From: Solimonas aquatica
GTDB taxonomy: Bacteria > Pseudomonadota > Gammaproteobacteria > Nevskiales > Nevskiaceae
Direction of reading: 5' to 3'
Assembly (NCBI RefSeq): GCF_900111015.1
Contig: NZ_FOFS01000014.1
Location: 62,001-126,000 of the forward strand
Length of the DNA: 64,000 bases
Shown here: positions 1 to 64,000 of the stretch, piece after piece
How positions within the stretch are numbered: the first letter of the stretch is position 1
Layout: each line of letters opens with the position of its first letter
The notes under the pieces: model-generated
Databases searched by the model: none
What the model was told of the DNA's origin: nothing
Seen by the model: the letters and a program-made list of their open reading frames with translations, nothing else
Program-made: the position numbers and the translations under genes

Positions 1-105
1 CACCGAGAGAATCGCGTTGAGTCCGTAGTAGCAGAAGCGCTCCGCGAACTCGTTGGCCACGATGTAGGGAATGCCCGGCGGCATGCGGGCATGATCGTGA
101 TTCAC
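1..105 (-). CDS. POT/PTR-family peptide transporter, N-terminus only
   Basis: Only the first 35 codons lie in the window; the rest runs off its left edge. The visible peptide has the order I-P-Y-I-V-x-N-E-F-x-E-R-F-x-Y-Y-G, the first-helix signature (ExxERFxYYG) of proton-coupled oligopeptide transporters in the inner membrane. A GTG at 105 is chosen because a GGAGAG Shine-Dalgarno lies 6 nt upstream; an in-frame ATG at 84 is the alternative. The gene is transcribed away from the neighbouring flavoprotein gene's 3' end, in the same direction. Substrate is unknown, but di- and tripeptides are usual for the family. Confidence 0.75.
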   Translation of the reverse strand, partial: MNHDHARMPPGIPYIVANEFAERFCYYGLNAILSV

Positions 106-154
106 GTCAGTCTCTCCGGCGTGCTGATCTTCCACGCCGGAGTTTACGCGGCGC

Positions 155-1627
155 TCAGGCCTTCGCCACGCGCAGCCCCGCCTGACGGCCGAAGAAAGTG
201 GCGTCGGCCAGCGACAGGCCCGAGCTGTAGCCGGCGCCCACCCGCGGCAAACCGGAGGTGGTGCGGCCCGCAGCGTAGAGGCCGGGAATCGCTTCACCGG
301 CGGCATCGAGCACCTCGCCCGTGGGTCGCGTGTGCAGACCGCCGAGCGTGAAGCTGGAATAGATGCAGTGGTCGATGCGCAGGTCCAGGGCCACGAACGG
401 CGGCTTGACCAGCGGCGTGAGCCAGCGCGCCTGCTTGTGGAACAGCGGATCTTCGCCACGGGCGGCGTGCTGGTTGTAGACCTGCACGGTGGTCTGCAGC
501 GCGCCCTGCGGCAGCTCCAGCTCGCGCTCCACTTCCTCCCAGCTCTCGCCGGCGGCGGCGATGCCGATCTTGGCAAACGGGCCCCATTCGGGCTCGGCGA
601 AGAAGCTGCTGTCGGCGAGCAGGAAGAAGCGCGTGCCCTCGTCCTGCAGAATCGCCTGACTCACGCGGCCGTGATAGCAGTCCTCGTTGATCAGACGCTG
701 GCCGCGTTCATTGATGATGATGCCCTTGATCAGATCCTGCGGCGGATACCAGGGGATGGTGACGAAGCCTTCATTCATGTGGATGGCATTGCCGCCCACG
801 CTCTGCCCCAGCTGGATGCCGGAGCCATCATCCACGGTGCCGATGGGCGTGTTGGCGCGCAGCAGCTTGGGCGCGTGCTGCTGCAGCATGGCCTTGTTCA
901 TGATGAAGCCGCCGGCGCACAGCACCACGCCCTTGCGCGCGCGGATGAAACGGTCTTCGTTGTTGCGTCGCGCCACCACGCCCAGCACGCGATTGTCGTC
1001 GTCGGCAATCAGGGCCTGCACGCGGCAGTCGTACTGCACGTCCACGCCGGATGCCTGCACGCGCTCGGCAAGGCGGTCCATCAGATACTTGCCGCCGCCC
1101 AGGCCCATCCACTGCGGCGTGTGGCCGCGCGGGCAGGGCCGGGCCTTGTCGATGAAGGGCCAGGCCTCTTCGCTGCCGCTCCAGATCAGGCAGTCATCGG
1201 TGAAGGGCTCGATGATGCGTGTGGCGATAAAGGAGTTCTTGTAGACCACGCCCTGCGCCTGCAGCCATTCGAAATGCTTCAGGCTGTTGTCGGCATAGAG
1301 CCGGCACTTGGCGGCGTCGGCATCGCTGCCGCCGGCCAGCAGCAGGTACTGATACAAATCTTCCGTGTCGTCGCTGAAGCCGGCTTCGCGCTGGATCGGC
1401 GTGCCGCCATTGCCGCCCAGGTAGATCTCGCCGCCGGACAGCGCCGAGGTGCCGCCGTGTCCGGATGCGGCTTCCAGCAGGCAGACCTGGGCGCCCGCCC
1501 CGGCGGCTTCGATCGCGGCGCTGGCGCCGGCCGCGCCAAAGCCCACGATCAGCACCTCGGTTTCCAGATCCCAGCGCGGCACTTGCGAGAGGCGGCAGGG
1601 ACGGTGACGGGAATACGGGGCGCTCAT
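155..1627 (-). CDS. FAD-dependent 3-oxosteroid dehydrogenase-like flavoprotein
   Basis: A 490-residue FAD_binding_2 (fumarate reductase/ketosteroid dehydrogenase) protein. A Rossmann motif GxGxxG is at residues 29-34, followed by the FAD acidic region and a Gly/Ser-rich stretch (GGTSALSGG). The C-terminus has the second FAD-contact region (GLYAAGR ... GYSSGLSLADATFFGR). Length near 490 fits 3-oxo-5-alpha-steroid 4-dehydrogenases (Kst4D/TesI type) better than the longer delta-1 KstD enzymes, but substrate cannot be fixed by eye. An AAGGAG site supports the start. It follows the sterol desaturase-family gene on the same strand 97 bp downstream, and the meta-cleavage genes nearby favour a steroid role. 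Urocanate/fumarate reductase-like activity is the main alternative. Confidence 0.8.
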   Translation of the reverse strand: MSAPYSRHRPCRLSQVPRWDLETEVLIVGFGAAGASAAIEAAGAGAQVCLLEAASGHGGTSALSGGEIYLGGNGGTPIQREAGFSDDTEDLYQYLLLAGGSDADAAKCRLYADNSLKHFEWLQAQGVVYKNSFIATRIIEPFTDDCLIWSGSEEAWPFIDKARPCPRGHTPQWMGLGGGKYLMDRLAERVQASGVDVQYDCRVQALIADDDNRVLGVVARRNNEDRFIRARKGVVLCAGGFIMNKAMLQQHAPKLLRANTPIGTVDDGSGIQLGQSVGGNAIHMNEGFVTIPWYPPQDLIKGIIINERGQRLINEDCYHGRVSQAILQDEGTRFFLLADSSFFAEPEWGPFAKIGIAAAGESWEEVERELELPQGALQTTVQVYNQHAARGEDPLFHKQARWLTPLVKPPFVALDLRIDHCIYSSFTLGGLHTRPTGEVLDAAGEAIPGLYAAGRTTSGLPRVGAGYSSGLSLADATFFGRQAGLRVAKA

Positions 1628-1724
1628 GGCCGCTCCTTGAACGAGGCTGTTCGGGTGGAAGATCGATGCCAGCGCACACTAGACGGCCGCGTGCACGCTT
1701 CCCTCCCCCGCATGGATGAGCTTT

Positions 1725-2612
1725 TCAGCCGCTGCCGAGCAGGCTCCGGTTGCGGCGCAGCGGATACTCGTGCTCCACCCAGTCCGGATGGCGCCAGAGG
1801 ATGCGCGGATCGCGGCAGGTCCAGACATCGCGCCACATCGCAAACCACTCATCCAGGTTCAGGCGCAGCGGATTGAGCGTGCGCGGCTGCCGGTGGCCGA
1901 TGCCGTAGACGATGGGGCCGGCATCGCGCTCATCGACAAAGGTGCCGAACAGACGGTCCCAGATGATCAGCACGCCGCCGAAGTTGGTATCGATCTGTCC
2001 GGGGTTGCGGCCGTGATGCACGCGATGGTGCGAGGGCGTGTTGAAGATCGCCTCGTACCAGCGCGGCAGGCGCTGCACGACCTCGGTGTGGATGAAGAAC
2101 TGGTAGAACAGGTTCAGCTCGATGGCCACCACCACCGACATCTTGTCGAAGCCGATCAGCGCCAGCGGCAGCCACCAGAGTATCGCCAGGCCGGACAGAT
2201 CGAAGAGGAAGTTCTGGCGCAGCGCCGTGGACAGATTGAAGCGCTCGGAGCTGTGGTGCGTGACATGCGAGCACCAGCCGTAGCGCAGCTTGTGCATCAG
2301 AAAGTGCAGCACGTAAAACAGAAAGTCGGTGGCCAGGAACAGCAGCACGATGCCCAGCAGCCGGCTCTCGGGCTGATATTGCAGGCCGAACTGCCGCACG
2401 CTGTCGTAGAAGCGGGTGACCAACACCGCCACCACCACGCCATCGCACATCTTGTAGAGAAAGCCGGTGCTGATATTGGCCAGGGTCTCGCGCAGCTCAT
2501 AGGCCTGCGGCCGCTGCCGCCGCAGCCAGTAAGCGCGCTCCAGCGCGATCACGCCCAGAAAGGCGATGCCGGCGTACAACACGAATTGCAGGGCGTGCAG
2601 GATGTCTTGCAT
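1725..2612 (-). CDS. Sterol desaturase / fatty acid hydroxylase superfamily protein
   Basis: A 295-residue integral membrane di-iron protein. Hydrophobic helices occupy the N-terminal half. The diagnostic histidine clusters are present: HFLMH, then HVTHH, a later single His region, and HHRVHHG, matching the eight-His metal ligand pattern of the fatty acid hydroxylase superfamily (HxxxH, HxxHH, HxxHH). Members hydroxylate or desaturate sterols, fatty acids or carotenoids at the membrane. It sits just upstream of the FAD 3-oxosteroid dehydrogenase-like gene, probably co-transcribed, and is divergent from an AraC-type regulator, so a sterol or steroid substrate is plausible but unproven. Confidence 0.85.
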   Translation of the reverse strand: MQDILHALQFVLYAGIAFLGVIALERAYWLRRQRPQAYELRETLANISTGFLYKMCDGVVVAVLVTRFYDSVRQFGLQYQPESRLLGIVLLFLATDFLFYVLHFLMHKLRYGWCSHVTHHSSERFNLSTALRQNFLFDLSGLAILWWLPLALIGFDKMSVVVAIELNLFYQFFIHTEVVQRLPRWYEAIFNTPSHHRVHHGRNPGQIDTNFGGVLIIWDRLFGTFVDERDAGPIVYGIGHRQPRTLNPLRLNLDEWFAMWRDVWTCRDPRILWRHPDWVEHEYPLRRNRSLLGSG

Positions 2613-2713
2613 GAGGAGCGCTCCACGGGCGGTCGAGGCGGCTCACTGTAGTGACGGCGCTGCGGTTCTGATCGACAATCCATGACGTCGATTTACCAAT
2701 TTACGACAAGGCG

Positions 2714-3709
2714 ATGAGCTTCCTGATCCGTGTCACCGGCGCCTGGACGCAGCTGCTGAGCGACTGGCTGGACCGCGAGGCCCTGGCGGCGCCGGCGATC
2801 CGGGGCCAGCTGGCCACCTACGCGCCCGACGATGTGCTGCCGATCCAGGACTGGCATCGCCTGCTGGCGCAGGCCTGCGCGCTGCGCCCCGAACTGGCGG
2901 CACCGGGGCTGGCCATCGGCGCCGGGGTGCAGCCGCGGCATGTCGGCGTGCTGGGCTATCTGGTGCTGGCCTGCGCCAACCTGGGCGAGGCGATGCTGGC
3001 CTATCAGCGCTACGAGCGCCTGTTCTACGGCCTCAGCCTGGTCGAGGTCCGCGCCGAGGGCGCGTCGATGAGTCTGCGCTGGCCGCCGACCCAGGCGGCG
3101 GCGATTGCCGATGAAACCGCGATTGCCGCGCTGGTGACCTTCCTGCGCCGGCAGCTGGATCGTCCCGCCGGCCCGGAGCGCGTCGGCTTTCTGCATGGCG
3201 CCGATGCCGCGCATGCCCGTGCCTGCGAAGACTTCTTCGGCTGCCCGGTGGACTTCGGCAGCAGCCACACCGAGGTGCGCTTTCCCAAGGCCTATCTGGG
3301 CATCAGCATGCCGCAGCACGAGCCGGGACTGCGCGCCCTGCTCGACCGTCAGGCGCAGGCCCTGCTGGAAGCCTTGCCGGAGCCCGGCGACTTCGATCGC
3401 GCCGTGCAGCAGGTGCTGCTGCGGCAGCTGCCGGAGGGCGAGGTGAACATCGAGCGTGTGGCTGCGGCCCTGCATCAGTCGGCGCGCACCCTGCAGCGGC
3501 GCCTGGAACGCACTGGCCTGAGCTGGCAGCAGCTGCTGGACCGCACCCGCGAACAGCTGGCGCGGCAATATCTGGAGGATCGCGGTCTGAGCCTGGCGGA
3601 GATCGCCCTGCTGCTGGGCTATGCGGAACAGAGCGCGTTCACACGCGCCTTCCGCCGCTGGACCGGGCGGACGCCGCGCGCCTTCCGTCAGCGCCAGCGG
3701 CCGGGCTGA
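2714..3709 (+). CDS. AraC-family transcriptional regulator (Arabinose_bd/OruR type)
   Basis: A 331-residue regulator. Residues about 15-190 match the AraC effector-binding domain of the OruR/ArgR/'Arabinose_bd' group, with the typical GYLVLACANLGEAM segment. The C-terminal ~100 residues form the double helix-turn-helix AraC DNA-binding domain, ending in the hallmark LGYAEQSAFTRAFRRWTGRTPRAFR. It is transcribed divergently from the sterol desaturase-family gene across a 101-bp gap, so it most likely controls that gene and the flavoprotein behind it. Its inducer is unknown; hydrophobic substrates such as fatty acids or sterols are common for this group. Confidence 0.9.
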   Translation: MSFLIRVTGAWTQLLSDWLDREALAAPAIRGQLATYAPDDVLPIQDWHRLLAQACALRPELAAPGLAIGAGVQPRHVGVLGYLVLACANLGEAMLAYQRYERLFYGLSLVEVRAEGASMSLRWPPTQAAAIADETAIAALVTFLRRQLDRPAGPERVGFLHGADAAHARACEDFFGCPVDFGSSHTEVRFPKAYLGISMPQHEPGLRALLDRQAQALLEALPEPGDFDRAVQQVLLRQLPEGEVNIERVAAALHQSARTLQRRLERTGLSWQQLLDRTREQLARQYLEDRGLSLAEIALLLGYAEQSAFTRAFRRWTGRTPRAFRQRQRPG

Positions 3710-3712
3710 AAC

Positions 3713-4480
3713 TCAGGCCTGGTGGCGGGCGTTGCCGGCATCCAGAAACGCCGGCCGTTCACCGCCGCCGTGCAGCGTCAGATTGCTGCCGGAGAGATAG
3801 GCCGCCGTCGCCGAGCACACCCACACGCAGGTCTCGCCGATCTCGCGCGGCATGGCCAGACGCCCGGCGGGCACGGTGTGCGCCACGGCGGCGATGCCGG
3901 CCTCGTCGCCGTAATGCAGATGCGCCTGCTCGGTGAGCACCATGCCCGGACTCACCGCCACCACGCGCACCTTCGGCGCCCATTCCACGGCCAGCGATTG
4001 CGTGAGACTCAGGATGCCGGCCTTGGCCGCGCCGTAGGCGGCGGTGCCCGGCGAGGCACGCAGCGCGCTGACGCTGCCGATGAACACGATCACGCCGCCG
4101 CCGTCCTGCTGCTGCATCAGGGCATTGGCCTGCTGCGCCAGATGCAGGGGCGCAATCAGGTTCAGCTGCAGGATCTTTTCATGCAGGCGCGGCGAGGCGT
4201 TTGCGGCCAGCGCATACGGTGCGCCGCCGGCATTGTTGACCAGCACATCGAGCCGCCCGCAGCGGTTCCGGATTTCGGCGAACAGGGCGTCGATGGCGGC
4301 GGAGTCGCGCACATCGGCGGCAATGAACTCGGCGCTGCGGCCCTCCACGCCGGGCAGCTGCGCCGGCGCCTCGCGGCCGCAGACCAGCACGCGATCACCC
4401 GCGGCGAGAAAAGCCTCGCTGATGCCACGTCCCACGCCCTTGGCGCCGCCGGTCACCAGCACTACGCGCTGCTTGTCCAC
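3713..4480 (-). CDS. SDR-family NAD(P)-dependent oxidoreductase
   Basis: A 255-residue classical short-chain dehydrogenase. The cofactor motif TGGAKGVG spans residues 10-17, NNAG is at 82-85, and the catalytic set is Ser138 (or Ser136), Tyr149 and Lys153 in YGAAK. The reading frame is open further upstream, but GTG at 4480 is chosen because GGAG lies 5 nt upstream and the protein then begins directly before the first beta strand. It is convergent with the AraC gene (3-bp gap) and divergent from the meta-cleavage operon. Likely a hydroxysteroid or hydroxyacyl dehydrogenase in the same pathway; substrate unknown. Confidence 0.85.
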   Translation of the reverse strand: MDKQRVVLVTGGAKGVGRGISEAFLAAGDRVLVCGREAPAQLPGVEGRSAEFIAADVRDSAAIDALFAEIRNRCGRLDVLVNNAGGAPYALAANASPRLHEKILQLNLIAPLHLAQQANALMQQQDGGGVIVFIGSVSALRASPGTAAYGAAKAGILSLTQSLAVEWAPKVRVVAVSPGMVLTEQAHLHYGDEAGIAAVAHTVPAGRLAMPREIGETCVWVCSATAAYLSGSNLTLHGGGERPAFLDAGNARHQA

Positions 4481-4614
4481 ACCTGCTCCATAAACCTGTC
4501 TGCCTGCCTGCATCCTAGGCCATTGGCGCCACTGCGGCTTTACTGCAAAAGGATGAAGCCGCAGCAGCGCCCAGCAGCGACCATGCAAGCTGTCCTTTTG
4601 CCGGCACATCCGCG

Positions 4615-5445
4615 ATGAGCAGCAAGCCCATACCCGAAGGCCATTACGCGCAGCTGGCGAACGGCTATCGCCTGCATTACCTGGACGAAGGCCAGGGTCC
4701 GGTGATCGTGTTCCTGCACGGCTCCGGCAATGGCGCCAGCGGCTATTCCAACTTCAAGCACAACTATCCGGCCCTGGTGCAGGCGGGCTATCGCTGCCTC
4801 GTGCTGGACATGATCGGCTTCGGCTACTCCGACAAGCCCACGGATGTGGAATACCCGCTGTCCTTCTTCGTAGAATGCCTGAAGCAGCTGCTCGACACGC
4901 TGAAGATTGCGCGCTGTACCCTGGTCGGCAATTCCCTGGGCGGCGCCGTGGCCCTGGGTTTCGCCCTGGATCATCCGGAGCAGACCGAGCGTCTGGTGCT
5001 GATGGCGCCGGGCGGGCTCAATGAGCTGCCGGAATATCTGGCCATGCCCGGCATGGCGATGATGTTCGGCCTGTTCAACAGCAGCGAGCCGGTGACCGAG
5101 GCGCGCATGAAGGACTTCTTCCGCAAGGCCTTCGTGGTCAATGGCGAATGCGTGGACGATGCCCTGGTGCATGAGCGCTTCGAGCTGATGAAGCTGCAGA
5201 ACCCGCAGGTGATGAAGACGCTCAAGGTGCCGAACCTGAGCGAGCGCCTGCACGAGATCCGCGTGCCGGTGCTGGCGCTCTGGGGTCTGAATGAAAACAT
5301 GATGCCGGAAAGCGGCATCCTGAAGCTGGCCAAGAACCTGCCGGACTGCCGCATGGTGCTGGTGCCGCAGTGCGGGCACTGGGTGATGATCGAGCATCGC
5401 GCGCTGTTCAATCGCACGGTGCTGGATTTCCTGCAGAACGGTTGA
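4615..5445 (+). CDS. Meta-cleavage product alpha/beta hydrolase (TesD/HsaD-like)
   Basis: A 276-residue alpha/beta hydrolase. The nucleophile elbow GNSLGG places Ser107, and CGHW places His255. The text around them (RLVLMAPGGL, QCGHWVMIEH) closely resembles HsaD/BphD C-C hydrolases, which split ring-cleavage products such as 4,5-9,10-diseco steroids into a dienoate and an acid. The acid-residue position (W-G-x-x-D in HsaD) reads WGLNE, so Glu227 replaces Asp. It is the first gene of a tight plus-strand run with hydratase, aldehyde dehydrogenase and aldolase genes, which confirms a meta-cleavage role. Steroid versus aromatic substrate is not settled by sequence alone. Confidence 0.87.
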   Translation: MSSKPIPEGHYAQLANGYRLHYLDEGQGPVIVFLHGSGNGASGYSNFKHNYPALVQAGYRCLVLDMIGFGYSDKPTDVEYPLSFFVECLKQLLDTLKIARCTLVGNSLGGAVALGFALDHPEQTERLVLMAPGGLNELPEYLAMPGMAMMFGLFNSSEPVTEARMKDFFRKAFVVNGECVDDALVHERFELMKLQNPQVMKTLKVPNLSERLHEIRVPVLALWGLNENMMPESGILKLAKNLPDCRMVLVPQCGHWVMIEHRALFNRTVLDFLQNG

Positions 5446-5451
5446 GCGCAC

Positions 5452-6249
5452 ATGGCCCTGCATCCGGATCGTATCCAGGCCCTGGGCGACGAGCTGTTCG
5501 CCGCGCTGCGTGAGCGGCGCACCCTGGCGCCGCTCACCGAGCGCGAAGCCGGCATCGACATCGACGATGCCTACCGCATCTCGCTGCGCCTGCTGCAGCG
5601 CCGCCAGGCGCAAGGCGAGCGCGTGATCGGCAAGAAGATCGGTGTCACCAGCAAGCCCGTGCAGGACATGCTGGGCGTGCATCAGCCGGACTTCGGCTTT
5701 CTCACCGACCGCATGCAGGTGAAGAGCGGCGCGGTGATCAGCATCGCCGGCAGCGGCCTGATCCAGCCGCGCGCCGAGGGCGAGATCGCCTTCGTGCTGA
5801 AGAAGGATCTGAAAGGTCCGGGCGTGAACGAGGATCAGGTGCTGGACGCCACCGACTACGTGCTGCCCTGCTTCGAGATCGTGGATTCGCGCATCGAGGA
5901 CTGGAAGATCAAGATCCAGGACACCGTGGCCGACAACGCCTCCTGCGGCGTGTTCGTGCTGGGTGAGGACCGCGTCAAACCGCATGCCCTGGATCTGGCG
6001 GCGGTGAAGATGGACATCCACAAGAACGGCGCGCACATCGCCTCGGGTCTGGGATCGGCGGTGCAGGGTCATCCCGCCACGGCAGTGGCCTGGCTCGCCA
6101 ACACGCTCGGTGCCTTCGGCATTCCGTTCCTGGCGGGCGAAATCATTCTCTCCGGTTCGCTGGCGCCGCTGCTGCCGGCGCTGCCCGGTGATCGTTTTGC
6201 CATGACGCTCGCCGGCATCGGCGAGGCGTGGATCGGCTTCGAGGCCTGA
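5452..6249 (+). CDS. 2-hydroxypenta/hexa-2,4-dienoate hydratase (TesE/HsaE/MhpD-like)
   Basis: A 265-residue member of the fumarylacetoacetate hydrolase-related hydratase family. The early motif [12 protein letters not shown] with LGV...PDFGFL, and the metal-binding acidic stretch PRAEGEIAF and CFEIVDSRI, are characteristic of 2-keto-4-pentenoate hydratases. The enzyme adds water to the enol released by the preceding hydrolase, giving 4-hydroxy-2-oxo acid for the aldolase. It starts 6 bp after the hydrolase stop codon, so the two are translationally linked. Length is normal for the family (about 260-270). Confidence 0.92.
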
Positions 6250-6260
6250 GTCATTCGCTC

Positions 6261-7145
6261 ATGAACAAGATCAAATGCGCCATCATCGGTCCCGGCAATA
6301 TCGGCACGGACCTGCTCTACAAGCTGCGCCGCTCGACGCTGCTGGAACCGGTGTGGATGGTGGGCGTGGACCCGGCTTCCGAGGGCCTGGCGCGGGCGCG
6401 CGAGTTCGGTTTGAAGACCACCGATCAAGGCGTGGACGGGTTGCTGCCGCATGTGAAAGCCGACGGCGTGCAGATCGCCTTCGATGCCACCTCGGCCTAT
6501 GTGCACAAGAGCAACTCCGACAAGCTCAATGCCCTGGGCGTGATGATGATCGATCTCACGCCGGCCGCCATCGGCCCGTACTGCGTGCCGCCGGTGAATC
6601 TGAAGAAGCATGCCGGCAAGCGCGAGATGAACGTGAACATGGTGACCTGCGGCGGGCAGGCCACCATTCCCATGGTCTACGCGGTGTCGCGCGTGCAGAA
6701 GGTGCGCTATGCCGAGATCGTCGCCACCGTCGCCAGCAAATCGGTGGGACCGGGCACGCGCAAGAACATCGATGAATTCACCCGCACCACGGCCGGCGCG
6801 GTGGCCAGCGTCGGCGGCGCGGACGAGGGCAAGGCGATCATCGTGATCAATCCCGCCGAGCCGCCGCTGATCATGCGCGACACCATCCACTGCCTCACCG
6901 TGGAGCCGCCCCGGCAAGAGGAGATCGAAGCCTCGGTGCGCGAGATGCTGGGCCAGGTGCAGCAATACGTGCCCGGCTACCGGCTCAAGAACGGCCCGGT
7001 GTTCGACGGCAATCGCGTCACCACCTTCATGGAAGTCGAAGGCCTGGGCGACTTCCTGCCCAAGTACGCCGGCAATCTCGACATCATGACCGCGAGTGCC
7101 ACGCGCACGGCGGAGATGTTTGCCGAAGAGATGATGAAGCGGTGA
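6261..7145 (+). CDS. Acylating acetaldehyde/propanal dehydrogenase (TesF/HsaG/MhpF-like)
   Basis: A 294-residue CoA-acylating aldehyde dehydrogenase. The NAD-binding motif GPGNIGTD is at residues 10-17 and the catalytic cysteine is Cys130 in MVTCGGQA. The tail ([11 protein letters not shown]) is typical. It converts acetaldehyde or propanal from the partner aldolase to acyl-CoA, with substrate channelling in the aldolase-dehydrogenase complex. The start ATG at 6261 is chosen because the conserved protein begins [10 protein letters not shown]; the open frame extends upstream without conservation. It lies 11 bp after the hydratase. Confidence 0.94.
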
Positions 7146-7154
7146 TTCGTGAAG

Positions 7155-7220
7155 GGTGACGGTGGTGGCGGTCGCGAAGAGACCGCTTTGCGAGCCACGA
7201 ATCACCCACCACCCGTCACG
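7155..7220. repeat. Imperfect inverted repeat with inner hairpin
   Basis: Between the dehydrogenase and aldolase genes, GGTGACGGTGGTGG (7155-7168) faces CCACCACCCGTCAC (7207-7220), with a smaller GGTC/GACC hairpin inside. It has no coding potential of its own. It could separate or stabilise parts of the operon mRNA, or be a remnant of a dispersed palindromic element. Confidence 0.55.
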
Positions 7221-7230
7221 CAGAGAAGCT

Positions 7231-7258
7231 TCCCTCTCCCCCGCGCGGGGGAGAGGGA
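7231..7258. repeat. CCCTCTCCC-type palindrome
   Basis: A perfect 14+14-bp palindrome centred at GCGC (left TCCCTCTCCCCCGC, right its complement). The same CCCTCTCCC/GGGAGAGGG core recurs at 55535-55575, so this is a dispersed intergenic palindrome family. It lies immediately upstream of the aldolase Shine-Dalgarno (AGGAG at 7268-7272). Confidence 0.75.
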
Positions 7259-7278
7259 GAACAAGTCAGGAGCGAACG

Positions 7279-8319
7279 ATGAATCTGCAAGGCATTCAGA
7301 TCAAGGTGCACGACATGTCGCTGCGCGACGGCATGCATCCCAAGCGCCACCAGATCACGGTGGCGCAGATGCAGTCCATCGCCAGGGGACTGGACGAGGC
7401 CGGCGTGCCGCTGATCGAGGTCACGCATGGTGACGGCCTGGGCGGCGCTTCGGTGAACTATGGTTTTCCCGCCGCCAGCGACGAGGAATATCTGCGTGCG
7501 GTGATTCCGCTCTTGAAGCGCGCCAAGGTCTCGGCCCTGCTGCTGCCGGGCATCGGCACCGTGGATCACTTGCGCATGGCCGCCGACTGCGGCGTGAGCA
7601 CCATCCGCGTCGCCACGCATTGCACCGAGGCCGATGTCTCCGAGCAGCACATCGCGCTGGGCCGCAAGATGGGCCTGGACACCGTGGGCTTTCTGATGAT
7701 GGCGCACATGATCGCGCCCGAGCCGCTGGTCGAGCAGGCGCTGCTGATGGAAAGCTACGGCGCCAACTGCCTCTACGTCACCGACTCGGCCGGCTACATG
7801 CTGCCGGATGATGTCACCGCGCGTATCCGCCTGCTGCGCGAGCGCTGCAAGCCGGAGACCGAAATCGGCTTTCACGGCCACCACAATCTGGCCATGGGTG
7901 TCGCCAATTCCATCGCGGCGGTGGCGGCGGGCGCGCGGCGCATCGACTGCGCCTGCGGCGGCATGGGTGCCGGTGCCGGCAACACGCCGCTGGAAGTGTT
8001 CGTGGCGGTCTGCAATCGCATGGGCATCGACACCGGCGTGGACGTGTTCAAGGTCAGCGATGTCGCCGAGGACCTGGTCACGCCGATACTGGATTTTCCG
8101 GTGCGCATCGACCGCAATGCCCTGACCCTGGGCTATGCCGGCGTGTACTCGTCCTTCCTGCTGTTCGCCAAGCGCGCGCAGGAAAAGTACGGCATCCCGG
8201 CGCGCGAGCTGCTGCTGGAGCTGGGCCGTCGCAAGATGGTCGGCGGTCAGGAAGACATGATCGAAGACACCGCCCTGACCCTGGCGCGGGAGCGCGGCCT
8301 GCTCGCCACCCGGGCTTGA
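7279..8319 (+). CDS. 4-hydroxy-2-oxovalerate aldolase (TesG/HsaF/MhpE-like)
   Basis: A 346-residue DRE-TIM-type class II aldolase. The N-terminal motif [11 protein letters not shown] supplies Arg16, Asp17 and His20, the catalytic/metal residues. The second metal motif [13 protein letters not shown] and the DmpG/BphI communication domain (C-terminal ~70 residues) follow. It cleaves 4-hydroxy-2-oxo acids to pyruvate plus acetaldehyde or propanal. The ATG at 7279 follows AGGAG by 6 nt; the upstream open frame is intergenic repeat. It pairs with the acylating dehydrogenase gene 133 bp upstream, forming the usual bifunctional complex. Confidence 0.94.
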
Positions 8320-8353
8320 TCTGCTTCGCGCATGGCCTGAAGCTTGGCAGGTC

Positions 8354-8947
8354 ATGCGCGAGACCTCCGACATCCCGATCTTCCCCCTGAGCAACACCCT
8401 GTTTCCCGGGGGGCGGCTGGCGCTGCGCGTCTTCGAGCCGCGCTACGTGGAGATGACACGGCACTGCCTGCGCGAGGACAGCGTGTTCGGCGTGAGCCTG
8501 ATTCAGGCCGGCTTCGAAGTCGGCACGCCGGCGGTGCCCTGTCTCGTCGGCTGCAGCGCGCGCATCGTCGATGCGCAGGAAACCGCACCGAATCGCTACA
8601 CCCTGACCTGTGTGGGCGAGCGGCGCTTCCGCATCCTTGAACGCTGGAACAGCGACAGCGGACTGATCCGCGCGCAGCTGCAATGGCTGCCGAAACTGCG
8701 CAGCCAGGCGCTGGCGCCGCGCTATGCCGGGCTTGCCGCCATCCTGCAGCGTGTCGCGCGCGAGCTGGGCGCGCAGGCTTTCACCAGCTCGGTGCAGAGC
8801 GATGACGCCGCCTGGGTGGCGCAGCGCATGGCGGAGCTGCTGCCGGTGACGCCCGAGCAGCGGCAGCGCTGGCTGGAGATGGACGAGGTCGGCGCGATTC
8901 TGGATCAGCAGCTGGACGTGCTGGGCGGACTGCACGAGACGTTCTGA
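8354..8947 (+). CDS. Lon N-terminal (substrate-binding) domain protein
   Basis: A 197-residue stand-alone Lon substrate-binding domain protein. It opens with the canonical IPIFPLxNTLFPGGRLALRVFEPRY, and has no AAA+ or protease part. Such free-standing LON-N proteins are common in proteobacteria; their role is not established, though protein binding is assumed. Length is typical. It is followed 6 bp later by the start of the disrupted TfoX-N gene. Confidence 0.88.
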   Translation: MRETSDIPIFPLSNTLFPGGRLALRVFEPRYVEMTRHCLREDSVFGVSLIQAGFEVGTPAVPCLVGCSARIVDAQETAPNRYTLTCVGERRFRILERWNSDSGLIRAQLQWLPKLRSQALAPRYAGLAAILQRVARELGAQAFTSSVQSDDAAWVAQRMAELLPVTPEQRQRWLEMDEVGAILDQQLDVLGGLHETF

Positions 8948-8953
8948 TCGGCC

Positions 8954-9582
8954 ATGAGCCGCGAGTTCATCGCCTATCTGCAGGACCAGCTCGACGGGCT
9001 CGATGGTCTTAGGGCTTGTTAACCATCCCTTTGCCCGCTGCGACGGCGGCTGTTTTGGCGCAGGGCAAGGCGGCAGACGCGCCGCTTGGTGATTCCAAGC
9101 CAGCGGCTGCCAACGCCGCGCTGCGCCAAAACCGCCCCGTCCCTTCGGGTTGCGCCAGAAATCGCGCCATGCGGCGTTGCGAAACTTGGCCTTGGCACCA
9201 CCAAGGCCTGCGTTTCGCGCCTTGCCTGGCGCGATTTCTGGCAGCAACGCAGCGCGCAAAGTGATGGTTAACAGGCCCTAGCAGCCGGCGCATGTTCGGC
9301 GGCCATTGCCTGTATGCGCGCGGCACTCCCTTCGCCCTGGTGCTGAACGACACGCTGTATTTCTGTGTGGACGATCAGACCCGGCCGCGGTATCAGGCCA
9401 TGGGCAGCAGCTGCTTCACCTACGAAACCGCGCGCAAGCGCGTCGCCCTTGCACGCTATTACCAGGTGCCGGGCGAGCTGATCGAAGATGCCGAGCCCCT
9501 GCTGGAACTGGCGCGCGAGGCGGTGGCGGCGGCGCGGCGCACGCCGGCCAGAGGCAAGCGCGCCAAGCCTGCGCGCACATGA
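8954..9582 (+). pseudogene. TfoX/Sxy N-terminal domain gene split by a MITE-like insertion
   Basis: Codons 1-19 (MSREFIAYLQDQLDGLDGL) precede an insertion that adds a stop within a few codons. The remainder, from SSRRMFGGHCLYARG to the Lys/Arg-rich end, resumes after it. Removing 9012-9278 and one TA restores one 119-residue frame with the family pattern (YxxDQL...RRMFGGxxLY...DDQTRPRY). TfoX-N proteins are small relatives of the competence activator Sxy; many single-domain ones have no known role. A 96-residue ORF starting at ATG 9292 remains and might be expressed, but lacks the first helix. Confidence 0.85.
9010..9280. mobile_element. 267-bp MITE-like element with TA target duplication
   Basis: The element proper spans 9012-9278, flanked by TA at 9010-9011 and 9279-9280. 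The ends are inverted repeats of about 33 bp with three mismatches, beginning TAGGGCYTGTTAACCATC. The interior holds further imperfect inverted segments (GGCGCGATTTCTGG and GCCAGAAATCGCGCC) and no transposase. TA duplication suggests mobilisation by an IS630/mariner-type transposase (inference). It interrupts the TfoX-N gene, which proves it is an insertion. Confidence 0.88.
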
Positions 9583-9616
9583 TAATGGCATGCACATGCT
9601 GTGATATTCTCGGCGC

Positions 9617-9802
9617 ATGGAGAGCAAAACCGCGCGCCTGACCGTACTGGTCGATCCCGACAAGAAGAAAGCCTTCGAGACGCTCTGCGCGCAACAGGAT
9701 CTCACGCCCTCGCAGGTGATCCGGCAGCTGATGCGCAACTACCTCGCCGAGCACGGCGTGGACGTCGGCGCCAAGAGCGCAAGGCGCGCCCCGCGCAAGT
9801 AA
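9617..9802 (+). CDS. Ribbon-helix-helix (CopG-like) small protein
   Basis: A 61-residue protein with an RHH fold pattern: a beta strand TARLTVLVD, helix one around DKKKAFETLCAQQ, the turn DLTPSQ, and helix two VIRQLMRNYL, then a basic tail. RHH proteins bind DNA as dimers. No toxin or partner gene adjoins it: the next gene, sulP, is convergent with its stop 7 bp away. It is therefore more likely an orphan regulator than an antitoxin. Confidence 0.75.
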   Translation: MESKTARLTVLVDPDKKKAFETLCAQQDLTPSQVIRQLMRNYLAEHGVDVGAKSARRAPRK

Positions 9803-9808
9803 ATCCGC

Positions 9809-11461
9809 TCAGGCGGCCGTGCTTTCCTGACAGTCCTGCAGGGCGTTGGACAGCTCGCGGTAATAGCGCACCGGCTGTGTGTCACGCCGCACGATCTCCG
9901 CCCGCACCAGCTTGGCCAGCACCCGGGCATTGGCCTCGCAGAGCAGCACGCGCACGCCGCGATGCTCAAAGGCCTGAATCACTTCTTCCAGGGTCTGGAT
10001 GCCGGTGATGTCCATGAACGGTACGTGGTTCAGGCGCAGCAGCACGCAGCGCGGTTCGCTCTTCTTCTGCTGCAGCACACGCTCCAGGTTTTCCACCGCG
10101 CCGAAGAACAGCGGACCTTCGATCTCGTAAACCAGCGTGGCCGGCGGCAGCGCCGCCAGGCCGGCGTCCTCCAGCACCGTGCCCAGTTCCAGCTCGCCCA
10201 GCTGGCGCACTTCCACCGAGGACGACATGCGGCGCATGAAGTGCAGCATGGCCAGAATCACGCCGATGTTCACCGCAATCACCAGATCGGCGAACACCGT
10301 GAGCAGGAAGGTGATGAGCAGGATCGCCATGTCGGCGCGCGGCGCGGTGCGCAGCATGCGCAGGAAGCGATGCGCCTCGCTCATGTTCCAGGCCACCACG
10401 AACAGAATCGCCGACAGTGCGCAGAGCGGAATCTGTCCGGCCAGCGGCGCCAGCAACAGCAGCACCAGCACCAGGGTCAGCGCGTGCACCACGCCGGCCA
10501 GCGGGCTGTTGGCGCCGTTGCGGAAATTGGTGGCGGTGCGGGCGATGGCGCCGGTGGCGGCAAAGCCGCCGAACAGCGGTGCCAGCACATTGGCGATGCC
10601 CTGGCCGATCAGCTCCTGATTGGAGTCATGGCGCGTGCCGGCCATGTTGTCGGCCACCACCGCCGAGAGCAGGGATTCGATGGCGCCGAGCATGGCGATG
10701 GCAAAGGCCGCCGGCAGCAGATTCACCAGCTGGCCCAGGGAAAAGCCCAGCAGGCTGAAATGCGGCAGACCCTGCGGAATGCCGCCGAAGGTGCTGGCGA
10801 TGGTGGCCACGCCCTCGAAGTGGAACAGCGCCTGCGCGCCGGTGGCCGCCACCATCGCCAGCAGCGGGCCGGGCACGCGCTTCAGGCCCGGCAGGCGCGG
10901 CCCGTAAATGACCAGCAGCAGGCTGGCCAGCGCCAGCAGCGTGGTGGCCGGGTGCAATTGCGGCAGCACCTGCAGCAGATGCAGCAGCTTCTCGTGGAAG
11001 TGCTCGCCGCCGACTTTCGGCAGGCCGAAGAAGTCGCGCCACTGCCCCACCCAGATGATCACGCCGATGCCGGCCGTGAAGCCGACGATCACCGGATCGG
11101 GAATGAAGCGGATCACGCCGCCGAACTTGGCGGCGCCGAGCAGAATCAGCATCACGCCGGCCATCATCGTCGCCAGCATCAGGCCTTCGACACCGTGCTT
11201 GGCGGTGATGCCGGCGAGAATCACGATGAAGGCGCCGGTGGGGCCGGCGATCTGGATGCGGCTGCCGCCGAACAGCGAGACGCAGATGCCGGCGATGACG
11301 GCGGTGTACAGGCCCTGCTCGGGCTTGACGCCGGAGGCGATGGCGAAGGCCATGGCCAGCGGCAGCGCCACCACGCCGACGATCAGGCCGGCGACGATGT
11401 TGGAGGCCCAGTGCTGACGCTGGAACAGACCGGCCCGGGCCGCTTCGACGACTGCGATCAT
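9809..11461 (-). CDS. SulP-family inorganic anion transporter with STAS domain
   Basis: A 550-residue inner-membrane protein. It begins with the SLC26/SulP N-terminus (NIVAGLIVGVVALPLAMAFAIASG, split over the first helices), has about 10-14 hydrophobic segments to residue ~400, and ends in a STAS domain (about 430-540) containing FMDITGIQTLEEVI. Family members carry sulfate, bicarbonate or dicarboxylates with Na+ or H+. No carbonic anhydrase or sulfur gene neighbours it, so the anion is unknown. The ATG at 11461 opens directly before the conserved segment. Confidence 0.92.
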   Translation of the reverse strand: MIAVVEAARAGLFQRQHWASNIVAGLIVGVVALPLAMAFAIASGVKPEQGLYTAVIAGICVSLFGGSRIQIAGPTGAFIVILAGITAKHGVEGLMLATMMAGVMLILLGAAKFGGVIRFIPDPVIVGFTAGIGVIIWVGQWRDFFGLPKVGGEHFHEKLLHLLQVLPQLHPATTLLALASLLLVIYGPRLPGLKRVPGPLLAMVAATGAQALFHFEGVATIASTFGGIPQGLPHFSLLGFSLGQLVNLLPAAFAIAMLGAIESLLSAVVADNMAGTRHDSNQELIGQGIANVLAPLFGGFAATGAIARTATNFRNGANSPLAGVVHALTLVLVLLLLAPLAGQIPLCALSAILFVVAWNMSEAHRFLRMLRTAPRADMAILLITFLLTVFADLVIAVNIGVILAMLHFMRRMSSSVEVRQLGELELGTVLEDAGLAALPPATLVYEIEGPLFFGAVENLERVLQQKKSEPRCVLLRLNHVPFMDITGIQTLEEVIQAFEHRGVRVLLCEANARVLAKLVRAEIVRRDTQPVRYYRELSNALQDCQESTAA

Positions 11462-11762
11462 GCTGCACTCCGCTGAACTGCCTTAGGACCTGTAGGCCCT
11501 CGCTGCGCGAGGGGCAAAGCGAGGGTGAACAGGTGTTGCATGTTAATACTATTACCATCCAAGCATAAAACCATGCACAGCCGGCGGCGGTGACCCGTGG
11601 CAAGCAGCCCCTGGCCGAGGTGCCGCCGCCGGCGTACCGCCGGCTGTCACGATACGGCAAGCGCCTGAGCCGTTCTTACCCGTTCTGCCCCGCCGTGGCG
11701 CTCCTGTAGTGTCGCCATCATGAAAAAACTGCGGGGTGCTCGCCCGCAGAACAGGAGGGGGA
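11462..11762. other. Divergent intergenic region sulP/acylase
   Basis: Holds the inverted repeat at 11488-11534, an AT-rich stretch (11540-11575) suited to promoters, and a second inverted repeat with 11-bp perfect arms, ACAGCCGGCGG (11577-11587) and CCGCCGGCTGT (11637-11647). An AGGAGGGG Shine-Dalgarno for the acylase lies at its right end. No coding sequence was recognised. Confidence 0.5.
11488..11534. repeat. Inverted repeat, possible MITE end remnant
   Basis: ACCTGT-agg-CCCTCGC (11488-11503) faces GCGAGGG-tga-ACAGGT (11519-11534). The flanking left sequence TTAGGACCTGT resembles the end of the element at 9010-9280 (TTAGGGCTTGT). It lies just upstream of the sulP start codon. It could be a small non-autonomous relic or a regulatory hairpin. 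Confidence 0.5.
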
Positions 11763-14150
11763 ATGTCCATGTCTTGCCTGCGCACACTCGCGCTGCTGCT
11801 GGTGCCGGCCCTGCTCGCCGCCTGCGGCAGCAGCAAACCGGTGCCGCCGTTCGCCGCCACCATCACCCGCAGCACCTACGGCATCCCGCATATCCAGGCG
11901 CGCGACTACCCGGGCCTGGGCTATGGCTACGGCTATGCCTTTGCCGAGGACAATCTCTGCACGCTGCTGGAAGATCTGGTGACCATCCGTGGCGAGCGCG
12001 CCCGCTACTTCGGCCGCGACGGCAGCTACAGCATTCCCGCGGTGCCGGTGACGGCCAACAATGTGGACAGCGATTTCTTCTGGAAGCTGATGGCCACCGA
12101 TGCGGTGGTGGCGCAGCTCAAGGCCGCCGCGCGGCCCGAGACCGCGCAGCTCACGCGCGGCTATGTCGCCGGCTTCAATCGCTATATCCGCGAACTCCGC
12201 GCGGGCGAACATCCCGGCCGCCACGCGGCCTGCGCGCAGGCCGCGTACCTGGCGCCGATTTCCGAGGACGATCTGTACCGGCGCTATTTCCGGCTTTCGA
12301 TCATCGCCTCGTCCTCGGTGTTCACCAGCGAGATCGCGCAGGCGCAGCCGCCGCCGCTGTCGGGCAGCGGCAGTGCCGCGCCGGGTCTGGCCGCGAAGGC
12401 TGCGGCCCTGCAGCAGCAGCCCGGCGTGCTCGCCGCCTTCGCCAGGAGCAAGCGCCTGGGCAGCAATATGTACGGCCTGGGGCCGGAAGCGGTGCAGGGC
12501 GGCGGTAACCTGCTGCTGGGCAATCCGCACTTTCCCTGGAGCGGCACCGAGCGCCTGTACATCGTGCATCTCACCGTGCCCGGCAAGATGGACATCATGG
12601 GCGCCTCGCTCTACGGCGTGCCGCTGGTGCTGATCGGCTTCAATGATCATTTCGCCTGGAGCCACACGGTTTCCACCGCCTACCGCTTCACGCTCTACGA
12701 GCTGCCGATCAATCCGCTCGATCCCACGCAGTACTACTACGAGGGCAATACCGTCGACATGACGCCGGTGCCGCTGACGGTGCAGGTCAAGGAAAGCGAC
12801 GGCAGCATCAGCAGCGAGCAGCGCACGCTCTACCGCAGCCAGTACGGGCCGATGCTGACCCTGAGCTCGGGTGGTGTGCCGGTGCTGAGCTGGGATCGCC
12901 TGCGTGGCTACAGCCTGCGCGATGCCAACGCCGAGAACGCGCGCCTGATCAACCAGTTCTTCGCCTGGAACAGCGCCGGCAGTCTCGCCGAATTCGAAGC
13001 CAGGCACGCCGAGGTGCTGGGCGTGCCCTGGGTCAACACCGTGGCTACCGGTCCCGGCGAGCATGTCTATTACGGCGACATCAGCGTGGTGCCGAACACC
13101 CCCGACGATCTGGTCGAGCGCTGCAAGGCGCCGCTGCTTTCGCCCGTCATCGCCAGCGTCGCGCCGGGCCTGCCGCTGCTGCTGGGCAATCGCAGTGACT
13201 GCCAGTGGCTCAGCGACAGCGATGCGCCCGTGCCCGGCATCTTCGGCGCCAGTCATCTGCCCACGCTCCGGCGCAATGATTATGTGGCGAACATGAACGA
13301 CAGCTACTGGCTGAGCAACCCTGAGCAGCCGCTCACCGGCTATGCGCGCATCATCGGCGACGAGGATACCGAGCGCACGCTGCGCACGCGGCTGGGCATC
13401 CGCCAGATCCAGCGCCGTCTGGCCGGTGGCGATGGTTTGTCCGGCACGGGCTTCACCATGGCGCAGCTGCAGCAGATCGCGCTGGGCAGCGAGATCTACA
13501 GCGCTACGCTGGGCCTGGGCGCGGTGCGCAGCGAGCTGTGCCCCACGCCGCTGTCGGCGGACATCCAGCAGGCCTGCGCCGCGCTCGGCAACTGGGACGG
13601 CGCCGCCAGGCTGTCTTCCGTGGGCACGCCGGTGTGGATCGAGTTCTGGCAGCGGCTCGCCGGGGTGAACAATCTCTGGGTCAACGCGTATTCATCCAGC
13701 GATCCGGTCAACACACCCAACACCCTCAACACCGCCAATGTGCAGGTCCGCCAGGCCCTGGCCGACGCGCAGCAGACCCTGATCGATCACGGCATCGGTT
13801 TCGATACGCCTTTCGGGCAGGTGCAGCATTCGGGCGTGCACCAGGGCAGCGCGATTCCCATCTTCGGCAGCTTCGGCGAGATCGGCGCCTTCACCGTCGC
13901 CGACAACGATGGCCTGAGCGATCAGGGTTACGCGGTGAACTTCGGCAACAGCTACATCCAGACCGTGGGCTGGGACAACGGCCATGTGCACGCCGAAGGT
14001 TTCATCACCTACTCGGAATCCACCGATCCGGCCAGCCCGCACTACCGCGATTTCACCGAGGCCTACTCGCAGCAGCAGTGGCATCGCTTCCCCTTCACCC
14101 GTGATGAAATCCGCGCCGCGCAGATCAGCAGCCAGAACCTCAGCGAGTAG
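11763..14150 (+). CDS. PvdQ-like penicillin acylase family lipoprotein (AHL acylase-like)
   Basis: A 795-residue Ntn hydrolase. A lipoprotein signal (hydrophobic helix then LLAAC) heads it, so it is probably membrane-anchored. The N-terminal alpha-chain region runs to residue ~233; Ser234 in GSNMYG is the expected autocatalytic nucleophile. The following segment LLGNPHFPW, TVPGKMDIMGASLYGVPLV and GFNDHFAWSHTV is very like PvdQ/aculeacin A acylases, which remove fatty acyl chains from homoserine lactones, siderophore precursors or lipopeptides. The start ATG follows AGGAGGGG. No luxI/luxR or siderophore genes are in view. Confidence 0.87.
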   Translation: MSMSCLRTLALLLVPALLAACGSSKPVPPFAATITRSTYGIPHIQARDYPGLGYGYGYAFAEDNLCTLLEDLVTIRGERARYFGRDGSYSIPAVPVTANNVDSDFFWKLMATDAVVAQLKAAARPETAQLTRGYVAGFNRYIRELRAGEHPGRHAACAQAAYLAPISEDDLYRRYFRLSIIASSSVFTSEIAQAQPPPLSGSGSAAPGLAAKAAALQQQPGVLAAFARSKRLGSNMYGLGPEAVQGGGNLLLGNPHFPWSGTERLYIVHLTVPGKMDIMGASLYGVPLVLIGFNDHFAWSHTVSTAYRFTLYELPINPLDPTQYYYEGNTVDMTPVPLTVQVKESDGSISSEQRTLYRSQYGPMLTLSSGGVPVLSWDRLRGYSLRDANAENARLINQFFAWNSAGSLAEFEARHAEVLGVPWVNTVATGPGEHVYYGDISVVPNTPDDLVERCKAPLLSPVIASVAPGLPLLLGNRSDCQWLSDSDAPVPGIFGASHLPTLRRNDYVANMNDSYWLSNPEQPLTGYARIIGDEDTERTLRTRLGIRQIQRRLAGGDGLSGTGFTMAQLQQIALGSEIYSATLGLGAVRSELCPTPLSADIQQACAALGNWDGAARLSSVGTPVWIEFWQRLAGVNNLWVNAYSSSDPVNTPNTLNTANVQVRQALADAQQTLIDHGIGFDTPFGQVQHSGVHQGSAIPIFGSFGEIGAFTVADNDGLSDQGYAVNFGNSYIQTVGWDNGHVHAEGFITYSESTDPASPHYRDFTEAYSQQQWHRFPFTRDEIRAAQISSQNLSE

Positions 14151-14198
14151 CGCCGCAGCGGCTCCGGTGCCCGCATAATGCCGGCACTGGAGCCGCCG

Positions 14199-14951
14199 AT
14201 GACCTCATCCCCCGACACGCTGCGCGTGCTGACGCTCAATATCCAAGTGGGCCTGCAGACCGCGCATTACGGCCACTACCTGACCGGCGCCTGGCGCCAT
14301 CTGCTGCCCTCGCGCGGCGTGCGTGACAATCTCGACCGCATCGCCGAGCTGGCCAGCGCCTACGATGTGGTGGCGCTGCAGGAAGCCGACGCCGGCAGCC
14401 TGCGCACCGGCCAGCTCAACCAGGTGGAATATCTGGCCCGCCGTGCGCAGATGCCGTACTGGCACGCTGCCGTGAACCGCAACTTCGGCCCGTTCGCCCA
14501 GCATTGCCTGGGCTTTCTCTCGCGCCGCCCCTTGCACCAGCTGCATCACCACGCGCTGCCGGGGCGCGTGCCGGGACGCGGCGCGCTGTGCGCGACGCTG
14601 GAACTCAGCGGCGGGCGCAGCCTGCAGCTGATCGTCACCCATCTGTCGCTGGCGCGCGTCTCCCGCGCCCGCCAGCTGGACCACATCGCCGGACTGGTCG
14701 ATGCGCAGCGGCCGGCCCTGCTGCTGGGCGATCTCAACTGCGAGGCGCGCGAGCTGCTGGCGCATACGCGTCTGCGCAACGCCGGGCTCACGCCGATCAG
14801 CGGCACGCCCACCTTTCCCAGCTGGCGTCCGCGCCGGCGTCTGGATCATCTGCTGCACACCCCGCAGCTGCGCCTCCTGGACAGTCAGGTGCTGGCCTCG
14901 CCGCTGTCCGATCATCTCGCCGTCGCCGCCGAGTTTCAGATCGCGCCGTGA
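14199..14951 (+). CDS. Endonuclease/exonuclease/phosphatase family protein
   Basis: A 250-residue EEP-fold protein. The signature pieces are LNIQVG (Asn), ALQEAD (Glu metal ligand), LLGDLNCEA (Asp-Asn) and LSDHLAV (final Asp-His). ATG 14199 is preferred over 14178 because GGAG lies 6 nt upstream. Such proteins hydrolyse phosphodiesters in nucleic acids or phospholipid headgroups. Its stop codon overlaps the start of the cardiolipin synthase gene (GTGA), and this pairing is frequent in proteobacteria, which suggests a lipid- or envelope-related role rather than DNA repair. Confidence 0.85.
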   Translation: MTSSPDTLRVLTLNIQVGLQTAHYGHYLTGAWRHLLPSRGVRDNLDRIAELASAYDVVALQEADAGSLRTGQLNQVEYLARRAQMPYWHAAVNRNFGPFAQHCLGFLSRRPLHQLHHHALPGRVPGRGALCATLELSGGRSLQLIVTHLSLARVSRARQLDHIAGLVDAQRPALLLGDLNCEARELLAHTRLRNAGLTPISGTPTFPSWRPRRRLDHLLHTPQLRLLDSQVLASPLSDHLAVAAEFQIAP

Positions 14952-16402
14952 CCCAGGCTCTGCACTGGCTGCTGCACAACGGGCAGGCGCTGCTCTTCGG
15001 CGCCTGGCTGCTGGTGGCCCTGGGCGTCGGCGGGCATGTGCTGATGACCAAGCGCAACCCGGCCGAAGCCTGGGGCTGGATCGCGGTGGGCCTGCTGTTT
15101 CCCTTCGCGGGGCCGGCGCTGTACTTCGTGTTCGGCATGAACCGCCTGCGCACCCTGGCGCGGCGCTTTGCCATGCAGCGGCGCAGCGGCGCGATCGGCA
15201 CGGCGCATGAAAGCGATGTGCGCAACGCCATATCCGGAACCGCCGCATTGCCCGCCCCGCTGCTGGAGGTGGTGCGCACCGCGGACGTCATGACCCACCG
15301 CCCGCTGCTGGGCGGCAATCGCGTGCGCGAGCTGTACGACGGCGAGCAGGCCTACCCGGCGATGCTCGCCGCCATCGACGGCGCGCAGCGCAGCATCTGG
15401 CTGGCCAGCTACATCTTCGACAATGACGCGGTCGGCCGGCGCTTCGCCGACGCCCTGATCGCCGCGCAGCATCGCGGCGTCACGGTCTGCGTGCTGATCG
15501 ACGATGTCGGCGAACGCTATTCGCTGCGCCGCATCAGCGGCCGCTTCAAGGGCAGCGGCGTGCAGCTGGCGCGCTTCAATCCCCTGCGCCTGCTGCCGCC
15601 GGCCCTGCATCTGAACCTGCGCAATCACCGCAAGCTGCTGATCATCGATGATCGCATCGGCTATACCGGCGGCATGAACCTCAGCGCGCGGCATCTGACC
15701 GGCGCGGGCAGCGGCCGCCACGCGGTGCGCGATCTGCATTTCGAGCTGCAAGGCCCGCTGCTGCGACAGATGGCCGAGGTGTTCGCCGAGGACTGGGCCT
15801 TCGCCACGCGCCGGCGCCTGCCGCTGCCGGAGGCGCCGCAGCCGGAGCCGACGCCGGCCATCGCGCGCGTGATCACCGACGGTCCCAACGAAGACATCGA
15901 CCAGCTCGATCTGGTGCTGCAGGCCGCCATCGCCGCCGCGCAGCGCGAGATTCTGATCATGACCCCGTACTTCCTGCCCACGCCGGCGCTGATCGCCGCG
16001 CTGCAGGGCGCGGCCCTGCGCGGCGTGGACACCCGCGTGCTGCTGCCGGCGCGCAACAATCTCATCTACGTGGACTGGGCCACGCGGCACATGCTGCCCA
16101 CGCTGCTGGAGCGCGGCGTGCAGGTGCGCTATCAGGGCGGCGTGTTCTGCCACAGCAAGCTGCTGCTGATCGACGGCGTCTACACCCAGATCGGCAGTGC
16201 CAACTGGGATCCGCGCAGCCTGCTGCTCAACTTCGAACTCAATGCCGAGTTTTACGACGAGAACTTCGCGGCCCGCATGACTGCGCATTTCGAAGCGGCC
16301 TGGGCGCAGGCCGCCGGAATCACCCTGGAAGCGCTGCGCACGCGGCCGCTGGCGCTGCGCATGCGCGATGCGGTGTGCTGGCTGTTTTCGCCGTATCTCT
16401 AG
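14948..16402 (+). CDS. cls: Cardiolipin synthase (phospholipase D family)
   Basis: A 484-residue membrane enzyme that condenses phosphatidylglycerol (or PG plus PE) to cardiolipin. Two N-terminal hydrophobic helices (PLDc_N, residues ~8-70, with AWGWIAVGLLFPFAGPALYFVFG in parts) precede two HKD motifs: His227-Lys229 in NHRKLLIID and His402-Lys404 in CHSKLLLID. The reading frame is open far upstream, but GTG 14948 overlaps the previous stop codon and begins the conserved N-terminus. Its TAG stop is formed at the TA target of the MITE that follows. Confidence 0.92.
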   Translation: MTQALHWLLHNGQALLFGAWLLVALGVGGHVLMTKRNPAEAWGWIAVGLLFPFAGPALYFVFGMNRLRTLARRFAMQRRSGAIGTAHESDVRNAISGTAALPAPLLEVVRTADVMTHRPLLGGNRVRELYDGEQAYPAMLAAIDGAQRSIWLASYIFDNDAVGRRFADALIAAQHRGVTVCVLIDDVGERYSLRRISGRFKGSGVQLARFNPLRLLPPALHLNLRNHRKLLIIDDRIGYTGGMNLSARHLTGAGSGRHAVRDLHFELQGPLLRQMAEVFAEDWAFATRRRLPLPEAPQPEPTPAIARVITDGPNEDIDQLDLVLQAAIAAAQREILIMTPYFLPTPALIAALQGAALRGVDTRVLLPARNNLIYVDWATRHMLPTLLERGVQVRYQGGVFCHSKLLLIDGVYTQIGSANWDPRSLLLNFELNAEFYDENFAARMTAHFEAAWAQAAGITLEALRTRPLALRMRDAVCWLFSPYL

Positions 16403-16563
16403 TGTCGTGAGTCAGAAATTCGCATGCGAATTCGCCGGTCTTTTTCGCGTCTGGCGGCGTTGCGCCTCCTCGCCATAGTCACCACTATGCCTCGTCGGCG
16501 CGCCTTGCCAGCCACGAAAAATTCTCGGCGACTTCATCAAGGAACTTCTGACTCACGACACTA
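16400..16563. mobile_element. 160-bp MITE-like element, second family, TA-flanked
   Basis: Element proper 16402-16561 between TA dinucleotides at 16400-16401 and 16562-16563. The ends are 22-bp inverted repeats with one mismatch (TAGTGTCGTGAGTCAGAA...). The interior contains a palindrome around GCCATAGTCACCACTATG. There is no ORF. It abuts the cls stop codon, whose TA is the target site; excision would still leave TAG. Confidence 0.85.
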
Positions 16564-16824
16564 GGGCAGCGCGCGCAACAGACCGTTATTCCTGGCCGAG
16601 TCTCGCGCAGCGCGGCGTTGCCCATCGTCGCCGTCGCGCCCGCTGCGCCTCCGATTCGCGCCTTGATCTGCACGAAAGGCCTGCGGCCATCACCTGAGCT
16701 TCCGTTGCACGCGCTGGACTAGAAAGCGCGCTGCAAGCCTGCGCATATTCCAACACGGCAGTTGCCAAGCGCAGCGTGCTCCCTTAGCGTGCAGCGCTCA
16801 CGAAAATCCAGAACGTTGCACCGC
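16564..16824. other. Non-coding stretch upstream of SBF transporter
   Basis: No convincing gene. Around 16580-16690, GCGCGGCGTTGC, CTGCGCCTCC and ATTCGCGCCTTG recall interior segments of both MITEs in the window, so this is probably an older, decayed copy. The distal part, to 16824, should hold the promoter of the downstream transporter; no clear boxes were seen. Confidence 0.45.
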
Positions 16825-17826
16825 ATGCGTCTGCCCCGCATTCCCTTTCTCGACGGCTTTCTCGCCGCCATGCTGCTGGCCACCGGCACGGCCCTGGTCT
16901 ATCCGCCACTGGGCGCCAGCGGTGGCTGGCTGCATCTGGAGCACGTCACCAACTTTGGCGTGGCCATCGTGTTCCTGCTCAGCGGAGCCGGCCTGTCGCG
17001 CGCCAATCTGAAGGCGGGTGCCGCCAACTGGCGTCTGCATCTGTTTGTGCAGAGCTTCACCTTCATCGTGTTTCCGCTGCTTGGCCTGCTGGCGGCGCTG
17101 GGCCTGGGCCGCTGGCTGCCGCCGGAGCTGCTGCTGGGTTTCTTCTATCTCTGCGCGCTGCCTTCGACGGTCTCGTCCTCGATCGCCATGACTTCGATGG
17201 CGCGCGGCAATGTTGCCGGCGCGATCTTCAACGCCACGCTGTCGAGCCTGATCGGCATGGTGCTCACGCCGCTGTACATCAGTCTCTGGCTGCACGCCGC
17301 CAAGCAGGGCACGCCGCTGCTGGATCAGTTCATCAAGATCGGCGAGCAGCTTCTGCTGCCGTTTCTGCTGGGCCAGCTGCTGCGGCCCTGGCTGGGCGAG
17401 TGGATCGTTCGCCACAAGCACATCACCAGCAAGGTGGATCGCGGCGTGATCTTGCTGATCGTGTTCAATTCCTTCTGCGATGCCAGCGCCGCGCAGGTGT
17501 GGACGCGCAATGGCGTGGCGCCGCTGCTGATCACCATGGCGCTGACGGGCCTGTTGCTGGCGCTGGTGCTCAAGCTCACGCATCTGGTTGCGCGGCGTTT
17601 TGCCTTCAACACGGAAGACGAGATCGCGGCAGTGTTCTGCGGCTCCAAGAAGAGTCTGGCCAGCGGCGCGCCGATGGCCGCCTTGATTTTCGCCGGCAGC
17701 GCCGGCGGCACCCTGGGCCTGATCATGTTGCCGATCATGCTCTATCACCAGCTGCAGCTGATCGTCTGCTCGGTGATCGCCAAGCGCTACGCACAACGGC
17801 CGGCGCTCGTACAACACGTTTCGTAG
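16825..17826 (+). CDS. Bile acid:sodium symporter family (SBF-like) transporter
   Basis: A 333-residue membrane protein with about ten hydrophobic segments, matching the SBF_like group (YfeH type): it starts with PRIPFLDGFLAAMLLAT, has GAGLSR and a CALPSTVSSSIAMTSMARGN segment, and the late GSKKSLASGAPMA motif. The family moves bile acids or organic anions with Na+, though bacterial substrates are mostly undefined. ATG 16825 is used because the conserved region begins there. In a steroid-degrading host a sterol-acid substrate is attractive, but this gene is 8 kb from the catabolic island. Confidence 0.87.
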   Translation: MRLPRIPFLDGFLAAMLLATGTALVYPPLGASGGWLHLEHVTNFGVAIVFLLSGAGLSRANLKAGAANWRLHLFVQSFTFIVFPLLGLLAALGLGRWLPPELLLGFFYLCALPSTVSSSIAMTSMARGNVAGAIFNATLSSLIGMVLTPLYISLWLHAAKQGTPLLDQFIKIGEQLLLPFLLGQLLRPWLGEWIVRHKHITSKVDRGVILLIVFNSFCDASAAQVWTRNGVAPLLITMALTGLLLALVLKLTHLVARRFAFNTEDEIAAVFCGSKKSLASGAPMAALIFAGSAGGTLGLIMLPIMLYHQLQLIVCSVIAKRYAQRPALVQHVS

Positions 17827-17839
17827 CTTCGTAGTTTCG

Positions 17840-18412
17840 TAGGGCGGGTAGCGGCGCAGCTGCGTAACCCGCCGGCTTTGCTGTTGCTTCTGGTTTGGGC
17901 TCTCGATCTGTCCTTGGTTTCGTGCGCCCTTCGGCGCCCGAGGTACTTCTCTTTGCTTGTGCAAAGAGAAGTACCCAAGAGAAAGCACACCCTACGCCTC
18001 GCATCCGTCGCCGCTGTCGCGGCGCCGGAAGCCTGCGCTGCTCGCGTGCTCGGGGCCGTTGCAGACGCGCCATCCCTGGCGCGGCTGCAACTGAGCCGAA
18101 CTTCCTGTTCGGCTCTCCCACTGCGCTCGCTGCGCTGCTCGGTGCGAGGCAAAGGGGGGTAGGTCAAAAGCAAAGCACAGCGCAGCGACGCTCCGTGCTC
18201 GAAACTGCTGTTGCTGTGGCTTTTGACTTTGGGGTCCCCGTCTCTGGCGCCGGGGTGTGCTTTCTCTTGCTCACTTCTCTTTGCACAAGCAAAGAGAAGT
18301 GAGTCGTCCGCCGGAGGGCGGACGAACGAGGCAATAGATCGAGAAAAAACCTAGCAACAAACAACAAAGCCAAAGCGGCGGGTTACGGCGCTTACGCGCC
18401 TAACCAGCCCTA
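17840..18412. repeat. Nested inverted-repeat mosaic, 573 bp
   Basis: No gene is present. Outer arms 17840-17880 and 18371-18412 are inverted copies of a TAGGGC...GTAACCCGCCGSCTTTG unit. Inside, arms 17902-17991 and 18255-18343 are inverted copies of a ~90-bp unit (CTCGATCT ... CACTTCTCTTTGC ... AAGAGAAAGCACACC). Each inner arm contains its own perfect 15-bp hairpin: 17942-17956/17961-17975 and 18270-18284/18289-18303. The ~260-bp core is GC-rich without coding signal. It looks like a composite of dispersed palindromic elements. Confidence 0.8.
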
Positions 18413-18440
18413 TGATTTACGCTAGGCCAGGGCCTCGTGC

Positions 18441-19439
18441 TCAGGCGCCGATCTTGACCAGGATGCGGCCGGTGACGGTGCTGGCAATCAGCTCCTCGCA
18501 AACCACCGGCAGGTCCGCCAGCGAAACCTCGCGCTGCACCAGACGCTCCAGCGCACGCGGCCGCCAGTCGCTGCCGAGCTTGTTCCAGATGTCCTCGCGC
18601 CAGGCGCGCGGGCATTCCACGGAATGGATGCCCAGAATCGACACGCCGCGCAGGATGAAGGGCATCACCGTGGTGTGCAGCTCGTGGTTCTGCGCCAGAC
18701 CGATGCTGCCGATGTTGCCCCAGGGCCGCACCGTGCGCGTGAGCCAGGCCAGGGTCTCGCCGCCGAGATTGTCCACGGCGCCGCCCCAGAGCGCGGTCTC
18801 CAGCGGTTTGTTGCCCATCGTCAGCGATTGGCGCGAGACGATCTCGTCGGCGCCCAGGGCGCGCAGATAGTCGTCGGCCACGCCGGCCTTGCCGGTGATC
18901 GCATGCACGGTGAAACCGGCACGCTTGAACAGATCGATGGCGATGGAGCCCACGCCGCCGGTGGGACCGGTGACGGCAATCGGACCCATCTCCGGCGCCT
19001 GATGGTTCTCCAGCATGCGGCGCAGCGCCATCGCGGCGGTGAAACCGGCGGTGCCCAGGGCCATGCATTCGCGCAGCGTCAGGCCCGCCGGCTTGCGCAC
19101 CAGACTGTCGGCCGCCACGCGCGCGTATTCGGCATAACCGCCGTCGAAGACCTCGCCGATGTTGCAGCCGGTGACCAGCACCTCATCGCCGGGCTGGTAA
19201 CGCGCATCCTCGCTGCGCTCGACCACGCCGGCGAAGTCGATGCCCGGCACCTTGGGATAGGACTTGAGAATGCGGCCCTTGCCGGTCACCGCCAGGGCGT
19301 CCTTGTAGTTGATGCCGCTCCACTGCACGCGCACCACGACATTGCCCGGCGACAGATCGTCCAGGCTCAGGCTTTCCAGGCGTGCTTCCAGACGGTTTTT
19401 CTCCGGCGCGTGCACGCGCAGGGCGGTAAAGCGGCTCAT
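18441..19439 (-). CDS. YhdH/AcuI-family MDR oxidoreductase (acrylyl-CoA reductase-like)
   Basis: A 332-residue zinc-free medium-chain reductase. It begins FTALRV, carries WSGINYKDALAVTGKGRI and the NADPH motif VTGPTGGVGSIAIDL, and ends LVKIGA, all as in YhdH/AcuI proteins. AcuI reduces acryloyl-CoA to propionyl-CoA with NADPH; related proteins are annotated quinone oxidoreductases. ATG 19439 follows GGAGA; the longer upstream frame overlaps the divergent pdxH promoter. Propionyl-CoA is also made by the steroid tail pathway, but a link is only suggestive. Confidence 0.9.
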   Translation of the reverse strand: MSRFTALRVHAPEKNRLEARLESLSLDDLSPGNVVVRVQWSGINYKDALAVTGKGRILKSYPKVPGIDFAGVVERSEDARYQPGDEVLVTGCNIGEVFDGGYAEYARVAADSLVRKPAGLTLRECMALGTAGFTAAMALRRMLENHQAPEMGPIAVTGPTGGVGSIAIDLFKRAGFTVHAITGKAGVADDYLRALGADEIVSRQSLTMGNKPLETALWGGAVDNLGGETLAWLTRTVRPWGNIGSIGLAQNHELHTTVMPFILRGVSILGIHSVECPRAWREDIWNKLGSDWRPRALERLVQREVSLADLPVVCEELIASTVTGRILVKIGA

Positions 19440-19545
19440 CTCGTCTCTCCATTGATCTTGAGCAAGGCCGCAGCGTTTCCGTCGGCGGCCAAACGGGCGA
19501 CAATTGTCGCGCAGTTCCGACCTTGTGTACCGGAGAATCGCGGTC

Positions 19546-20166
19546 ATGGCGCAGTACGAAAAGAACTCCCCGCTGGATATCGGCGATCTGCAGGCCGATC
19601 CGCTCGATCAGCTGCAAGGCTGGCTGGATGCGGCGGCGGCGATCGGCATGCAGGAACCCACCGCCATGACCCTGGCCAGCGTCGATGCGCAGGGCCGGCC
19701 TTCGGCGCGCATCGTGCTGTTCAAGGGCTTCGTCGAGGGCGGGCTGAGCTTCTACACCAATTACCAGAGCCGCAAGGGCGAAGAGCTGGCCGCCAATCCG
19801 CAGGTGGCCCTGGTGTTCTGGTGGGACAAGCTGGAGCGGCAGGTGCGCGTGGAAGGCCGTGTCAGCAAGGTCTCGCGCGAGCTGTCGGATCGTTACTTCC
19901 ACTCACGCCTGCGCGGCTCGCAGATCGCCGCCGCCACTTCGCATCAGAGCCGTGTGGTGGCCTCGCGTGCCGACCTCGATCGCCGCTACGACGAAACCGC
20001 CGCGCGCATCGGCGAGAACGAGGTGCCGCTGCCGGATCATTGGGGCGGCTATCGCGTGGAGCCGGAAGCCATCGAATTCTGGCAGGGACGCGGCGCGCGC
20101 CTGCATGACCGCCTGCGCTACCGGCGCGAGGGCGATGGCTGGGTGGTGGAGCGTCTGGAACCCTGA
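19546..20166 (+). CDS. pdxH: Pyridoxamine 5'-phosphate oxidase
   Basis: A 206-residue FMN enzyme that oxidises PNP and PMP to pyridoxal 5'-phosphate. Recognised by EPTAMTLASVDAQGRPSARIVLFKG, the NYQSRKG segment, FWWDKLERQVRVEG, and the C-terminal LPDHWGGYRVEPEAIEFWQG with the LHDR finish. The ATG at 19546 gives the standard N-terminus. Its 3' end overlaps the convergent glycosyltransferase gene by 49 bp. Confidence 0.96.
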   Translation: MAQYEKNSPLDIGDLQADPLDQLQGWLDAAAAIGMQEPTAMTLASVDAQGRPSARIVLFKGFVEGGLSFYTNYQSRKGEELAANPQVALVFWWDKLERQVRVEGRVSKVSRELSDRYFHSRLRGSQIAAATSHQSRVVASRADLDRRYDETAARIGENEVPLPDHWGGYRVEPEAIEFWQGRGARLHDRLRYRREGDGWVVERLEP

Positions 20167-21296
20167 GGCAGCGCGACGGCCACGGCCTGCGCGCGGCGCG
20201 ACCTGCAGGCGGCACGACGGCGCGGGCGCAGCGCCTCGATGTCCTCCAGCAGAATCTGCACCGCCTGCGCGCGGCCGTCGCCCGGATAACGCTCGCGCGC
20301 CACGCCGCTCAAGTTGGAGCGGTACCAGTCGTAACTGCCCAGGAAGCGGTCGACATCGCTGGGCGTGAGCCGCATCAGCTCGGCGCGCTGGCCGATGCCC
20401 AGACGTTCGATCAGATGCGCGTTGAGGCGCTGCTCGAAGGCCTGCTCGGGCAGCGCCAGCAGCGGCTTGCCCAGCTCGATGGCCTCGCCGATCAGCTGAT
20501 TGCCCGCCGTGCTCAGCACCGCGCGGCAGCCGGCCAGGTCGGCGACGAAGCCGGCCACGCTGGGCGCGCGGAACTCCAGGTTTTCGTCCTCACCGCGCAG
20601 GCTGGTGCCGTAGACGATCACCTTGCAGTCCAGCAGGCGCAGGGCACGATCCACCTGCGGCAGATACTGGTGATCGCCCTTGTTGAAATAGGCCAGCAGG
20701 TAATCACCTTCGCGCGGCCGCGCGCGCAGCACCTCGTCGCGCATCATCGGGCCGACGATGCGCACCTGCGGGTACGCGGGCTCGGCCTTGTAAAAGCTGG
20801 AGACCAGGATGCGTTCCGGCACGCCCATCAGCTGCCGGTAGCCCCAGGCGTCGCGCATGCCGGTGGCCCAGAGATCGGGCGGGAAATGCGGCTTGCAGTA
20901 GGCGATCACGCCGATGTGGTCGAAGCTCAGGCGCGGCAGCTTCAGCCGCTGCGCGGCGCGATGTGTCCAGGCTTCGGAATCGGAAATCACCAGCTCGATG
21001 CCGCGGCTCCTGAACTCGCGCTCCACCAGCGCCGAACCCTGGCCGCGGAACAGCAGATCGCGCATCGGCGCAAAATTGTGCGCCACGGTTTTCGGAATCG
21101 AATGCGTGCCGGCCTGGTTGTACTGATAAGCGATGCAGGGAATGCGCACCGTGGCGAAGCGCGGCGCCAGCACCTCGTAGGCGTCGCCGCCGGCAAACAC
21201 CGTCACCTCGTGTTCGGCACACAGCGCCGGCAGCACCGACAGGGTGCGCATGGCATGGCCGCGCCCGTAACCCATTACGCCATAAGCGATCCGCAT
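20118..21296 (-). CDS. MJ1255/VC2487-type glycosyltransferase-like protein
   Basis: A 392-residue GT-B-like protein. It starts MRIAYGVMGYGRGHAMR (a nucleotide-sugar transferase N-lobe glycine loop), and has a C-terminal lobe with LSTAGNQLIGEAIELGKPLLALPEQAFEQRLNAH, the donor-binding pattern of MurG/UGT-type enzymes. It matches the conserved MJ1255/VC2487 family of unknown acceptor. The last ~25 residues are Arg/Ser-rich and lie antisense to the end of pdxH, so they may be an extension created by loss of an earlier stop. Confidence 0.8.
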   Translation of the reverse strand: MRIAYGVMGYGRGHAMRTLSVLPALCAEHEVTVFAGGDAYEVLAPRFATVRIPCIAYQYNQAGTHSIPKTVAHNFAPMRDLLFRGQGSALVEREFRSRGIELVISDSEAWTHRAAQRLKLPRLSFDHIGVIAYCKPHFPPDLWATGMRDAWGYRQLMGVPERILVSSFYKAEPAYPQVRIVGPMMRDEVLRARPREGDYLLAYFNKGDHQYLPQVDRALRLLDCKVIVYGTSLRGEDENLEFRAPSVAGFVADLAGCRAVLSTAGNQLIGEAIELGKPLLALPEQAFEQRLNAHLIERLGIGQRAELMRLTPSDVDRFLGSYDWYRSNLSGVARERYPGDGRAQAVQILLEDIEALRPRRRAACRSRRAQAVAVALPQGSRRSTTQPSPSRR

Positions 21297-21443
21297 GGTC
21301 CTCGTCCTCTCATCTGCATTGCAGATTAGTGACGGGCGGTGATGGTCTTGTGACGCCGCGATGGCGCTGCGGTGACAGACACGCGCCGGCGGCTGTGGCT
21401 AGAATGATTCCCAGCCGCGATCTGCGGTGCTAACGCCAAACTC

Positions 21444-22172
21444 ATGCACGCCTTGCTGGAGCCCGAACTCTGGGCCGCCTTGTTCACCCTTGCCGCGCTG
21501 GAAATCGTGCTCGGCATCGACAATGTGATTTTCCTGTCGATCATGGCCAACAAGCTGCCGGAGGCGCAGCGCGCCCGCGCCCGCAGCCTGGGCCTGATCG
21601 GCGCCTGCCTGACGCGTGTGCTGCTGCTGCTGTCCCTGGCCTGGCTGGCGCGGCTCACCCAGCCGCTGTTCCATGTCGGCGACTGGCCGGTGTCCGGCCG
21701 CGATCTGATTCTGCTCGGCGGCGGCCTGTTCCTGCTGGCCAAGAGCGCCCTGGAAATCCACAGTTCCGTGGAAGGCCATCACGAGGGCGAGGCCAGCGCC
21801 GCCGCCAAGGTGGCGGGCGCCAGCTTCGCCATGGTGATCGTGCAGATCATGATTCTGGACATCGTGTTCTCGCTGGACTCGGTGATCACCGCCGTGGGCA
21901 TGACCGACCGCCTGGGCGTGATGATCGCCGCCATCGTCATCGCCATCGGCGTGATGATGTTCTTCGCCGGCCCCATCGGCGCCTTCGTCGAACGCCATCC
22001 CACCATCAAGATCCTGGCCCTGTCCTTCCTGGTGCTGATCGGTATGGCGCTGGTGGGCGAAGGCATGCACTTCCACGTGCCCAAGGGCTACATCTACTTT
22101 GCGATGGCGTTTTCCACCCTGGTGGAGATCATCAACATCCGCATGCGCGCGAAGCTGCCGCCGGCGGGCTGA
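21444..22172 (+). CDS. TerC-family integral membrane protein
   Basis: A 242-residue membrane protein with about seven helices. The TerC hallmark acidic sites are there: EIVLGIDNVIFLSIM in the first helices and MILDIVFSLDSVITAVGMT in the middle; a loop is His-rich (EGHHEGE). Members include Mn2+ exporters (Alx-type) and tellurite resistance proteins. No riboswitch was seen in the 147-bp upstream gap. It is divergent from the glycosyltransferase gene and convergent with the nickel operon (1-bp gap). Confidence 0.92.
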   Translation: MHALLEPELWAALFTLAALEIVLGIDNVIFLSIMANKLPEAQRARARSLGLIGACLTRVLLLLSLAWLARLTQPLFHVGDWPVSGRDLILLGGGLFLLAKSALEIHSSVEGHHEGEASAAAKVAGASFAMVIVQIMILDIVFSLDSVITAVGMTDRLGVMIAAIVIAIGVMMFFAGPIGAFVERHPTIKILALSFLVLIGMALVGEGMHFHVPKGYIYFAMAFSTLVEIINIRMRAKLPPAG

Positions 22173-22173
22173 T

Positions 22174-22869
22174 TCACGCCGGCGCCAAGGGCTGCAGGCG
22201 GCCATCCTGCAGCAGCAGCTGGCGCGTGCACAGCTGTTCCAGAAAGGCATGATCGTGGTCCACCACGATCATTGCCTGCGGCAGCGCGCGCAGCACATCC
22301 AGCACCCGTTGACGCGCCTGCGCATCGAGGCCGCTGACCGGCTCGTCGAGCAGCAGCACTTGCGGCTGCATGGCGAGAATACCGGCCAGCGCCACCAGGC
22401 GCTTTTCGCCTCCCGACAGCTGGTGAATCGGGCGCTGCGCCAAGGGCAGAATCCGCAGCTGCGCCAGACTGTGCTCCACCTGCGCGCGCACCTGCGCCGC
22501 CGGCAGGCCCTGATTCAAGGGACCGAAGGCCACGTCCTCCTGTACCGTCGGACAGAACAGCTGATCGTCGCTGTCCTGAAACAGCAGCCCGATCACGCCG
22601 CGCAGCGCCTCGAAGTCTGCTTCGCTGCGGCAGAGTCTGCCGGTGATTTCGATGGCGCCACCCTGAAGCGGATGCAGGCCCATCAGCGCCTGCAGCAGCG
22701 TGGACTTGCCGCTGCCATTGGCGCCGCGCAGGCCCAGGCGCTCGCCGGGCAGCAGTTCCAGATCGAGATGCTGCAACAGCGAGCGCACGGCATTGCGGCG
22801 CAGGCTCAGTCGCGAAACCTGCAACACCGCTTGCGGCGCTGGCGGCCTCAGGTTCAGCTGCAGGTTCAT
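22174..22869 (-). CDS. nikO: ECF-type nickel/cobalt transporter ATPase
   Basis: A 231-residue ABC ATPase of the CbiO/NikO type. Walker A is GANGSGKST, the Q-loop is LLFQDSDDQLF, the signature is LSGGEKRLVALAG and Walker B is QVLLLDEPVSGLD. It powers metal uptake with NikM and NikQ. Its start overlaps the nikQ stop by 4 bp (ATGA). It is last in a five-gene transporter operon behind a TonB receptor gene. The choice of nik over cbi rests on the NikK/NikL genes and the NikR-like site upstream. Confidence 0.88.
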   Translation of the reverse strand: MNLQLNLRPPAPQAVLQVSRLSLRRNAVRSLLQHLDLELLPGERLGLRGANGSGKSTLLQALMGLHPLQGGAIEITGRLCRSEADFEALRGVIGLLFQDSDDQLFCPTVQEDVAFGPLNQGLPAAQVRAQVEHSLAQLRILPLAQRPIHQLSGGEKRLVALAGILAMQPQVLLLDEPVSGLDAQARQRVLDVLRALPQAMIVVDHDHAFLEQLCTRQLLLQDGRLQPLAPA

Positions 22870-23630
22870 GGCAACAGGCTCAGCAGCGACAGCACCAGCG
22901 CAAAGCCGGCGGCGAAATCCAGATCATGCGGCGCCGTCTGGAAGTGCAGCAACACCGGAAAGCGTCCGCGCCAGCCCCGGCAATGCATCGCCTGCTCGAT
23001 GCGCAGTGCGCGGTCAGCGGCGTGCGCGATCAGGCAGCCCACCAGCATCGCCATGCTGCGCATCGTATGCAGGTCGCTGCGCAGGCGAAAGCCGCGCGCG
23101 CGCATCGCCAGCCCGAGGCGCTGCTGCGAGGCGTGCAGCACGTCGATATAGCGCAGCGCAAACATCAGGATACGCACCAGCTTTTCCGGCACGCGCAGCG
23201 CCAGCAGCGCGTGCGCCAGCGTGACCGGCTCGATGCTGGACAGCAGCCCCAGCATCAGCAACATCAGCAGATTGCCGCTCAGGGCGATGTGCGTGGCCTG
23301 CAGCAGGCCCTCGCCGCTGGCGCGCAGGCCCAGTCCCTGCCATAGCGCAGTGCCCGGGGTACTGAACGGCAAGGTCAGCACCGCCAGCAGCATGAAGGCA
23401 TTGAGTGACAACAGCCGCCGCCGCAGCGCCTGCGGTCTCAAGCCCGCAGCCCAGGCCAGCACAAGGGCCATGGCGCAAGCCAGCAGCAGCGCCAGCGTGC
23501 CTGCGATCAGTACCGCCCAAAGGCTGGCGGCCAGCACGCAGAGCAGGCGCGTACGTGGATCGAGCCGCCGCAACCAGGCGCCGCCGCCCTCGGCGTCGGC
23601 CAGTGCGCTGACCAGCAGCGGCCGGTTCAT
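22866..23630 (-). CDS. nikQ: ECF-type nickel/cobalt transporter transmembrane T component
   Basis: A 254-residue CbiQ/NikQ protein with five or so hydrophobic segments. It contains LDPRTRLLCVLAAS near the N-terminus and the coupling-helix motifs AMRARGF and AMHCRGWRGR that contact the ATPase. The ATG at 23630 overlaps the nikM stop (ATGA), which fixes the start; the open frame further upstream is the antisense-free overlap with nikM and nikL. Confidence 0.9.
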   Translation of the reverse strand: MNRPLLVSALADAEGGGAWLRRLDPRTRLLCVLAASLWAVLIAGTLALLLACAMALVLAWAAGLRPQALRRRLLSLNAFMLLAVLTLPFSTPGTALWQGLGLRASGEGLLQATHIALSGNLLMLLMLGLLSSIEPVTLAHALLALRVPEKLVRILMFALRYIDVLHASQQRLGLAMRARGFRLRSDLHTMRSMAMLVGCLIAHAADRALRIEQAMHCRGWRGRFPVLLHFQTAPHDLDFAAGFALVLSLLSLLP

Positions 23631-24226
23631 GGCAGCAACTCCGGACGCACGCGCTGCAAGGCGGAGACGATCACAGCGGTGACCAGCGCCTCGACCAGCA
23701 TCACCGGCAGATGTGCCAGCAGCACCAGACCCATCAGGGGCAGGTAACGATGTCCACCGCTCAGCCACAGCGCGCTGACCATCAGGATCACGCCCAGCGC
23801 CACGGCGCCAGCGCCGGCTGCAGCAGCCAGCCAGCGACTGACCCCGGGCGCACCGTGTCGCGCAGCGAGCCGGTACAAGGCGCCGCAGATCACCGCGGGC
23901 GTAGCCATCACCAGGGTATTCACTCCCAGGGCACTGAGGCCGCCGAAGCCGAACAGCAGGGCCTGCAGCAGCAGTGCCACCGCCAGCACCGGAAACGCGC
24001 CCCAGCCCAGCAGGATGCCGCATAGACCGTTGAGCACCAGGTGTACCGAGCTGATCCCCACCGGCAGATGAATCAGCGAAGCCAGAAAAAACATCGCGCA
24101 GAGCAGGCCGGCGAACGGCACGCGCGATTCCGGAACCTGGCGCAGACCCAGGCCGACGCCGGCGGCGGCCAGGGCGCCGCCAGCGAGTAGAACCGGCGCG
24201 CTCAGCACACCTTCGGCGATGTGCAT
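23627..24226 (-). CDS. nikM: ECF-type nickel/cobalt transporter S component
   Basis: A 199-residue CbiM/NikM protein. The N-terminus MHIAEGVLS is diagnostic: the free amino group and His2 coordinate the metal in this family. Six to seven membrane helices follow, including LIHLPVGISSVHLVLNGLCG, which supplies further ligand histidines. It overlaps nikL by one base and nikQ by four, so the operon is tightly coupled. There is no cbiN gene; NikL probably takes that auxiliary role. Confidence 0.92.
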   Translation of the reverse strand: MHIAEGVLSAPVLLAGGALAAAGVGLGLRQVPESRVPFAGLLCAMFFLASLIHLPVGISSVHLVLNGLCGILLGWGAFPVLAVALLLQALLFGFGGLSALGVNTLVMATPAVICGALYRLAARHGAPGVSRWLAAAAGAGAVALGVILMVSALWLSGGHRYLPLMGLVLLAHLPVMLVEALVTAVIVSALQRVRPELLP

Positions 24227-24747
24227 CAGCGCCGCTCCGTCGCGCGCGGCCGGCGCGCGAGCCAGAACGCCACAGCTCCGAACAGGCCGGCGATGAAACC
24301 GAGGCCGCCGACGATGTCGGCCAGGGCGGTGCGCTGCTGCAGACGGGCGATGTCCTCGCGCAGCGGTGCCAGCTCCGCCCGTAGCGCGGTGGCCAGTGCG
24401 GAATCCGGCGGTGCATAGGAAAGCTGCAACTCGGCGCGATGCCCCTCCTCGCCCTCCACCACGATGCGATAGCGTCCGGCGCGCGTCAGCGGCAGCAGGA
24501 AGCGGCCGTCGCTGTCGGTGCGGACGCGCGCCACCTGCTGGGCCGCCTGATCGTAGGCATAGACCAGTTCGCTGCGCGCCGGACTGCCGTCACTGTAGTG
24601 CGCCAGGCCGCTGACGCCTTCGCCCGTCGCCTCGGCGTTCAGCCGCAGTGCGTGCGCCTGCGCGGCACTTGCGAAGGCCAGACTCAGCAGCAGCGCGACG
24701 CCGCGTTTCAAGGCAGCAGGAAATGCAGGTTGGCGCTCAGGCTCCAT
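24226..24747 (-). CDS. nikL: NikL-like periplasmic/membrane nickel transport accessory protein
   Basis: A 173-residue protein with an N-terminal signal (VALLLSLAFASAAQAHA), a carboxypeptidase-regulatory-like beta domain (SGLAHYSDGSPAR ... DSDGRFLLPLTRAGRYRIVVEGEEGH), a helical linker, and one C-terminal membrane helix (GGLGFIAGLFGAVAFWLA). This matches NikL, an auxiliary subunit of NikMQO-type importers. The ATG at 24747 overlaps the upstream gene by 40 bp but has a strong GGAGG 7 nt before it; a TTG at the upstream stop codon is an alternative. Confidence 0.75.
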   Translation of the reverse strand: MEPERQPAFPAALKRGVALLLSLAFASAAQAHALRLNAEATGEGVSGLAHYSDGSPARSELVYAYDQAAQQVARVRTDSDGRFLLPLTRAGRYRIVVEGEEGHRAELQLSYAPPDSALATALRAELAPLREDIARLQQRTALADIVGGLGFIAGLFGAVAFWLARRPRATERR

Positions 24748-25403
24748 TCGTCCGCCTCCGCGCCCTTGTACGGCAGCTTGTGGCTGACATCCAGCGCGAC
24801 CTCGCCGCCGGCGGGCAGGATCAGCTCGGCCCTGCCTTTGGCATCAGTCCCTGCCGGCGGCACTTCATCGTGGCCTTCGAGGCTGAGCTTGGCCTCGGCC
24901 AGCGGCCGACCTTCGAACAGCACCAGCACCGGCAGCCTGCCGCCGGCCTTGGGCGCCGTCGTCGCCAGCGGCACGATCTCCAGGCGCTGGCCTACCGGCT
25001 TGCTGCTTGCCGCTGACCAGCTGAGCACGGTCTTGCCGAACTTGAGCGAGCGCGAGCTTTCCAGCGCGCCCTGCACCTGGGTTTTCGGCAGATTCTGATA
25101 GCCCGCCTCGGTCTTGCTCCAGAAGCCGTTGTCGAAATCGACGATGAACATCGCGGCGCCGGCGGCGCTGACTGCCGGCGTGGCCGCGCTGCGGTCCAGC
25201 CGCGCGTCGAGCTTGCGGCCCGCAGCGTCATAGGCGAGCACCTGCTGAATCTTCGCGGCATCGTAGCTTTCCGTGCTCTTGCCGTGGCCGTAGAGAATCG
25301 CATGCGTCGTGCCGCCCGGTGCGACCCAGGCGTCGTGCGCCTGCGCGATGTTGCCGATCAGCAGCAAAGCGGCGAGTAAAGACAAGCTGTGCGTGTAGTT
25401 CAT
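24708..25403 (-). CDS. nikK: NikK-like DUF4198 periplasmic protein
   Basis: A 231-residue secreted protein. A signal peptide (MNYTHSLSLLAALLLIGNIAQA) is followed directly by HDAWVAP, the start of DUF4198, whose N-terminal His is a likely metal ligand after cleavage. The domain ends in a SANLHFLLP strand. NikK/DUF4198 proteins accompany NikMQO importers as presumed periplasmic nickel-binding helpers. ATG 25403 has AAGGAGA upstream; the longer open frame toward 25580 lies antisense-free inside the TonB gene and is rejected. Confidence 0.8.
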   Translation of the reverse strand: MNYTHSLSLLAALLLIGNIAQAHDAWVAPGGTTHAILYGHGKSTESYDAAKIQQVLAYDAAGRKLDARLDRSAATPAVSAAGAAMFIVDFDNGFWSKTEAGYQNLPKTQVQGALESSRSLKFGKTVLSWSAASSKPVGQRLEIVPLATTAPKAGGRLPVLVLFEGRPLAEAKLSLEGHDEVPPAGTDAKGRAELILPAGGEVALDVSHKLPYKGAEADEWSLSANLHFLLP

Positions 25404-25435
25404 GAGCTGAATCTCCTTCAATTCTGGAAAGGCCA

Positions 25436-27637
25436 TTACCACTGCAGCTGCAGGCCGGCGATCGCTTGCAGGCGCGGGCGCGGGGAAGTGCCGATGGCAC
25501 CGCCGCCGAAATCGAACTGCACTTCGTTGAGCGGCTTGTCGTAATGCACCAGGGACAGGAACACATTGCTGCCCTGCCATTCATTGCGGCTGTAGGCCAG
25601 GCGCGCCGTGGTGCGGTTGTAGCTGCCGCTGCGCAAGGTGTTGTCGGTGGTCAGTGGCTGCGAGCCGGTGAGCGTGTCGGCCAGCGAAACATCGACGTGA
25701 TGTGCGCCGATGATCAATACCGCTTCCAGACCCAGCGTCGCGGTGTACTCCGGTACATTGGGGATCTGATCCGCAGCCGGCGTGACCGGATTCTCGACGC
25801 GGGCATGCACCCGGCTGTAGTTGCCGAACAGACGCAGGGCCTTGCTCAGGTTCAGCGCCGCTTCCAGGTCGAAACCGCGGCGCCCGGTCTTCTTGAAACT
25901 CTGATAGACGCCGACGGCGTTGACGTCCGCTTCCCTGCTCTGCTTGGTGTCCCAGTAGGACAGGCGCCAGCTCAGCGAACCATCCACGGCATTGCCCTGC
26001 AGGCCCGCCTCGTAGCTGAGCAGCGGTGAGATCTTCAGGTCCGGCAGGCTGTTGCTGCCGCTCAGATTGCTGTAGTAGTCGGAGAAGGGGTAAGGGCTCT
26101 TGAGGCCGCGCGCGGCATTGGCGTACAGCTCCGCATACTGGCTGCTGTCGCTGCTCAGCAGGCTATAGGCGGCACCAAGCTTGGGACTGAACTGCGAGAC
26201 GCTGGTCGAAAAATCCGCGACGCCAGCTGCGGCTGCGGCCGTGTAGGTGTCGTCCTGCGGATGCAGGTTTACCTTGAAGTCGAGCCGGTCATAGCGCAGC
26301 CCGGCGGTGAGCTTGAGCCTTTGCAGCGCCTGCAGCTGATACTGCGCGTAAAGCGCCTCGGTATCGACGTTGACCTGACGATCGACCTGCACGGTGTCGC
26401 CGCTGCCGCTGAGCGGATTGCGCGCCGCGTCGGTGGTGAAATGCTGTCCCTTGACGCGCTCACCGTCGTATTGCGCGCCGAGCGCCAGTTGCGCAGGCAG
26501 CTTGCCCAGGTCCAGCTGCAGGGTCTTGCGCAGATCGAAGCCGAACTGGTTTAGGCGATCATTCTCGCCGCCGAGATTGACGCTGGAGTTCACCGGCGTT
26601 GACAGATTGAAGTTGGTGTAGCGGTAGCGGCTGTCCTTGTTGAAGTAAGCCACGGCCATCCAGCCGCCGCTCCAGCCGGGCTGTGTGCCCTGCGAGTCAT
26701 CCGAACGATAGTTGAAGACTAGGTTGTGCTGATCCTTCTTGTCGCCGATGCCTTTGGACAGCGCGTCCTTCTCGCTGATTGCGCCGCTGCGGACTTTCGC
26801 CAGGTCCAGATAACCGGGTGCCTCGGCCTCGCCTTGGTAAGACTGCACGCGCAGGGCCGCGTAGCCATCCCAGAGCGCAAACAGGTAGCGTCCGAACAGA
26901 TTCAGGCGCGAGATCTCGCTTTCCTTGGTATAGCTGTCGCCCTTGGTGCCGTCAGCCGCCAGCAGCAGATTGCCGTCACCGATCTGCCTGCCCAGAACCG
27001 AGACCGCGCGGGTCTGGCCGAAGTTGTCCACGCTCAGCTTGAACAGCGGCTTGGCGGCGGTGTCGGTATACAACTGCACCGATCCGGCGATGGCGTGATT
27101 GCCGACGAAGGCCGTGAAAGGGCCGCGCACGACTTCCACACGGCTGAGCAGCTCGGGGATCAGCTGCGCCAGATCGGCGTAGCCATTGGTGTGCTGCGAG
27201 GCGGTGACGTTGAGCGGCATGCCGTCGAGAAAGAAGGCGAAGTCGCGACCGTGCCCACTGCTGAAGCCACGCGCCTTGATTTCGTAGGCGACCAGGCCCT
27301 GGCCGTACTGCATGAGGCTGATGCCGCCGATGCCACGGAAAATGTCGCCGTAGCTGGTGATGGTCTTGCGGTCGAGGTCCGCCTTACTGATGACCGTGAC
27401 CGAAGCAGGCGCCGCCGCGATGTCATCGCTGATGGTGGTGCCGGCGGGCCGGTTCAGCGGCGCGATGACTTTGACCTCCGGCAAGGGCTCCTCGTCCGGC
27501 TGCGCAGCGGCTGAGAAGGGCACGGCGGTTGCGCCGCTGCCGAGCAGGCAGGCCAGCATCATCGGGGTTTGCAGTGGACGGACAACTGATCGGGCCACCG
27601 GCGCCGCGCTGCGCCGCCATGTTTGAAGCATGAACAT
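25436..27637 (-). CDS. TonB-dependent outer-membrane receptor (probable nickel/cobalt)
   Basis: A 733-residue outer-membrane receptor with a signal region, a TonB-box-like start after AQPDEEPLPEVKVIAP, a plug domain (SYGDIFRGIGGISLMQYG; VEVVRGPFTAFVGNHAIAGSV), and a 22-strand barrel ending in LQW with a terminal aromatic residue. It lies 32 bp upstream of nikK and heads the operon, so it probably brings nickel, cobalt or a metallophore across the outer membrane. GGGGAG precedes ATG 27637. A NikR-type palindrome lies 43 bp upstream of the start codon. Substrate is inferred from context only. Confidence 0.88.
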   Translation of the reverse strand: MFMLQTWRRSAAPVARSVVRPLQTPMMLACLLGSGATAVPFSAAAQPDEEPLPEVKVIAPLNRPAGTTISDDIAAAPASVTVISKADLDRKTITSYGDIFRGIGGISLMQYGQGLVAYEIKARGFSSGHGRDFAFFLDGMPLNVTASQHTNGYADLAQLIPELLSRVEVVRGPFTAFVGNHAIAGSVQLYTDTAAKPLFKLSVDNFGQTRAVSVLGRQIGDGNLLLAADGTKGDSYTKESEISRLNLFGRYLFALWDGYAALRVQSYQGEAEAPGYLDLAKVRSGAISEKDALSKGIGDKKDQHNLVFNYRSDDSQGTQPGWSGGWMAVAYFNKDSRYRYTNFNLSTPVNSSVNLGGENDRLNQFGFDLRKTLQLDLGKLPAQLALGAQYDGERVKGQHFTTDAARNPLSGSGDTVQVDRQVNVDTEALYAQYQLQALQRLKLTAGLRYDRLDFKVNLHPQDDTYTAAAAAGVADFSTSVSQFSPKLGAAYSLLSSDSSQYAELYANAARGLKSPYPFSDYYSNLSGSNSLPDLKISPLLSYEAGLQGNAVDGSLSWRLSYWDTKQSREADVNAVGVYQSFKKTGRRGFDLEAALNLSKALRLFGNYSRVHARVENPVTPAADQIPNVPEYTATLGLEAVLIIGAHHVDVSLADTLTGSQPLTTDNTLRSGSYNRTTARLAYSRNEWQGSNVFLSLVHYDKPLNEVQFDFGGGAIGTSPRPRLQAIAGLQLQW

Positions 27638-27679
27638 CGGGACTCCCCTTTTGCTTTGAGGGCCGGCCGGTCGCCGGCA

Positions 27680-27712
27680 TTTGTATGAGTAATTACAGAA
27701 ACGTCATACAAA
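27680..27712. promoter_or_regulatory. NikR-like operator
   Basis: A perfect inverted repeat TTTGTATGA / TCATACAAA with a 15-bp spacer. The core GTATGA...TCATAC is the half-site pair of the E. coli NikR operator, where the spacer is 16 bp. It lies just upstream of the TonB receptor-nikKLMQO operon. A second small palindrome, GTAATTAC, sits in the spacer. No nikR gene is in the window. Confidence 0.7.
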
Positions 27713-27884
27713 ATTGATGCCGCGTCTCCAAGCCTTTGAAAGTGCGAAAGGTGGGCTTCGCCGTTGCGCAGGAAAGTGGTATCAGGCTTGCCGCTTCGGG
27801 AAGCTGACCGGCAAATTGCTTATCGGGCCGATGGAGAAAGTCGCACGATGTCGTGGTGTGCAGGCCGCGCCGGTACAATGGCGC

Positions 27885-30164
27885 ATGCTTGATCTGCCGT
27901 CTGAACTCATCCCCCTCGTCGCCGCACTCAATCCCGCCCAGCGCGAGGCGGTGACCGCGCCGCCCGAGCACCGCCTGGTGCTCGCCGGCGCGGGTTCGGG
28001 CAAGACCCGCGTGCTCACCCACCGCGTGGCCTGGCTGATTGCCGCCGAGCAGGTCTCGCCGATGTCGATCCTGGCCGTCACCTTCACCAACAAGGCGGCG
28101 GCCGAGATGCGCGGGCGCATCGAGCAGCTCATCAACGTGCCGATCCGTGCCATGTGGGTCGGCACCTTCCACGGCATCGCGCATCGCATGCTGCGCCTGC
28201 ACTGGAAGGAAAGCGGCCTGCCGCAGAACTTCCAGATTCTCGATGCCGACGATCAGGTGCGCCTGGTCAAGCGCATCCTGAAGAATCTCGATCTGCCCGA
28301 CGACCAGTGGCCGCCCAAGACCGTCACCGGCTGGATCAATGCGCAGAAGGAAGAAGCGCGCCGCCCACAGCATCTGCGCGACGATGGCGACTTCACCCAG
28401 CGCCAGTTCGCGCGCATCTACACCGCCTACCAGGCGCATTGCGACAAGCAGGGCATCGTCGATTTCGCGGAGCTCCTGCTGCGCGCCTACGAGCTGACGC
28501 GCGATGTGCCGCAGATCCAGGAACACTACCGTCGCCGCTTCCGGCACGTGCTGGTGGATGAATTCCAGGACACCAACAAGCTGCAGTACGAATGGCTGCG
28601 CGTGCTCTGCGGCACGCAGGGCGTGATGTTTGCGGTCGGTGATGACGATCAGTCGGTGTACTCCTGGCGAGGCGCGCGCGTGGACAACATGCTCAAGCTC
28701 TCGCGGGATTTTCCCGGCTGCGAAATCATCCGTCTGGAGCAGAACTACCGCTCCACGGCGACGATTCTCAACGCCGCCAACGCGCTGATCGCCAAGAACC
28801 TCGGCCGGCTCGGCAAGGAGCTGTGGACCGAGGGCAGCGAGGGCGAGCCGATCCAGCTCTACGCCGCCTTCAACGAATACGACGAGGCGGAGTTCGTGGT
28901 CGGGCGCATCCAGCAGCATCTGGAAGGCCGCTGCGCCCACCGCGATATCGCGGTGCTGTATCGCATGGGCGCGCAGTCGCGCGTGCTGGAAGAAATGCTG
29001 ATCCGCGCGCGCATCCCGTATCGCATCTACGGCGGCCTGCGCTTCTTCGAGCGCCAGGAAATCAAGGACGCGCTGGCCTATCTGCGCCTGCTGCACAACC
29101 GCCATGACGATGTCAGCTTCGAGCGCGCGGTGAACACGCCGGCGCGCGGCATCGGCGCCACCACGGTGGAAAAGCTGCGCCAGCTGGCGCGCGAGTCCGG
29201 GGCCTCGCTGTGGAATGCCGCCAGCCAGGGCGCGGCGGCGCTGGGGCGGTCCGCGGCCAATCTGCAGCAGTTCCTGGGCATGATCGAATCGCTGGCGGCC
29301 GAGACCAAGACCTTGTCGCTCTCCAGGGCCGCCGAGCGCGTCATCGAGCGCTCCGGCTTGCGGGAACACTATCGCAAAGAAAAGGGCGAACAGGCCGAGG
29401 CGCGTCTGGAAAACCTGGACGAGCTGATCAGCGCCGCCCGCAGCTTCGAGCCGCGCGAGGCCAGCGCCGCCGAGGAGCAGCCGGAAGTCGATCCGCTCAC
29501 CGCCTTTCTCACCCACGCCGCCCTGGAGGCAGGCGAGGAGCAGGCCGGGCCGGGCCAGGACTGCGTGCAGCTGATGACCCTGCATGCGGCCAAGGGTCTG
29601 GAGTTTCCGGTGGTGTTCATGGTGGGCATGGAGAACGGCCTGTTCCCGAGCGCACGCTCCACCGAGGAAGGCAATCTCGAAGAAGAGCGCCGGCTCTGCT
29701 ACGTGGGCATCACCCGCGCGCGCCGCCAGCTGTACATGAGCTATGCCGAGATGCGCCGCCTGCACGGCGTCGAGCAGATCAACATGCCCTCGATGTTCCT
29801 CAAGGAGATTCCCGCCGAGTGCATCGTCGAGACGCGGCCGCGCGCCCAGATCCTGCGCCCGGCCTATGCGCCGCGCAGCGGCGGCTTTGGTGGCGGCGGC
29901 TACGAAACGCAGGAGCGCGGCGCCCGCTACGGCGCGCGCGAGCCGGCGCCGCTGACGCGACCGCAGATCACGCCGCGCATGATGGGCAATAGCGCCGGGC
30001 CCGCCGGCTTCCGCCTGGGCCAGGAAGTGCGCCACGAAAAATTCGGCCTCGGCACCATCCTGTCCTTCGATGGTGATGGTGACCGCACGCGCGTGGAAGT
30101 GCGCTTCAAGAACGCCGGCAGCAAGTGGCTGATGCTGAGTTTTGCCAATCTGCAGCCGGCCTGA
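27885..30164 (+). CDS. uvrD: DNA helicase II
   Basis: A 759-residue SF1A helicase acting in mismatch and nucleotide excision repair. Walker A AGAGSGKT lies near residue 35, motif Ia is TFTNKAAAEMRGR, motif II is LVDEFQDTN, motif III GDDDQSVYSWRGA, motif IV EQNYRS, motif V LMTLHAAKGLEFPVVF and motif VI YVGITRARR. The tail ends in a UvrD-type Tudor-like domain (RLGQEVRHEKFGLGTILS). ATG 27885 gives the usual N-terminus; the open frame upstream runs into the NikR-type operator region. Confidence 0.96.
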   Translation: MLDLPSELIPLVAALNPAQREAVTAPPEHRLVLAGAGSGKTRVLTHRVAWLIAAEQVSPMSILAVTFTNKAAAEMRGRIEQLINVPIRAMWVGTFHGIAHRMLRLHWKESGLPQNFQILDADDQVRLVKRILKNLDLPDDQWPPKTVTGWINAQKEEARRPQHLRDDGDFTQRQFARIYTAYQAHCDKQGIVDFAELLLRAYELTRDVPQIQEHYRRRFRHVLVDEFQDTNKLQYEWLRVLCGTQGVMFAVGDDDQSVYSWRGARVDNMLKLSRDFPGCEIIRLEQNYRSTATILNAANALIAKNLGRLGKELWTEGSEGEPIQLYAAFNEYDEAEFVVGRIQQHLEGRCAHRDIAVLYRMGAQSRVLEEMLIRARIPYRIYGGLRFFERQEIKDALAYLRLLHNRHDDVSFERAVNTPARGIGATTVEKLRQLARESGASLWNAASQGAAALGRSAANLQQFLGMIESLAAETKTLSLSRAAERVIERSGLREHYRKEKGEQAEARLENLDELISAARSFEPREASAAEEQPEVDPLTAFLTHAALEAGEEQAGPGQDCVQLMTLHAAKGLEFPVVFMVGMENGLFPSARSTEEGNLEEERRLCYVGITRARRQLYMSYAEMRRLHGVEQINMPSMFLKEIPAECIVETRPRAQILRPAYAPRSGGFGGGGYETQERGARYGAREPAPLTRPQITPRMMGNSAGPAGFRLGQEVRHEKFGLGTILSFDGDGDRTRVEVRFKNAGSKWLMLSFANLQPA

Positions 30165-30170
30165 GCCGCG

Positions 30171-30323
30171 ATGAACACCACGATCCTGCTGCTCATCCTG
30201 TTCGTGGTCGCGGTGCTGATCGGACCGTTCGCAACGCTGCGCGCGGTGGCTTACTTCCGGCAGCGACGGCTGCCGCCCTCGGTGAAACCGCAGCCGTATC
30301 GCGACGAGGACGAGGATTCGTGA
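30171..30323 (+). CDS. Small single-helix membrane protein, unknown function
   Basis: A 50-residue ORF: MNTTILLLILFVVAVLIG begins one membrane helix, then a basic patch (YFRQRRLPPSVKPQPY) and an acidic end (DEDEDS). It begins 6 bp after uvrD and its TGA overlaps the GTG of mtfA, so it is part of that transcript. Similar short helix-plus-PPxVKPQP proteins occur elsewhere in gammaproteobacteria as conserved hypotheticals (recollection, not searched). Confidence 0.7.
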   Translation: MNTTILLLILFVVAVLIGPFATLRAVAYFRQRRLPPSVKPQPYRDEDEDS

Positions 30324-31075
30324 GCGCCTGGTGGCGGCGCTGGTTCGGCGGCGGCGAACCATCCCCGCTGCCGGAACGCTGGACCGGGCAGCTGCGCCAG
30401 ATTCCGCACAGCGCCTATGTGCCGCCCGCGCTGTGGCCGCGTTACGAAGCGCGCGTCGGGACGTTCTTGCGGCAGAAGCGCTTCATCGCCTGTGGCGGCT
30501 TGCAGCTGGAGGATTCGCAGCGCCTGGCGGTGGCGGCGCTGGCCTGTCTGCTGATCTTGCGCGAGCCGGACGGCGTCTATCCGCCGCTGCGCCGCGTGCT
30601 GCTCTACCCCGATGCCTTCCTGGTGCCGCAGACCGAGCCGGATGAATTGGGCCTGGTGGACGATGCGCCGCAGGCGCGCATCGGCGAGTCCTGGCAGCGT
30701 GATCGCGTGATTCTGTCCTGGGCCGATGTCGAAGCCGCGCTGGCCGGTGATGCCACGAACGTCGTGGCGCATGAGTTTGCGCATCAGCTCGATGATGAGA
30801 CGCCCGAACTCTCCGGTGCGCCGGCCTTGCCCGAATATGCGCGCTGGGCGGAAGTGATGCAGCGCGAATACCAGCGTCTGCGCCGTCACCGCCGCCCGCC
30901 GGTGCTCGACCCTTATGGCGCCGAGAGTCCCGAGGAATTTTTCGGCGTGGTCTGCGAGGCGTTTTTCCAGCAGCCGCAGGCCTTGCTGCGCCACCACCAC
31001 GAACTTTATGAACTGCTGCGCGATTACTTCCTGCTCGACCCCGCGAGCCGGCTGCTCTGGCCGGACGCCGCGTGA
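30320..31075 (+). CDS. mtfA: MtfA-like zinc-dependent peptidase (M90)
   Basis: A 251-residue protein with the zinc motif HEFAHQLD at residues 151-158 and a later EEFFGVVCEAFFQQP segment that supplies the third ligand, as in MtfA/M90. In E. coli, MtfA interacts with the glucose-PTS repressor Mlc and has aminopeptidase activity. GTG 30320 overlaps the preceding stop (GTGA); the long upstream open frame belongs to the uvrD 3' end. Length is close to the family norm of about 265. Confidence 0.88.
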   Translation: MSAWWRRWFGGGEPSPLPERWTGQLRQIPHSAYVPPALWPRYEARVGTFLRQKRFIACGGLQLEDSQRLAVAALACLLILREPDGVYPPLRRVLLYPDAFLVPQTEPDELGLVDDAPQARIGESWQRDRVILSWADVEAALAGDATNVVAHEFAHQLDDETPELSGAPALPEYARWAEVMQREYQRLRRHRRPPVLDPYGAESPEEFFGVVCEAFFQQPQALLRHHHELYELLRDYFLLDPASRLLWPDAA

Positions 31076-31127
31076 TAACGTTGGCGCACGCTGCAGACCA
31101 ATACACCAAGGAATTTAAAGGGAAGCC

Positions 31128-31349
31128 ATGAATCTGAGCCGCATCATCGCCATCGTCCTGATCGTGCTGGGCACCACCGGCCTGATCTATCGCCAGTTCT
31201 CCTACACCAAGGAAACGCACGAGGGCCAGTTCGGCGCGCTGCAGTTTTCGGTGAAGGAAAAGGAATCGGTGGAGATTCCGGTCTGGCTCAGCGCGGCGCT
31301 GATCGCGGTGGGCGCCGGTCTGCTGGTGCTGGGTCGCAAGCCGGCCTGA
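31128..31349 (+). CDS. Small two-helix membrane protein, unknown function
   Basis: A 73-residue protein. Helix one is IIAIVLIVLGTTGLIY, helix two is VWLSAALIAVGAGLLVLG, joined by a soluble loop with KEKESVEIP. An AAAGGGAAG site lies 3 nt before the ATG. It ends 17 bp before an intrinsic terminator. Resembles DUF3185-like small proteins; no function can be assigned. Confidence 0.75.
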   Translation: MNLSRIIAIVLIVLGTTGLIYRQFSYTKETHEGQFGALQFSVKEKESVEIPVWLSAALIAVGAGLLVLGRKPA

Positions 31350-31366
31350 GCGCAGGACGCGGGCAG

Positions 31367-31393
31367 AGAAGGGCGCCCTCGCGGCGCCCTTCT
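31367..31393. terminator. Bidirectional intrinsic terminator
   Basis: Perfect 11-bp stem AGAAGGGCGCC / GGCGCCCTTCT with a 5-nt loop, between the small membrane protein gene (plus) and the SPOR gene (minus). The T content after the stem is modest on both strands. Confidence 0.75.
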
Positions 31394-31398
31394 TACAT

Positions 31399-32007
31399 TC
31401 AATTCAGCTTGAGCAGCTGCGCCTGGATGCCATTGGCTTCCAGCCGCGTCATGGTGGTCTGGATGCGCGGCCAGTTGCGATCCGGGCCGATGCGCACGCG
31501 GTAGAAGGTGTCGCCGCCGTCCACCGTCACGGTTTCGATGCGCGACTCCACGCCCAGCAGCGCCAGACTGGCTTTTTGCTTGTCGGCCTCATCCTTGGAG
31601 CGGAAGGCCGCCACCTGAATCACATAGGCCGAGCCGGTATTGCCGCTGTCCGGCGGATGATCGGAGCGCACAGCATCCGAAGGCAGCGCCACTTCCTGAT
31701 GCTTGAGGGCATCGTAGAAAGTGAAGCGTTCCTTTTCCTTCGGTGGCAGGGCGAGAGCGCCGGGCTTGCCGGGCCTGGGCTTCTCCGCCGGCGGGGTCGG
31801 CAGCGCGGGCTTGCTGTCACCGCCGGCACTGGCCACGGTGCTGAGCAGCGGTGCTTCGGTGGGGCGCCGGATGTAGACGAAGGCCGCCACCGCCAGGCCC
31901 AGCGACAAACCCAGAATCATCCAGATCCAGCCGGGCAGACCGCCGCCGGCTTTCTTGCTGCGCGTCTGGCGACGGGCGCCGCCTTGTTGTGCGTAATCGC
32001 GTGGCAT
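31399..32007 (-). CDS. SPOR-domain protein (FtsN-like)
   Basis: A 202-residue bitopic protein: a basic cytoplasmic N-terminus, one helix (GWIWMILGLSLGLAVAAFVYI, cited in part), a Pro/Lys-rich linker, and a C-terminal SPOR domain from SAYVIQVAAFRSKDEADKQ to the end. SPOR domains bind denuded septal peptidoglycan, so it likely acts in cell division. It lies downstream of argS on the same strand, as FtsN-like genes commonly do in gammaproteobacteria (priA-ftsN or argS-ftsN order). Confidence 0.9.
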   Translation of the reverse strand: MPRDYAQQGGARRQTRSKKAGGGLPGWIWMILGLSLGLAVAAFVYIRRPTEAPLLSTVASAGGDSKPALPTPPAEKPRPGKPGALALPPKEKERFTFYDALKHQEVALPSDAVRSDHPPDSGNTGSAYVIQVAAFRSKDEADKQKASLALLGVESRIETVTVDGGDTFYRVRIGPDRNWPRIQTTMTRLEANGIQAQLLKLN

Positions 32008-32073
32008 CGGTGGGTGTGAGCGTCGAAGGCGCAGCAGTCTGGCATGAAAGCCGGCGGCTTTCCTTGGCCGCGC

Positions 32074-33849
32074 TTACATCTTCTCCGGCGCGGACACGCC
32101 CAGAATCGCCAGGCCATTGCGCAGCACCTGGCGCGTCGCCGCCACCAGGGCCAGACGCGCGTTCTGCAGCTCGGCATCGTCGTCGAGCAGGAAGCGGTGC
32201 TGGTTGTAGTAGCTGTGCAGGGCTTCGGCCAGATCCTTGAGGAAGAACACCACGGTGTGCGGGGTGTAGGCGCCGGCGGCCTTGCGCAGCATTTCCGGAT
32301 AGCGCTGCAGCAGGGTCAGCAGCGCCTTCTCGTGTTCATTGTCCAGACGATGCAGCGCGGCCTTGCCGGCCTGCGCGTCCCAGTGCCCGCCCTTCTCCTG
32401 CAGCTGCTCGAACACGCGGCAGATGCGCGCATGCGCGTACTGCACGTAGTACACCGGGTTGTCATTGCTCTGCGAACGCGCGAGATCGATGTCGAACTCC
32501 AGATGCTGATCGTGCGAGCGCGTGAGATAGAAAAAGCGCGTGGCATCGGTGCCGGCTTCGTCGATCAGGTCCTGCAGGGTCACGAAGTTGCCGCTGCGCT
32601 TGCCCATGCGTCCAGACGACAGCGTCACGAACTGGATCAGCTGCACATTGAAGGCATCCGGCTTGCCGGTCAGTGCGTCGAGCGCGGCACGCACGCGGGC
32701 GATGTAGCCGTGATGGTCGGCGCCCCAGACGTCGATGAGCATCGGCCAGCCACGGTCGAGCTTGTCGACGTGATAGGCAAGGTCATTGCAGTAATAGGTA
32801 GCGGCGCCGTCGGCCTTGATCAGCACGCGGTCCTTCTCGTCACCGAACTGCTCGGTGCGCATCCACAGCGCGCCGTCCTTCTCATAGGTGAGGCCCTTGT
32901 CGGCCAGACGCTGCAGGGCCTTGGCGACGAAGCCGGACGACACCAGCGCCGCTTCCGAGGACCACTGATCGAAGCTGACGTTGAAGTCGGCGAGCGTCTT
33001 CCGGATGGCGGCGAGCTGATCGTCCAGCGCCGCGCGCTGGATCAGCCGATAGCCTTCGCCCAGCAGCGACTTGGCGCGCTCGATCAGCGCATCGAGATAA
33101 CGTTCCTGCTGTGCTTTTGCCGCATCTTTCTGCGCCTCGCTGGCGTCTTCCGGCGCGACGGCGTCCTCGGGCAGACCGGCCAGCACTTCGGCAGCGGACT
33201 TGTGAAAGGCCGCGCCATGCTGCTCGCGCAGCTTGCTCGCAGTGTGCTTGATGTAGTCGGCGGGATAACCGCGCCGCGCCACGGCCACGGCCTCGCCACC
33301 GGCCTGCAGATAACGCAGCCACACGCTCACCGCCAGCACGTCCACCTGCCGGCCGGCGTCATTGATGTAGTACTCGCGCCACACCGTCCAGCCGGTGGCA
33401 GCGAGCAGCTTGGCCAGCGAATCGCCGTAAGCAGCGCCGCGACCATGACCCACGTGCATGGGGCCGGTGGGATTGGCGGAGACGAATTCCACCATCACCC
33501 GGCCCTTGGCTCCGGAATCATCGCGGCCGTAAGCCGCGCCGGCGTCCAGCACCTGCGTGACCACGTCCTGGAACGCGGCCTGATTGAGGAAGAAGTTGAT
33601 GAAGCCGGGACCGGCGATGTCCACCTTGGCCACATTCGCCGAAGCCGGCAGCGCCTTCACCAGGGCCTCGGCCACCGCACGCGGGTTCTGCCCCAGGGGC
33701 TTGGCCAGCTGCAGGGCGATGTTGGTCTGGAAGTCGCCGAACTTCTTGTCCTTGGTCGCGTCCAGGCCCACCGCCGGACGCGCAAGCTCGCGGCCGACCA
33801 GAAGCTGATCGAGGGCGGTATTGAGCAGGTCCTGCAGATGCGTCTTCAT
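32074..33849 (-). CDS. argS: Arginyl-tRNA synthetase
   Basis: A 591-residue class I synthetase. The HIGH-type motif is ANPTGPMHVGHG (about residue 132) and the KMSKS-like loop is GRMGKRSGNFVTL (about 413). An Add-1 domain opens the protein (LLNTALDQLL) and the DALR anticodon-binding domain ends it. Only one start fits. It is followed on the same strand by the SPOR gene after 66 bp. Confidence 0.97.
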   Translation of the reverse strand: MKTHLQDLLNTALDQLLVGRELARPAVGLDATKDKKFGDFQTNIALQLAKPLGQNPRAVAEALVKALPASANVAKVDIAGPGFINFFLNQAAFQDVVTQVLDAGAAYGRDDSGAKGRVMVEFVSANPTGPMHVGHGRGAAYGDSLAKLLAATGWTVWREYYINDAGRQVDVLAVSVWLRYLQAGGEAVAVARRGYPADYIKHTASKLREQHGAAFHKSAAEVLAGLPEDAVAPEDASEAQKDAAKAQQERYLDALIERAKSLLGEGYRLIQRAALDDQLAAIRKTLADFNVSFDQWSSEAALVSSGFVAKALQRLADKGLTYEKDGALWMRTEQFGDEKDRVLIKADGAATYYCNDLAYHVDKLDRGWPMLIDVWGADHHGYIARVRAALDALTGKPDAFNVQLIQFVTLSSGRMGKRSGNFVTLQDLIDEAGTDATRFFYLTRSHDQHLEFDIDLARSQSNDNPVYYVQYAHARICRVFEQLQEKGGHWDAQAGKAALHRLDNEHEKALLTLLQRYPEMLRKAAGAYTPHTVVFFLKDLAEALHSYYNQHRFLLDDDAELQNARLALVAATRQVLRNGLAILGVSAPEKM

Positions 33850-33938
33850 CGTCGAAAAAGGGGTCGTGATGCGGCAAAGGCGCGGATTGTAGCCGGCAGC
33901 GGCGGCCAGCGTCGTGTTCGCGCCGGTGATGCGTTATG

Positions 33939-34068
33939 CTGCGCGCCGTTTTGGGGAGTAGCCGCCCGGCATCGAGCCGGAGGGCGCGTCAACACACTTG
34001 ATCACCCGATCATGGCGCGTCCGGCCGATTCATCAGAATCGGTACTGGTGAGACCAGGACTCGCGCAG
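33939..34068 (+). promoter_or_regulatory. yybP-ykoY manganese riboswitch
   Basis: The conserved elements occur in order: GGGGAGTAGCC at 33953-33963, GTCAAC at 33988-33993 and GTGAGACC at 34048-34055. A perfect 7-bp P1 stem closes them: CTGCGCG (33939-33945) with CGCGCAG (34062-34068). It ends 62 bp before the TMEM165/GDT1 gene, a usual partner. Mn2+ binding is expected to raise expression of the exporter. Confidence 0.85.
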
Positions 34069-34130
34069 CGCCTTGCCGGGCGCCTCTGCGCCTGTCCGGT
34101 TTCATCTGCGCCCGGCTCGTGGAGAATTCG

Positions 34131-34709
34131 ATGGAAGCTTTTCTGGTCTCCGCCGGCGCGGTGCTGCTCGGCGAAATCGGCGACAAGACCCAGCTGCTGG
34201 CGCTGTTGCTGGCGGCGCGTTTCCGCCGCCCGGCACCGCTGATCGCGGGCATCCTGGTCGCCACCGTTTTCAATCATGCGCTCGCCGCCTTCGTCGGTGG
34301 CTGGCTGCGCGCCATCCTCCCGGAGCATCTGCTGCCCTGGCTCGTCGGCGGCTCCTTCATCGCCGTGGGCCTGTGGGCGCTCAAGCCCGACAGCGTCGAG
34401 GATGATGAGGCGCAGCGTGCCGGGCAGAGCGCGTTCTGGGTCACCGCCGTGAGCTTCTTCATCGCCGAGATCGGCGACAAGACCCAGCTCGCCACCACCG
34501 TGCTGGCGGCGCGCTTCGGCGAGCTGGTGCCCGTCGTCAGCGGCACCACCCTGGGCATGCTGCTGGCCGATGTGCCGGTGATCTTCCTGGGCGCGGCCCT
34601 GGCGCAGCGCCTGCCGCTCAAGCCGATCCGCTTTGCGGCGGCGGCGCTGTTCATTGTGCTGGGCATCACCACGATCCTGCTGCGCGGTCTGATCGGCCCG
34701 ACGAGCTAG
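34131..34709 (+). CDS. TMEM165/GDT1-family manganese exporter
   Basis: A 192-residue membrane protein with two copies of the UPF0016 signature: GEIGDKTQLLALLLAARF near the start and AEIGDKTQLATTVLAARF in the middle, each inside a hydrophobic half of three helices, joined by an acidic loop (KPDSVEDDEA). These E-x-G-D-K-[TS] motifs bind Mn2+/Ca2+. Upstream lies a yybP-ykoY riboswitch, strongly supporting Mn2+ efflux. ATG 34131 follows GGAG with 8-nt spacing; an earlier GTG at 34119 is less likely. Confidence 0.93.
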   Translation: MEAFLVSAGAVLLGEIGDKTQLLALLLAARFRRPAPLIAGILVATVFNHALAAFVGGWLRAILPEHLLPWLVGGSFIAVGLWALKPDSVEDDEAQRAGQSAFWVTAVSFFIAEIGDKTQLATTVLAARFGELVPVVSGTTLGMLLADVPVIFLGAALAQRLPLKPIRFAAAALFIVLGITTILLRGLIGPTS

Positions 34710-34791
34710 CAGGCGGCGCGGCCGCTCTGCCGATAAGCTGGCGTGCGTCCGCACGAGGCGCCATGAGCCAACCACCGCATAGGGAGTGACG

Positions 34792-35571
34792 ATGAACAAG
34801 ACGCAGAAACTGCAGGTTCTGGCGGCTTCGATGCTGCTGCTTGCGCCCCTGCTGGCGCCGGCGCAGGAGACGGACGGCACGGCGGCGCCCGCCCCCGCAC
34901 CCGTCAGCGGTCCGGCGCCTTACGGCGGCATCGGCATCAATCTCGGCAGCACCGGTCTGGGCATCGACTACCGCTACGGCTTCAACCGCTTCCTGGCGCT
35001 GCGCGGTGGTTATCAGTTCGGCAGTTACAGCCACGACTGGGATCAGGACGGCAACACCTATACCGGCAAGCTCAAGGCCAATGCCGCCAAGCTCATGCTG
35101 GATGTGATGCCCTTCGGCGGCGGCTTTCGCCTGAGCGCGGGCCTCTACACCAAGGTGCCGGAATTCACGCTCAAGGCGCGCGGCCTGCAGCAGTACGACT
35201 ACAATGACACGCCCTACAACGGCGATCTGAAAGTGGACGGCGGCATCGATCTGGGCAAGGCCGCACCGTATCTGGGTCTGGGCTGGGGCGGCACGCCCAA
35301 CGGGCGCGGCTTCGGCGTGGGCTTCGACATGGGCGTGCTGATCGGCAAGAGCCCGGACGTCAGGCTCAGCGCCACGGGTCGTGCCTGCGATGCCAGCGTC
35401 GATTCCGCCTGTGATCCCAATGGCGTCTCGGGCTTCGATGTCAGCAGCAGCGATCCGCGCGCTTTGGTATTCCAGCAGGATCTCAAGGACGAAATCGCCA
35501 GGATCGAGGATGACGCCAAGAGCTTCCGCTTCTGGCCGGTGCTCAATCTGGCCCTGGTCTACCGCTTCTAA
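34792..35571 (+). CDS. Outer-membrane beta-barrel protein, unknown function
   Basis: A 259-residue exported protein. A signal peptide (LAASMLLLAPLLAPAQ) is followed by an Ala/Pro-rich stretch, then alternating-hydrophobic strands rich in Gly and aromatic residues (GIGINLGSTGLGIDYRYG, FGVGFDMGVLIG), ending ALVYRF with a C-terminal Phe, the BAM recognition mark. An insertion with two Cys (ACDASVDSACDPNG) may form a disulfide loop. Its last four bases overlap the convergent priA stop. Function unknown. Confidence 0.8.
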   Translation: MNKTQKLQVLAASMLLLAPLLAPAQETDGTAAPAPAPVSGPAPYGGIGINLGSTGLGIDYRYGFNRFLALRGGYQFGSYSHDWDQDGNTYTGKLKANAAKLMLDVMPFGGGFRLSAGLYTKVPEFTLKARGLQQYDYNDTPYNGDLKVDGGIDLGKAAPYLGLGWGGTPNGRGFGVGFDMGVLIGKSPDVRLSATGRACDASVDSACDPNGVSGFDVSSSDPRALVFQQDLKDEIARIEDDAKSFRFWPVLNLALVYRF

Positions 35572-37733
35572 AAGAGATCGGCCGGGTCCACGTCCACCGA
35601 CCAGCGCAGCCGGCGCGCCCCGGGCAGCTCGGCGATCTGCGGCACCGCGGCGGCCAGCGCGCGGTGCAGCTCGCTGCGCTGCGCGGCCTGCAGCAGCAGC
35701 TGCGCGCGCCAGTAGCCGGCGCGGCGTTCCATGCCGGAAGGGATGGGTTCCATCACCTGCACGCCGGCAAAGCCCAGGCAGTGCTCGCGCGCCTGCGTGA
35801 GGAAACGCAGCGGCGTCTGCGCGTCCTGCGCCTCGGCGCGCAGCAGGGCCAGATGCGAGTACGGCGGCAGGCAGGCGGCCTGCCGTTCGAGCAGCAGCTC
35901 ATCGCTCAGCGCGTGATAGCCCTTGTCGATCAGGGTGCGCAGCAGCGGATGCTCGGGTTCATGCGTCTGCAGCCAGACCTCGCCGGCCTGCCCGCTGCGC
36001 CCGGCGCGCCCGGCCACCTGCGTGAGCATCTGGCCCATGCGCTCGATGGCGCGAAAGTCGGCGCCGTATAAAGCCTGATCGGCAGAGACGATGCCCACCA
36101 GCGAGAGACTGGGAAAGTCGTGGCCCTTGGCCAGGATCTGCGTGCCGACCAGGATGTCGATGCGGCGCGCGCGGATGTCGGCGAGCAGCGCATCCAGCTC
36201 GCTGCGCTGGCTCAGGCGATCCGAATCCAGGCGCTCGACGCGATGACGCGGATAGCGGTTGGCCAGGGCCTGCTCGATGCGCTCGGTGCCCTGGCCGACG
36301 CTGATCAGCTCGCTGCCGCCGCAGGAAGGACATTCGCGCGGCAGGCTCTGCTGCCAGCCGCAGTGATGACAGATCAGCCGCCCGCGCGTGCGATGCACGG
36401 TGAGCTGCGCATCGCAATGCGTGCAGGGCGCGCGCCAGCCGCAGGCATGACAGAGCAGCAGCGGCGCATAGCCGCGCCGGTTGATGAACAGCAGGGCCTG
36501 CTCGCCTTTCTCCAGGCAGCGGTCGATGGCCAGCAGCAGCGGCTCGGACAAACCGTGCTGCAGCTGCTGGCCGCGCACATCCAGCACGCGGATCTGCGGC
36601 GGCGCCTGGGTCTGCACGCGGCGCGTCAGGCGGATGTGGCGGTAACGTCCGGCGCGGGCGTTGTGCAGGCTCTCCAGCGCCGGCGTGGCGCTGCCCAGAA
36701 TCACCGGCAGCTGCGCACGCTGCGCGCGCACCACCGCCAGATCGCGCGCCGAATAGCGAAAGCCGTCCTGCTGCTTGAACGAGGTGTCGTGCTCCTCGTC
36801 GACCACGATCAGCCCCAGGCGCGCGAAAGGCACGAACACCGCCGAGCGCGTCCCCACCACCACGGCCACACTGCCGGCGCGCGCGGCGAGCCAGGTCTTC
36901 TCGCGTTCGCGGGCCGAGAGACCCGAGTGAAAGCTGGCCACGCCCTCGCCGAAGCGCTGCGCGAGCTGGGTCTGCAGCTGCGGCGTCAAGCCAATCTCCG
37001 GCACCAGCAGCAGCGCCTGCCGGCCCGCGGCCAGCGCCTGCGCGATGCGGCGCAGATACAGCTCGGTCTTGCCGCTGCCGGTGACGCCATCGAGCAGGCT
37101 GACATGGAAGTGCTCGCCGTTTTCCTGGAGCGCCGCCAGGGCCTGGCTCTGCTCCTCGGTGAGTTCGGGCAGCGGCAGCGGCGCCAGATACGGCGCCGGT
37201 GCGGCCGGCGCCAGCTCGCAGCGCGCCCAGCCGCGTTCCAGAAGCGTCTGCCGCTGCGCCGCCGGCGCCCAGGCTTTGCCACGGCGCGGCTGCTCGGCCA
37301 GCGTCTGCAAGGCGGCGCGCAGCGCGCGCTGGCGTTCCGGCAGGCCGGCCAGGGCGGCGCGGCCGGCCTCGCTGAGCTGCCAGAGCGGCTCGCCGGATTC
37401 GGCGCTGCCCTCGCGCTTGAGGCTGCCGGGCAGGGCCGCAGCGAGCACCTCGCCCAGCGGGTGGTGGTAGTAGTCGGCGGCCCATTCGCAGAGCGAGAGC
37501 AGCTCGGCCGGCAGCAGCGGCGAGTCGTCGATCAGCGCCTCGATCAGGCGGTGCTCACCCGCGTCGGCGCCGGCCTCGAAAGGCGCGCGGACCACGATGC
37601 CGCTGGTCTGGCGACGGCCGAACGGCACCCGCACGCGCATGCCGCGGCGCAGCTGCGCGGCCAGATGTTCCGGCACCGCGTAGTCGAAAAGGCGCGGCAG
37701 CGGCAGGTCCAGGGCGATGGAGCTCAGCAGCAT
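35568..37733 (-). CDS. priA: Primosomal protein N' (replication restart helicase)
   Basis: A 721-residue SF2 helicase. The 3'-DNA binding domain opens it (IALDLPLPRLFDYAVP). Walker A is GVTGSGKTE near residue 216 and the DEAH-type box is VVDEEHD. The zinc-binding insertion at about 430-480 has the paired Cys pattern (CHACGWR, CTHCD, CHHCGW, CPSCGG). It ends with SVDVDPADLF, standard for PriA. It remodels stalled forks and loads DnaB. The start at 37733 is well placed against the conserved N-terminus. Confidence 0.97.
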   Translation of the reverse strand: MLLSSIALDLPLPRLFDYAVPEHLAAQLRRGMRVRVPFGRRQTSGIVVRAPFEAGADAGEHRLIEALIDDSPLLPAELLSLCEWAADYYHHPLGEVLAAALPGSLKREGSAESGEPLWQLSEAGRAALAGLPERQRALRAALQTLAEQPRRGKAWAPAAQRQTLLERGWARCELAPAAPAPYLAPLPLPELTEEQSQALAALQENGEHFHVSLLDGVTGSGKTELYLRRIAQALAAGRQALLLVPEIGLTPQLQTQLAQRFGEGVASFHSGLSAREREKTWLAARAGSVAVVVGTRSAVFVPFARLGLIVVDEEHDTSFKQQDGFRYSARDLAVVRAQRAQLPVILGSATPALESLHNARAGRYRHIRLTRRVQTQAPPQIRVLDVRGQQLQHGLSEPLLLAIDRCLEKGEQALLFINRRGYAPLLLCHACGWRAPCTHCDAQLTVHRTRGRLICHHCGWQQSLPRECPSCGGSELISVGQGTERIEQALANRYPRHRVERLDSDRLSQRSELDALLADIRARRIDILVGTQILAKGHDFPSLSLVGIVSADQALYGADFRAIERMGQMLTQVAGRAGRSGQAGEVWLQTHEPEHPLLRTLIDKGYHALSDELLLERQAACLPPYSHLALLRAEAQDAQTPLRFLTQAREHCLGFAGVQVMEPIPSGMERRAGYWRAQLLLQAAQRSELHRALAAAVPQIAELPGARRLRWSVDVDPADLF

Positions 37734-38028
37734 GGATCAAAGCTGTGGATAACTATGTGGAAGACTGTCGTGCGAAGTGGCCCGACCCCGCCTGCAAGGC
37801 CCGCGAAATCCTTTGCAGGTACCTTGCAGACGATAAAATTTACTTTTGAAACAACTGTCTGCACTGATATGGAAAGAACATGAATGAAGCGTGACTTGAT
37901 TGTGACGGCGGTTTCCGGGCCGTTTTGCGGTGTTGATAAGGGCCGCCACAGGGCCGCCGCCGGGATCAAGTTTTTGCCGCTGCGTCAAGCCTTATGCCGC
38001 GAAAATTTGCGCTAATTCCGGCTTGCAG
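37734..38028. other. Intergenic region between priA and enoyl-CoA hydratase genes
   Basis: A relatively AT-rich patch (37825-37910) likely carries the priA promoter, which reads leftward. A single perfect DnaA-box-like TGTGGATAA is at 37744-37752. Short GGGCCGCC direct repeats are near 37939. No gene or terminator was recognised. Confidence 0.4.
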
Positions 38029-38838
38029 TCAGTGCCCGCGGAATTGCGGCGGGCGCTTGGCCACGAAAGCCTCCACCGCCTCCTCGTGGTCGGCGGTTTC
38101 ATGCGCCAGGGCCTGGAAGGCGGCGGACAGTTCCAGGATGTCGGACAGGCGCTGCTGCTGGCCCTCGCGCAGCAGGCGCTTGGTCAGGCGCAGGGTCTTG
38201 GCGGGGCGCGAGACGATGCGCCCGGCCAGGCGGTAGGCCTCGTCCAGCAGCTGCGCATCCGGCAGCACCCGTGACACCAGACCCATGGCGCGGGCGGCTT
38301 CGGCATCGATGGTGTCGCCGGTGAGCATCAGCTCGGCGGCATTGGCCAGACCCACCGCGCGCGGCAGCAGCCAGGCGCCGCCGTCGCCGGGCACCAGGCC
38401 GACATTGATGAAGCTGGAAGCAAAGCGCGCCCGCTCGCCGGCGATGCGCAGATCGCAGGTGCAGGCCAGGTCGCAGCCCAGGCCGATGGCCGGACCGTTG
38501 ACCGCCGCGATCATCGGCAGCTCGCAGTCCCAGAGCGCGCGGATCGCCGCCTGCACGCCCATGCGGTAATTGCCGCGCGTGGCCACCGGCGAATCCAGGC
38601 GGCCGATGCCGCTGCGCTCGCGCATGGCTTTCAGATCACCGCCGGCGCAGAAGGCGCTGCCGGCGCCGGTGAGCACGATGCAGCTGGCCTGCGCTGCGCG
38701 CTGCGCGCGGGTCAGCGCGGCAACGATGTCATCGCAATCCGCCTGCGTGGCGATGGCGTTGCGCGATTCGGCGCGATCCAGGGTCAGGGTGACGATGCGG
38801 TCCTGGATCTCGTAGCGGACGAAGGGCGAGGCGGACAT
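38029..38838 (-). CDS. Crotonase-family enoyl-CoA hydratase/isomerase, PaaG-like loop
   Basis: A 269-residue crotonase. The oxyanion-hole segments FCAGGDLKAM (about 63-72) and NGPAIGLGCDLA (114-125) are intact. Relative to rat crotonase, the Glu164 equivalent is kept (Glu169 in NAAELMLTGD), but the Glu144 position is Phe143 in SSFINVGLVPGDGGAWLLPR. That loop resembles PaaG-type isomerases, whose catalytic Asp would be one residue earlier than Asp152 here. So hydration is doubtful and isomerisation or another acyl-CoA reaction is possible. It stands alone between priA and yhhQ. Confidence 0.85.
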   Translation of the reverse strand: MSASPFVRYEIQDRIVTLTLDRAESRNAIATQADCDDIVAALTRAQRAAQASCIVLTGAGSAFCAGGDLKAMRERSGIGRLDSPVATRGNYRMGVQAAIRALWDCELPMIAAVNGPAIGLGCDLACTCDLRIAGERARFASSFINVGLVPGDGGAWLLPRAVGLANAAELMLTGDTIDAEAARAMGLVSRVLPDAQLLDEAYRLAGRIVSRPAKTLRLTKRLLREGQQQRLSDILELSAAFQALAHETADHEEAVEAFVAKRPPQFRGH

Positions 38839-38861
38839 GGGCGGCTTGGTTTCGGGCGGGA

Positions 38862-38885
38862 CTGCGGATCATAGGCGATCCGCAG
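38862..38885. promoter_or_regulatory. Inverted repeat upstream of crotonase gene
   Basis: Perfect 9-bp arms CTGCGGATC / GATCCGCAG with a 6-bp centre, 24-47 bp upstream of the crotonase ATG. Position and form suit a dimeric repressor operator, but no known consensus is matched. Confidence 0.35.
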
Positions 38886-39035
38886 CGGTCTGCCGGGTGG
38901 GCGGGAGTTTTCTGGAAAGGAATCACGCCAAGGCGCACGGCAGCGCAAAGGCGCCATGAAAAGCCGGGAATGATGGATGTCTTGTTGCCCGTCTTGCGCC
39001 TGGGCGTGACTCTTGTGCTGTTGCTGTCGCGCTTT

Positions 39036-39776
39036 TTAGTCCCCGTGCAGCTTCTTGGTCTCGCCCTCTTCCTTCAGCGAGAACGGCGTGAAGCGGGTGT
39101 GGACATCGTAGGTATCCACGCCTTCGGCGCGCTTGAGGGCGTTGACCACCCCATAGGTCAGCGGCGTGAACACCACTTCCACCGCCACCTTCATCGCCCA
39201 GTTGAACAGGATCACCGAAATCATGGTCTGCGTGCTCCACAGGCCGTAGAAGGCGATGGGATAGAAGGCCAGGCTGTCCACGCCCTGGCCGACGATGGTG
39301 GAGCCGATGGTGCGCGTCCACAGCCAGCGGCCCTGCGTCCAGATTTTCATCTTGGCCAGCACGAAGCTGTTGGCGAAGTCGCCGATCCAGTAGGCGACGA
39401 TGGAGCCCAGGGCGATGCGCCAGGTGTTGCCGAACACCAGCTCCAGCGCCGGCTGCAGTTGCTGGTTGTAGGGCTCGCTGGGCTCGGGCGGAATGTTGAC
39501 GATGGCCCAGCTCATGAAGGTGGCGAACAGCATCGCGCCGAAGCCGGCCCAGATCGCACGCCGTGCGCGCGCATAGCCGTACACCTCGGTGAGCACGTCG
39601 CCGAAGATGTAGCTGAAGGGGAAGAACAGATTGCCGGCGCCGAAAGTCACCGCGCCGAGCAGCGGCAGCGTCCAGGTGCAGACCTTGCCGGGGCCGATCA
39701 GGTTGGAGCACAGCAGCACACAGACCAGGCCGGCGACCAGAAAGTCGTAATGACGGAAATGCGCGGTGCGATTCAT
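39036..39776 (-). CDS. yhhQ: Queuosine precursor transporter (YhhQ/DUF165)
   Basis: A 246-residue inner-membrane protein with about six helices. Typical VUT/YhhQ features are SNLIGPGK in helix one region, FPFSYIFGDVLTEVYGYARARRAIW, and DSLAFYPIAFYG. E. coli YhhQ imports preQ0/preQ1 for queuosine tRNA modification. Length is slightly longer than average at the C-terminus (KEEGETKKLHGD). No preQ1 riboswitch is visible in the 63-bp gap upstream. Confidence 0.92.
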   Translation of the reverse strand: MNRTAHFRHYDFLVAGLVCVLLCSNLIGPGKVCTWTLPLLGAVTFGAGNLFFPFSYIFGDVLTEVYGYARARRAIWAGFGAMLFATFMSWAIVNIPPEPSEPYNQQLQPALELVFGNTWRIALGSIVAYWIGDFANSFVLAKMKIWTQGRWLWTRTIGSTIVGQGVDSLAFYPIAFYGLWSTQTMISVILFNWAMKVAVEVVFTPLTYGVVNALKRAEGVDTYDVHTRFTPFSLKEEGETKKLHGD

Positions 39777-39839
39777 CGCCGGTCTTCCAGCCCCCGTGCT
39801 GGCGCTGCCTGTTTTGCCGCCAGCATAACGGAAGGCGGC

Positions 39840-40685
39840 TCAGTCGGTGGTCTGGCTCTGCGTGCGCAGATAATCCAGCAGGCGCTGCCGCAGCTCGGGA
39901 TGAAAGCTCGCATCGATGTGATGCCCGCCCGGCACGATCCACAATTGCTTGGGCTCACGCGCCGCCGCAAACAGGCGCTGCGCATGTGCGACATCGACCA
40001 CGATGTCGGCGTCGCCGTGAATCAGCAGAACCGGCATCGGGCTCAGCTGGCCGATCACCGCCTCCGGCGCGAGACGGTCGGAGACCAGATACGACAGCGG
40101 CCATTGCAGCGGCCAGGTCAGCCAGAGCAGGGACAGCTTGTCGCGGGCGATGCGCCGATAGCTGGAGAACGCGCTGTCGCTGATCAGGGCGCGCACCTGG
40201 TGGCGCAGCGGGCTGCCGGCCAGCATGCGGATGGCGATGGCGCCGCCGATGCTCTGGCCGTAGACGATCACCGGACTGCCCTGTGCCCAGTCCTGCTTGA
40301 GCAGAAAGGCCAGCGCGGCTTCGGCGTCGCGATGCGCGCCGTCGATATCGCGCTCGCCTTCGGATTCGCCATAACCGCGATAGTCCAGCGCCAGCACCTG
40401 ATAACCCTCGGCCGGCAGCCAGCTGACCAGATGGATGTGCGTGGACAGGTTTTCGGCATTGCCGTGCAGATAGAGCAGCGTGGCCTTGGGCTTGCCGGCC
40501 GTGGGCAGACGCAGGGCGTGCAGGCGCGTGCCGTCGCTGCTGCGCAGCCAGAGGTCCTCGGCCGGCGTGCCGAGCGGCCGCTGCGGATAGTGATGCACGC
40601 GATCCGGCTGCAGGAAGATGTTGGTGCAGGCCGCCAGCATCGGCAGCAGCAACAGCGCCAGCCAGCGGTACGGGCGTCGGGTCAT
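39840..40685 (-). CDS. Alpha/beta hydrolase lipoprotein
   Basis: A 281-residue serine hydrolase with a lipoprotein signal (LLLLPMLAACTN; Cys20 region). The nucleophile elbow is GQSIGG, the acid region is LLIHGDADIVV and the terminal His is in GGHHID. It belongs to the ABHD13/YfhR-like group ('YLHGNAEN', 'LDYRGYGES'). The start codon overlaps the upstream DUF4105 stop by one base (TGATG), so the two are co-translated. Likely a periplasm-facing esterase; substrate unknown. Confidence 0.87.
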   Translation of the reverse strand: MTRRPYRWLALLLLPMLAACTNIFLQPDRVHHYPQRPLGTPAEDLWLRSSDGTRLHALRLPTAGKPKATLLYLHGNAENLSTHIHLVSWLPAEGYQVLALDYRGYGESEGERDIDGAHRDAEAALAFLLKQDWAQGSPVIVYGQSIGGAIAIRMLAGSPLRHQVRALISDSAFSSYRRIARDKLSLLWLTWPLQWPLSYLVSDRLAPEAVIGQLSPMPVLLIHGDADIVVDVAHAQRLFAAAREPKQLWIVPGGHHIDASFHPELRQRLLDYLRTQSQTTD

Positions 40686-42607
40686 CAGAAGTAATGCTGC
40701 CAGCCCAGCTCGATGCTGTGCAGGCTCTGCTGCGATTCGCGCAGGCTGCGCCAGGACAGGCGCAGCCCGTCATTGGCGCCCGGCTGCCACTGCGTGCCCA
40801 GGCGCAGCTGCAGCTGATGGCCGGCGGCGCCGCTGAGCGGGCCCAGGTAATCCAGTTCCAGCTGCTGGGTCCAGTGCGCGCCGAAGCTGCCGGCCCAGCC
40901 GCCCCGCAGACCTGCGGCCAGCGCGTGGTCCTGGTCCAGATCGGTGTTGGCGTCGAGCTGCGCGAAGGCAAAGCCGTACAGCAGTTGCTGGCTGGCCGGA
41001 GCGGCGGCCAGGCCGATGCCGCCATCGACATACGCCCCGGGCCGTCCTTGCGTCTGCGCGCGCAGGGCGTCGAGGCCGTAGCGGCGCAGTCCGCCGGAGA
41101 CCTGCCAGGACCAGGGCCTGAAAGCGCGATCCCAGGCGCTGATCGCCTGCACATTGACCAGGCGCAGATCGGACAGGCGCAGGCCATCCTGGCGCGCCAG
41201 CAGGCCCAGATCGAAGAACTCCAGCTCGCCGCCGGCGAGATAACCGGCGGGCGGATCGAGGCGGTCGTGATAAGCGCCGCGAAAGCGCAGCACGGCGGCG
41301 TCCTGGCCCTGCGCATGACGCAGCGCGAAGGTCCAGCGCGAGGTTTCGTGGCCGCGCTCCGGCGAGGTCCCGGGCACCGGCACCGCCGTGAACCCGGCGT
41401 CGGCATCGAGCTGGCTGCGTTCGGCCAGCAGCGCGCGGGTCGCCGGCAGCGCCTGCGCGCGCTCGACGTCGTGCTCGTTGAAGCTCAGATAGAGCCGGTC
41501 GTTGGCGGTCTCCAGCATGCGCGCACGATCCCGCGCACTGGCCTGCCGGTAACGCGGATCCTCGAAGTCCACCGTGCCGTGCGGGTCGCTGGCCTGCAGC
41601 ACCCATCGTTCCTGCGCCTGGCTCAGCTGCTGCAGCTGATGGCGCAGGCGGCGGGCCAGCGAAGGGCGGAACTCGGCCTCGTCCAGCAGCCCGGCTTCGC
41701 GCAGCGTGCGCAGGGTATCCACGGGGATGGTGTAGAGCCCCGGAAAATCGTAGGCCTGCGTGAGATACAGCCCCGGCCGCGCGGTCTGCAGCAGGGCCAG
41801 CATCATGTACGAGCAGTTTTCGGTGAAGAAGTAATACTCCGAACCGACGCCGCGCATCTCCCAGAGATGCAGCAGCACGCGATGCACGTCCTCGCGGCTG
41901 AGCTTGAGCGGGTATTCCCAGAGATCGCGATTGTTGATGCGCGCGTACTGCCGCACCTTCTCGTGATAGCGGTACACGGAATACTGGCCGGCGAAACCGC
42001 CGGAGATGCCCAGCACCGTGTAGGTGAGCATGTTCTCGCCCTGCGCGATGTTGGCGGCGTAATTCACCGCATAGGCGAGCAGGCGCTGGTCCGGGCCCTG
42101 GCCTTCGCGATCCAGCCGCAGCAGGGAATGGCCGTACATGGTGGCCGGACTGTTGAGATCGTTGGCGGCGAACACGGCGGCGATGGCCACGGTGTCCAGA
42201 TTGCGCAGCCATTCCTCGTGCAGGGGACAGCGCTGCGGCGGCAGGCGCGCGGGATCGAATTGCAGCCGCTGGCGTAGCCATTCGTAGCGTGCCCGGAAGC
42301 GGCACTGCGGCGGCTCATCCATCACCGGCACATCGCTGAAGAAGCGCGCCAGCGTGGCATTGAGCTCCGCCTGCGCATCATGCTTGCCCTGTGCGGCGTT
42401 GAAGAACAGCGCGTCGTCGATGGTGCTGCCGGCGCCGGGCAGCAAACGGTTGTCGCGAAAGTGCAGCAAGCGCAGCCAGTACGGATCCTGCGCCAGATGG
42501 GCCCGGGCGGCGTTTTGCTGCAGCTCGCGAAGATAGTCGTCCGCTGCGGTGGCGCGGGCCGCGCAGGGCAGCAGGCAGGCGAGCAGCAACAGCAGGCGAT
42601 AGCGCAT
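40685..42607 (-). CDS. DUF4105 (Lnb-type) exported protein
   Basis: A 640-residue secreted protein with a signal peptide (LLLLLACLLPCAARA). Residues ~20-330 contain the DUF4105 core with NSPATMYGHSLLRLD and FFTENCSYMMLALL, the His and Cys positions of an NlpC/P60-like fold. The C-terminal third has alternating strands (ELDYLGPLSGAAGHQLQLRLG) and ends in an aromatic residue (WQHYF), suggesting an outer-membrane barrel. Function unknown. It is co-translated with the downstream hydrolase lipoprotein. Confidence 0.85.
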   Translation of the reverse strand: MRYRLLLLLACLLPCAARATAADDYLRELQQNAARAHLAQDPYWLRLLHFRDNRLLPGAGSTIDDALFFNAAQGKHDAQAELNATLARFFSDVPVMDEPPQCRFRARYEWLRQRLQFDPARLPPQRCPLHEEWLRNLDTVAIAAVFAANDLNSPATMYGHSLLRLDREGQGPDQRLLAYAVNYAANIAQGENMLTYTVLGISGGFAGQYSVYRYHEKVRQYARINNRDLWEYPLKLSREDVHRVLLHLWEMRGVGSEYYFFTENCSYMMLALLQTARPGLYLTQAYDFPGLYTIPVDTLRTLREAGLLDEAEFRPSLARRLRHQLQQLSQAQERWVLQASDPHGTVDFEDPRYRQASARDRARMLETANDRLYLSFNEHDVERAQALPATRALLAERSQLDADAGFTAVPVPGTSPERGHETSRWTFALRHAQGQDAAVLRFRGAYHDRLDPPAGYLAGGELEFFDLGLLARQDGLRLSDLRLVNVQAISAWDRAFRPWSWQVSGGLRRYGLDALRAQTQGRPGAYVDGGIGLAAAPASQQLLYGFAFAQLDANTDLDQDHALAAGLRGGWAGSFGAHWTQQLELDYLGPLSGAAGHQLQLRLGTQWQPGANDGLRLSWRSLRESQQSLHSIELGWQHYF

Positions 42608-42640
42608 GCGCGGAAACCAGCAGGAGTTCAGGCAATAAAA

Positions 42641-42664
42641 ACGGCGGCTGTTGCCAGCCGCCGT
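42641..42664 (-). terminator. Intrinsic terminator of DUF3015 gene
   Basis: A 10-bp perfect GC-rich stem (ACGGCGGCTG / CAGCCGCCGT) with loop TTGC on the plus strand; on the minus strand it is followed by TTTTATTGCC. It lies 21 bp after the DUF3015 stop codon. Confidence 0.85.
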
Positions 42665-42685
42665 CTGCTTTGCCGCAAAGCCGGA

Positions 42686-43165
42686 TCAGGCCTGGATGTA
42701 CCGCGCCAGATGCTGGTCGGCACCCATCAGGGCTTCGACACGCTCGGCGATCTCGTTGGAGCTGACGTCGGCACGGTCGAAAATCTTCGTGTAGTTGTTC
42801 TTCAGCATCGCGTAGAACAGCGCACGATCCTTGGCATCGGTGATGCCGTAGATGCCGGCCAGCGTGCTGAGCGATTCGCCGGAGCCGATCGCCGCTTCGG
42901 TGGAGAGCTGATCCAGATTGCTGGACAGGAAGGTGAACTTGGCGCCTTCGGTGACCGCGTCGCGGCCGTTGCAGCCCAGCGTGCCGCTGGAGATGCCGAA
43001 GGTGCCGTTGCCGAGGATGCCGTTGGTGTAGGTTGCGAGCAGCTTGGACATGACACCGGTCTGACCGGCCATCAGATGCGTGCCCACGCCGCAGCCGGCG
43101 TCATGATCGGCCATGGCGCTCAGAGGAGCGAGCGTGAGTGCAGCAAGCGCGAGAAGCTTCTTCAT
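42686..43165 (-). CDS. DUF3015 exported protein
   Basis: A 159-residue secreted protein: signal MKKLLALAALTLAPLSAMA, then DHDAGCGVGTHLMAGQTG, the DUF3015 start, with a second Cys in GTLGCNG that may pair with the first. The family is found in proteobacteria with no known role. It is monocistronic, with its own terminator at 42641-42664, and about 130 bp of upstream sequence. Confidence 0.9.
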   Translation of the reverse strand: MKKLLALAALTLAPLSAMADHDAGCGVGTHLMAGQTGVMSKLLATYTNGILGNGTFGISSGTLGCNGRDAVTEGAKFTFLSSNLDQLSTEAAIGSGESLSTLAGIYGITDAKDRALFYAMLKNNYTKIFDRADVSSNEIAERVEALMGADQHLARYIQA

Positions 43166-43294
43166 CTAGAGTTCTCCCAAATCCTTGTATCGAGTGTGTG
43201 CCGCGGCGACAAGATACTCGTAGCCGCGAAGCTGAGCAAAGGGCGACGGGCGCCTTGGATGCGCCTGATCGCCCTGCCGCAGTATGACGGTGCC

Positions 43295-43774
43295 TCAGAA
43301 TTCGATTCGCGGCGGCGCAATCGCACTTTGCAGGATCTGCATATTGCGCAGGCGCGGATCATCGGCGGTGGGCTCGCGCGCCAGGCCGTCCTGCAGATGC
43401 AGCCAGGGCAGCCAGCTCTCCGCGCCATAGTGCACGCCGGGCGCGGCGGCGGCCGGATCATCGAGGCTGCCGATGGTGAGATACACCCTTGAGGCATCCA
43501 GATACTCGAAGCTCAGCGGTGTGCCGCAGTCCGCGCAGAAGCCGCGACGGGCCAGAGAGGAGGACGCGTAGTACTTGGGTGTGCCCTGTGTCCAGCGCAG
43601 CGCGTCACGGGGTGAGCCCGCCAATGCGGCGAAGGCATTGCCCATCGCGCGCTGACACATGCGGCAGTGACAGAGATGGATTTTCTCCAGGGCGGCGTGA
43701 ATCTCGTAGCGGACTGCGCCGCACTGGCAGCCGCCGCAGGCAGGGGTGGCGGGCGTTGGATTCATGCCCGCCAC
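43295..43774 (-). CDS. GFA (CENP-V/GFA domain) zinc protein
   Basis: A 159-residue glutathione-dependent formaldehyde-activating-like protein. Zinc ligands are seen as CGGCQCGAVRYE, CHCRMCQRA and FCADCGTPLSFE. This fold binds two zinc ions; most family members are uncharacterised despite the name. It lies 10 bp downstream of the small protein gene at 43785-44129 and could share its transcript with the TIR gene. Confidence 0.9.
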   Translation of the reverse strand: MAGMNPTPATPACGGCQCGAVRYEIHAALEKIHLCHCRMCQRAMGNAFAALAGSPRDALRWTQGTPKYYASSSLARRGFCADCGTPLSFEYLDASRVYLTIGSLDDPAAAAPGVHYGAESWLPWLHLQDGLAREPTADDPRLRNMQILQSAIAPPRIEF

Positions 43775-43784
43775 CTTAGCAAAC

Positions 43785-44129
43785 TCAGCCCGGCTTGCGG
43801 ACGATGATCGGGTCGATCAGCACCTCGGTGCCGTTCAGATAGTTGCGCACCTTGAGATTCACGTTGTAGGTGCCCTCGCTCAGGCTGGTGAGCACCAGCG
43901 CGCTGAGATAGCGGCCCAGACCCAGACCCAGGCTGAGATTGAGCGTGCCGCCGCCCGCCTTGTTGGTGAGAAACAGTTCGAAATGCCAGGAGCCGATGTC
44001 GTCGTCACTGCTGGCTGGCACCAGCTCGTAGACGATCAGATCCAGTGCCTTCACGGTCGAGACGATGGCGCTCGGATCGGGGCACTGGCCCTGGCTGTTG
44101 ATCGGAACCTGGGTGGCGATGACGGACAT
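43785..44129 (-). CDS. Small protein of unknown function next to TIR-TPR gene
   Basis: A 114-residue, probably cytoplasmic and mostly beta protein: no signal peptide, a VIVYELVP-like early strand, LTNKAGGGTLNLSLGLGLGRYLSALVL in the middle, and NVNLKVRNYLNGTEVLIDPI at the end. ATG 44129 is chosen for its AAGGAG site; the longer frame would overlap the TIR gene. It starts 49 bp after the TIR-TPR stop codon, with a hairpin (44149-44168) in between. Family not recognised. Its pairing with the TIR protein may be functional. Confidence 0.6.
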   Translation of the reverse strand: MSVIATQVPINSQGQCPDPSAIVSTVKALDLIVYELVPASSDDDIGSWHFELFLTNKAGGGTLNLSLGLGLGRYLSALVLTSLSEGTYNVNLKVRNYLNGTEVLIDPIIVRKPG

Positions 44130-44178
44130 GAGACTTGCTCCTTGGCTGGCGCGGCTCTTTTGCCGCGCGCCCCCTTTT

Positions 44179-46272
44179 TCAGGATGAGCAAGCGCCGAGC
44201 AGGGAACCGCGACGATGACGTTCAAGAAAACGCTGTAAGCGCAAACGACCGAGGTCGCAACGCTGCAAGGAGGATGGCACCGTTATCGTCGTGAGGTCTG
44301 CGTTGTCGATCACAGCCAGACGCAGGCGCAACGGCTCGGCCCGTGACGGCGCCAGCGTCTGCAGGCGCGTCAGCTGCGTGGACAGATCGGGTGCGTCGCG
44401 TCCTGGTTTCAATTCCCGCAGCAGCAGGGCGTGCTCCAGCGCGGTACCGAGGTTGGCGGGGTTGTCGTCCTTGAGTCCGGCGACGACGCCCGTGACCGTC
44501 TCCAGCGTCTGCCGCGCCGCAGCGGGCTTGCCGCGTGCCAGCTGCAGATCGGCGAGCCGGTTGGCGGCCTGCAGATAGCTTCGCCGCCAGCTCAGCTGCT
44601 GGGAATCATGTTCGTAGCAGCGACGCAGCAGCGTCAGCGCCTGCTGCGCCTGCTGTTCGGCCGGATCCAGCTGTTGCGCCAGTTCGGCCGCGCTGGCCAG
44701 CAGCAGATGGCTGTGTGCCAGGGCATGGCGCCACTCCAGATTGTCAGGATCGCGGACCTGCAGTTGTCCGCCGAGCTGCAGGCTGCGCTCGGCATTGGCC
44801 AGCCCGGCCCTTGCCTCGCCGTGTTCGAGCTGCAAATTGGCCAGCAGCAAGAGCGCAAGATCGAGGCGAAACTTCAGCGACATGTCCTCTGGCTGGCCGT
44901 TGCTCAGCCGGCTCAGGATTTCGCTTTGCTGTTGCAGCAACTGCTGCGCTTCATCGTAGCGCTCGCGCTTCTCCTGTACGGCGGCAAGCCAGGCGAGCGA
45001 TTCGGAATTGGCCAGCTGGTATTCGCGCTTGTCGGGGAAACGCTGCGCGAGCTTGCGGCTGACTTCATGCGCGGCGCTGAAGCGCTGCAGCGCCACATCC
45101 AGTTCACCGCGCGCCTCGGCCAGAGTGCCGAGATTGGACTCGGCATAACCCACTTCCTGCTGCCAGTCGCTGTTGTCGGGTTCCCGTGCCACCAGGCGCA
45201 GGGCGATGTCGCGATAGGCCAGCAGATGCGCCTGCGCCCCGGCGTAGTCCTGCTCCAGCCAGGCGGCGTAACCGGTCCAGTATTCCGACTGTCCGAGATT
45301 GAACAGCGCCTGCGCGGAGCGTGGCTGACGCTGCACCAGCTTGCGATCCAGCTCCAGGGCGGCGGCGAAGGATTGCGCGGCCAGCTTCTGATGCCCTTGC
45401 TGCACGCGGATCTCGCCGATCTGGCGCAGGGTTCGGGCGCGCGCGGCCAGCGTTGCATCGGTCTCGCCGTCCTGGGCCGCGGCGCTGAAATACCGCATAG
45501 CGCGCTCGCCCACGGCATCCAGCACATCCAGCCGGCCCACCGGTTCCAGCTTCGCGTGCAGATCGCCGAGCATGAAGCCGATCAGATCCTCAGCCTGCGC
45601 GCGGCTGCGCTCGGCGGCGCCGCGCGCGATATAGGCGGCGACCGCCAGGGTGATGGTCAGCGCCGCGATCAGCGTCGCGAAGATCGACAGGCCGGCGAGG
45701 CGGCGGTTGCGCGACTGCAGATCGCGCCGGCGCAGCTCGTCGTAACCCAGGCCCAGCAGGCCGGCGATCAGTTTCAGCAGCGCCTTGTCGCGGCCATCGC
45801 CCTGACTGCGCGCATCGGCCGCCATCGGCTCGATGCTGCGTTTGCCGCCGGCGTCGCGCACGTACAGCAGTTCCGGCGCAAAGCACTCATCGCCATCGCC
45901 GGCATGCGGCCGGCCGCCGACGATGAAGCTGCGCACGCGATCGGCGCGGCCCAGCGACTTGAAGTATCGGATTTCCTCATTCACCCACTTCGAGCGGGCG
46001 CTGTACGGCGAGCAGATCACCACCAGATAGCGTGAGGCGCGCAGCGCGCGTTCGATCTCCGGCCCCAGCTCCGAAGAGCTGGACAGCTCATCGCGATCGC
46101 GGAACACCGGATACAGCCGTGACGGTACCGGACCATCCGCACAAGGCTGCCCCACCAGCTTGTCAGGCAGGCGGTAGCGCTCCATGCGGCGACGCAGCCA
46201 TCCCGCCCAGCGCCGGTCCTCATGGCTGTAGCTGATGAACGCCCAATACTTGAAATCCCCTGCCTCGGACAC
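44179..46272 (-). CDS. TIR domain - transmembrane - TPR protein
   Basis: A 697-residue protein. Residues ~8-150 form a bacterial TIR domain: YWAFISYSHEDRRWAGWLRR, the PVPSRLYPVFRDRDEL loop, LVVICSPYSARSKWVNEEI and RVRSFIVGG. A Glu near residue 97 in WVNEE sits where TIR NADases have their catalytic Glu. One membrane helix follows (about 195-215, ATLIAALTITLAVAAYIA), then a long helical region (about 270-640) of degenerate TPRs with ALELD, YAAWLEQDYAGAQAHL and similar repeats. It may signal or degrade NAD in response to a cue; it could also be regulatory. No known defence partner adjoins it. Confidence 0.85.
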   Translation of the reverse strand: MSEAGDFKYWAFISYSHEDRRWAGWLRRRMERYRLPDKLVGQPCADGPVPSRLYPVFRDRDELSSSSELGPEIERALRASRYLVVICSPYSARSKWVNEEIRYFKSLGRADRVRSFIVGGRPHAGDGDECFAPELLYVRDAGGKRSIEPMAADARSQGDGRDKALLKLIAGLLGLGYDELRRRDLQSRNRRLAGLSIFATLIAALTITLAVAAYIARGAAERSRAQAEDLIGFMLGDLHAKLEPVGRLDVLDAVGERAMRYFSAAAQDGETDATLAARARTLRQIGEIRVQQGHQKLAAQSFAAALELDRKLVQRQPRSAQALFNLGQSEYWTGYAAWLEQDYAGAQAHLLAYRDIALRLVAREPDNSDWQQEVGYAESNLGTLAEARGELDVALQRFSAAHEVSRKLAQRFPDKREYQLANSESLAWLAAVQEKRERYDEAQQLLQQQSEILSRLSNGQPEDMSLKFRLDLALLLLANLQLEHGEARAGLANAERSLQLGGQLQVRDPDNLEWRHALAHSHLLLASAAELAQQLDPAEQQAQQALTLLRRCYEHDSQQLSWRRSYLQAANRLADLQLARGKPAAARQTLETVTGVVAGLKDDNPANLGTALEHALLLRELKPGRDAPDLSTQLTRLQTLAPSRAEPLRLRLAVIDNADLTTITVPSSLQRCDLGRLRLQRFLERHRRGSLLGACSS

Positions 46273-46424
46273 GCCTTCCCAGCTCTCCCAAGCTACGCTC
46301 GACGATGGCGATCAGCGGCAGTCTTGCGCCGATCAGCCTTCGTATCATGCCGCAAACGGCTGAGTCTGCCCTGACCGCCGGCCCGCGACGGACGGTGTCG
46401 CACACCTGAAACAGGCGCAGCGGG

Positions 46425-47519
46425 CTAGCGGATGCGGCCGGTGCGGAAGCGCTCGCGCGGCTTGGTGAACAGCGTGCCGCTGGCGATCTTGTTGCCGCGC
46501 GCCACCAGCACGATCTTGTCGCCGGCCTCGATGCGCTCTTCGGGCGAGGGATGCGGCAGGCTCTGGCCGCTGGCGCGGTCGATATGCACCACGAAGAAGG
46601 CGCCACGCCCGGCCTGCTCGGCCTCGGCCACCGTCACGCCGGTGAGCGCGCCATTGGCCGGCACACTGACCACCTCCAGCTCCAGGCCCAGCTCGTGCAG
46701 GCCACGCTTCATCTCGCGCATCTGCGGCGAGTCATCGACGAAGTGCAGGGTGGCCGGATACAGAATCATCTCGGCGATACGCTCGGCGCCGATGTGCGTG
46801 GGCAGCACGATCTGATCGGCGCCGGCATGGGCGAGCTTGCTCTCCGTGCTCGGCTCCTCGCCGCGCGCGATGATGGTCAGGCGCGGATTGAGGCTGCGTG
46901 CGCTCAAGGTGATGAACACGTTTGCCGCGTCATTGGGCAGCACCGTGGCCAGAATCTTCGCGCGCTCGATGCCGGCAATCTTCAGCGCGTTCTCGTCGGT
47001 GGCATCGCCCTGGATGCAGAGAAAGCCCAGGGCCTGCGCCTCCGCCACGCGTGTGGCCTCGTGCTCGATGATCACGAAGTCGCTGCGCGCCGGGCTCAGC
47101 TCCTTGGACAGCTGCACGCCGATGCGGCCGAAGCCGCAGATGACGATGTGATTGTGCAAGCGATCGATTTGCGTCTGCATACGGTCCACTCCCAGCATCC
47201 GGCGGATCTGTACCACGGTGAACAACTGCACCAGCGCGCCGGTCAGCACGATCATGCCGGTGCAGCCCAGCACGATGGTGGCGATGGTCAGGCCGCGCAG
47301 ATAAGGCGTGGTGACCGCATGCACCTCGCCATAACCCACCGAGAACACGGTGAAGGTGACCATGTAGGCCGCGTCGCTGAAACTCCAGCCGGCGTGCATG
47401 TAACCTGCCGTGGCAAAGACGAACACCAAGGCCACAAATACCAGGGTGCCGGCCACATTGCGCAGCGGCGAGCCGAAGATGCCTTCGGCGCTGGCGGACA
47501 GGGTCTTGCGCGTGGGCAT
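46425..47519 (-). CDS. Two-TM potassium channel with RCK (TrkA-N/C) domains
   Basis: A 364-residue protein. Helix one (GTLVFVALVFVFATAGYM), a pore loop with selectivity filter SVGYGE at about 59-64, and helix two (LTIATIVLGCTGMIVLTGALV) are followed by an RCK-N Rossmann domain (HIVICGFGRIGVQLSKEL) and an RCK-C domain ending near residue 350. Filter Ser and Glu replace the usual Thr and Asp of TVGYGD. Probably an inner-membrane K+ channel gated by nucleotide or Ca2+. It lies upstream of the TIR gene on the same strand with a 152-bp gap. Confidence 0.9.
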   Translation of the reverse strand: MPTRKTLSASAEGIFGSPLRNVAGTLVFVALVFVFATAGYMHAGWSFSDAAYMVTFTVFSVGYGEVHAVTTPYLRGLTIATIVLGCTGMIVLTGALVQLFTVVQIRRMLGVDRMQTQIDRLHNHIVICGFGRIGVQLSKELSPARSDFVIIEHEATRVAEAQALGFLCIQGDATDENALKIAGIERAKILATVLPNDAANVFITLSARSLNPRLTIIARGEEPSTESKLAHAGADQIVLPTHIGAERIAEMILYPATLHFVDDSPQMREMKRGLHELGLELEVVSVPANGALTGVTVAEAEQAGRGAFFVVHIDRASGQSLPHPSPEERIEAGDKIVLVARGNKIASGTLFTKPRERFRTGRIR

Positions 47520-47608
47520 GCGCGGGGCGGGCGGGGCTGGCGAGGAGTGTTTGAATTCTGACGGCGCGGAAAAGCTCGCATGCCGCCGGCGGCTTGTCCA
47601 GCAGGCAC

Positions 47609-47632
47609 AAAAAAGCCGCCCGGAGGCGGCTC
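47609..47632 (-). terminator. Intrinsic terminator of pnt operon
   Basis: On the minus strand GCCGCC-TCCG-GGCGGC is followed by TTTTTT. It lies about 50 bp after the pntB stop codon and closes the pntAA-pntAB-pntB transcript. Confidence 0.85.
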
Positions 47633-47683
47633 GTTTGCGCGAACAGGAATCTGTCTCAGTGCCCGCCGTCCAGCCCCGGCGGC

Positions 47684-49108
47684 TTAATGGCCGCCATCGA
47701 GAGATTTCACCGCCTGGATCATGGCCACCATCACCTTCTGCGCGTCGCCGTAGACCATGTTGGTGTTGTCGGCGAAGAACAGCTCGTTCTCCACGCCCGA
47801 GTAGCCCTTGCCCTGGCCGCGCTTGACCACGTAGACCTGCTTGGCCTGGTCCACGTTGAGAATCGGCATGCCGTAGATCGGGCTGCTCTTGTTGGTGCGC
47901 GCCGCCGGGTTCACGGTGTCGTTGGCGCCGATCACGATGGCGACGTCGGCTTCCTTGAACTCGTTGTTGATGTCTTCCATGTCATAGATGATGTCGTACG
48001 GCACGCCGGCTTCGGCGAGCAGCACGTTCATGTGACCGGGCATGCGGCCGGCCACCGGATGGATGGCGAACTTCACTTCCACGCCGGCGTCCTGGATCAG
48101 CTTCACGAACTCGAACAGCTTGTGCTGCGCCTGCGCCACGGCCAGGCCGTAGCCGGGGGCGATGATCACCTTGCTGGCGTAGCGCATGTTGATGCCGGCG
48201 TCGCCCGCATCCACCGGCTTCATGGAGCCCTTGATCTCGCCCTGGCCTTCGTCGCCGGTGGCGCCGAAGTTGGAGAAGATCACATTGCTTACCGAGCGGT
48301 TCATGGCCTTGGCCATCAGCAGGGTCAGCAGCGTGCCGGCCGAGCCCACCACCATGCCGGCGATCATCAGCGCCGGGTTCTGCAGCACGAAGCCTTCGAA
48401 ACCCACGGCCAGGCCGGTGAAGGCGTTGTACAGCGAGATCACCACCGGCATGTCGGCGCCGCCGATGGGCATGGTCATCAGCACGCCGAACACCAGGGCC
48501 AGCGCGAAGAAGGCGGCGGTGATCGCCACCGGCGCGTGGCCGTGTTCGACGAAGGCGATGTACAGGCCCAGGGCCAGGGTGGCGAAGAACACCGAGCCGT
48601 TCATCAGCTGCAGGCCGGTGAAGCGCCAGGTGCCGTTGACGCGGCCGTCGAGCTTGGCCCAGGCGATCAGCGAGCCGGACAGCGAGATGGCGCCGATCAG
48701 CGAGCCGATGATGGTGACCACCAGCGGAATGGTTTCGTGCTGCGCGCTGCTGCGGAACAGCTCCACGGCGCCGATGGCGGCGGCGGCGCCACCACCCATG
48801 CCGTTGTAGAGCGCCACCATCTGCGGCATGGCGGTCATCTCCACCTTCTTGCCGCTCCACCAGGCCCAGCCGAAGCCCAGGGCCAGGGCCGCGGCGCCGA
48901 GCGCGACGTTCACGTTCAGATGCGGCGCGGCGGCGTCATTGACGCCGAACACGTAGAGGAAGCTGGCCAGCACCGCCACCAGCATGCCCAGGCCCGCGAC
49001 GCGGATGCCCGAGGCCGCCGTCACCGGCGAGGACATGCGCTTCAAACCGTAGATGAAAAGAAACGCCGCGACGAGGTAGCTGGCGTCGATGATCAGTTGT
49101 GCATTCAT
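47684..49108 (-). CDS. pntB: NAD(P) transhydrogenase subunit beta
   Basis: A 474-residue subunit with about eight N-terminal helices (domain II) and the NADP-binding domain III after residue ~290, seen in IIAPGYGLAVAQAQHK, HPVAGRMPGHMNVLLAEA and GANDTVNPAART. The complex uses the proton gradient to reduce NADP+ with NADH. It is third in pntAA-pntAB-pntB, the split-alpha arrangement. The C-terminus (SLDGGH) is normal. Confidence 0.97.
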   Translation of the reverse strand: MNAQLIIDASYLVAAFLFIYGLKRMSSPVTAASGIRVAGLGMLVAVLASFLYVFGVNDAAAPHLNVNVALGAAALALGFGWAWWSGKKVEMTAMPQMVALYNGMGGGAAAAIGAVELFRSSAQHETIPLVVTIIGSLIGAISLSGSLIAWAKLDGRVNGTWRFTGLQLMNGSVFFATLALGLYIAFVEHGHAPVAITAAFFALALVFGVLMTMPIGGADMPVVISLYNAFTGLAVGFEGFVLQNPALMIAGMVVGSAGTLLTLLMAKAMNRSVSNVIFSNFGATGDEGQGEIKGSMKPVDAGDAGINMRYASKVIIAPGYGLAVAQAQHKLFEFVKLIQDAGVEVKFAIHPVAGRMPGHMNVLLAEAGVPYDIIYDMEDINNEFKEADVAIVIGANDTVNPAARTNKSSPIYGMPILNVDQAKQVYVVKRGQGKGYSGVENELFFADNTNMVYGDAQKVMVAMIQAVKSLDGGH

Positions 49109-49133
49109 TTTCGAAGTCCGTGAGGGGTGAGGA

Positions 49134-49189
49134 GTGAGGCGTGGGAGCGGGCGCGGTTCGCGCCGCGCTCCTCACGCTGGTCGCCTCAC
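49134..49189. repeat. Imperfect hairpin between pntAB and pntB
   Basis: Outer arms GTGAGGCG (49134-49141) and CGCCTCAC (49182-49189) enclose an imperfect GC-rich stem, 49141-49155 with 49159-49175. GTGAGGAGTGAGG runs lie beside it. It overlaps the pntAB stop codon, and could modulate relative pntB expression or be a dispersed repeat. Confidence 0.5.
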
Positions 49190-49479
49190 GCTTTCTTCTT
49201 GTCCGATGACTTGAACATCTGCAGCATGCGTTCGGTCACCACATAGCCACCGGCGGCGTTGCCGGCGCCGAGCAGCACGCCGAAAAAGCCGATGATCTGC
49301 TCGACCAGCGAGGTGGCATTGAGCAGCGCGAACAGCGCGCCCACCACCACGATGCCGTGCACGAAGTTGGAACCCGACATCAGCGGCGTGTGCAGGATGG
49401 ACGGCACGCGGCCGATGATCTCGTAGCCGGTGAAGGCGGCGAGCATGAAGATGTACAGCGCGACGAATCCGGTCAGCAT
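49186..49479 (-). CDS. pntAB: NAD(P) transhydrogenase subunit alpha part 2
   Basis: A 97-residue membrane subunit with three helices (LTGFVALYIFMLAAFTGYEII; GIVVVGALFALLNA; IIGFFGVLLGAGNAAGGYVV), the PntA C-terminal piece that is a separate gene in split-alpha enzymes. It lies 3 bp after pntAA and 77 bp before pntB. Confidence 0.95.
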   Translation of the reverse strand: MLTGFVALYIFMLAAFTGYEIIGRVPSILHTPLMSGSNFVHGIVVVGALFALLNATSLVEQIIGFFGVLLGAGNAAGGYVVTERMLQMFKSSDKKKA

Positions 49480-49482
49480 GAC

Positions 49483-50610
49483 TTAGCCCTCAATGACCTT
49501 TTTGGCAGCTTCGTTCTTGATTTCGCCGGCATGCGTCAGGCAGGCCTTGGCGAGCACCTCGTCTTCCCAGTTCACCGCGAACTTCTTGTCCTTGTCGAAC
49601 ATCAGCTCGATGAGGTTGAACTGGTTCTTGGCATACAGCTCGGAGGCGTGCTCGGCCAGCAGCGAGGGCACGTTCAGCGGCGCCACGATGGTCACCTGGC
49701 CGATCTGCACGGTCTGGCCGGGCTGGGTGTATTCGCAGTTGCCGCCGCCTTCCGAGGCCAGGTCCACGATCACCGCACCGTTCTTCATGCCGTCCACCTG
49801 CGCCTTGCTCACCAGCTTGGGCGAGGGGCGGCCGGGGATGGAGGCCGTGGTGATGATGATGTCGGCCTGCTGGATGTGCTTGGTGATGACTGCGGCCACC
49901 TTGTCCTTTTCTTCCTGCGTCAGCTCGCGGGCGTAACCGCCCTGGCCGCGCGCGTCCACGCCGGTGTCCACGAACTTGGCGCCCAGCGACTCGGCCTGTT
50001 CCTTGGTTTCCGGACGCACGTCATAGCCTTCCACCATGGCGCCCAGACGGCGCGCGGTGGCGATGGCCTGCAGGCCGGCCACGCCCAGACCCATGACCAG
50101 GCACTTGGCCGGGCGGATGGAGCCGACCGCCGTGGTCATCATCGGCAGGATGCGGGCGAGATTGGTGGCGCCCAGCAGCGCGCCGTAATAGCCGGCCAGC
50201 GCGGCCTGGCTGGACAGCGCGTCCATGGCCTGGGCGCGGGTGATGCGCGGCACCAGTTCCATGGCGAAGCTGGTGATCTTCTTGTCGCGCAGCAGCTTGG
50301 TCAGCTCCACTTCCTTGTGCGCATAGACGAAGGACAGCAGCACGCTGCCTTCCTTCATGGCATTGACCACCGACAGCTCCGGCGGCTGCACGCTGACCAC
50401 GATATCGGCATCCGAAACCAGACCCTGCGGGTTGGCGGCGAAGGTCACGTTCTTGAAGGCCGAATCCGGAATGCGGCTGGCCGCGCCGGCGTCGGACTGC
50501 ATGTGAATCTCGCAGCCGAGCTTGGCGAGTTTGTCGGCGACCGCCGGAACCAGCGCCACACGGCGCTCGTTCGCGCGAGTCTCCTTCAGCACGGCAATTT
50601 TGACCGGCAT
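49483..50610 (-). CDS. pntAA: NAD(P) transhydrogenase subunit alpha part 1
   Basis: A 375-residue soluble NAD(H)-binding domain I. It opens with KIAVLKETRANERRVALVPA, has the QAALAGYYGALLGA segment and a Rossmann motif in CLVMGLGVAGLQAIATARRLGA, and the mobile loop region around TAYARELTQEEK. It heads the pnt operon and is divergent from nrdJa across 221 bp. Confidence 0.96.
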   Translation of the reverse strand: MPVKIAVLKETRANERRVALVPAVADKLAKLGCEIHMQSDAGAASRIPDSAFKNVTFAANPQGLVSDADIVVSVQPPELSVVNAMKEGSVLLSFVYAHKEVELTKLLRDKKITSFAMELVPRITRAQAMDALSSQAALAGYYGALLGATNLARILPMMTTAVGSIRPAKCLVMGLGVAGLQAIATARRLGAMVEGYDVRPETKEQAESLGAKFVDTGVDARGQGGYARELTQEEKDKVAAVITKHIQQADIIITTASIPGRPSPKLVSKAQVDGMKNGAVIVDLASEGGGNCEYTQPGQTVQIGQVTIVAPLNVPSLLAEHASELYAKNQFNLIELMFDKDKKFAVNWEDEVLAKACLTHAGEIKNEAAKKVIEG

Positions 50611-50831
50611 GGATTGGTGCTCCGAGTGCTAAATGAATGATTGAGAGCCGGCGCGGCATTGGCTTCTAGGCGAGCCTGGCGGGCGCGAGCGGGCAGCAAG
50701 TCTAGCTAAAGGCGGACGGGAATAACACCCAAACTCTTGTCAGCAGCTTGCGCTCAGGCGCTTTCCGTGCTGCGCCGCAACGGTGGACGCCCGCCCCCGC
50801 CAGGCGCAGGATGAGGACGGCAAAAGGTGTG

Positions 50832-52907
50832 ATGAGCATGGGTGCAGACGAGGCTTCGTATCCACAGGTGCCGGCGCTGCAGGAAGCGGCGGAGCTGATC
50901 GCGCGCGCCAAGTACTTCCTGCCCGGCGAGGACCTGGACGGCCTGCGCCGGCGCCTGGCGCGCACCCTGGCCGCCGTCGAGGCCCGGCCGGCGGACTGGG
51001 AGCCGCGTTTCTACCGCACGCTGCAGCACGCCTTCCCCGGCGGGCGGATCATGGCCAATGCCGGCGCCCAGGCTTATCGCGCCCATGTTTCCACCATCAA
51101 CTGCACGGTCTCGCGCAGCATCGAGGACTCGCTGGAAGGCATCATGCAGGCCGCCAGCGAGGCGGCACTGACGCTCAAGGCCGGCTGCGGCATCGGCTAC
51201 GACTTCAGCACCCTGCGGCCGCGCGGCGCGCACGTGACGGGCGCCGGCGCCGCCACCTCCGGGCCGTTGCCGTTCATGGACGTGTTCGACGCCATCTGCC
51301 GCACCATCGCCAGTGCCGGCGGCCGGCGCGGCGCGCAGATGGGCTGCCTGGAGGTGAGCCATCCGGACATCGAGGATTTCATCCTGGCCAAGCGCGAGAC
51401 CGGCCGCCTGCGCGCTTTCAACCTGTCCTGCCTGGTCACGGAGGCCTTCATCCAGGCGGTGCGCGAGGACCAGGAGTGGCCGCTGGTATTTCCCGCCTTC
51501 CGCCACGAGATCGGCCATGTGCCGCTGCTCTGGCGCGACTGGCCGCGCACCGACCCCGACTACACCGTCAATGAGCAGGGCCAGACCGCCTGCCGCATCT
51601 ATCGCCGCCTCCGCGCCCGCGCGCTCTGGGCGCTGATCCTGCGCTCCACCTATGACTACTCCGATCCCGGTTTCATCCTGATCGACGAGTGCAATCGCAT
51701 GAACCCGCTGTGGTTCAGCGAGCAGCTCCGCGCCACCAACCCGTGCGGCGAGCAACCTTTACCGCCCTACGGCGCCTGCCTGCTCGGTTCGGTGAATCTC
51801 GCCAGCCTCGTGCACGAGCCCTACACGCCGCGCGCGCGTTTTGATTTCGCGGCGTACGAAGAGGTGGTGAGCGTGTTTGCGCGCATGCTCGACAATGTCT
51901 GCGAGCTGCACGGTCTGCCGCTGTCGCAGCAGGCGCAGGAGATCGCGCGCAAGCGTCGCCATGGCATGGGCTACTTCGGTCTGGGTTCGGCGATGGTGAT
52001 GCTGGGCATGGCCTATGGCGACGAGGCCTCGCTGCGCTTCACGCACGAAGTCACGCAGCGTCTGGCCCTGGCCAACTGGCGCACGGCGCTGGCGCTGGCG
52101 CGAGAGAAAGGCCCGGCGCCGGCGCTGCGCGAGGACATCGAGCTCAGCCCACGGCATCTGCGCCAGAGCCCGCAGCTTGCGCAGGACGGCTATCGCGCGG
52201 GACAGAAAATACCGGCGCGCCTGCTGCACGCGCGCTACTCGCCGTACCTGCAGCGCCTCGCCACGCTGGATGCGGAGCTGACTGCACAGCTCGCCGAGCA
52301 CGGTGCGCGCTACACGCACGCCACGTCCATCGCGCCCACCGGCACCATGGCCGCTTCGGTGGGCAACAACGCCAGCAATGGCATCGAGCCTTCCTTCGCG
52401 CACAGCTATCTGCGCAACATGATCGTGCCGGGCGAGCGCGCCAAGCGCGCGCTGCGCATGGAGTCCTACGAGCTGCTGCTGTACCGACAGCTGGTGGATG
52501 AAAAAGTCGATGCCGAAAAACTGCCGGCGATCTTTCACGCCGCCACCGAGATCGCCCCGCGTGCGCATCTGGCCGTGCAGGCCGCCGCGCAGCACTGGGT
52601 GGACGCCGCCATCTCCAAGACCATCAATGTGCCGGGCGACATCGCCTTCGAGGACTTCAGGACGCTCTACGACGAGGCCATCGCCCAGGGCCTGAAAGGC
52701 TGCACCACTTTCCGCTTCAATCCGGCGCAGCATCAGGGCGTGCTGGTGCGCGAGCAGGATCTGGCGCAGACCCGTTATGAATTCCAGCTCGCCGATGGCA
52801 GCCGTGTGCAGCTGCCGGGCGATGCCGAAGTCGAGTACGAGAACGCGCGTTACACCGCCGCCAATCTCTACGATGCACTCAAGGAAGGTTTCTACGGGAA
52901 GCTATGA
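50832..52907 (+). CDS. nrdJa: Class II (B12-dependent) ribonucleotide reductase, catalytic part
   Basis: A 691-residue adenosylcobalamin-dependent reductase. The ATP-cone is absent; the early Cys is in STINCTVSRSIED, the radical-site loop NPCGEQPLPPYGACLLGSVNLA holds Cys305 and Glu307, and the substrate loop ATSIAPTGTMAASVGNNASNGIEP is clear. No Cys pair occurs at the C-terminus, so the reductant shuttle must be supplied by the next gene, as in Pseudomonas NrdJa/NrdJb. ATG 50832 is preferred; ATG 50838 is close. It makes dNTPs with or without oxygen but needs B12. Confidence 0.92.
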   Translation: MSMGADEASYPQVPALQEAAELIARAKYFLPGEDLDGLRRRLARTLAAVEARPADWEPRFYRTLQHAFPGGRIMANAGAQAYRAHVSTINCTVSRSIEDSLEGIMQAASEAALTLKAGCGIGYDFSTLRPRGAHVTGAGAATSGPLPFMDVFDAICRTIASAGGRRGAQMGCLEVSHPDIEDFILAKRETGRLRAFNLSCLVTEAFIQAVREDQEWPLVFPAFRHEIGHVPLLWRDWPRTDPDYTVNEQGQTACRIYRRLRARALWALILRSTYDYSDPGFILIDECNRMNPLWFSEQLRATNPCGEQPLPPYGACLLGSVNLASLVHEPYTPRARFDFAAYEEVVSVFARMLDNVCELHGLPLSQQAQEIARKRRHGMGYFGLGSAMVMLGMAYGDEASLRFTHEVTQRLALANWRTALALAREKGPAPALREDIELSPRHLRQSPQLAQDGYRAGQKIPARLLHARYSPYLQRLATLDAELTAQLAEHGARYTHATSIAPTGTMAASVGNNASNGIEPSFAHSYLRNMIVPGERAKRALRMESYELLLYRQLVDEKVDAEKLPAIFHAATEIAPRAHLAVQAAAQHWVDAAISKTINVPGDIAFEDFRTLYDEAIAQGLKGCTTFRFNPAQHQGVLVREQDLAQTRYEFQLADGSRVQLPGDAEVEYENARYTAANLYDALKEGFYGKL

Positions 52908-52908
52908 G

Positions 52909-53679
52909 ATGAGCGAGAAAAAGAAGATCACGCGCATCAAGCAGAAAATCGTCGGCTGGTCGACGCAGCCGGCGGCGCCCAGCGCCAATGATGCGGCGCC
53001 GGAGCGCGACCCGCGTTATCTTCGCATCGAAAAGCGCGAGGACGGCAGCTGGGAATCGCTCACCACCAAGATCACGCTCACCTCTTCAACCGGGCCGAAG
53101 ACCATCTACTTCGTGATCGGTTTCGGCGTGGTCTGCGGCCGCGTGCAGGACGAGAACGTGTGCATCGAACGGCCGCTGGAATTCTTCGTGCCGGCCGGGC
53201 AGACCGCCGCCGAGCATCAATGGGTCTCGGCCACCATGCGCACCTTGTCGCTGTCGGCGCGCGGCGGCTTTCTGGCCAAGGCCCTGGCCGATCTGCGCAA
53301 GGTGTCCTGGGATCGCGGCCCGGTGTGGTTCGGCAAGAACAAGGCCGGCAAGGGGTTGGTGCACGACTCCGAAGTCGCGGCCATCGCCTGGGCCATGCAG
53401 CAGGAGTTGCGCAAGCGCGGTTATCTGGACGAGCAGGGCCAGGAGAAGCCGCTGGCGGAACTGGCCGCACAGTACGCACGGCTGCGCGAGTATCGCGAAG
53501 CCCTGCCGCTGGACAACCCCGGCGCCGCGACCCTGAGCCTGCCGCTGATCGAGACCCCGCCGCCGCGCAGCGCGCTGCCGGTGCTGGGCCTGTGTCCCGA
53601 TCCGGAATGCCGCGGCGAGATGGTGATGAAGGACGGCTGTCCCACCTGCCTGGATTGCGGGTATTCCAAATGCGGATGA
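52909..53679 (+). CDS. nrdJb: Class II ribonucleotide reductase, NrdJb-type subunit
   Basis: A 256-residue protein starting one base after the nrdJa stop. It opens ITRIKQKIVGWS, and residues ~45-150 form a TSCPD domain (TGPKTIYFVIGFGVVCGR ... SATMRTLSLSARGG), as in the C-terminal part of one-piece NrdJ. The extreme C-terminus has CPDPECRG, CPTCLDCGYSKCG, a zinc/redox Cys cluster that can serve as the thiol shuttle. In P. aeruginosa NrdJb is required for NrdJa activity. Confidence 0.88.
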   Translation: MSEKKKITRIKQKIVGWSTQPAAPSANDAAPERDPRYLRIEKREDGSWESLTTKITLTSSTGPKTIYFVIGFGVVCGRVQDENVCIERPLEFFVPAGQTAAEHQWVSATMRTLSLSARGGFLAKALADLRKVSWDRGPVWFGKNKAGKGLVHDSEVAAIAWAMQQELRKRGYLDEQGQEKPLAELAAQYARLREYREALPLDNPGAATLSLPLIETPPPRSALPVLGLCPDPECRGEMVMKDGCPTCLDCGYSKCG

Positions 53680-53764
53680 GCGGCTGAGGATTTTTGCGGC
53701 TTGGGCAGGCGCAGCGGCTCGCATAAGATCGTCGGCTTCAGCCCTTCGTTCCGGAGTCCTGCGC

Positions 53765-55522
53765 ATGTTTTCAGCCCGCACCGCAGCCAGCATCGCGCTG
53801 TGCTTTCTGGTGATCGCCTGCAGCAGTGCGCCGGTGCCGCCTCCGATCAAGGAGTCGCTCGCAGTGGCGCCGCCGCCGAGCGAGGTCTACGACAATCCTG
53901 ACTGGTCGGCGCATCTGAAGGGCTTCATCGAGGACTACTTCCATTACGAGCCGGCGGGCGCGGCGATGCAGGGCCGCCATGAGTACGATGGTCAGCTGCC
54001 GGACTGGAGCGCCGAGGGTCTCAGGAAAAAGCTGGACTGGCTGCAGGCGCAGCGCGCCATCAGCAGCGATTTCCGTGAATTCGATCTGTCGCCGCGCCAG
54101 CGCTTCGAACGTGAATACCTGCTCGCGCGCATCGACACCGAGCTGTTCTGGCAGCGCGAGGCCGAAGGGCCTTATCGCAACCCTGCCTACTACACCGGCA
54201 GCCTGGAGCCGGCGATGTATCTGTCGCGCCCCTACGCGCCGCTGGAACAGCGCATGAAGGCCTACATCGCCTACGCGCGCGCGGTGCCGCGCGCGGCGGC
54301 GCAGATCCGCGCCAATCTGCGCTCGCCGCTGCCCAGGACCTTCGTGCAGCTGGGCATCAATGGCTTCGGCGGCTTTCCGGATTTTTATCGCAAGGATGTG
54401 CCCAAGGTCTTTGCGGCAGTGAAGGACCCGCAGCTGCAGAAGGAACTGCGCGCCGCCAACGAAGAGGCCGCCAAGGCCATGCAGGAGCTGGCGAACTGGC
54501 TCAAGACCCAGCAGGCCACGGCCAACGACAACTTCGCGCTGGGCTACGAACGCTTCGCCAACATGCTGTACATGACCGAGCGCGTGAGCACGCCGCTGAG
54601 TCAGCTGCGCGCGATTGCGCAGGCCGATCTGAATCGCAATCTCGAAGCCCTGGCCAAGGCCTGCGCGCAGTTTGCGCCGGGCGCCAGCCTGGCCGAGTGC
54701 ACCGCCAAGGAGGCCGCCGACAAGCCGCAGGGCGGCGCCGTGGAGGGCGCGCGTGCGCAGCTGACCGGGCTCAAGCAGTTCCTGCTCGACAAGCAGCTGG
54801 TGACCATTCCCGGCGAGGAGCAGGCCCTGGTGGCCGAGGCGCCGCCGTATCAGCGCTGGAACTTCGCCTACATCGACATCGCCGGCCCTTACGACAAGGG
54901 CATGCCCTCGGTCTACAACATCGCGCCGCCGGACCCGAGCTGGCCCAAGGCCGAGCAGCTGGCCTATGTGCCGGGCAAGGCCTCGCTGCTGTTCACCTCC
55001 GTGCACGAAGTCTGGCCCGGCCACTTCCTGCAGTTCCTGCATGCCAACCGCTCACCGTTTTTGTTCGGACAGATTTTCGTGGGCTATGCCTACGCCGAGG
55101 GCTGGGCGCATTACACCGAAGAGATGATGTGGGACGCGGGCCTGGGCGATGGCGATCCGCAGACGCATATCGGCCAGCTGGAAGAAGCGCTGCTGCGCGA
55201 TGTGCGCTTCATCTGCGCCATGGGCCTGCACACGCAGAACATGAGCGTGCAGGAATGCGAGACCCTGTTCCGGGAGAAGGCCTTTCAGGATCCGGGCAAT
55301 GCGCGGCAGCAGGCGGCGCGCGGCACCTACGACCCGGCCTATCTGAACTACACGATGGGCAAGCTGATGATCATGAAGCTGCGCGCCGACTGGACCGCGA
55401 CGCGCGGCGGCCGCGAGGCCTGGCGCGCTTTCCACGATCAGTTCCTGTCCTACGGCGGCCCGCCGATTCCGCTGGTGCGCCGGCAGATGCTGGGCGAGAA
55501 GGACGACGGCCGGCTGTTCTGA
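53765..55522 (+). CDS. DUF885 metallopeptidase-like lipoprotein
   Basis: A 585-residue exported protein. The signal ends in a lipobox-like LVIACSS (Cys19). The core is DUF885: HEVWPGH at residues 414-420 is the zinc motif (HExxxGH) and EGWAHYTEEM supplies the Glu. Helical segments predominate. Members act on unknown peptides, possibly in the periplasm. Monocistronic, and followed by a palindrome at 55535-55575 that may end its transcript. Confidence 0.87.
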   Translation: MFSARTAASIALCFLVIACSSAPVPPPIKESLAVAPPPSEVYDNPDWSAHLKGFIEDYFHYEPAGAAMQGRHEYDGQLPDWSAEGLRKKLDWLQAQRAISSDFREFDLSPRQRFEREYLLARIDTELFWQREAEGPYRNPAYYTGSLEPAMYLSRPYAPLEQRMKAYIAYARAVPRAAAQIRANLRSPLPRTFVQLGINGFGGFPDFYRKDVPKVFAAVKDPQLQKELRAANEEAAKAMQELANWLKTQQATANDNFALGYERFANMLYMTERVSTPLSQLRAIAQADLNRNLEALAKACAQFAPGASLAECTAKEAADKPQGGAVEGARAQLTGLKQFLLDKQLVTIPGEEQALVAEAPPYQRWNFAYIDIAGPYDKGMPSVYNIAPPDPSWPKAEQLAYVPGKASLLFTSVHEVWPGHFLQFLHANRSPFLFGQIFVGYAYAEGWAHYTEEMMWDAGLGDGDPQTHIGQLEEALLRDVRFICAMGLHTQNMSVQECETLFREKAFQDPGNARQQAARGTYDPAYLNYTMGKLMIMKLRADWTATRGGREAWRAFHDQFLSYGGPPIPLVRRQMLGEKDDGRLF

Positions 55523-55534
55523 GGGCAGGCCGCG

Positions 55535-55575
55535 ATTCCCTCTCCCCCATCGCTGCGCGATGAGGGAGAGGGAAT
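55535..55575. repeat. CCCTCTCCC-type palindrome, second copy
   Basis: 19-bp arms with one mismatch, 55535-55553 and 55557-55575, with TGC as loop; arms begin ATTCCCTCTCCC. Same core as 7231-7258. It lies between convergent genes (DUF885 and ppnP) and may act as a terminator for both. Confidence 0.75.
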
Positions 55576-55619
55576 TCTCCAGCGAGAGTTTTGCTTGTGA
55601 TCTTGAAGCGCGGCTTCGC

Positions 55620-55934
55620 TTACGCGAAGTGACAGACGTAGTGCAGGGTTTCCAGCGTTTCGATATCGAAGTGCGAGTTGCCCGGCGCCTCGAAGGACTG
55701 CCCGCCCTGGTACTCGGTCCACTCGCTCTGACCGGCGAGCTTGACGCGGCAACGGCCTTCCAGCAGTTCCATCACTTCCGGCGCGCCGGTGGAAAAGCGC
55801 AGGCTGGAGGGCAGGATCACGCCCACCGACTTGCGCGTGCCGTCGGCCAGCAGCACGGTGTGACTGACGCACTTGCCGTCGAAGTAGACATTGGCCTTCT
55901 TGACGACGGAAACCTGATCGAATTGCGTGCTCAT
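55620..55934 (-). CDS. ppnP: Pyrimidine/purine nucleoside phosphorylase
   Basis: A 104-residue cupin of the PpnP (YaiE/DUF1255) family, recognised by [39 protein letters not shown] and [16 protein letters not shown]. The enzyme phosphorolyses a broad range of nucleosides. It lies 6 bp downstream of the second rubredoxin gene, so it may be co-transcribed with the alkB cluster. Confidence 0.94.
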
Positions 55935-55940
55935 CTGCCC

Positions 55941-56114
55941 TTAGTCCGCCTCGACCATTTCGAAATCGCCCTTGGAGGCGCCGCAATCCGGGCAGGACCA
56001 GGTGTCCGGCACGTCGTCCCAGCGGGTGCCCGGCGCGATGCCGTCATCCGGCGCGCCCACGGCTTCGTCATAAACCCAGTCGCAAATCACACAGCGCCAC
56101 TTCCGATATGGCAT
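55941..56114 (-). CDS. Rubredoxin (second of two)
   Basis: A 57-residue rubredoxin, one Fe(Cys)4 centre: [11 protein letters not shown] and CPDCG. It shares the framework of the other copy (DGIAPGTRW-[DE]-DVPD-[TS]-WSCPDCGA) with differences in both loops. Start ATG 56114 gives MPYRKWRC. It probably carries electrons from rubredoxin reductase to AlkB; no reductase gene is in the window. Confidence 0.92.
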
Positions 56115-56226
56115 AGCAGTATCCCGGCCCCCGAGGCCCAAAAGTCAATAAAAAAAGGCGGCGCATCTTAGCCGATGACCGGCTTCGATGCGCCGCCAGG
56201 GCAATGGCCTCAAGCTTTTTAGGGCT

Positions 56227-56400
56227 TCAGGCCTCGGCGACTTCCACCATCTGGAATTCCGCCTTGGGCGCGCCGCAGTCCGGACAGGACCAGCTGTCGG
56301 GCACGTCTTCCCAGCGGGTGCCCGGGGCAATGCCGTCTTCCGGCATGCCGAGGGCTTCGTCGTATTCAAAATCACAGATCACACAGCGCCAGCGTCGCAT
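56227..56400 (-). CDS. Rubredoxin (first of two)
   Basis: A 57-residue rubredoxin with [11 protein letters not shown] and CPDCGAPK. A strong AAAGGAG lies upstream of ATG 56400. It follows alkB by 29 bp and is followed by the second rubredoxin gene after 112 bp. The cysteine motifs (CxxCD, without the extra Arg) resemble AlkG2-type electron donors. Confidence 0.93.
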
Positions 56401-56429
56401 GGGGGTGGCTCCTTTCATGGCAGAGGCGT

Positions 56430-57569
56430 TCAGGCGGCGGAGGTCGCCAGACGCAGGGCCGGCTTCACATTGGCGCTGCGCAGATCGCCGCGGTAATGCG
56501 CCTGCACGCGCGGATTCATCACCGCAAACCACAGCGGCGGGCAGTAGGCCAGCAGAATCATGCCGGCATAGCCATTGGGCAGCTGCGGGGAATCGTCGAA
56601 GTGACGCAGCGCCTCATAGCCGCGCAGCGGATGCGCGTGGTGGTCGGAATGGCGCTCCAGGCCGTAGAGGAAGATGTTGCTGAAGATGTGGTTGCTGTTC
56701 CAGGAATGCACGGGCTGGCAGCGCTCGTAGCGGCCGCTGGGCAGCTTCTTGCGGCACAGGCCGTAATGCTCCAGGTAGTTCACCACTTCCAGCAGGCTGA
56801 AGCCGTAGACGGCCTGGATCAGCAGGAAGGGCAGGGCCATCCAGCCCAGCCAGGCGACCAGGCCTGCGAACAGGATCGGCGTCATCACCCAGGCGTTGAG
56901 CACGTCATTGCGCCAGTGCCAGAAGCCGTGACCGCGACGCGCCATGCGCGCCTTTTCGATGGCGATGGCCGAGCGCATGCCGCCGAGGATGGTGCGCGGC
57001 AGGAAGGCGTAGAAGGATTCGCCGTAGCGCGAGGAGGCCGGATCTTCCGGCGTGGCCACGCGCACGTGATGGCCGCGGTTGTGCTCGGAGTAGAAATGAC
57101 CATAGCCGGTCGGCGCCAGCGCCAGCTTGGCCAGCCACTGCTCGAAGGGATTGGTCTTGTGACCCAGCTCATGCGCCACCGCGATGGCGATGCCGGTGGT
57201 CATGCCCACGGAAATCGACAGGCCCAGGTATTCGTACCAGTGCAGGGACTGGGTGGCGGCCACCCAGGCGGCCCAGATCAGCGAGGCGTATTCCACCGGC
57301 ACGGCGGCGTACACCGCCCAGCGGTAATAGCGGTCGCGCTCCAGCGCCGGCACCACGGCCTCCGGCGGATTGTTGCGGTCCTCGCCGAAAATGAAGTCCA
57401 GCGCCGGCACGCCCAGGTACACGAACAGCGGCGCGAACCACCAGAACAGGGACAGGCCGGTGGCCTGCACCAGACCGCCGCCGATCAGCGGCAGGGCCAT
57501 GGCCAGGATGCCCAGGAGCCAGAGGTAGCGCTTGCGGTCGCGCCAGTTGCCGGGAAGGGATTGCTGCAT
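56430..57569 (-). CDS. alkB: Alkane 1-monooxygenase
   Basis: A 379-residue integral membrane di-iron hydroxylase for the terminal oxidation of n-alkanes. Six helices carry the four conserved histidine motifs: [21 protein letters not shown] (with GLCR) and [11 protein letters not shown]. The start at 57569 matches the family N-terminus closely (length 379 versus about 400). It heads a cluster with two rubredoxins and ppnP. Two direct repeats upstream (57615-57652) are probable regulator sites. Confidence 0.95.
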
Positions 57570-57614
57570 GGTTCGCTCTCCAGATGTCGGGATCAGACGA
57601 CGGCCGGTTAATAA

Positions 57615-57652
57615 ACCGTACGTTCAATTCATAATTGTCCGAGCGTTCAATT
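57615..57652 (-). promoter_or_regulatory. Tandem operator-like repeats upstream of alkB
   Basis: Minus strand: AATTGAACGTACGGT (57629-57615) and AATTGAACGCTCGGA (57652-57638), two copies of a 15-bp unit differing at three positions, offset by 23 bp. They lie 46-83 bp upstream of the alkB start codon. The form suggests binding of two dimers of an unidentified regulator. No regulator gene adjoins alkB. Confidence 0.5.
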
Positions 57653-57702
57653 GCAGGCAAGCTGCGGGTTTCCGCAATCCGGCTCAAGTCTTTGTGCGCG
57701 AG

Positions 57703-57739
57703 GGAAAAAAGAAAGGGCCAAGTTGGGGGAACTTGGCCC
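57703..57739 (-). terminator. Strong intrinsic terminator of the small RNA
   Basis: Perfect 10-bp stem GGGCCAAGTT / AACTTGGCCC (57715-57739) with loop CCCCC on the minus strand, followed by TTTCTTTTTTCC. It points toward alkB, but lies upstream of its promoter and outside any gene, so it must end a separate short transcript. Confidence 0.8.
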
Positions 57740-57820
57740 TAGAGAACCCGGAGCGGTTGGGGGAAGTCCGGGTTGGGGGAGTCGAGGAAGCGGGCTTGGG
57801 GGACCGCGCTTCCATGGAAA
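57703..57820 (-). ncRNA. Candidate C-rich-loop small RNA (sX13-like)
   Basis: Read on the minus strand, three hairpins in tandem: arms 57807-57813/57086-57092 pattern is GGAAGCG...CGCTTCC (57786-57792 with 57807-57813), AACCCGGA/TCCGGGTT (57745-57752 with 57767-57774), and GGGCCAAGTT/AACTTGGCCC (57715-57724 with 57730-57739). All three loops and the linker between the first two carry TCCCCCAA (plus-strand positions 57723-57730, 57757-57764, 57773-57780, 57796-57803). The last hairpin is a terminator with TTTCTTTTTT. This is the design of Xanthomonas sX13, whose C-rich loops pair with G-rich mRNA sites. The 5' end and promoter are not certain. Confidence 0.6.
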
Positions 57821-57916
57821 TAAGACTACAGGCTGTCGGGAGACCAAACCGGGCATGTGGGATGCAAGGCCGGAATGGGCGGATAAACGGTAAGGTTGCC
57901 GCCCGTCCGCTGCTCA

Positions 57917-57959
57917 GGCATATCTGCATCCGCCTATGCGGATCAAGAGATATACTGCC
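57917..57959. promoter_or_regulatory. Palindrome in the metH promoter region
   Basis: Nested arms: GGCA/TGCC (57917-57920, 57956-57959), TATCT/AGATA (57921-57925, 57948-57952), ATCCGC/GCGGAT (57928-57933, 57938-57943). A TATACT -10-like hexamer is at 57951-57956, 29 bp before the metH ATG at 57985. It may be an operator overlapping the promoter, or an mRNA hairpin. No SAM, SAH or cobalamin riboswitch was recognised. Confidence 0.4.
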
Positions 57960-57984
57960 GGCCCGTTTTCAGCCGGCCGCCGCC

Positions 57985-61776
<3,792 letters not shown>

Positions 61777-61885
61777 AGCACGCCGCGTACCTGGCGGTGC
61801 GCGCCGGGCGACTGTGACAAGCCGCCGCTTCCAAGGGCCAGGTCGCTTGCTAAGCTAATCCCCAGCACCAAGGGGAGAACAAAAA

Positions 61886-63889
61886 ATGCGAAAAGCCTGG
61901 CGTGGATGGTTGCTGCCGCTGCTCTGCTTGCCGGGTCTGAGCGCCGCGGCCTCGGGGTCGCCCGAGGCCGCAGACTTCGCGCGCAAACCGCAATATCTGG
62001 ACGCCACCATCTCGCCGCAAGGCGATTATCTGGCCCTGCGCTATCCGGTCGATGATGTGGTGGCGGTGGGGATCGTCGACGTGAGGAACCTCAAGTCGGC
62101 CAGCACCCTGCGTTTCTCCCAGGGTCAGAACGTGGAGCGCGTCTGGTGGGTTTCGGACAAGCGCATTGCGGTGGAAATCAGCAGGCAATTTGGTCCGCTC
62201 GATCAGCCGCGCCTGACCGGTGAGATCTATGCCATGGACGCCGATGGCAGCCGCAAGCAGTACCTGTTCGGCTACCAGGGCCGCAAAGCCACCGGCACCC
62301 ATATCACGGTGGACACCGCCCAGCAGGCCTGGGCCTATCTGCTCGATCCGCTGCCGGACGATCCTGATCACGCGCTCATCGCCGAGGTGCCCTGGCGCAT
62401 GAGCAATAACTTCTATATTTCCAGGATGGATGTGAACACCGGGCAGAAAACCCGGGTGAGCACCATCGATGCCAGCTACTACTTCGATCTCCGGCGCATC
62501 GGCTATCCGGTGGTCGGCGACGCCCAGGGGCGGCCTCGTTATGCCCTTGGCGTGAATGCGCTGGGCGAGTCCGTAGAGCTGCGTCGCGATCCGGAAACGC
62601 AGACCTGGACGGCGGTGAAGAACTCACAGGGACACCGCAGCGGCCTGCTGGGCGTGAGCCGTGATGGCGAGCGGGTCTGGATGGCCACTGACGAGAACAG
62701 CGCCACGGTCTGCGTGCAGGCACGTGGGCTCAAGAATGACGAGCTGCAGTCGCTGAGCTGCAATCCGCGCGTCGACCTGCAGTCCATCGCGCTCTCGGAC
62801 ACCGATGGCCGCCCGCTGGTGGCCTTGTTCGAGGATGGGCGTCCGCAGGCAGTGGTGCTGGACGAAGCGGACACCACGGTGAAGGTGTACCGGGCACTGC
62901 AGAAGAGTTTCGCGGGGCAGCGGGTGCGCATCAGCAGCCGCACGCGCGATGGCCAGAAGATGGTGGTGGTGGTGGACAGCGACCGCAATCCCGGTGATTT
63001 CTACCTCTATGACCGCGCGACCAAGAAGGCCGAATACCTGTTCTCGGCGCGGCAATGGATCGATCCGGAGCGGATGACGCCGGTGGAGCCCATCAGCCTG
63101 CGCAGCCGCGACCAGAAAACTTTGCAGGGCTATCTGACCGCGCCGCGGGGCCTCAAGCCCGAGAAGCGGCCGATGATCATGCTGGTGCACGGTGGTCCAC
63201 ACGGTGTCCGCGACAACTGGGAATGGGACCCCTGGGCGCAGTATCTGGCCAGCCTGGGATACGCCGTGCTGCAGCTCAACTATCGCGGCTCCTATGGCTA
63301 TGGCAGCGGCTTTCAGGCGGCCGGTTACCGCAACTGGGGCGGCAGCATGCAGGATGATTTGAGTGATGCGGCGCAATGGGCCGTGACACAGGGCATCGCC
63401 GATCCGCAGCGTATGTGCATCATGGGCGCGAGCTACGGCGGTTACTCCGCCTTGATGAGCGCGATCCGCGATCCGCAGCGGTATCGCTGCGCCATCAGCT
63501 ATGCCGGTGTCTACGACCTGCTGGCCCTGCAGGAAGACTCCGACGTCACCTTCACGGCCTCCGGCCGCGCCCAGTTGCTGCGCTTCCTGGGCGACGACAA
63601 AAACCAGCTGCGGGAATTCTCCCCGCTGTATCAGCTTGATCGCCTGCAGATTCCGGTGCTGATTTCGCATGGCAGTGCCGATCAGCGCGCACCCTACAAT
63701 CAGGCCAAGGCCGTGCAGGCGGCACTGGAGCGCCTGAAAAAGCCACATGTCTGGCTGCCCTATGAGGGCGAAGAGCATGGCTTTGTGCAGGAGGCCAATG
63801 AGCAGAAGTTTCTGCTGGCCGTGCGTGACTTCCTGCGCGAGAACATCGGCCCGGGGATGCCCGGCGTTGCGGCAAGCGCCGCCCCTTGA
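61886..63889 (+). CDS. S9-family prolyl oligopeptidase-like peptidase
   Basis: A 667-residue exported peptidase. A signal peptide (WLLPLLCLPGLSAAA) is followed by a beta-propeller (residues ~30-390) and a C-terminal alpha/beta hydrolase domain. Catalytic residues fit Ser516 in GASYGGYS, Asp599 in GSADQRAP and His631 in GEEHGF. The oxyanion region VHGGPHG is clear. It likely trims peptides in the periplasm, of the DPP/acylaminoacyl peptidase type. AAGGGGAG precedes ATG 61886. It ends 7 bp before a terminator. Confidence 0.93.
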   Translation: MRKAWRGWLLPLLCLPGLSAAASGSPEAADFARKPQYLDATISPQGDYLALRYPVDDVVAVGIVDVRNLKSASTLRFSQGQNVERVWWVSDKRIAVEISRQFGPLDQPRLTGEIYAMDADGSRKQYLFGYQGRKATGTHITVDTAQQAWAYLLDPLPDDPDHALIAEVPWRMSNNFYISRMDVNTGQKTRVSTIDASYYFDLRRIGYPVVGDAQGRPRYALGVNALGESVELRRDPETQTWTAVKNSQGHRSGLLGVSRDGERVWMATDENSATVCVQARGLKNDELQSLSCNPRVDLQSIALSDTDGRPLVALFEDGRPQAVVLDEADTTVKVYRALQKSFAGQRVRISSRTRDGQKMVVVVDSDRNPGDFYLYDRATKKAEYLFSARQWIDPERMTPVEPISLRSRDQKTLQGYLTAPRGLKPEKRPMIMLVHGGPHGVRDNWEWDPWAQYLASLGYAVLQLNYRGSYGYGSGFQAAGYRNWGGSMQDDLSDAAQWAVTQGIADPQRMCIMGASYGGYSALMSAIRDPQRYRCAISYAGVYDLLALQEDSDVTFTASGRAQLLRFLGDDKNQLREFSPLYQLDRLQIPVLISHGSADQRAPYNQAKAVQAALERLKKPHVWLPYEGEEHGFVQEANEQKFLLAVRDFLRENIGPGMPGVAASAAP

Positions 63890-63896
63890 GCCAAAA

Positions 63897-63921
63897 AAAG
63901 GGCGCCGTGCAGGCGCCCTTT
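63897..63921. terminator. Bidirectional intrinsic terminator
   Basis: Perfect 10-bp stem AAAGGGCGCC / GGCGCCCTTT with loop GTGCA between the convergent S9 peptidase and slyD genes; A-tract on the left and T-run on the right serve both directions. Confidence 0.85.
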
Positions 63922-63943
63922 CCAACGCTGGCTTGCGACCGCG

Positions 63944-64000
63944 TCAGTGGTGATGACCACCCGGGCCATGCACATGGCCGTGCTGCATTTCCTCGGCGGT
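63944..64000 (-). CDS. slyD: SlyD-type FKBP peptidyl-prolyl isomerase, C-terminus only
   Basis: Only the last 18 codons are in the window, reading TAEEMQHGHVHGPGGHHH and a TGA stop. The EE-x-x-HGHVHG...HHH pattern is the histidine-rich tail of SlyD, which binds Ni2+ and other metals and helps metalloenzyme maturation. The FKBP and IF domains lie beyond the right edge. The tail is short (8 His), so metal capacity may be modest. Confidence 0.85.
   Translation of the reverse strand, partial: TAEEMQHGHVHGPGGHHH

Follow-up and report, generated by a model that had tools for sequence, protein, structure and literature searches.

The window analysed here is a stretch of 64,000 nucleotides of Solimonas aquatica DNA. 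It carries metH and, divergent from it, an alkB-like gene followed by rubredoxin-like genes that score below the NCBIfam cut-off. The region between metH and the alkB-like gene holds three consecutive hairpins (Table 1), in which the first-pass annotation saw a small RNA gene ended by its own terminator.

Table 1. Genes and predicted elements at the locus, with positions counted from the first letter of the window
Feature	Position	Strand	Basis or remark
metH, divergent neighbour	57985..61776	+	NCBIfam NF007024 and TIGR02082 above cut-off
alkB-like gene, downstream of the RNA	56430..57569	-	Pfam FA_desaturase; no NCBIfam match; ATG at 57569
Predicted small RNA, ~112 nt	57705..57816	-	start inferred from -10-like hexamer, end from U-tract
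5' hairpin, C-rich loop, 7-bp outer stem and inner pairs	57786..57813	-	fold
Linker C-tract (TCCCCC), single-stranded, C's unpaired 0.99 (predicted)	57775..57780	-	alignments and accessibility
Middle hairpin AACCCGGA...TCCGGGTT, loop with CCCCCAACC	57745..57774	-	8 bp
Terminator hairpin, CCCCC loop	57714..57740	-	terminator search and covariation
U-tract of intrinsic terminator	57705..57713	-	direct reading
-10-like hexamer TAGTCT (putative)	57823..57828	-	
GCATCC, putative activator site 31 nt upstream of the -10-like hexamer	57860..57865	-	
CCGTTT (relatives: CCGYTY), first base 62 nt upstream of the -10-like hexamer	57885..57890	-	
Palindrome ATCCGCCTATGCGGAT beside metH	57928..57943	.	SahR/SamR-like operator by analogy only

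Direct reading of the minus strand bears out the three hairpins, their arms measuring 7, 8 and 10 bp. The first hairpin has arms GGAAGCG/CGCTTCC (7 bp, 57813-57786); the terminator arms GGGCCAAGTT/AACTTGGCCC (57740-57714) give 10 bp, or 11 counting the flanking A-U, and the stem is followed by TTCTTTTTT, reaching 57705. The four copies of TCCCCCAA (57803-57796, 57780-57773, 57764-57757 and 57730-57723) and the U-tract after the last hairpin are there as well. Three of these copies had been assigned to loops, which needs correction: one copy is situated in the linker, and the loop of the terminator hairpin is CCCCC only, with the AA paired in the stem. All copies of TCCCCCAA in the 64 kb window are these four; 0.98 were expected, and four or more occurred in none of 100 shuffles. 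The predicted minimum free energy of the minus strand was -44.8 kcal/mol versus -27.5 (sd 3.29) in shuffles, with none of 200 as low (z -5.26); the plus strand was also more stable than its shuffles (z -2.94, 0 of 200). Between 57500 and 58100 we observed a single terminator-like site, on the minus strand, with 0.5 expected in shuffles. Having CCCCC in all three hairpin loops is, among 16 sequences, a property of the window species only.

Searching 41 genomes by blastn with the intergenic region gave matches in 10, all of the same genus and with the own genome included; the match in one of them (G001) was the metH palindrome, not the RNA. A covariance model built from four sequences (R1) was searched in 58 genomes of the family and matched 24 of them at E<=0.1. 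We kept 16 genomes (>=35 bits) and left out 25 weaker rows (<=34.4 bits), 12 of which were inspected and appeared to be generic terminators, 3' ends or coding sequence. The RNA was found in all 11 genomes of the same genus (53.3-101.6 bits; core matched in the window at 57706-57783), and in all four genomes of a second genus (41.6-43.9 bits); a third genus contributed one genome of three (G013, 35.4 bits). The carriers include Solimonas, Sinimarinibacterium, Fontimonas and one Nevskiales MAG.

Covariation was counted on 15 aligned sequences, 14 of them distinct. As the MAFFT alignments (A1, A2) misplace some stems, the pair counts were taken from a model-fitted alignment (A5), which leans toward the modelled structure; in it the terminator helix was paired in 100% of cells, with seven of nine pairs changed on both sides, and the helix of the middle hairpin in 99.1% of cells. 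Six of the eight pairs of the middle helix are invariant, so this stem adds little information on covariation. The covariation score of the whole structure was 0.411, as compared with 0.112 in shuffles (none of 500 as high), and was lost when the structure was slid along the alignment.

The assumed transcripts of the 16 genomes, 95-132 nt long, follow one plan: some 5' structure, then the linker C-tract, the loop C-tract and the terminator. With the starts assumed, both C-tracts were predicted to be unpaired (0.70-1.0) in all 16 transcripts. Other 5' structures take the place of the window's first hairpin in relatives, where hairpins one and three often have loops that are not C-rich. The first-pass annotation had staked its proposal on loops and terminator being conserved among close relatives; this is seen for the middle loop, the linker and the terminator, while a C-rich loop is not a general feature of the first or third hairpin. 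Conserved C-tracts of predicted accessibility and an own intrinsic terminator, features by which a trans-acting sRNA with C-rich loops may be recognized, occur here together.

The genes around the RNA vary more. A divergent metH adjoins it in nine of the 11 genomes of the same genus and in G013. In two genomes (G007 and G008) metH and the RNA are separated by an alkB-rubredoxin pair, with the upstream elements remaining on the RNA side. In the second genus metH was present within the retrieved stretch in two of four genomes, its start ∼2.7-2.9 kb from the RNA, and the one locus inspected in full has another gene in between. The next gene downstream of the RNA is alkB-like in eight of 16 genomes (six assigned by tblastn, G007 and G008 by N-terminal likeness), some other gene in four (G002, G006, G010 and G013) and a gene on the opposite strand in the four genomes of the second genus. 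In G002 and G006 the RNA adjoins rubredoxin-like and nucleoside-phosphorylase-like genes and no alkB; in G010 it adjoins neither alkB nor a rubredoxin-like gene. By appearance, the downstream ORF of G010 would be an outer-membrane protein and that of G013 sigma-factor-like. Loci L114, L117 (except for its reading frames) and L119 did not enter the analysis.

These observations bear on the possibility that the hairpins are a cis-acting leader or attenuator of alkB and not a separate small RNA. In half of the 16 genomes the RNA does precede an alkB-like gene of the same strand; still, since the downstream genes vary among relatives, we regard a leader as improbable. The first-pass annotation had reasoned that the element, being isolated from both flanking genes, must end its own transcript. 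Isolation alone does not imply this, with alkB downstream on the same strand; it is the variety of downstream genes that speaks against a leader. The connection with alkane hydroxylase, also suggested earlier, does not hold up: alkB does not adjoin the RNA in several relatives, and with the loci of G002, G006, G010 and the second genus at hand we rejected alkB as the defining context. The comparison of loci suggests that the alkB neighbourhood is incidental to the RNA. As a separate observation, two TTGAACG-type motifs are located before alkB (window 57605-57660); they may be a regulator site or the alkB promoter.

Upstream of the RNA we observed CCGYTY at -62/-61 from a TANNNT hexamer in 15 of 16 regions, a count that overstates independence because G007 and G008, as well as the four genomes of the second genus, are close relatives. 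Nine of the 16 regions also have GCATCC (at least five of six letters) at -37. In 2000 shuffles the fixed-spacing motif appeared in at most one of 16 regions, though the motif was derived by eye from the sequences tested and the shuffles preserved base composition only. The CCGYTY part accompanies the RNA where metH stands apart (G007, G008 and the second genus); we take the fixed-spacing element to be a putative activator site of the RNA. The palindrome beside metH behaves differently: in those same genomes the 220 nt preceding the RNA do not contain it. In G001 a similar palindrome, of the ATCCGC-N4-GCGGAT type, stands before a different gene (locus L009) that we presume to be ahcY-like. Described regulators include SahR, whose targets in several Proteobacteria are ahcY and metH, and SamR, which governs methionine genes in Xanthomonadales (PMC4239095). 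By analogy, a methionine regulator acting at the palindrome would be a reasonable supposition in the case of metH, though not of the RNA.

That the hairpins arose by chance, or are a remnant with no gene, is hardly credible given their presence in 16 genomes, the covariation and the conserved upstream spacing. Judged from sequence comparison, a small regulatory RNA whose C-tracts lie exposed is very probably encoded on the minus strand between 57816 and 57705.

Known RNA families did not account for it. The sX13 model (RF02232; cut-off 50 bits) gave no match at E<=10 in window positions 57560-57990 and none at E<=5 in the loci of eight relatives; the anti-hemB model (RF02837; cut-off 49.5 bits) likewise gave none in the window (E<=10) or in these eight loci (E<=5). 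The best Rfam match in the window region was ncS54 with 27 bits (cut-off 43), and across window and relatives the weak matches, ∼19-28 bits, were to ncS54, RF02278, suhB/mmgR and SorX. At E<=10 the window had no ErsA (RF01719) match. Within the library searched, no paper pairs 'Solimonas' with 'sRNA' or 'small RNA'. By comparative evidence the metH-side RNA appears to be an undescribed sRNA gene, falling outside every Rfam family at the respective cut-offs. Elsewhere in the window two matches did exceed the cut-offs: a Mn2+ riboswitch (RF00080, 33946-34118 plus, 54.1 bits) and a TwoAYGGAY RNA (RF01731, 18052-18119 minus, 55.1 bits, model positions 45-113 of 168).

The first-pass annotation had likened the layout to sX13 of Xanthomonas. 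As PMC3771888 describes it, sX13 is an RNA of 115 nt with three stem-loops and C-rich loops, restricted, as far as reported there, to Xanthomonadaceae and invariably located downstream of polA; its repression required the C-rich loops and the G-rich motifs of the targets alike. The metH-side RNA resembles it in length (∼112 nt), in its three predicted hairpins and, in the window species, in the C-rich loops; it differs in adjoining metH, in having no RF02232 match and in its conserved linker C-tract. The comparison stands as far as the sX13-like layout, with covariance-model matches that may link the RNA to those of the polA-engB locus (see below), and fails in that the RNA neither matches RF02232 nor lies downstream of polA. 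The own polA gene is on another contig and has its own C-rich RNA downstream (L138, contig C8, 1185-1278 minus), which among five polA loci scanned scored 52.9 bits with RF02837, above the cut-off, and 27 bits with sX13. Since the own genome has this other RNA downstream of polA, the metH-side RNA is not an sX13 orthologue; orthology with anti-hemB was rejected on the same two grounds, the missing Rfam match and the separate C-rich RNA at polA. Hairpins with C-rich stretches and a terminator are also characteristic of anti-hemB / Burkholderia RNA 7, yet it is the polA-linked RNA that passes the RF02837 cut-off while the metH-side RNA gives no match.

A toxic or double-hairpin RNA of the Burkholderia kind (RF02278) was considered as well. 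Those RNAs are described as short, with two hairpins and CU-rich, in three to five copies (PMC5688073), and the metH-side RNA is likewise short, with hairpins and CU-rich unpaired stretches; two relatives gave matches of 27.6 and 27.1 bits. These scores fall far below the cut-off of 50, however, the window is not listed at E<=10, and there is one strong copy of the metH-side RNA per genome (by model R2, below) instead of several. We find this identification very improbable.

A second covariance model, R2, was built only from 15 RNAs of the metH type. In 369 genomes of the class it gave nine matches at E<=1e-5, one in the own genome and eight outside the order. All eight out-of-order places adjoin EngB, six of them having PolA within the retrieved stretch as well. 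Seven of these eight RNAs gave weak anti-hemB matches (27-37 bits), one scored 32.4 bits with the ErsA model, below its cut-off of 50, and RF02232 matched none of the eight at E<=0.1. Between SL1 and SL2, Pseudomonas ErsA is described as carrying an unstructured domain rich in U, and its activation of anr as requiring Hfq. As the class search used a drawn sample of genomes, 13 scored candidates per genome and strict filters, absence elsewhere in the class means little.

In 85 genomes R2 matched 28 at E<=0.001: 16 with the metH-side RNA, three at polA (G083, G032 and G039) and nine others, of which only L042 (G073) and L044 were inspected. Combining this search with that of the class, nine of the 10 matches at E<=1e-5 outside the metH-side RNA are at polA-engB. 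We also searched genome contigs for the pattern CCCCAACYCGGAN(0-6)CCCCAACC, which occurred in 67 stretches; 12 scored 71-90 bits with R2, all from Nevskiales, and the remaining 55 scored at most 21.8 bits. Nineteen of the low-scoring stretches were inspected, 13 from Magnetococcales or a relative, and by appearance they are mostly Gly/Pro-rich coding repeats; in Magnetococcales the C-rich DNA pattern recurs in such apparent repeat coding sequence (L049, L052, L056, L064 and others).

Seven of the eight out-of-order R2 matches were used to build a model in the reverse direction, R3. At E<=10 this model matched the window once, at the metH-side RNA (57784-57707, 43.3 bits, E 1.5e-11). It matched all 16 loci of this RNA with 25.5-45.6 bits (a 17th weak match, L018 with 14.3 bits, was left out of the count) and, at E<=0.01, 29 of the 30 polA loci retrieved from Nevskiales; there were 40 genomes with polA, ten of which yielded no locus. 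Among 55 control loci (392 kb) with the C-rich pattern the best score was 12.4 bits. The R2 and R3 matches are not independent of each other, because the training RNAs of R3 were picked by R2. By R3, all 11 genomes of the genus have both the metH-side RNA and a polA-linked RNA. The two are on one contig with polA in nine genomes (G001-G003, G006-G010 and G017), where the distance from polA to the metH-side RNA is 25-50 kb in seven and 122 and 296 kb in the other two. The scores do not show the metH-side RNA to be a recent duplicate of the own polA RNA, since R2 gives the latter 16.3 bits (E 0.03) and R3 gives it 29.3 bits against 43.3 for the metH-side RNA. In G083 (L043/L113), where the PolA and EngB labels were checked, we saw five tandem three-hairpin RNAs, C-rich as well, between polA and engB; tandem RNAs at polA-engB were also present in other genomes of its family (L120-L124), several with at least two copies.

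The metH-side RNA could alternatively be a real sRNA gene with C-rich loops that is unrelated by descent to the polA-engB RNAs, the models recognizing a shape that has arisen repeatedly. In our own searches the C-rich shape itself earns score, as both models match RNAs of other kinds. Within the order, the place outside the metH-side RNA where R2 scored highest is not at polA but follows a dcaP porin gene of G073 (42.2 bits, E 3.6e-8). R3 matched a dcaP 3' end in the own genome (L250, contig C9, 28.1 bits) as well as RNAs of the 6C-like type near mnmG in three relatives, G007, G008 and G009 (29.8-36.4 bits; L251, L252 and L253, the mnmG label being checked for L252). The 6C-like RNAs score 33-38 bits with RF01066 (cut-off 47) and have two hairpins whose loops hold runs of at least six C. 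The weak matches to ncS54, RF02278, suhB/mmgR and SorX given above point the same way. Against this, the 6C-like RNAs of G007-G009 are missing from the R2 matches at E<=0.001, under stricter filters; the R2 matches outside the metH-side RNA concentrate at polA-engB, as counted above; and ∼20 nt (CCNCCAACCCGGNUUNCCCCAA) are common to both groups of RNAs. On balance, common descent is likely provided that the locus is an sRNA, and independent origin of the two groups, though a possibility to be taken seriously, appears less likely to us. The C-rich hairpins with a terminator that directly follow DcaP porin stop codons (Pfam DcaP) in two genera are a separate observation; they may belong to an RNA derived from the 3'-UTR.

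A count of G-rich sites near start codons had been proposed earlier as a check. It was run as GGTTGGGG before ATG and gave no enrichment: GGTTGGGG-N(2-12)-ATG occurs at 136 sites in 11 genomes, whereas two permuted octamers are commoner, with 257 and 245. The 136 sites of the searched pattern, GGTTGGGGN(2-12)ATG, at first seemed promising beside its backward control of 62, but the permuted octamers had backward controls of 93 (for the 257) and 57 (for the 245). Seeds of four to five C may be too short for an enrichment test of this kind. Thirty-nine stretches around GGTTGGGG-ATG sites were taken from six of the 11 genomes; many of their ATGs open no long frame. Two candidate targets were rejected. 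In a gene of unknown function (L219-L227; weak bMG1 match below cut-off) a site of the TTGGG-/CTGGGG-type, which is the ribosome binding site, is present in eight of nine Solimonas-group genomes with a match, the best-kept of the candidate sites, and absent in the own species; in a ComEA-like gene the site was seen, among 10 loci, in G007 and G008 only.

With the alternatives weighed, we lean towards a trans-acting sRNA of ∼112 nt that is a relocated relative of the polA-engB RNAs and acts by pairing of C-rich with G-rich sequence. We infer its transcription, mode of action and targets, its common descent with the polA-engB RNAs and the direction of duplication. The RNA would be read from the minus strand from an own promoter located between metH and the next gene, fold into three hairpins and be ended by its own terminator. 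By analogy with sX13, its exposed C-tracts, CCCCCAA in the linker and CCCCAACC in the middle loop, would most likely pair with G-rich sequence in or close to ribosome binding sites, reducing translation of the target mRNAs. It would be a paralogue of the C-rich RNA downstream of polA, placed under a separate promoter.

One could go further and speculate on how the two RNAs came apart. In Solimonas and its kin the polA-engB sRNA may have left its ancestral place, with one copy staying at polA and another settling beside metH, where it would have kept the C-rich seed and acquired a new promoter of fixed spacing, probably driven by an activator. This scenario we offer tentatively, as less than probable in its entirety. 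If it is true, a single cell would hold two RNAs with overlapping seeds that respond to different signals and either compete for the same G-rich targets or divide them.

C-rich RNAs downstream of polA occur well outside Xanthomonadaceae, and beside metH there appears to be an undescribed small RNA conserved through a genus. The presence of several C-rich RNAs in one genome would offer a natural set in which to see how regulators with like seeds divide their work.
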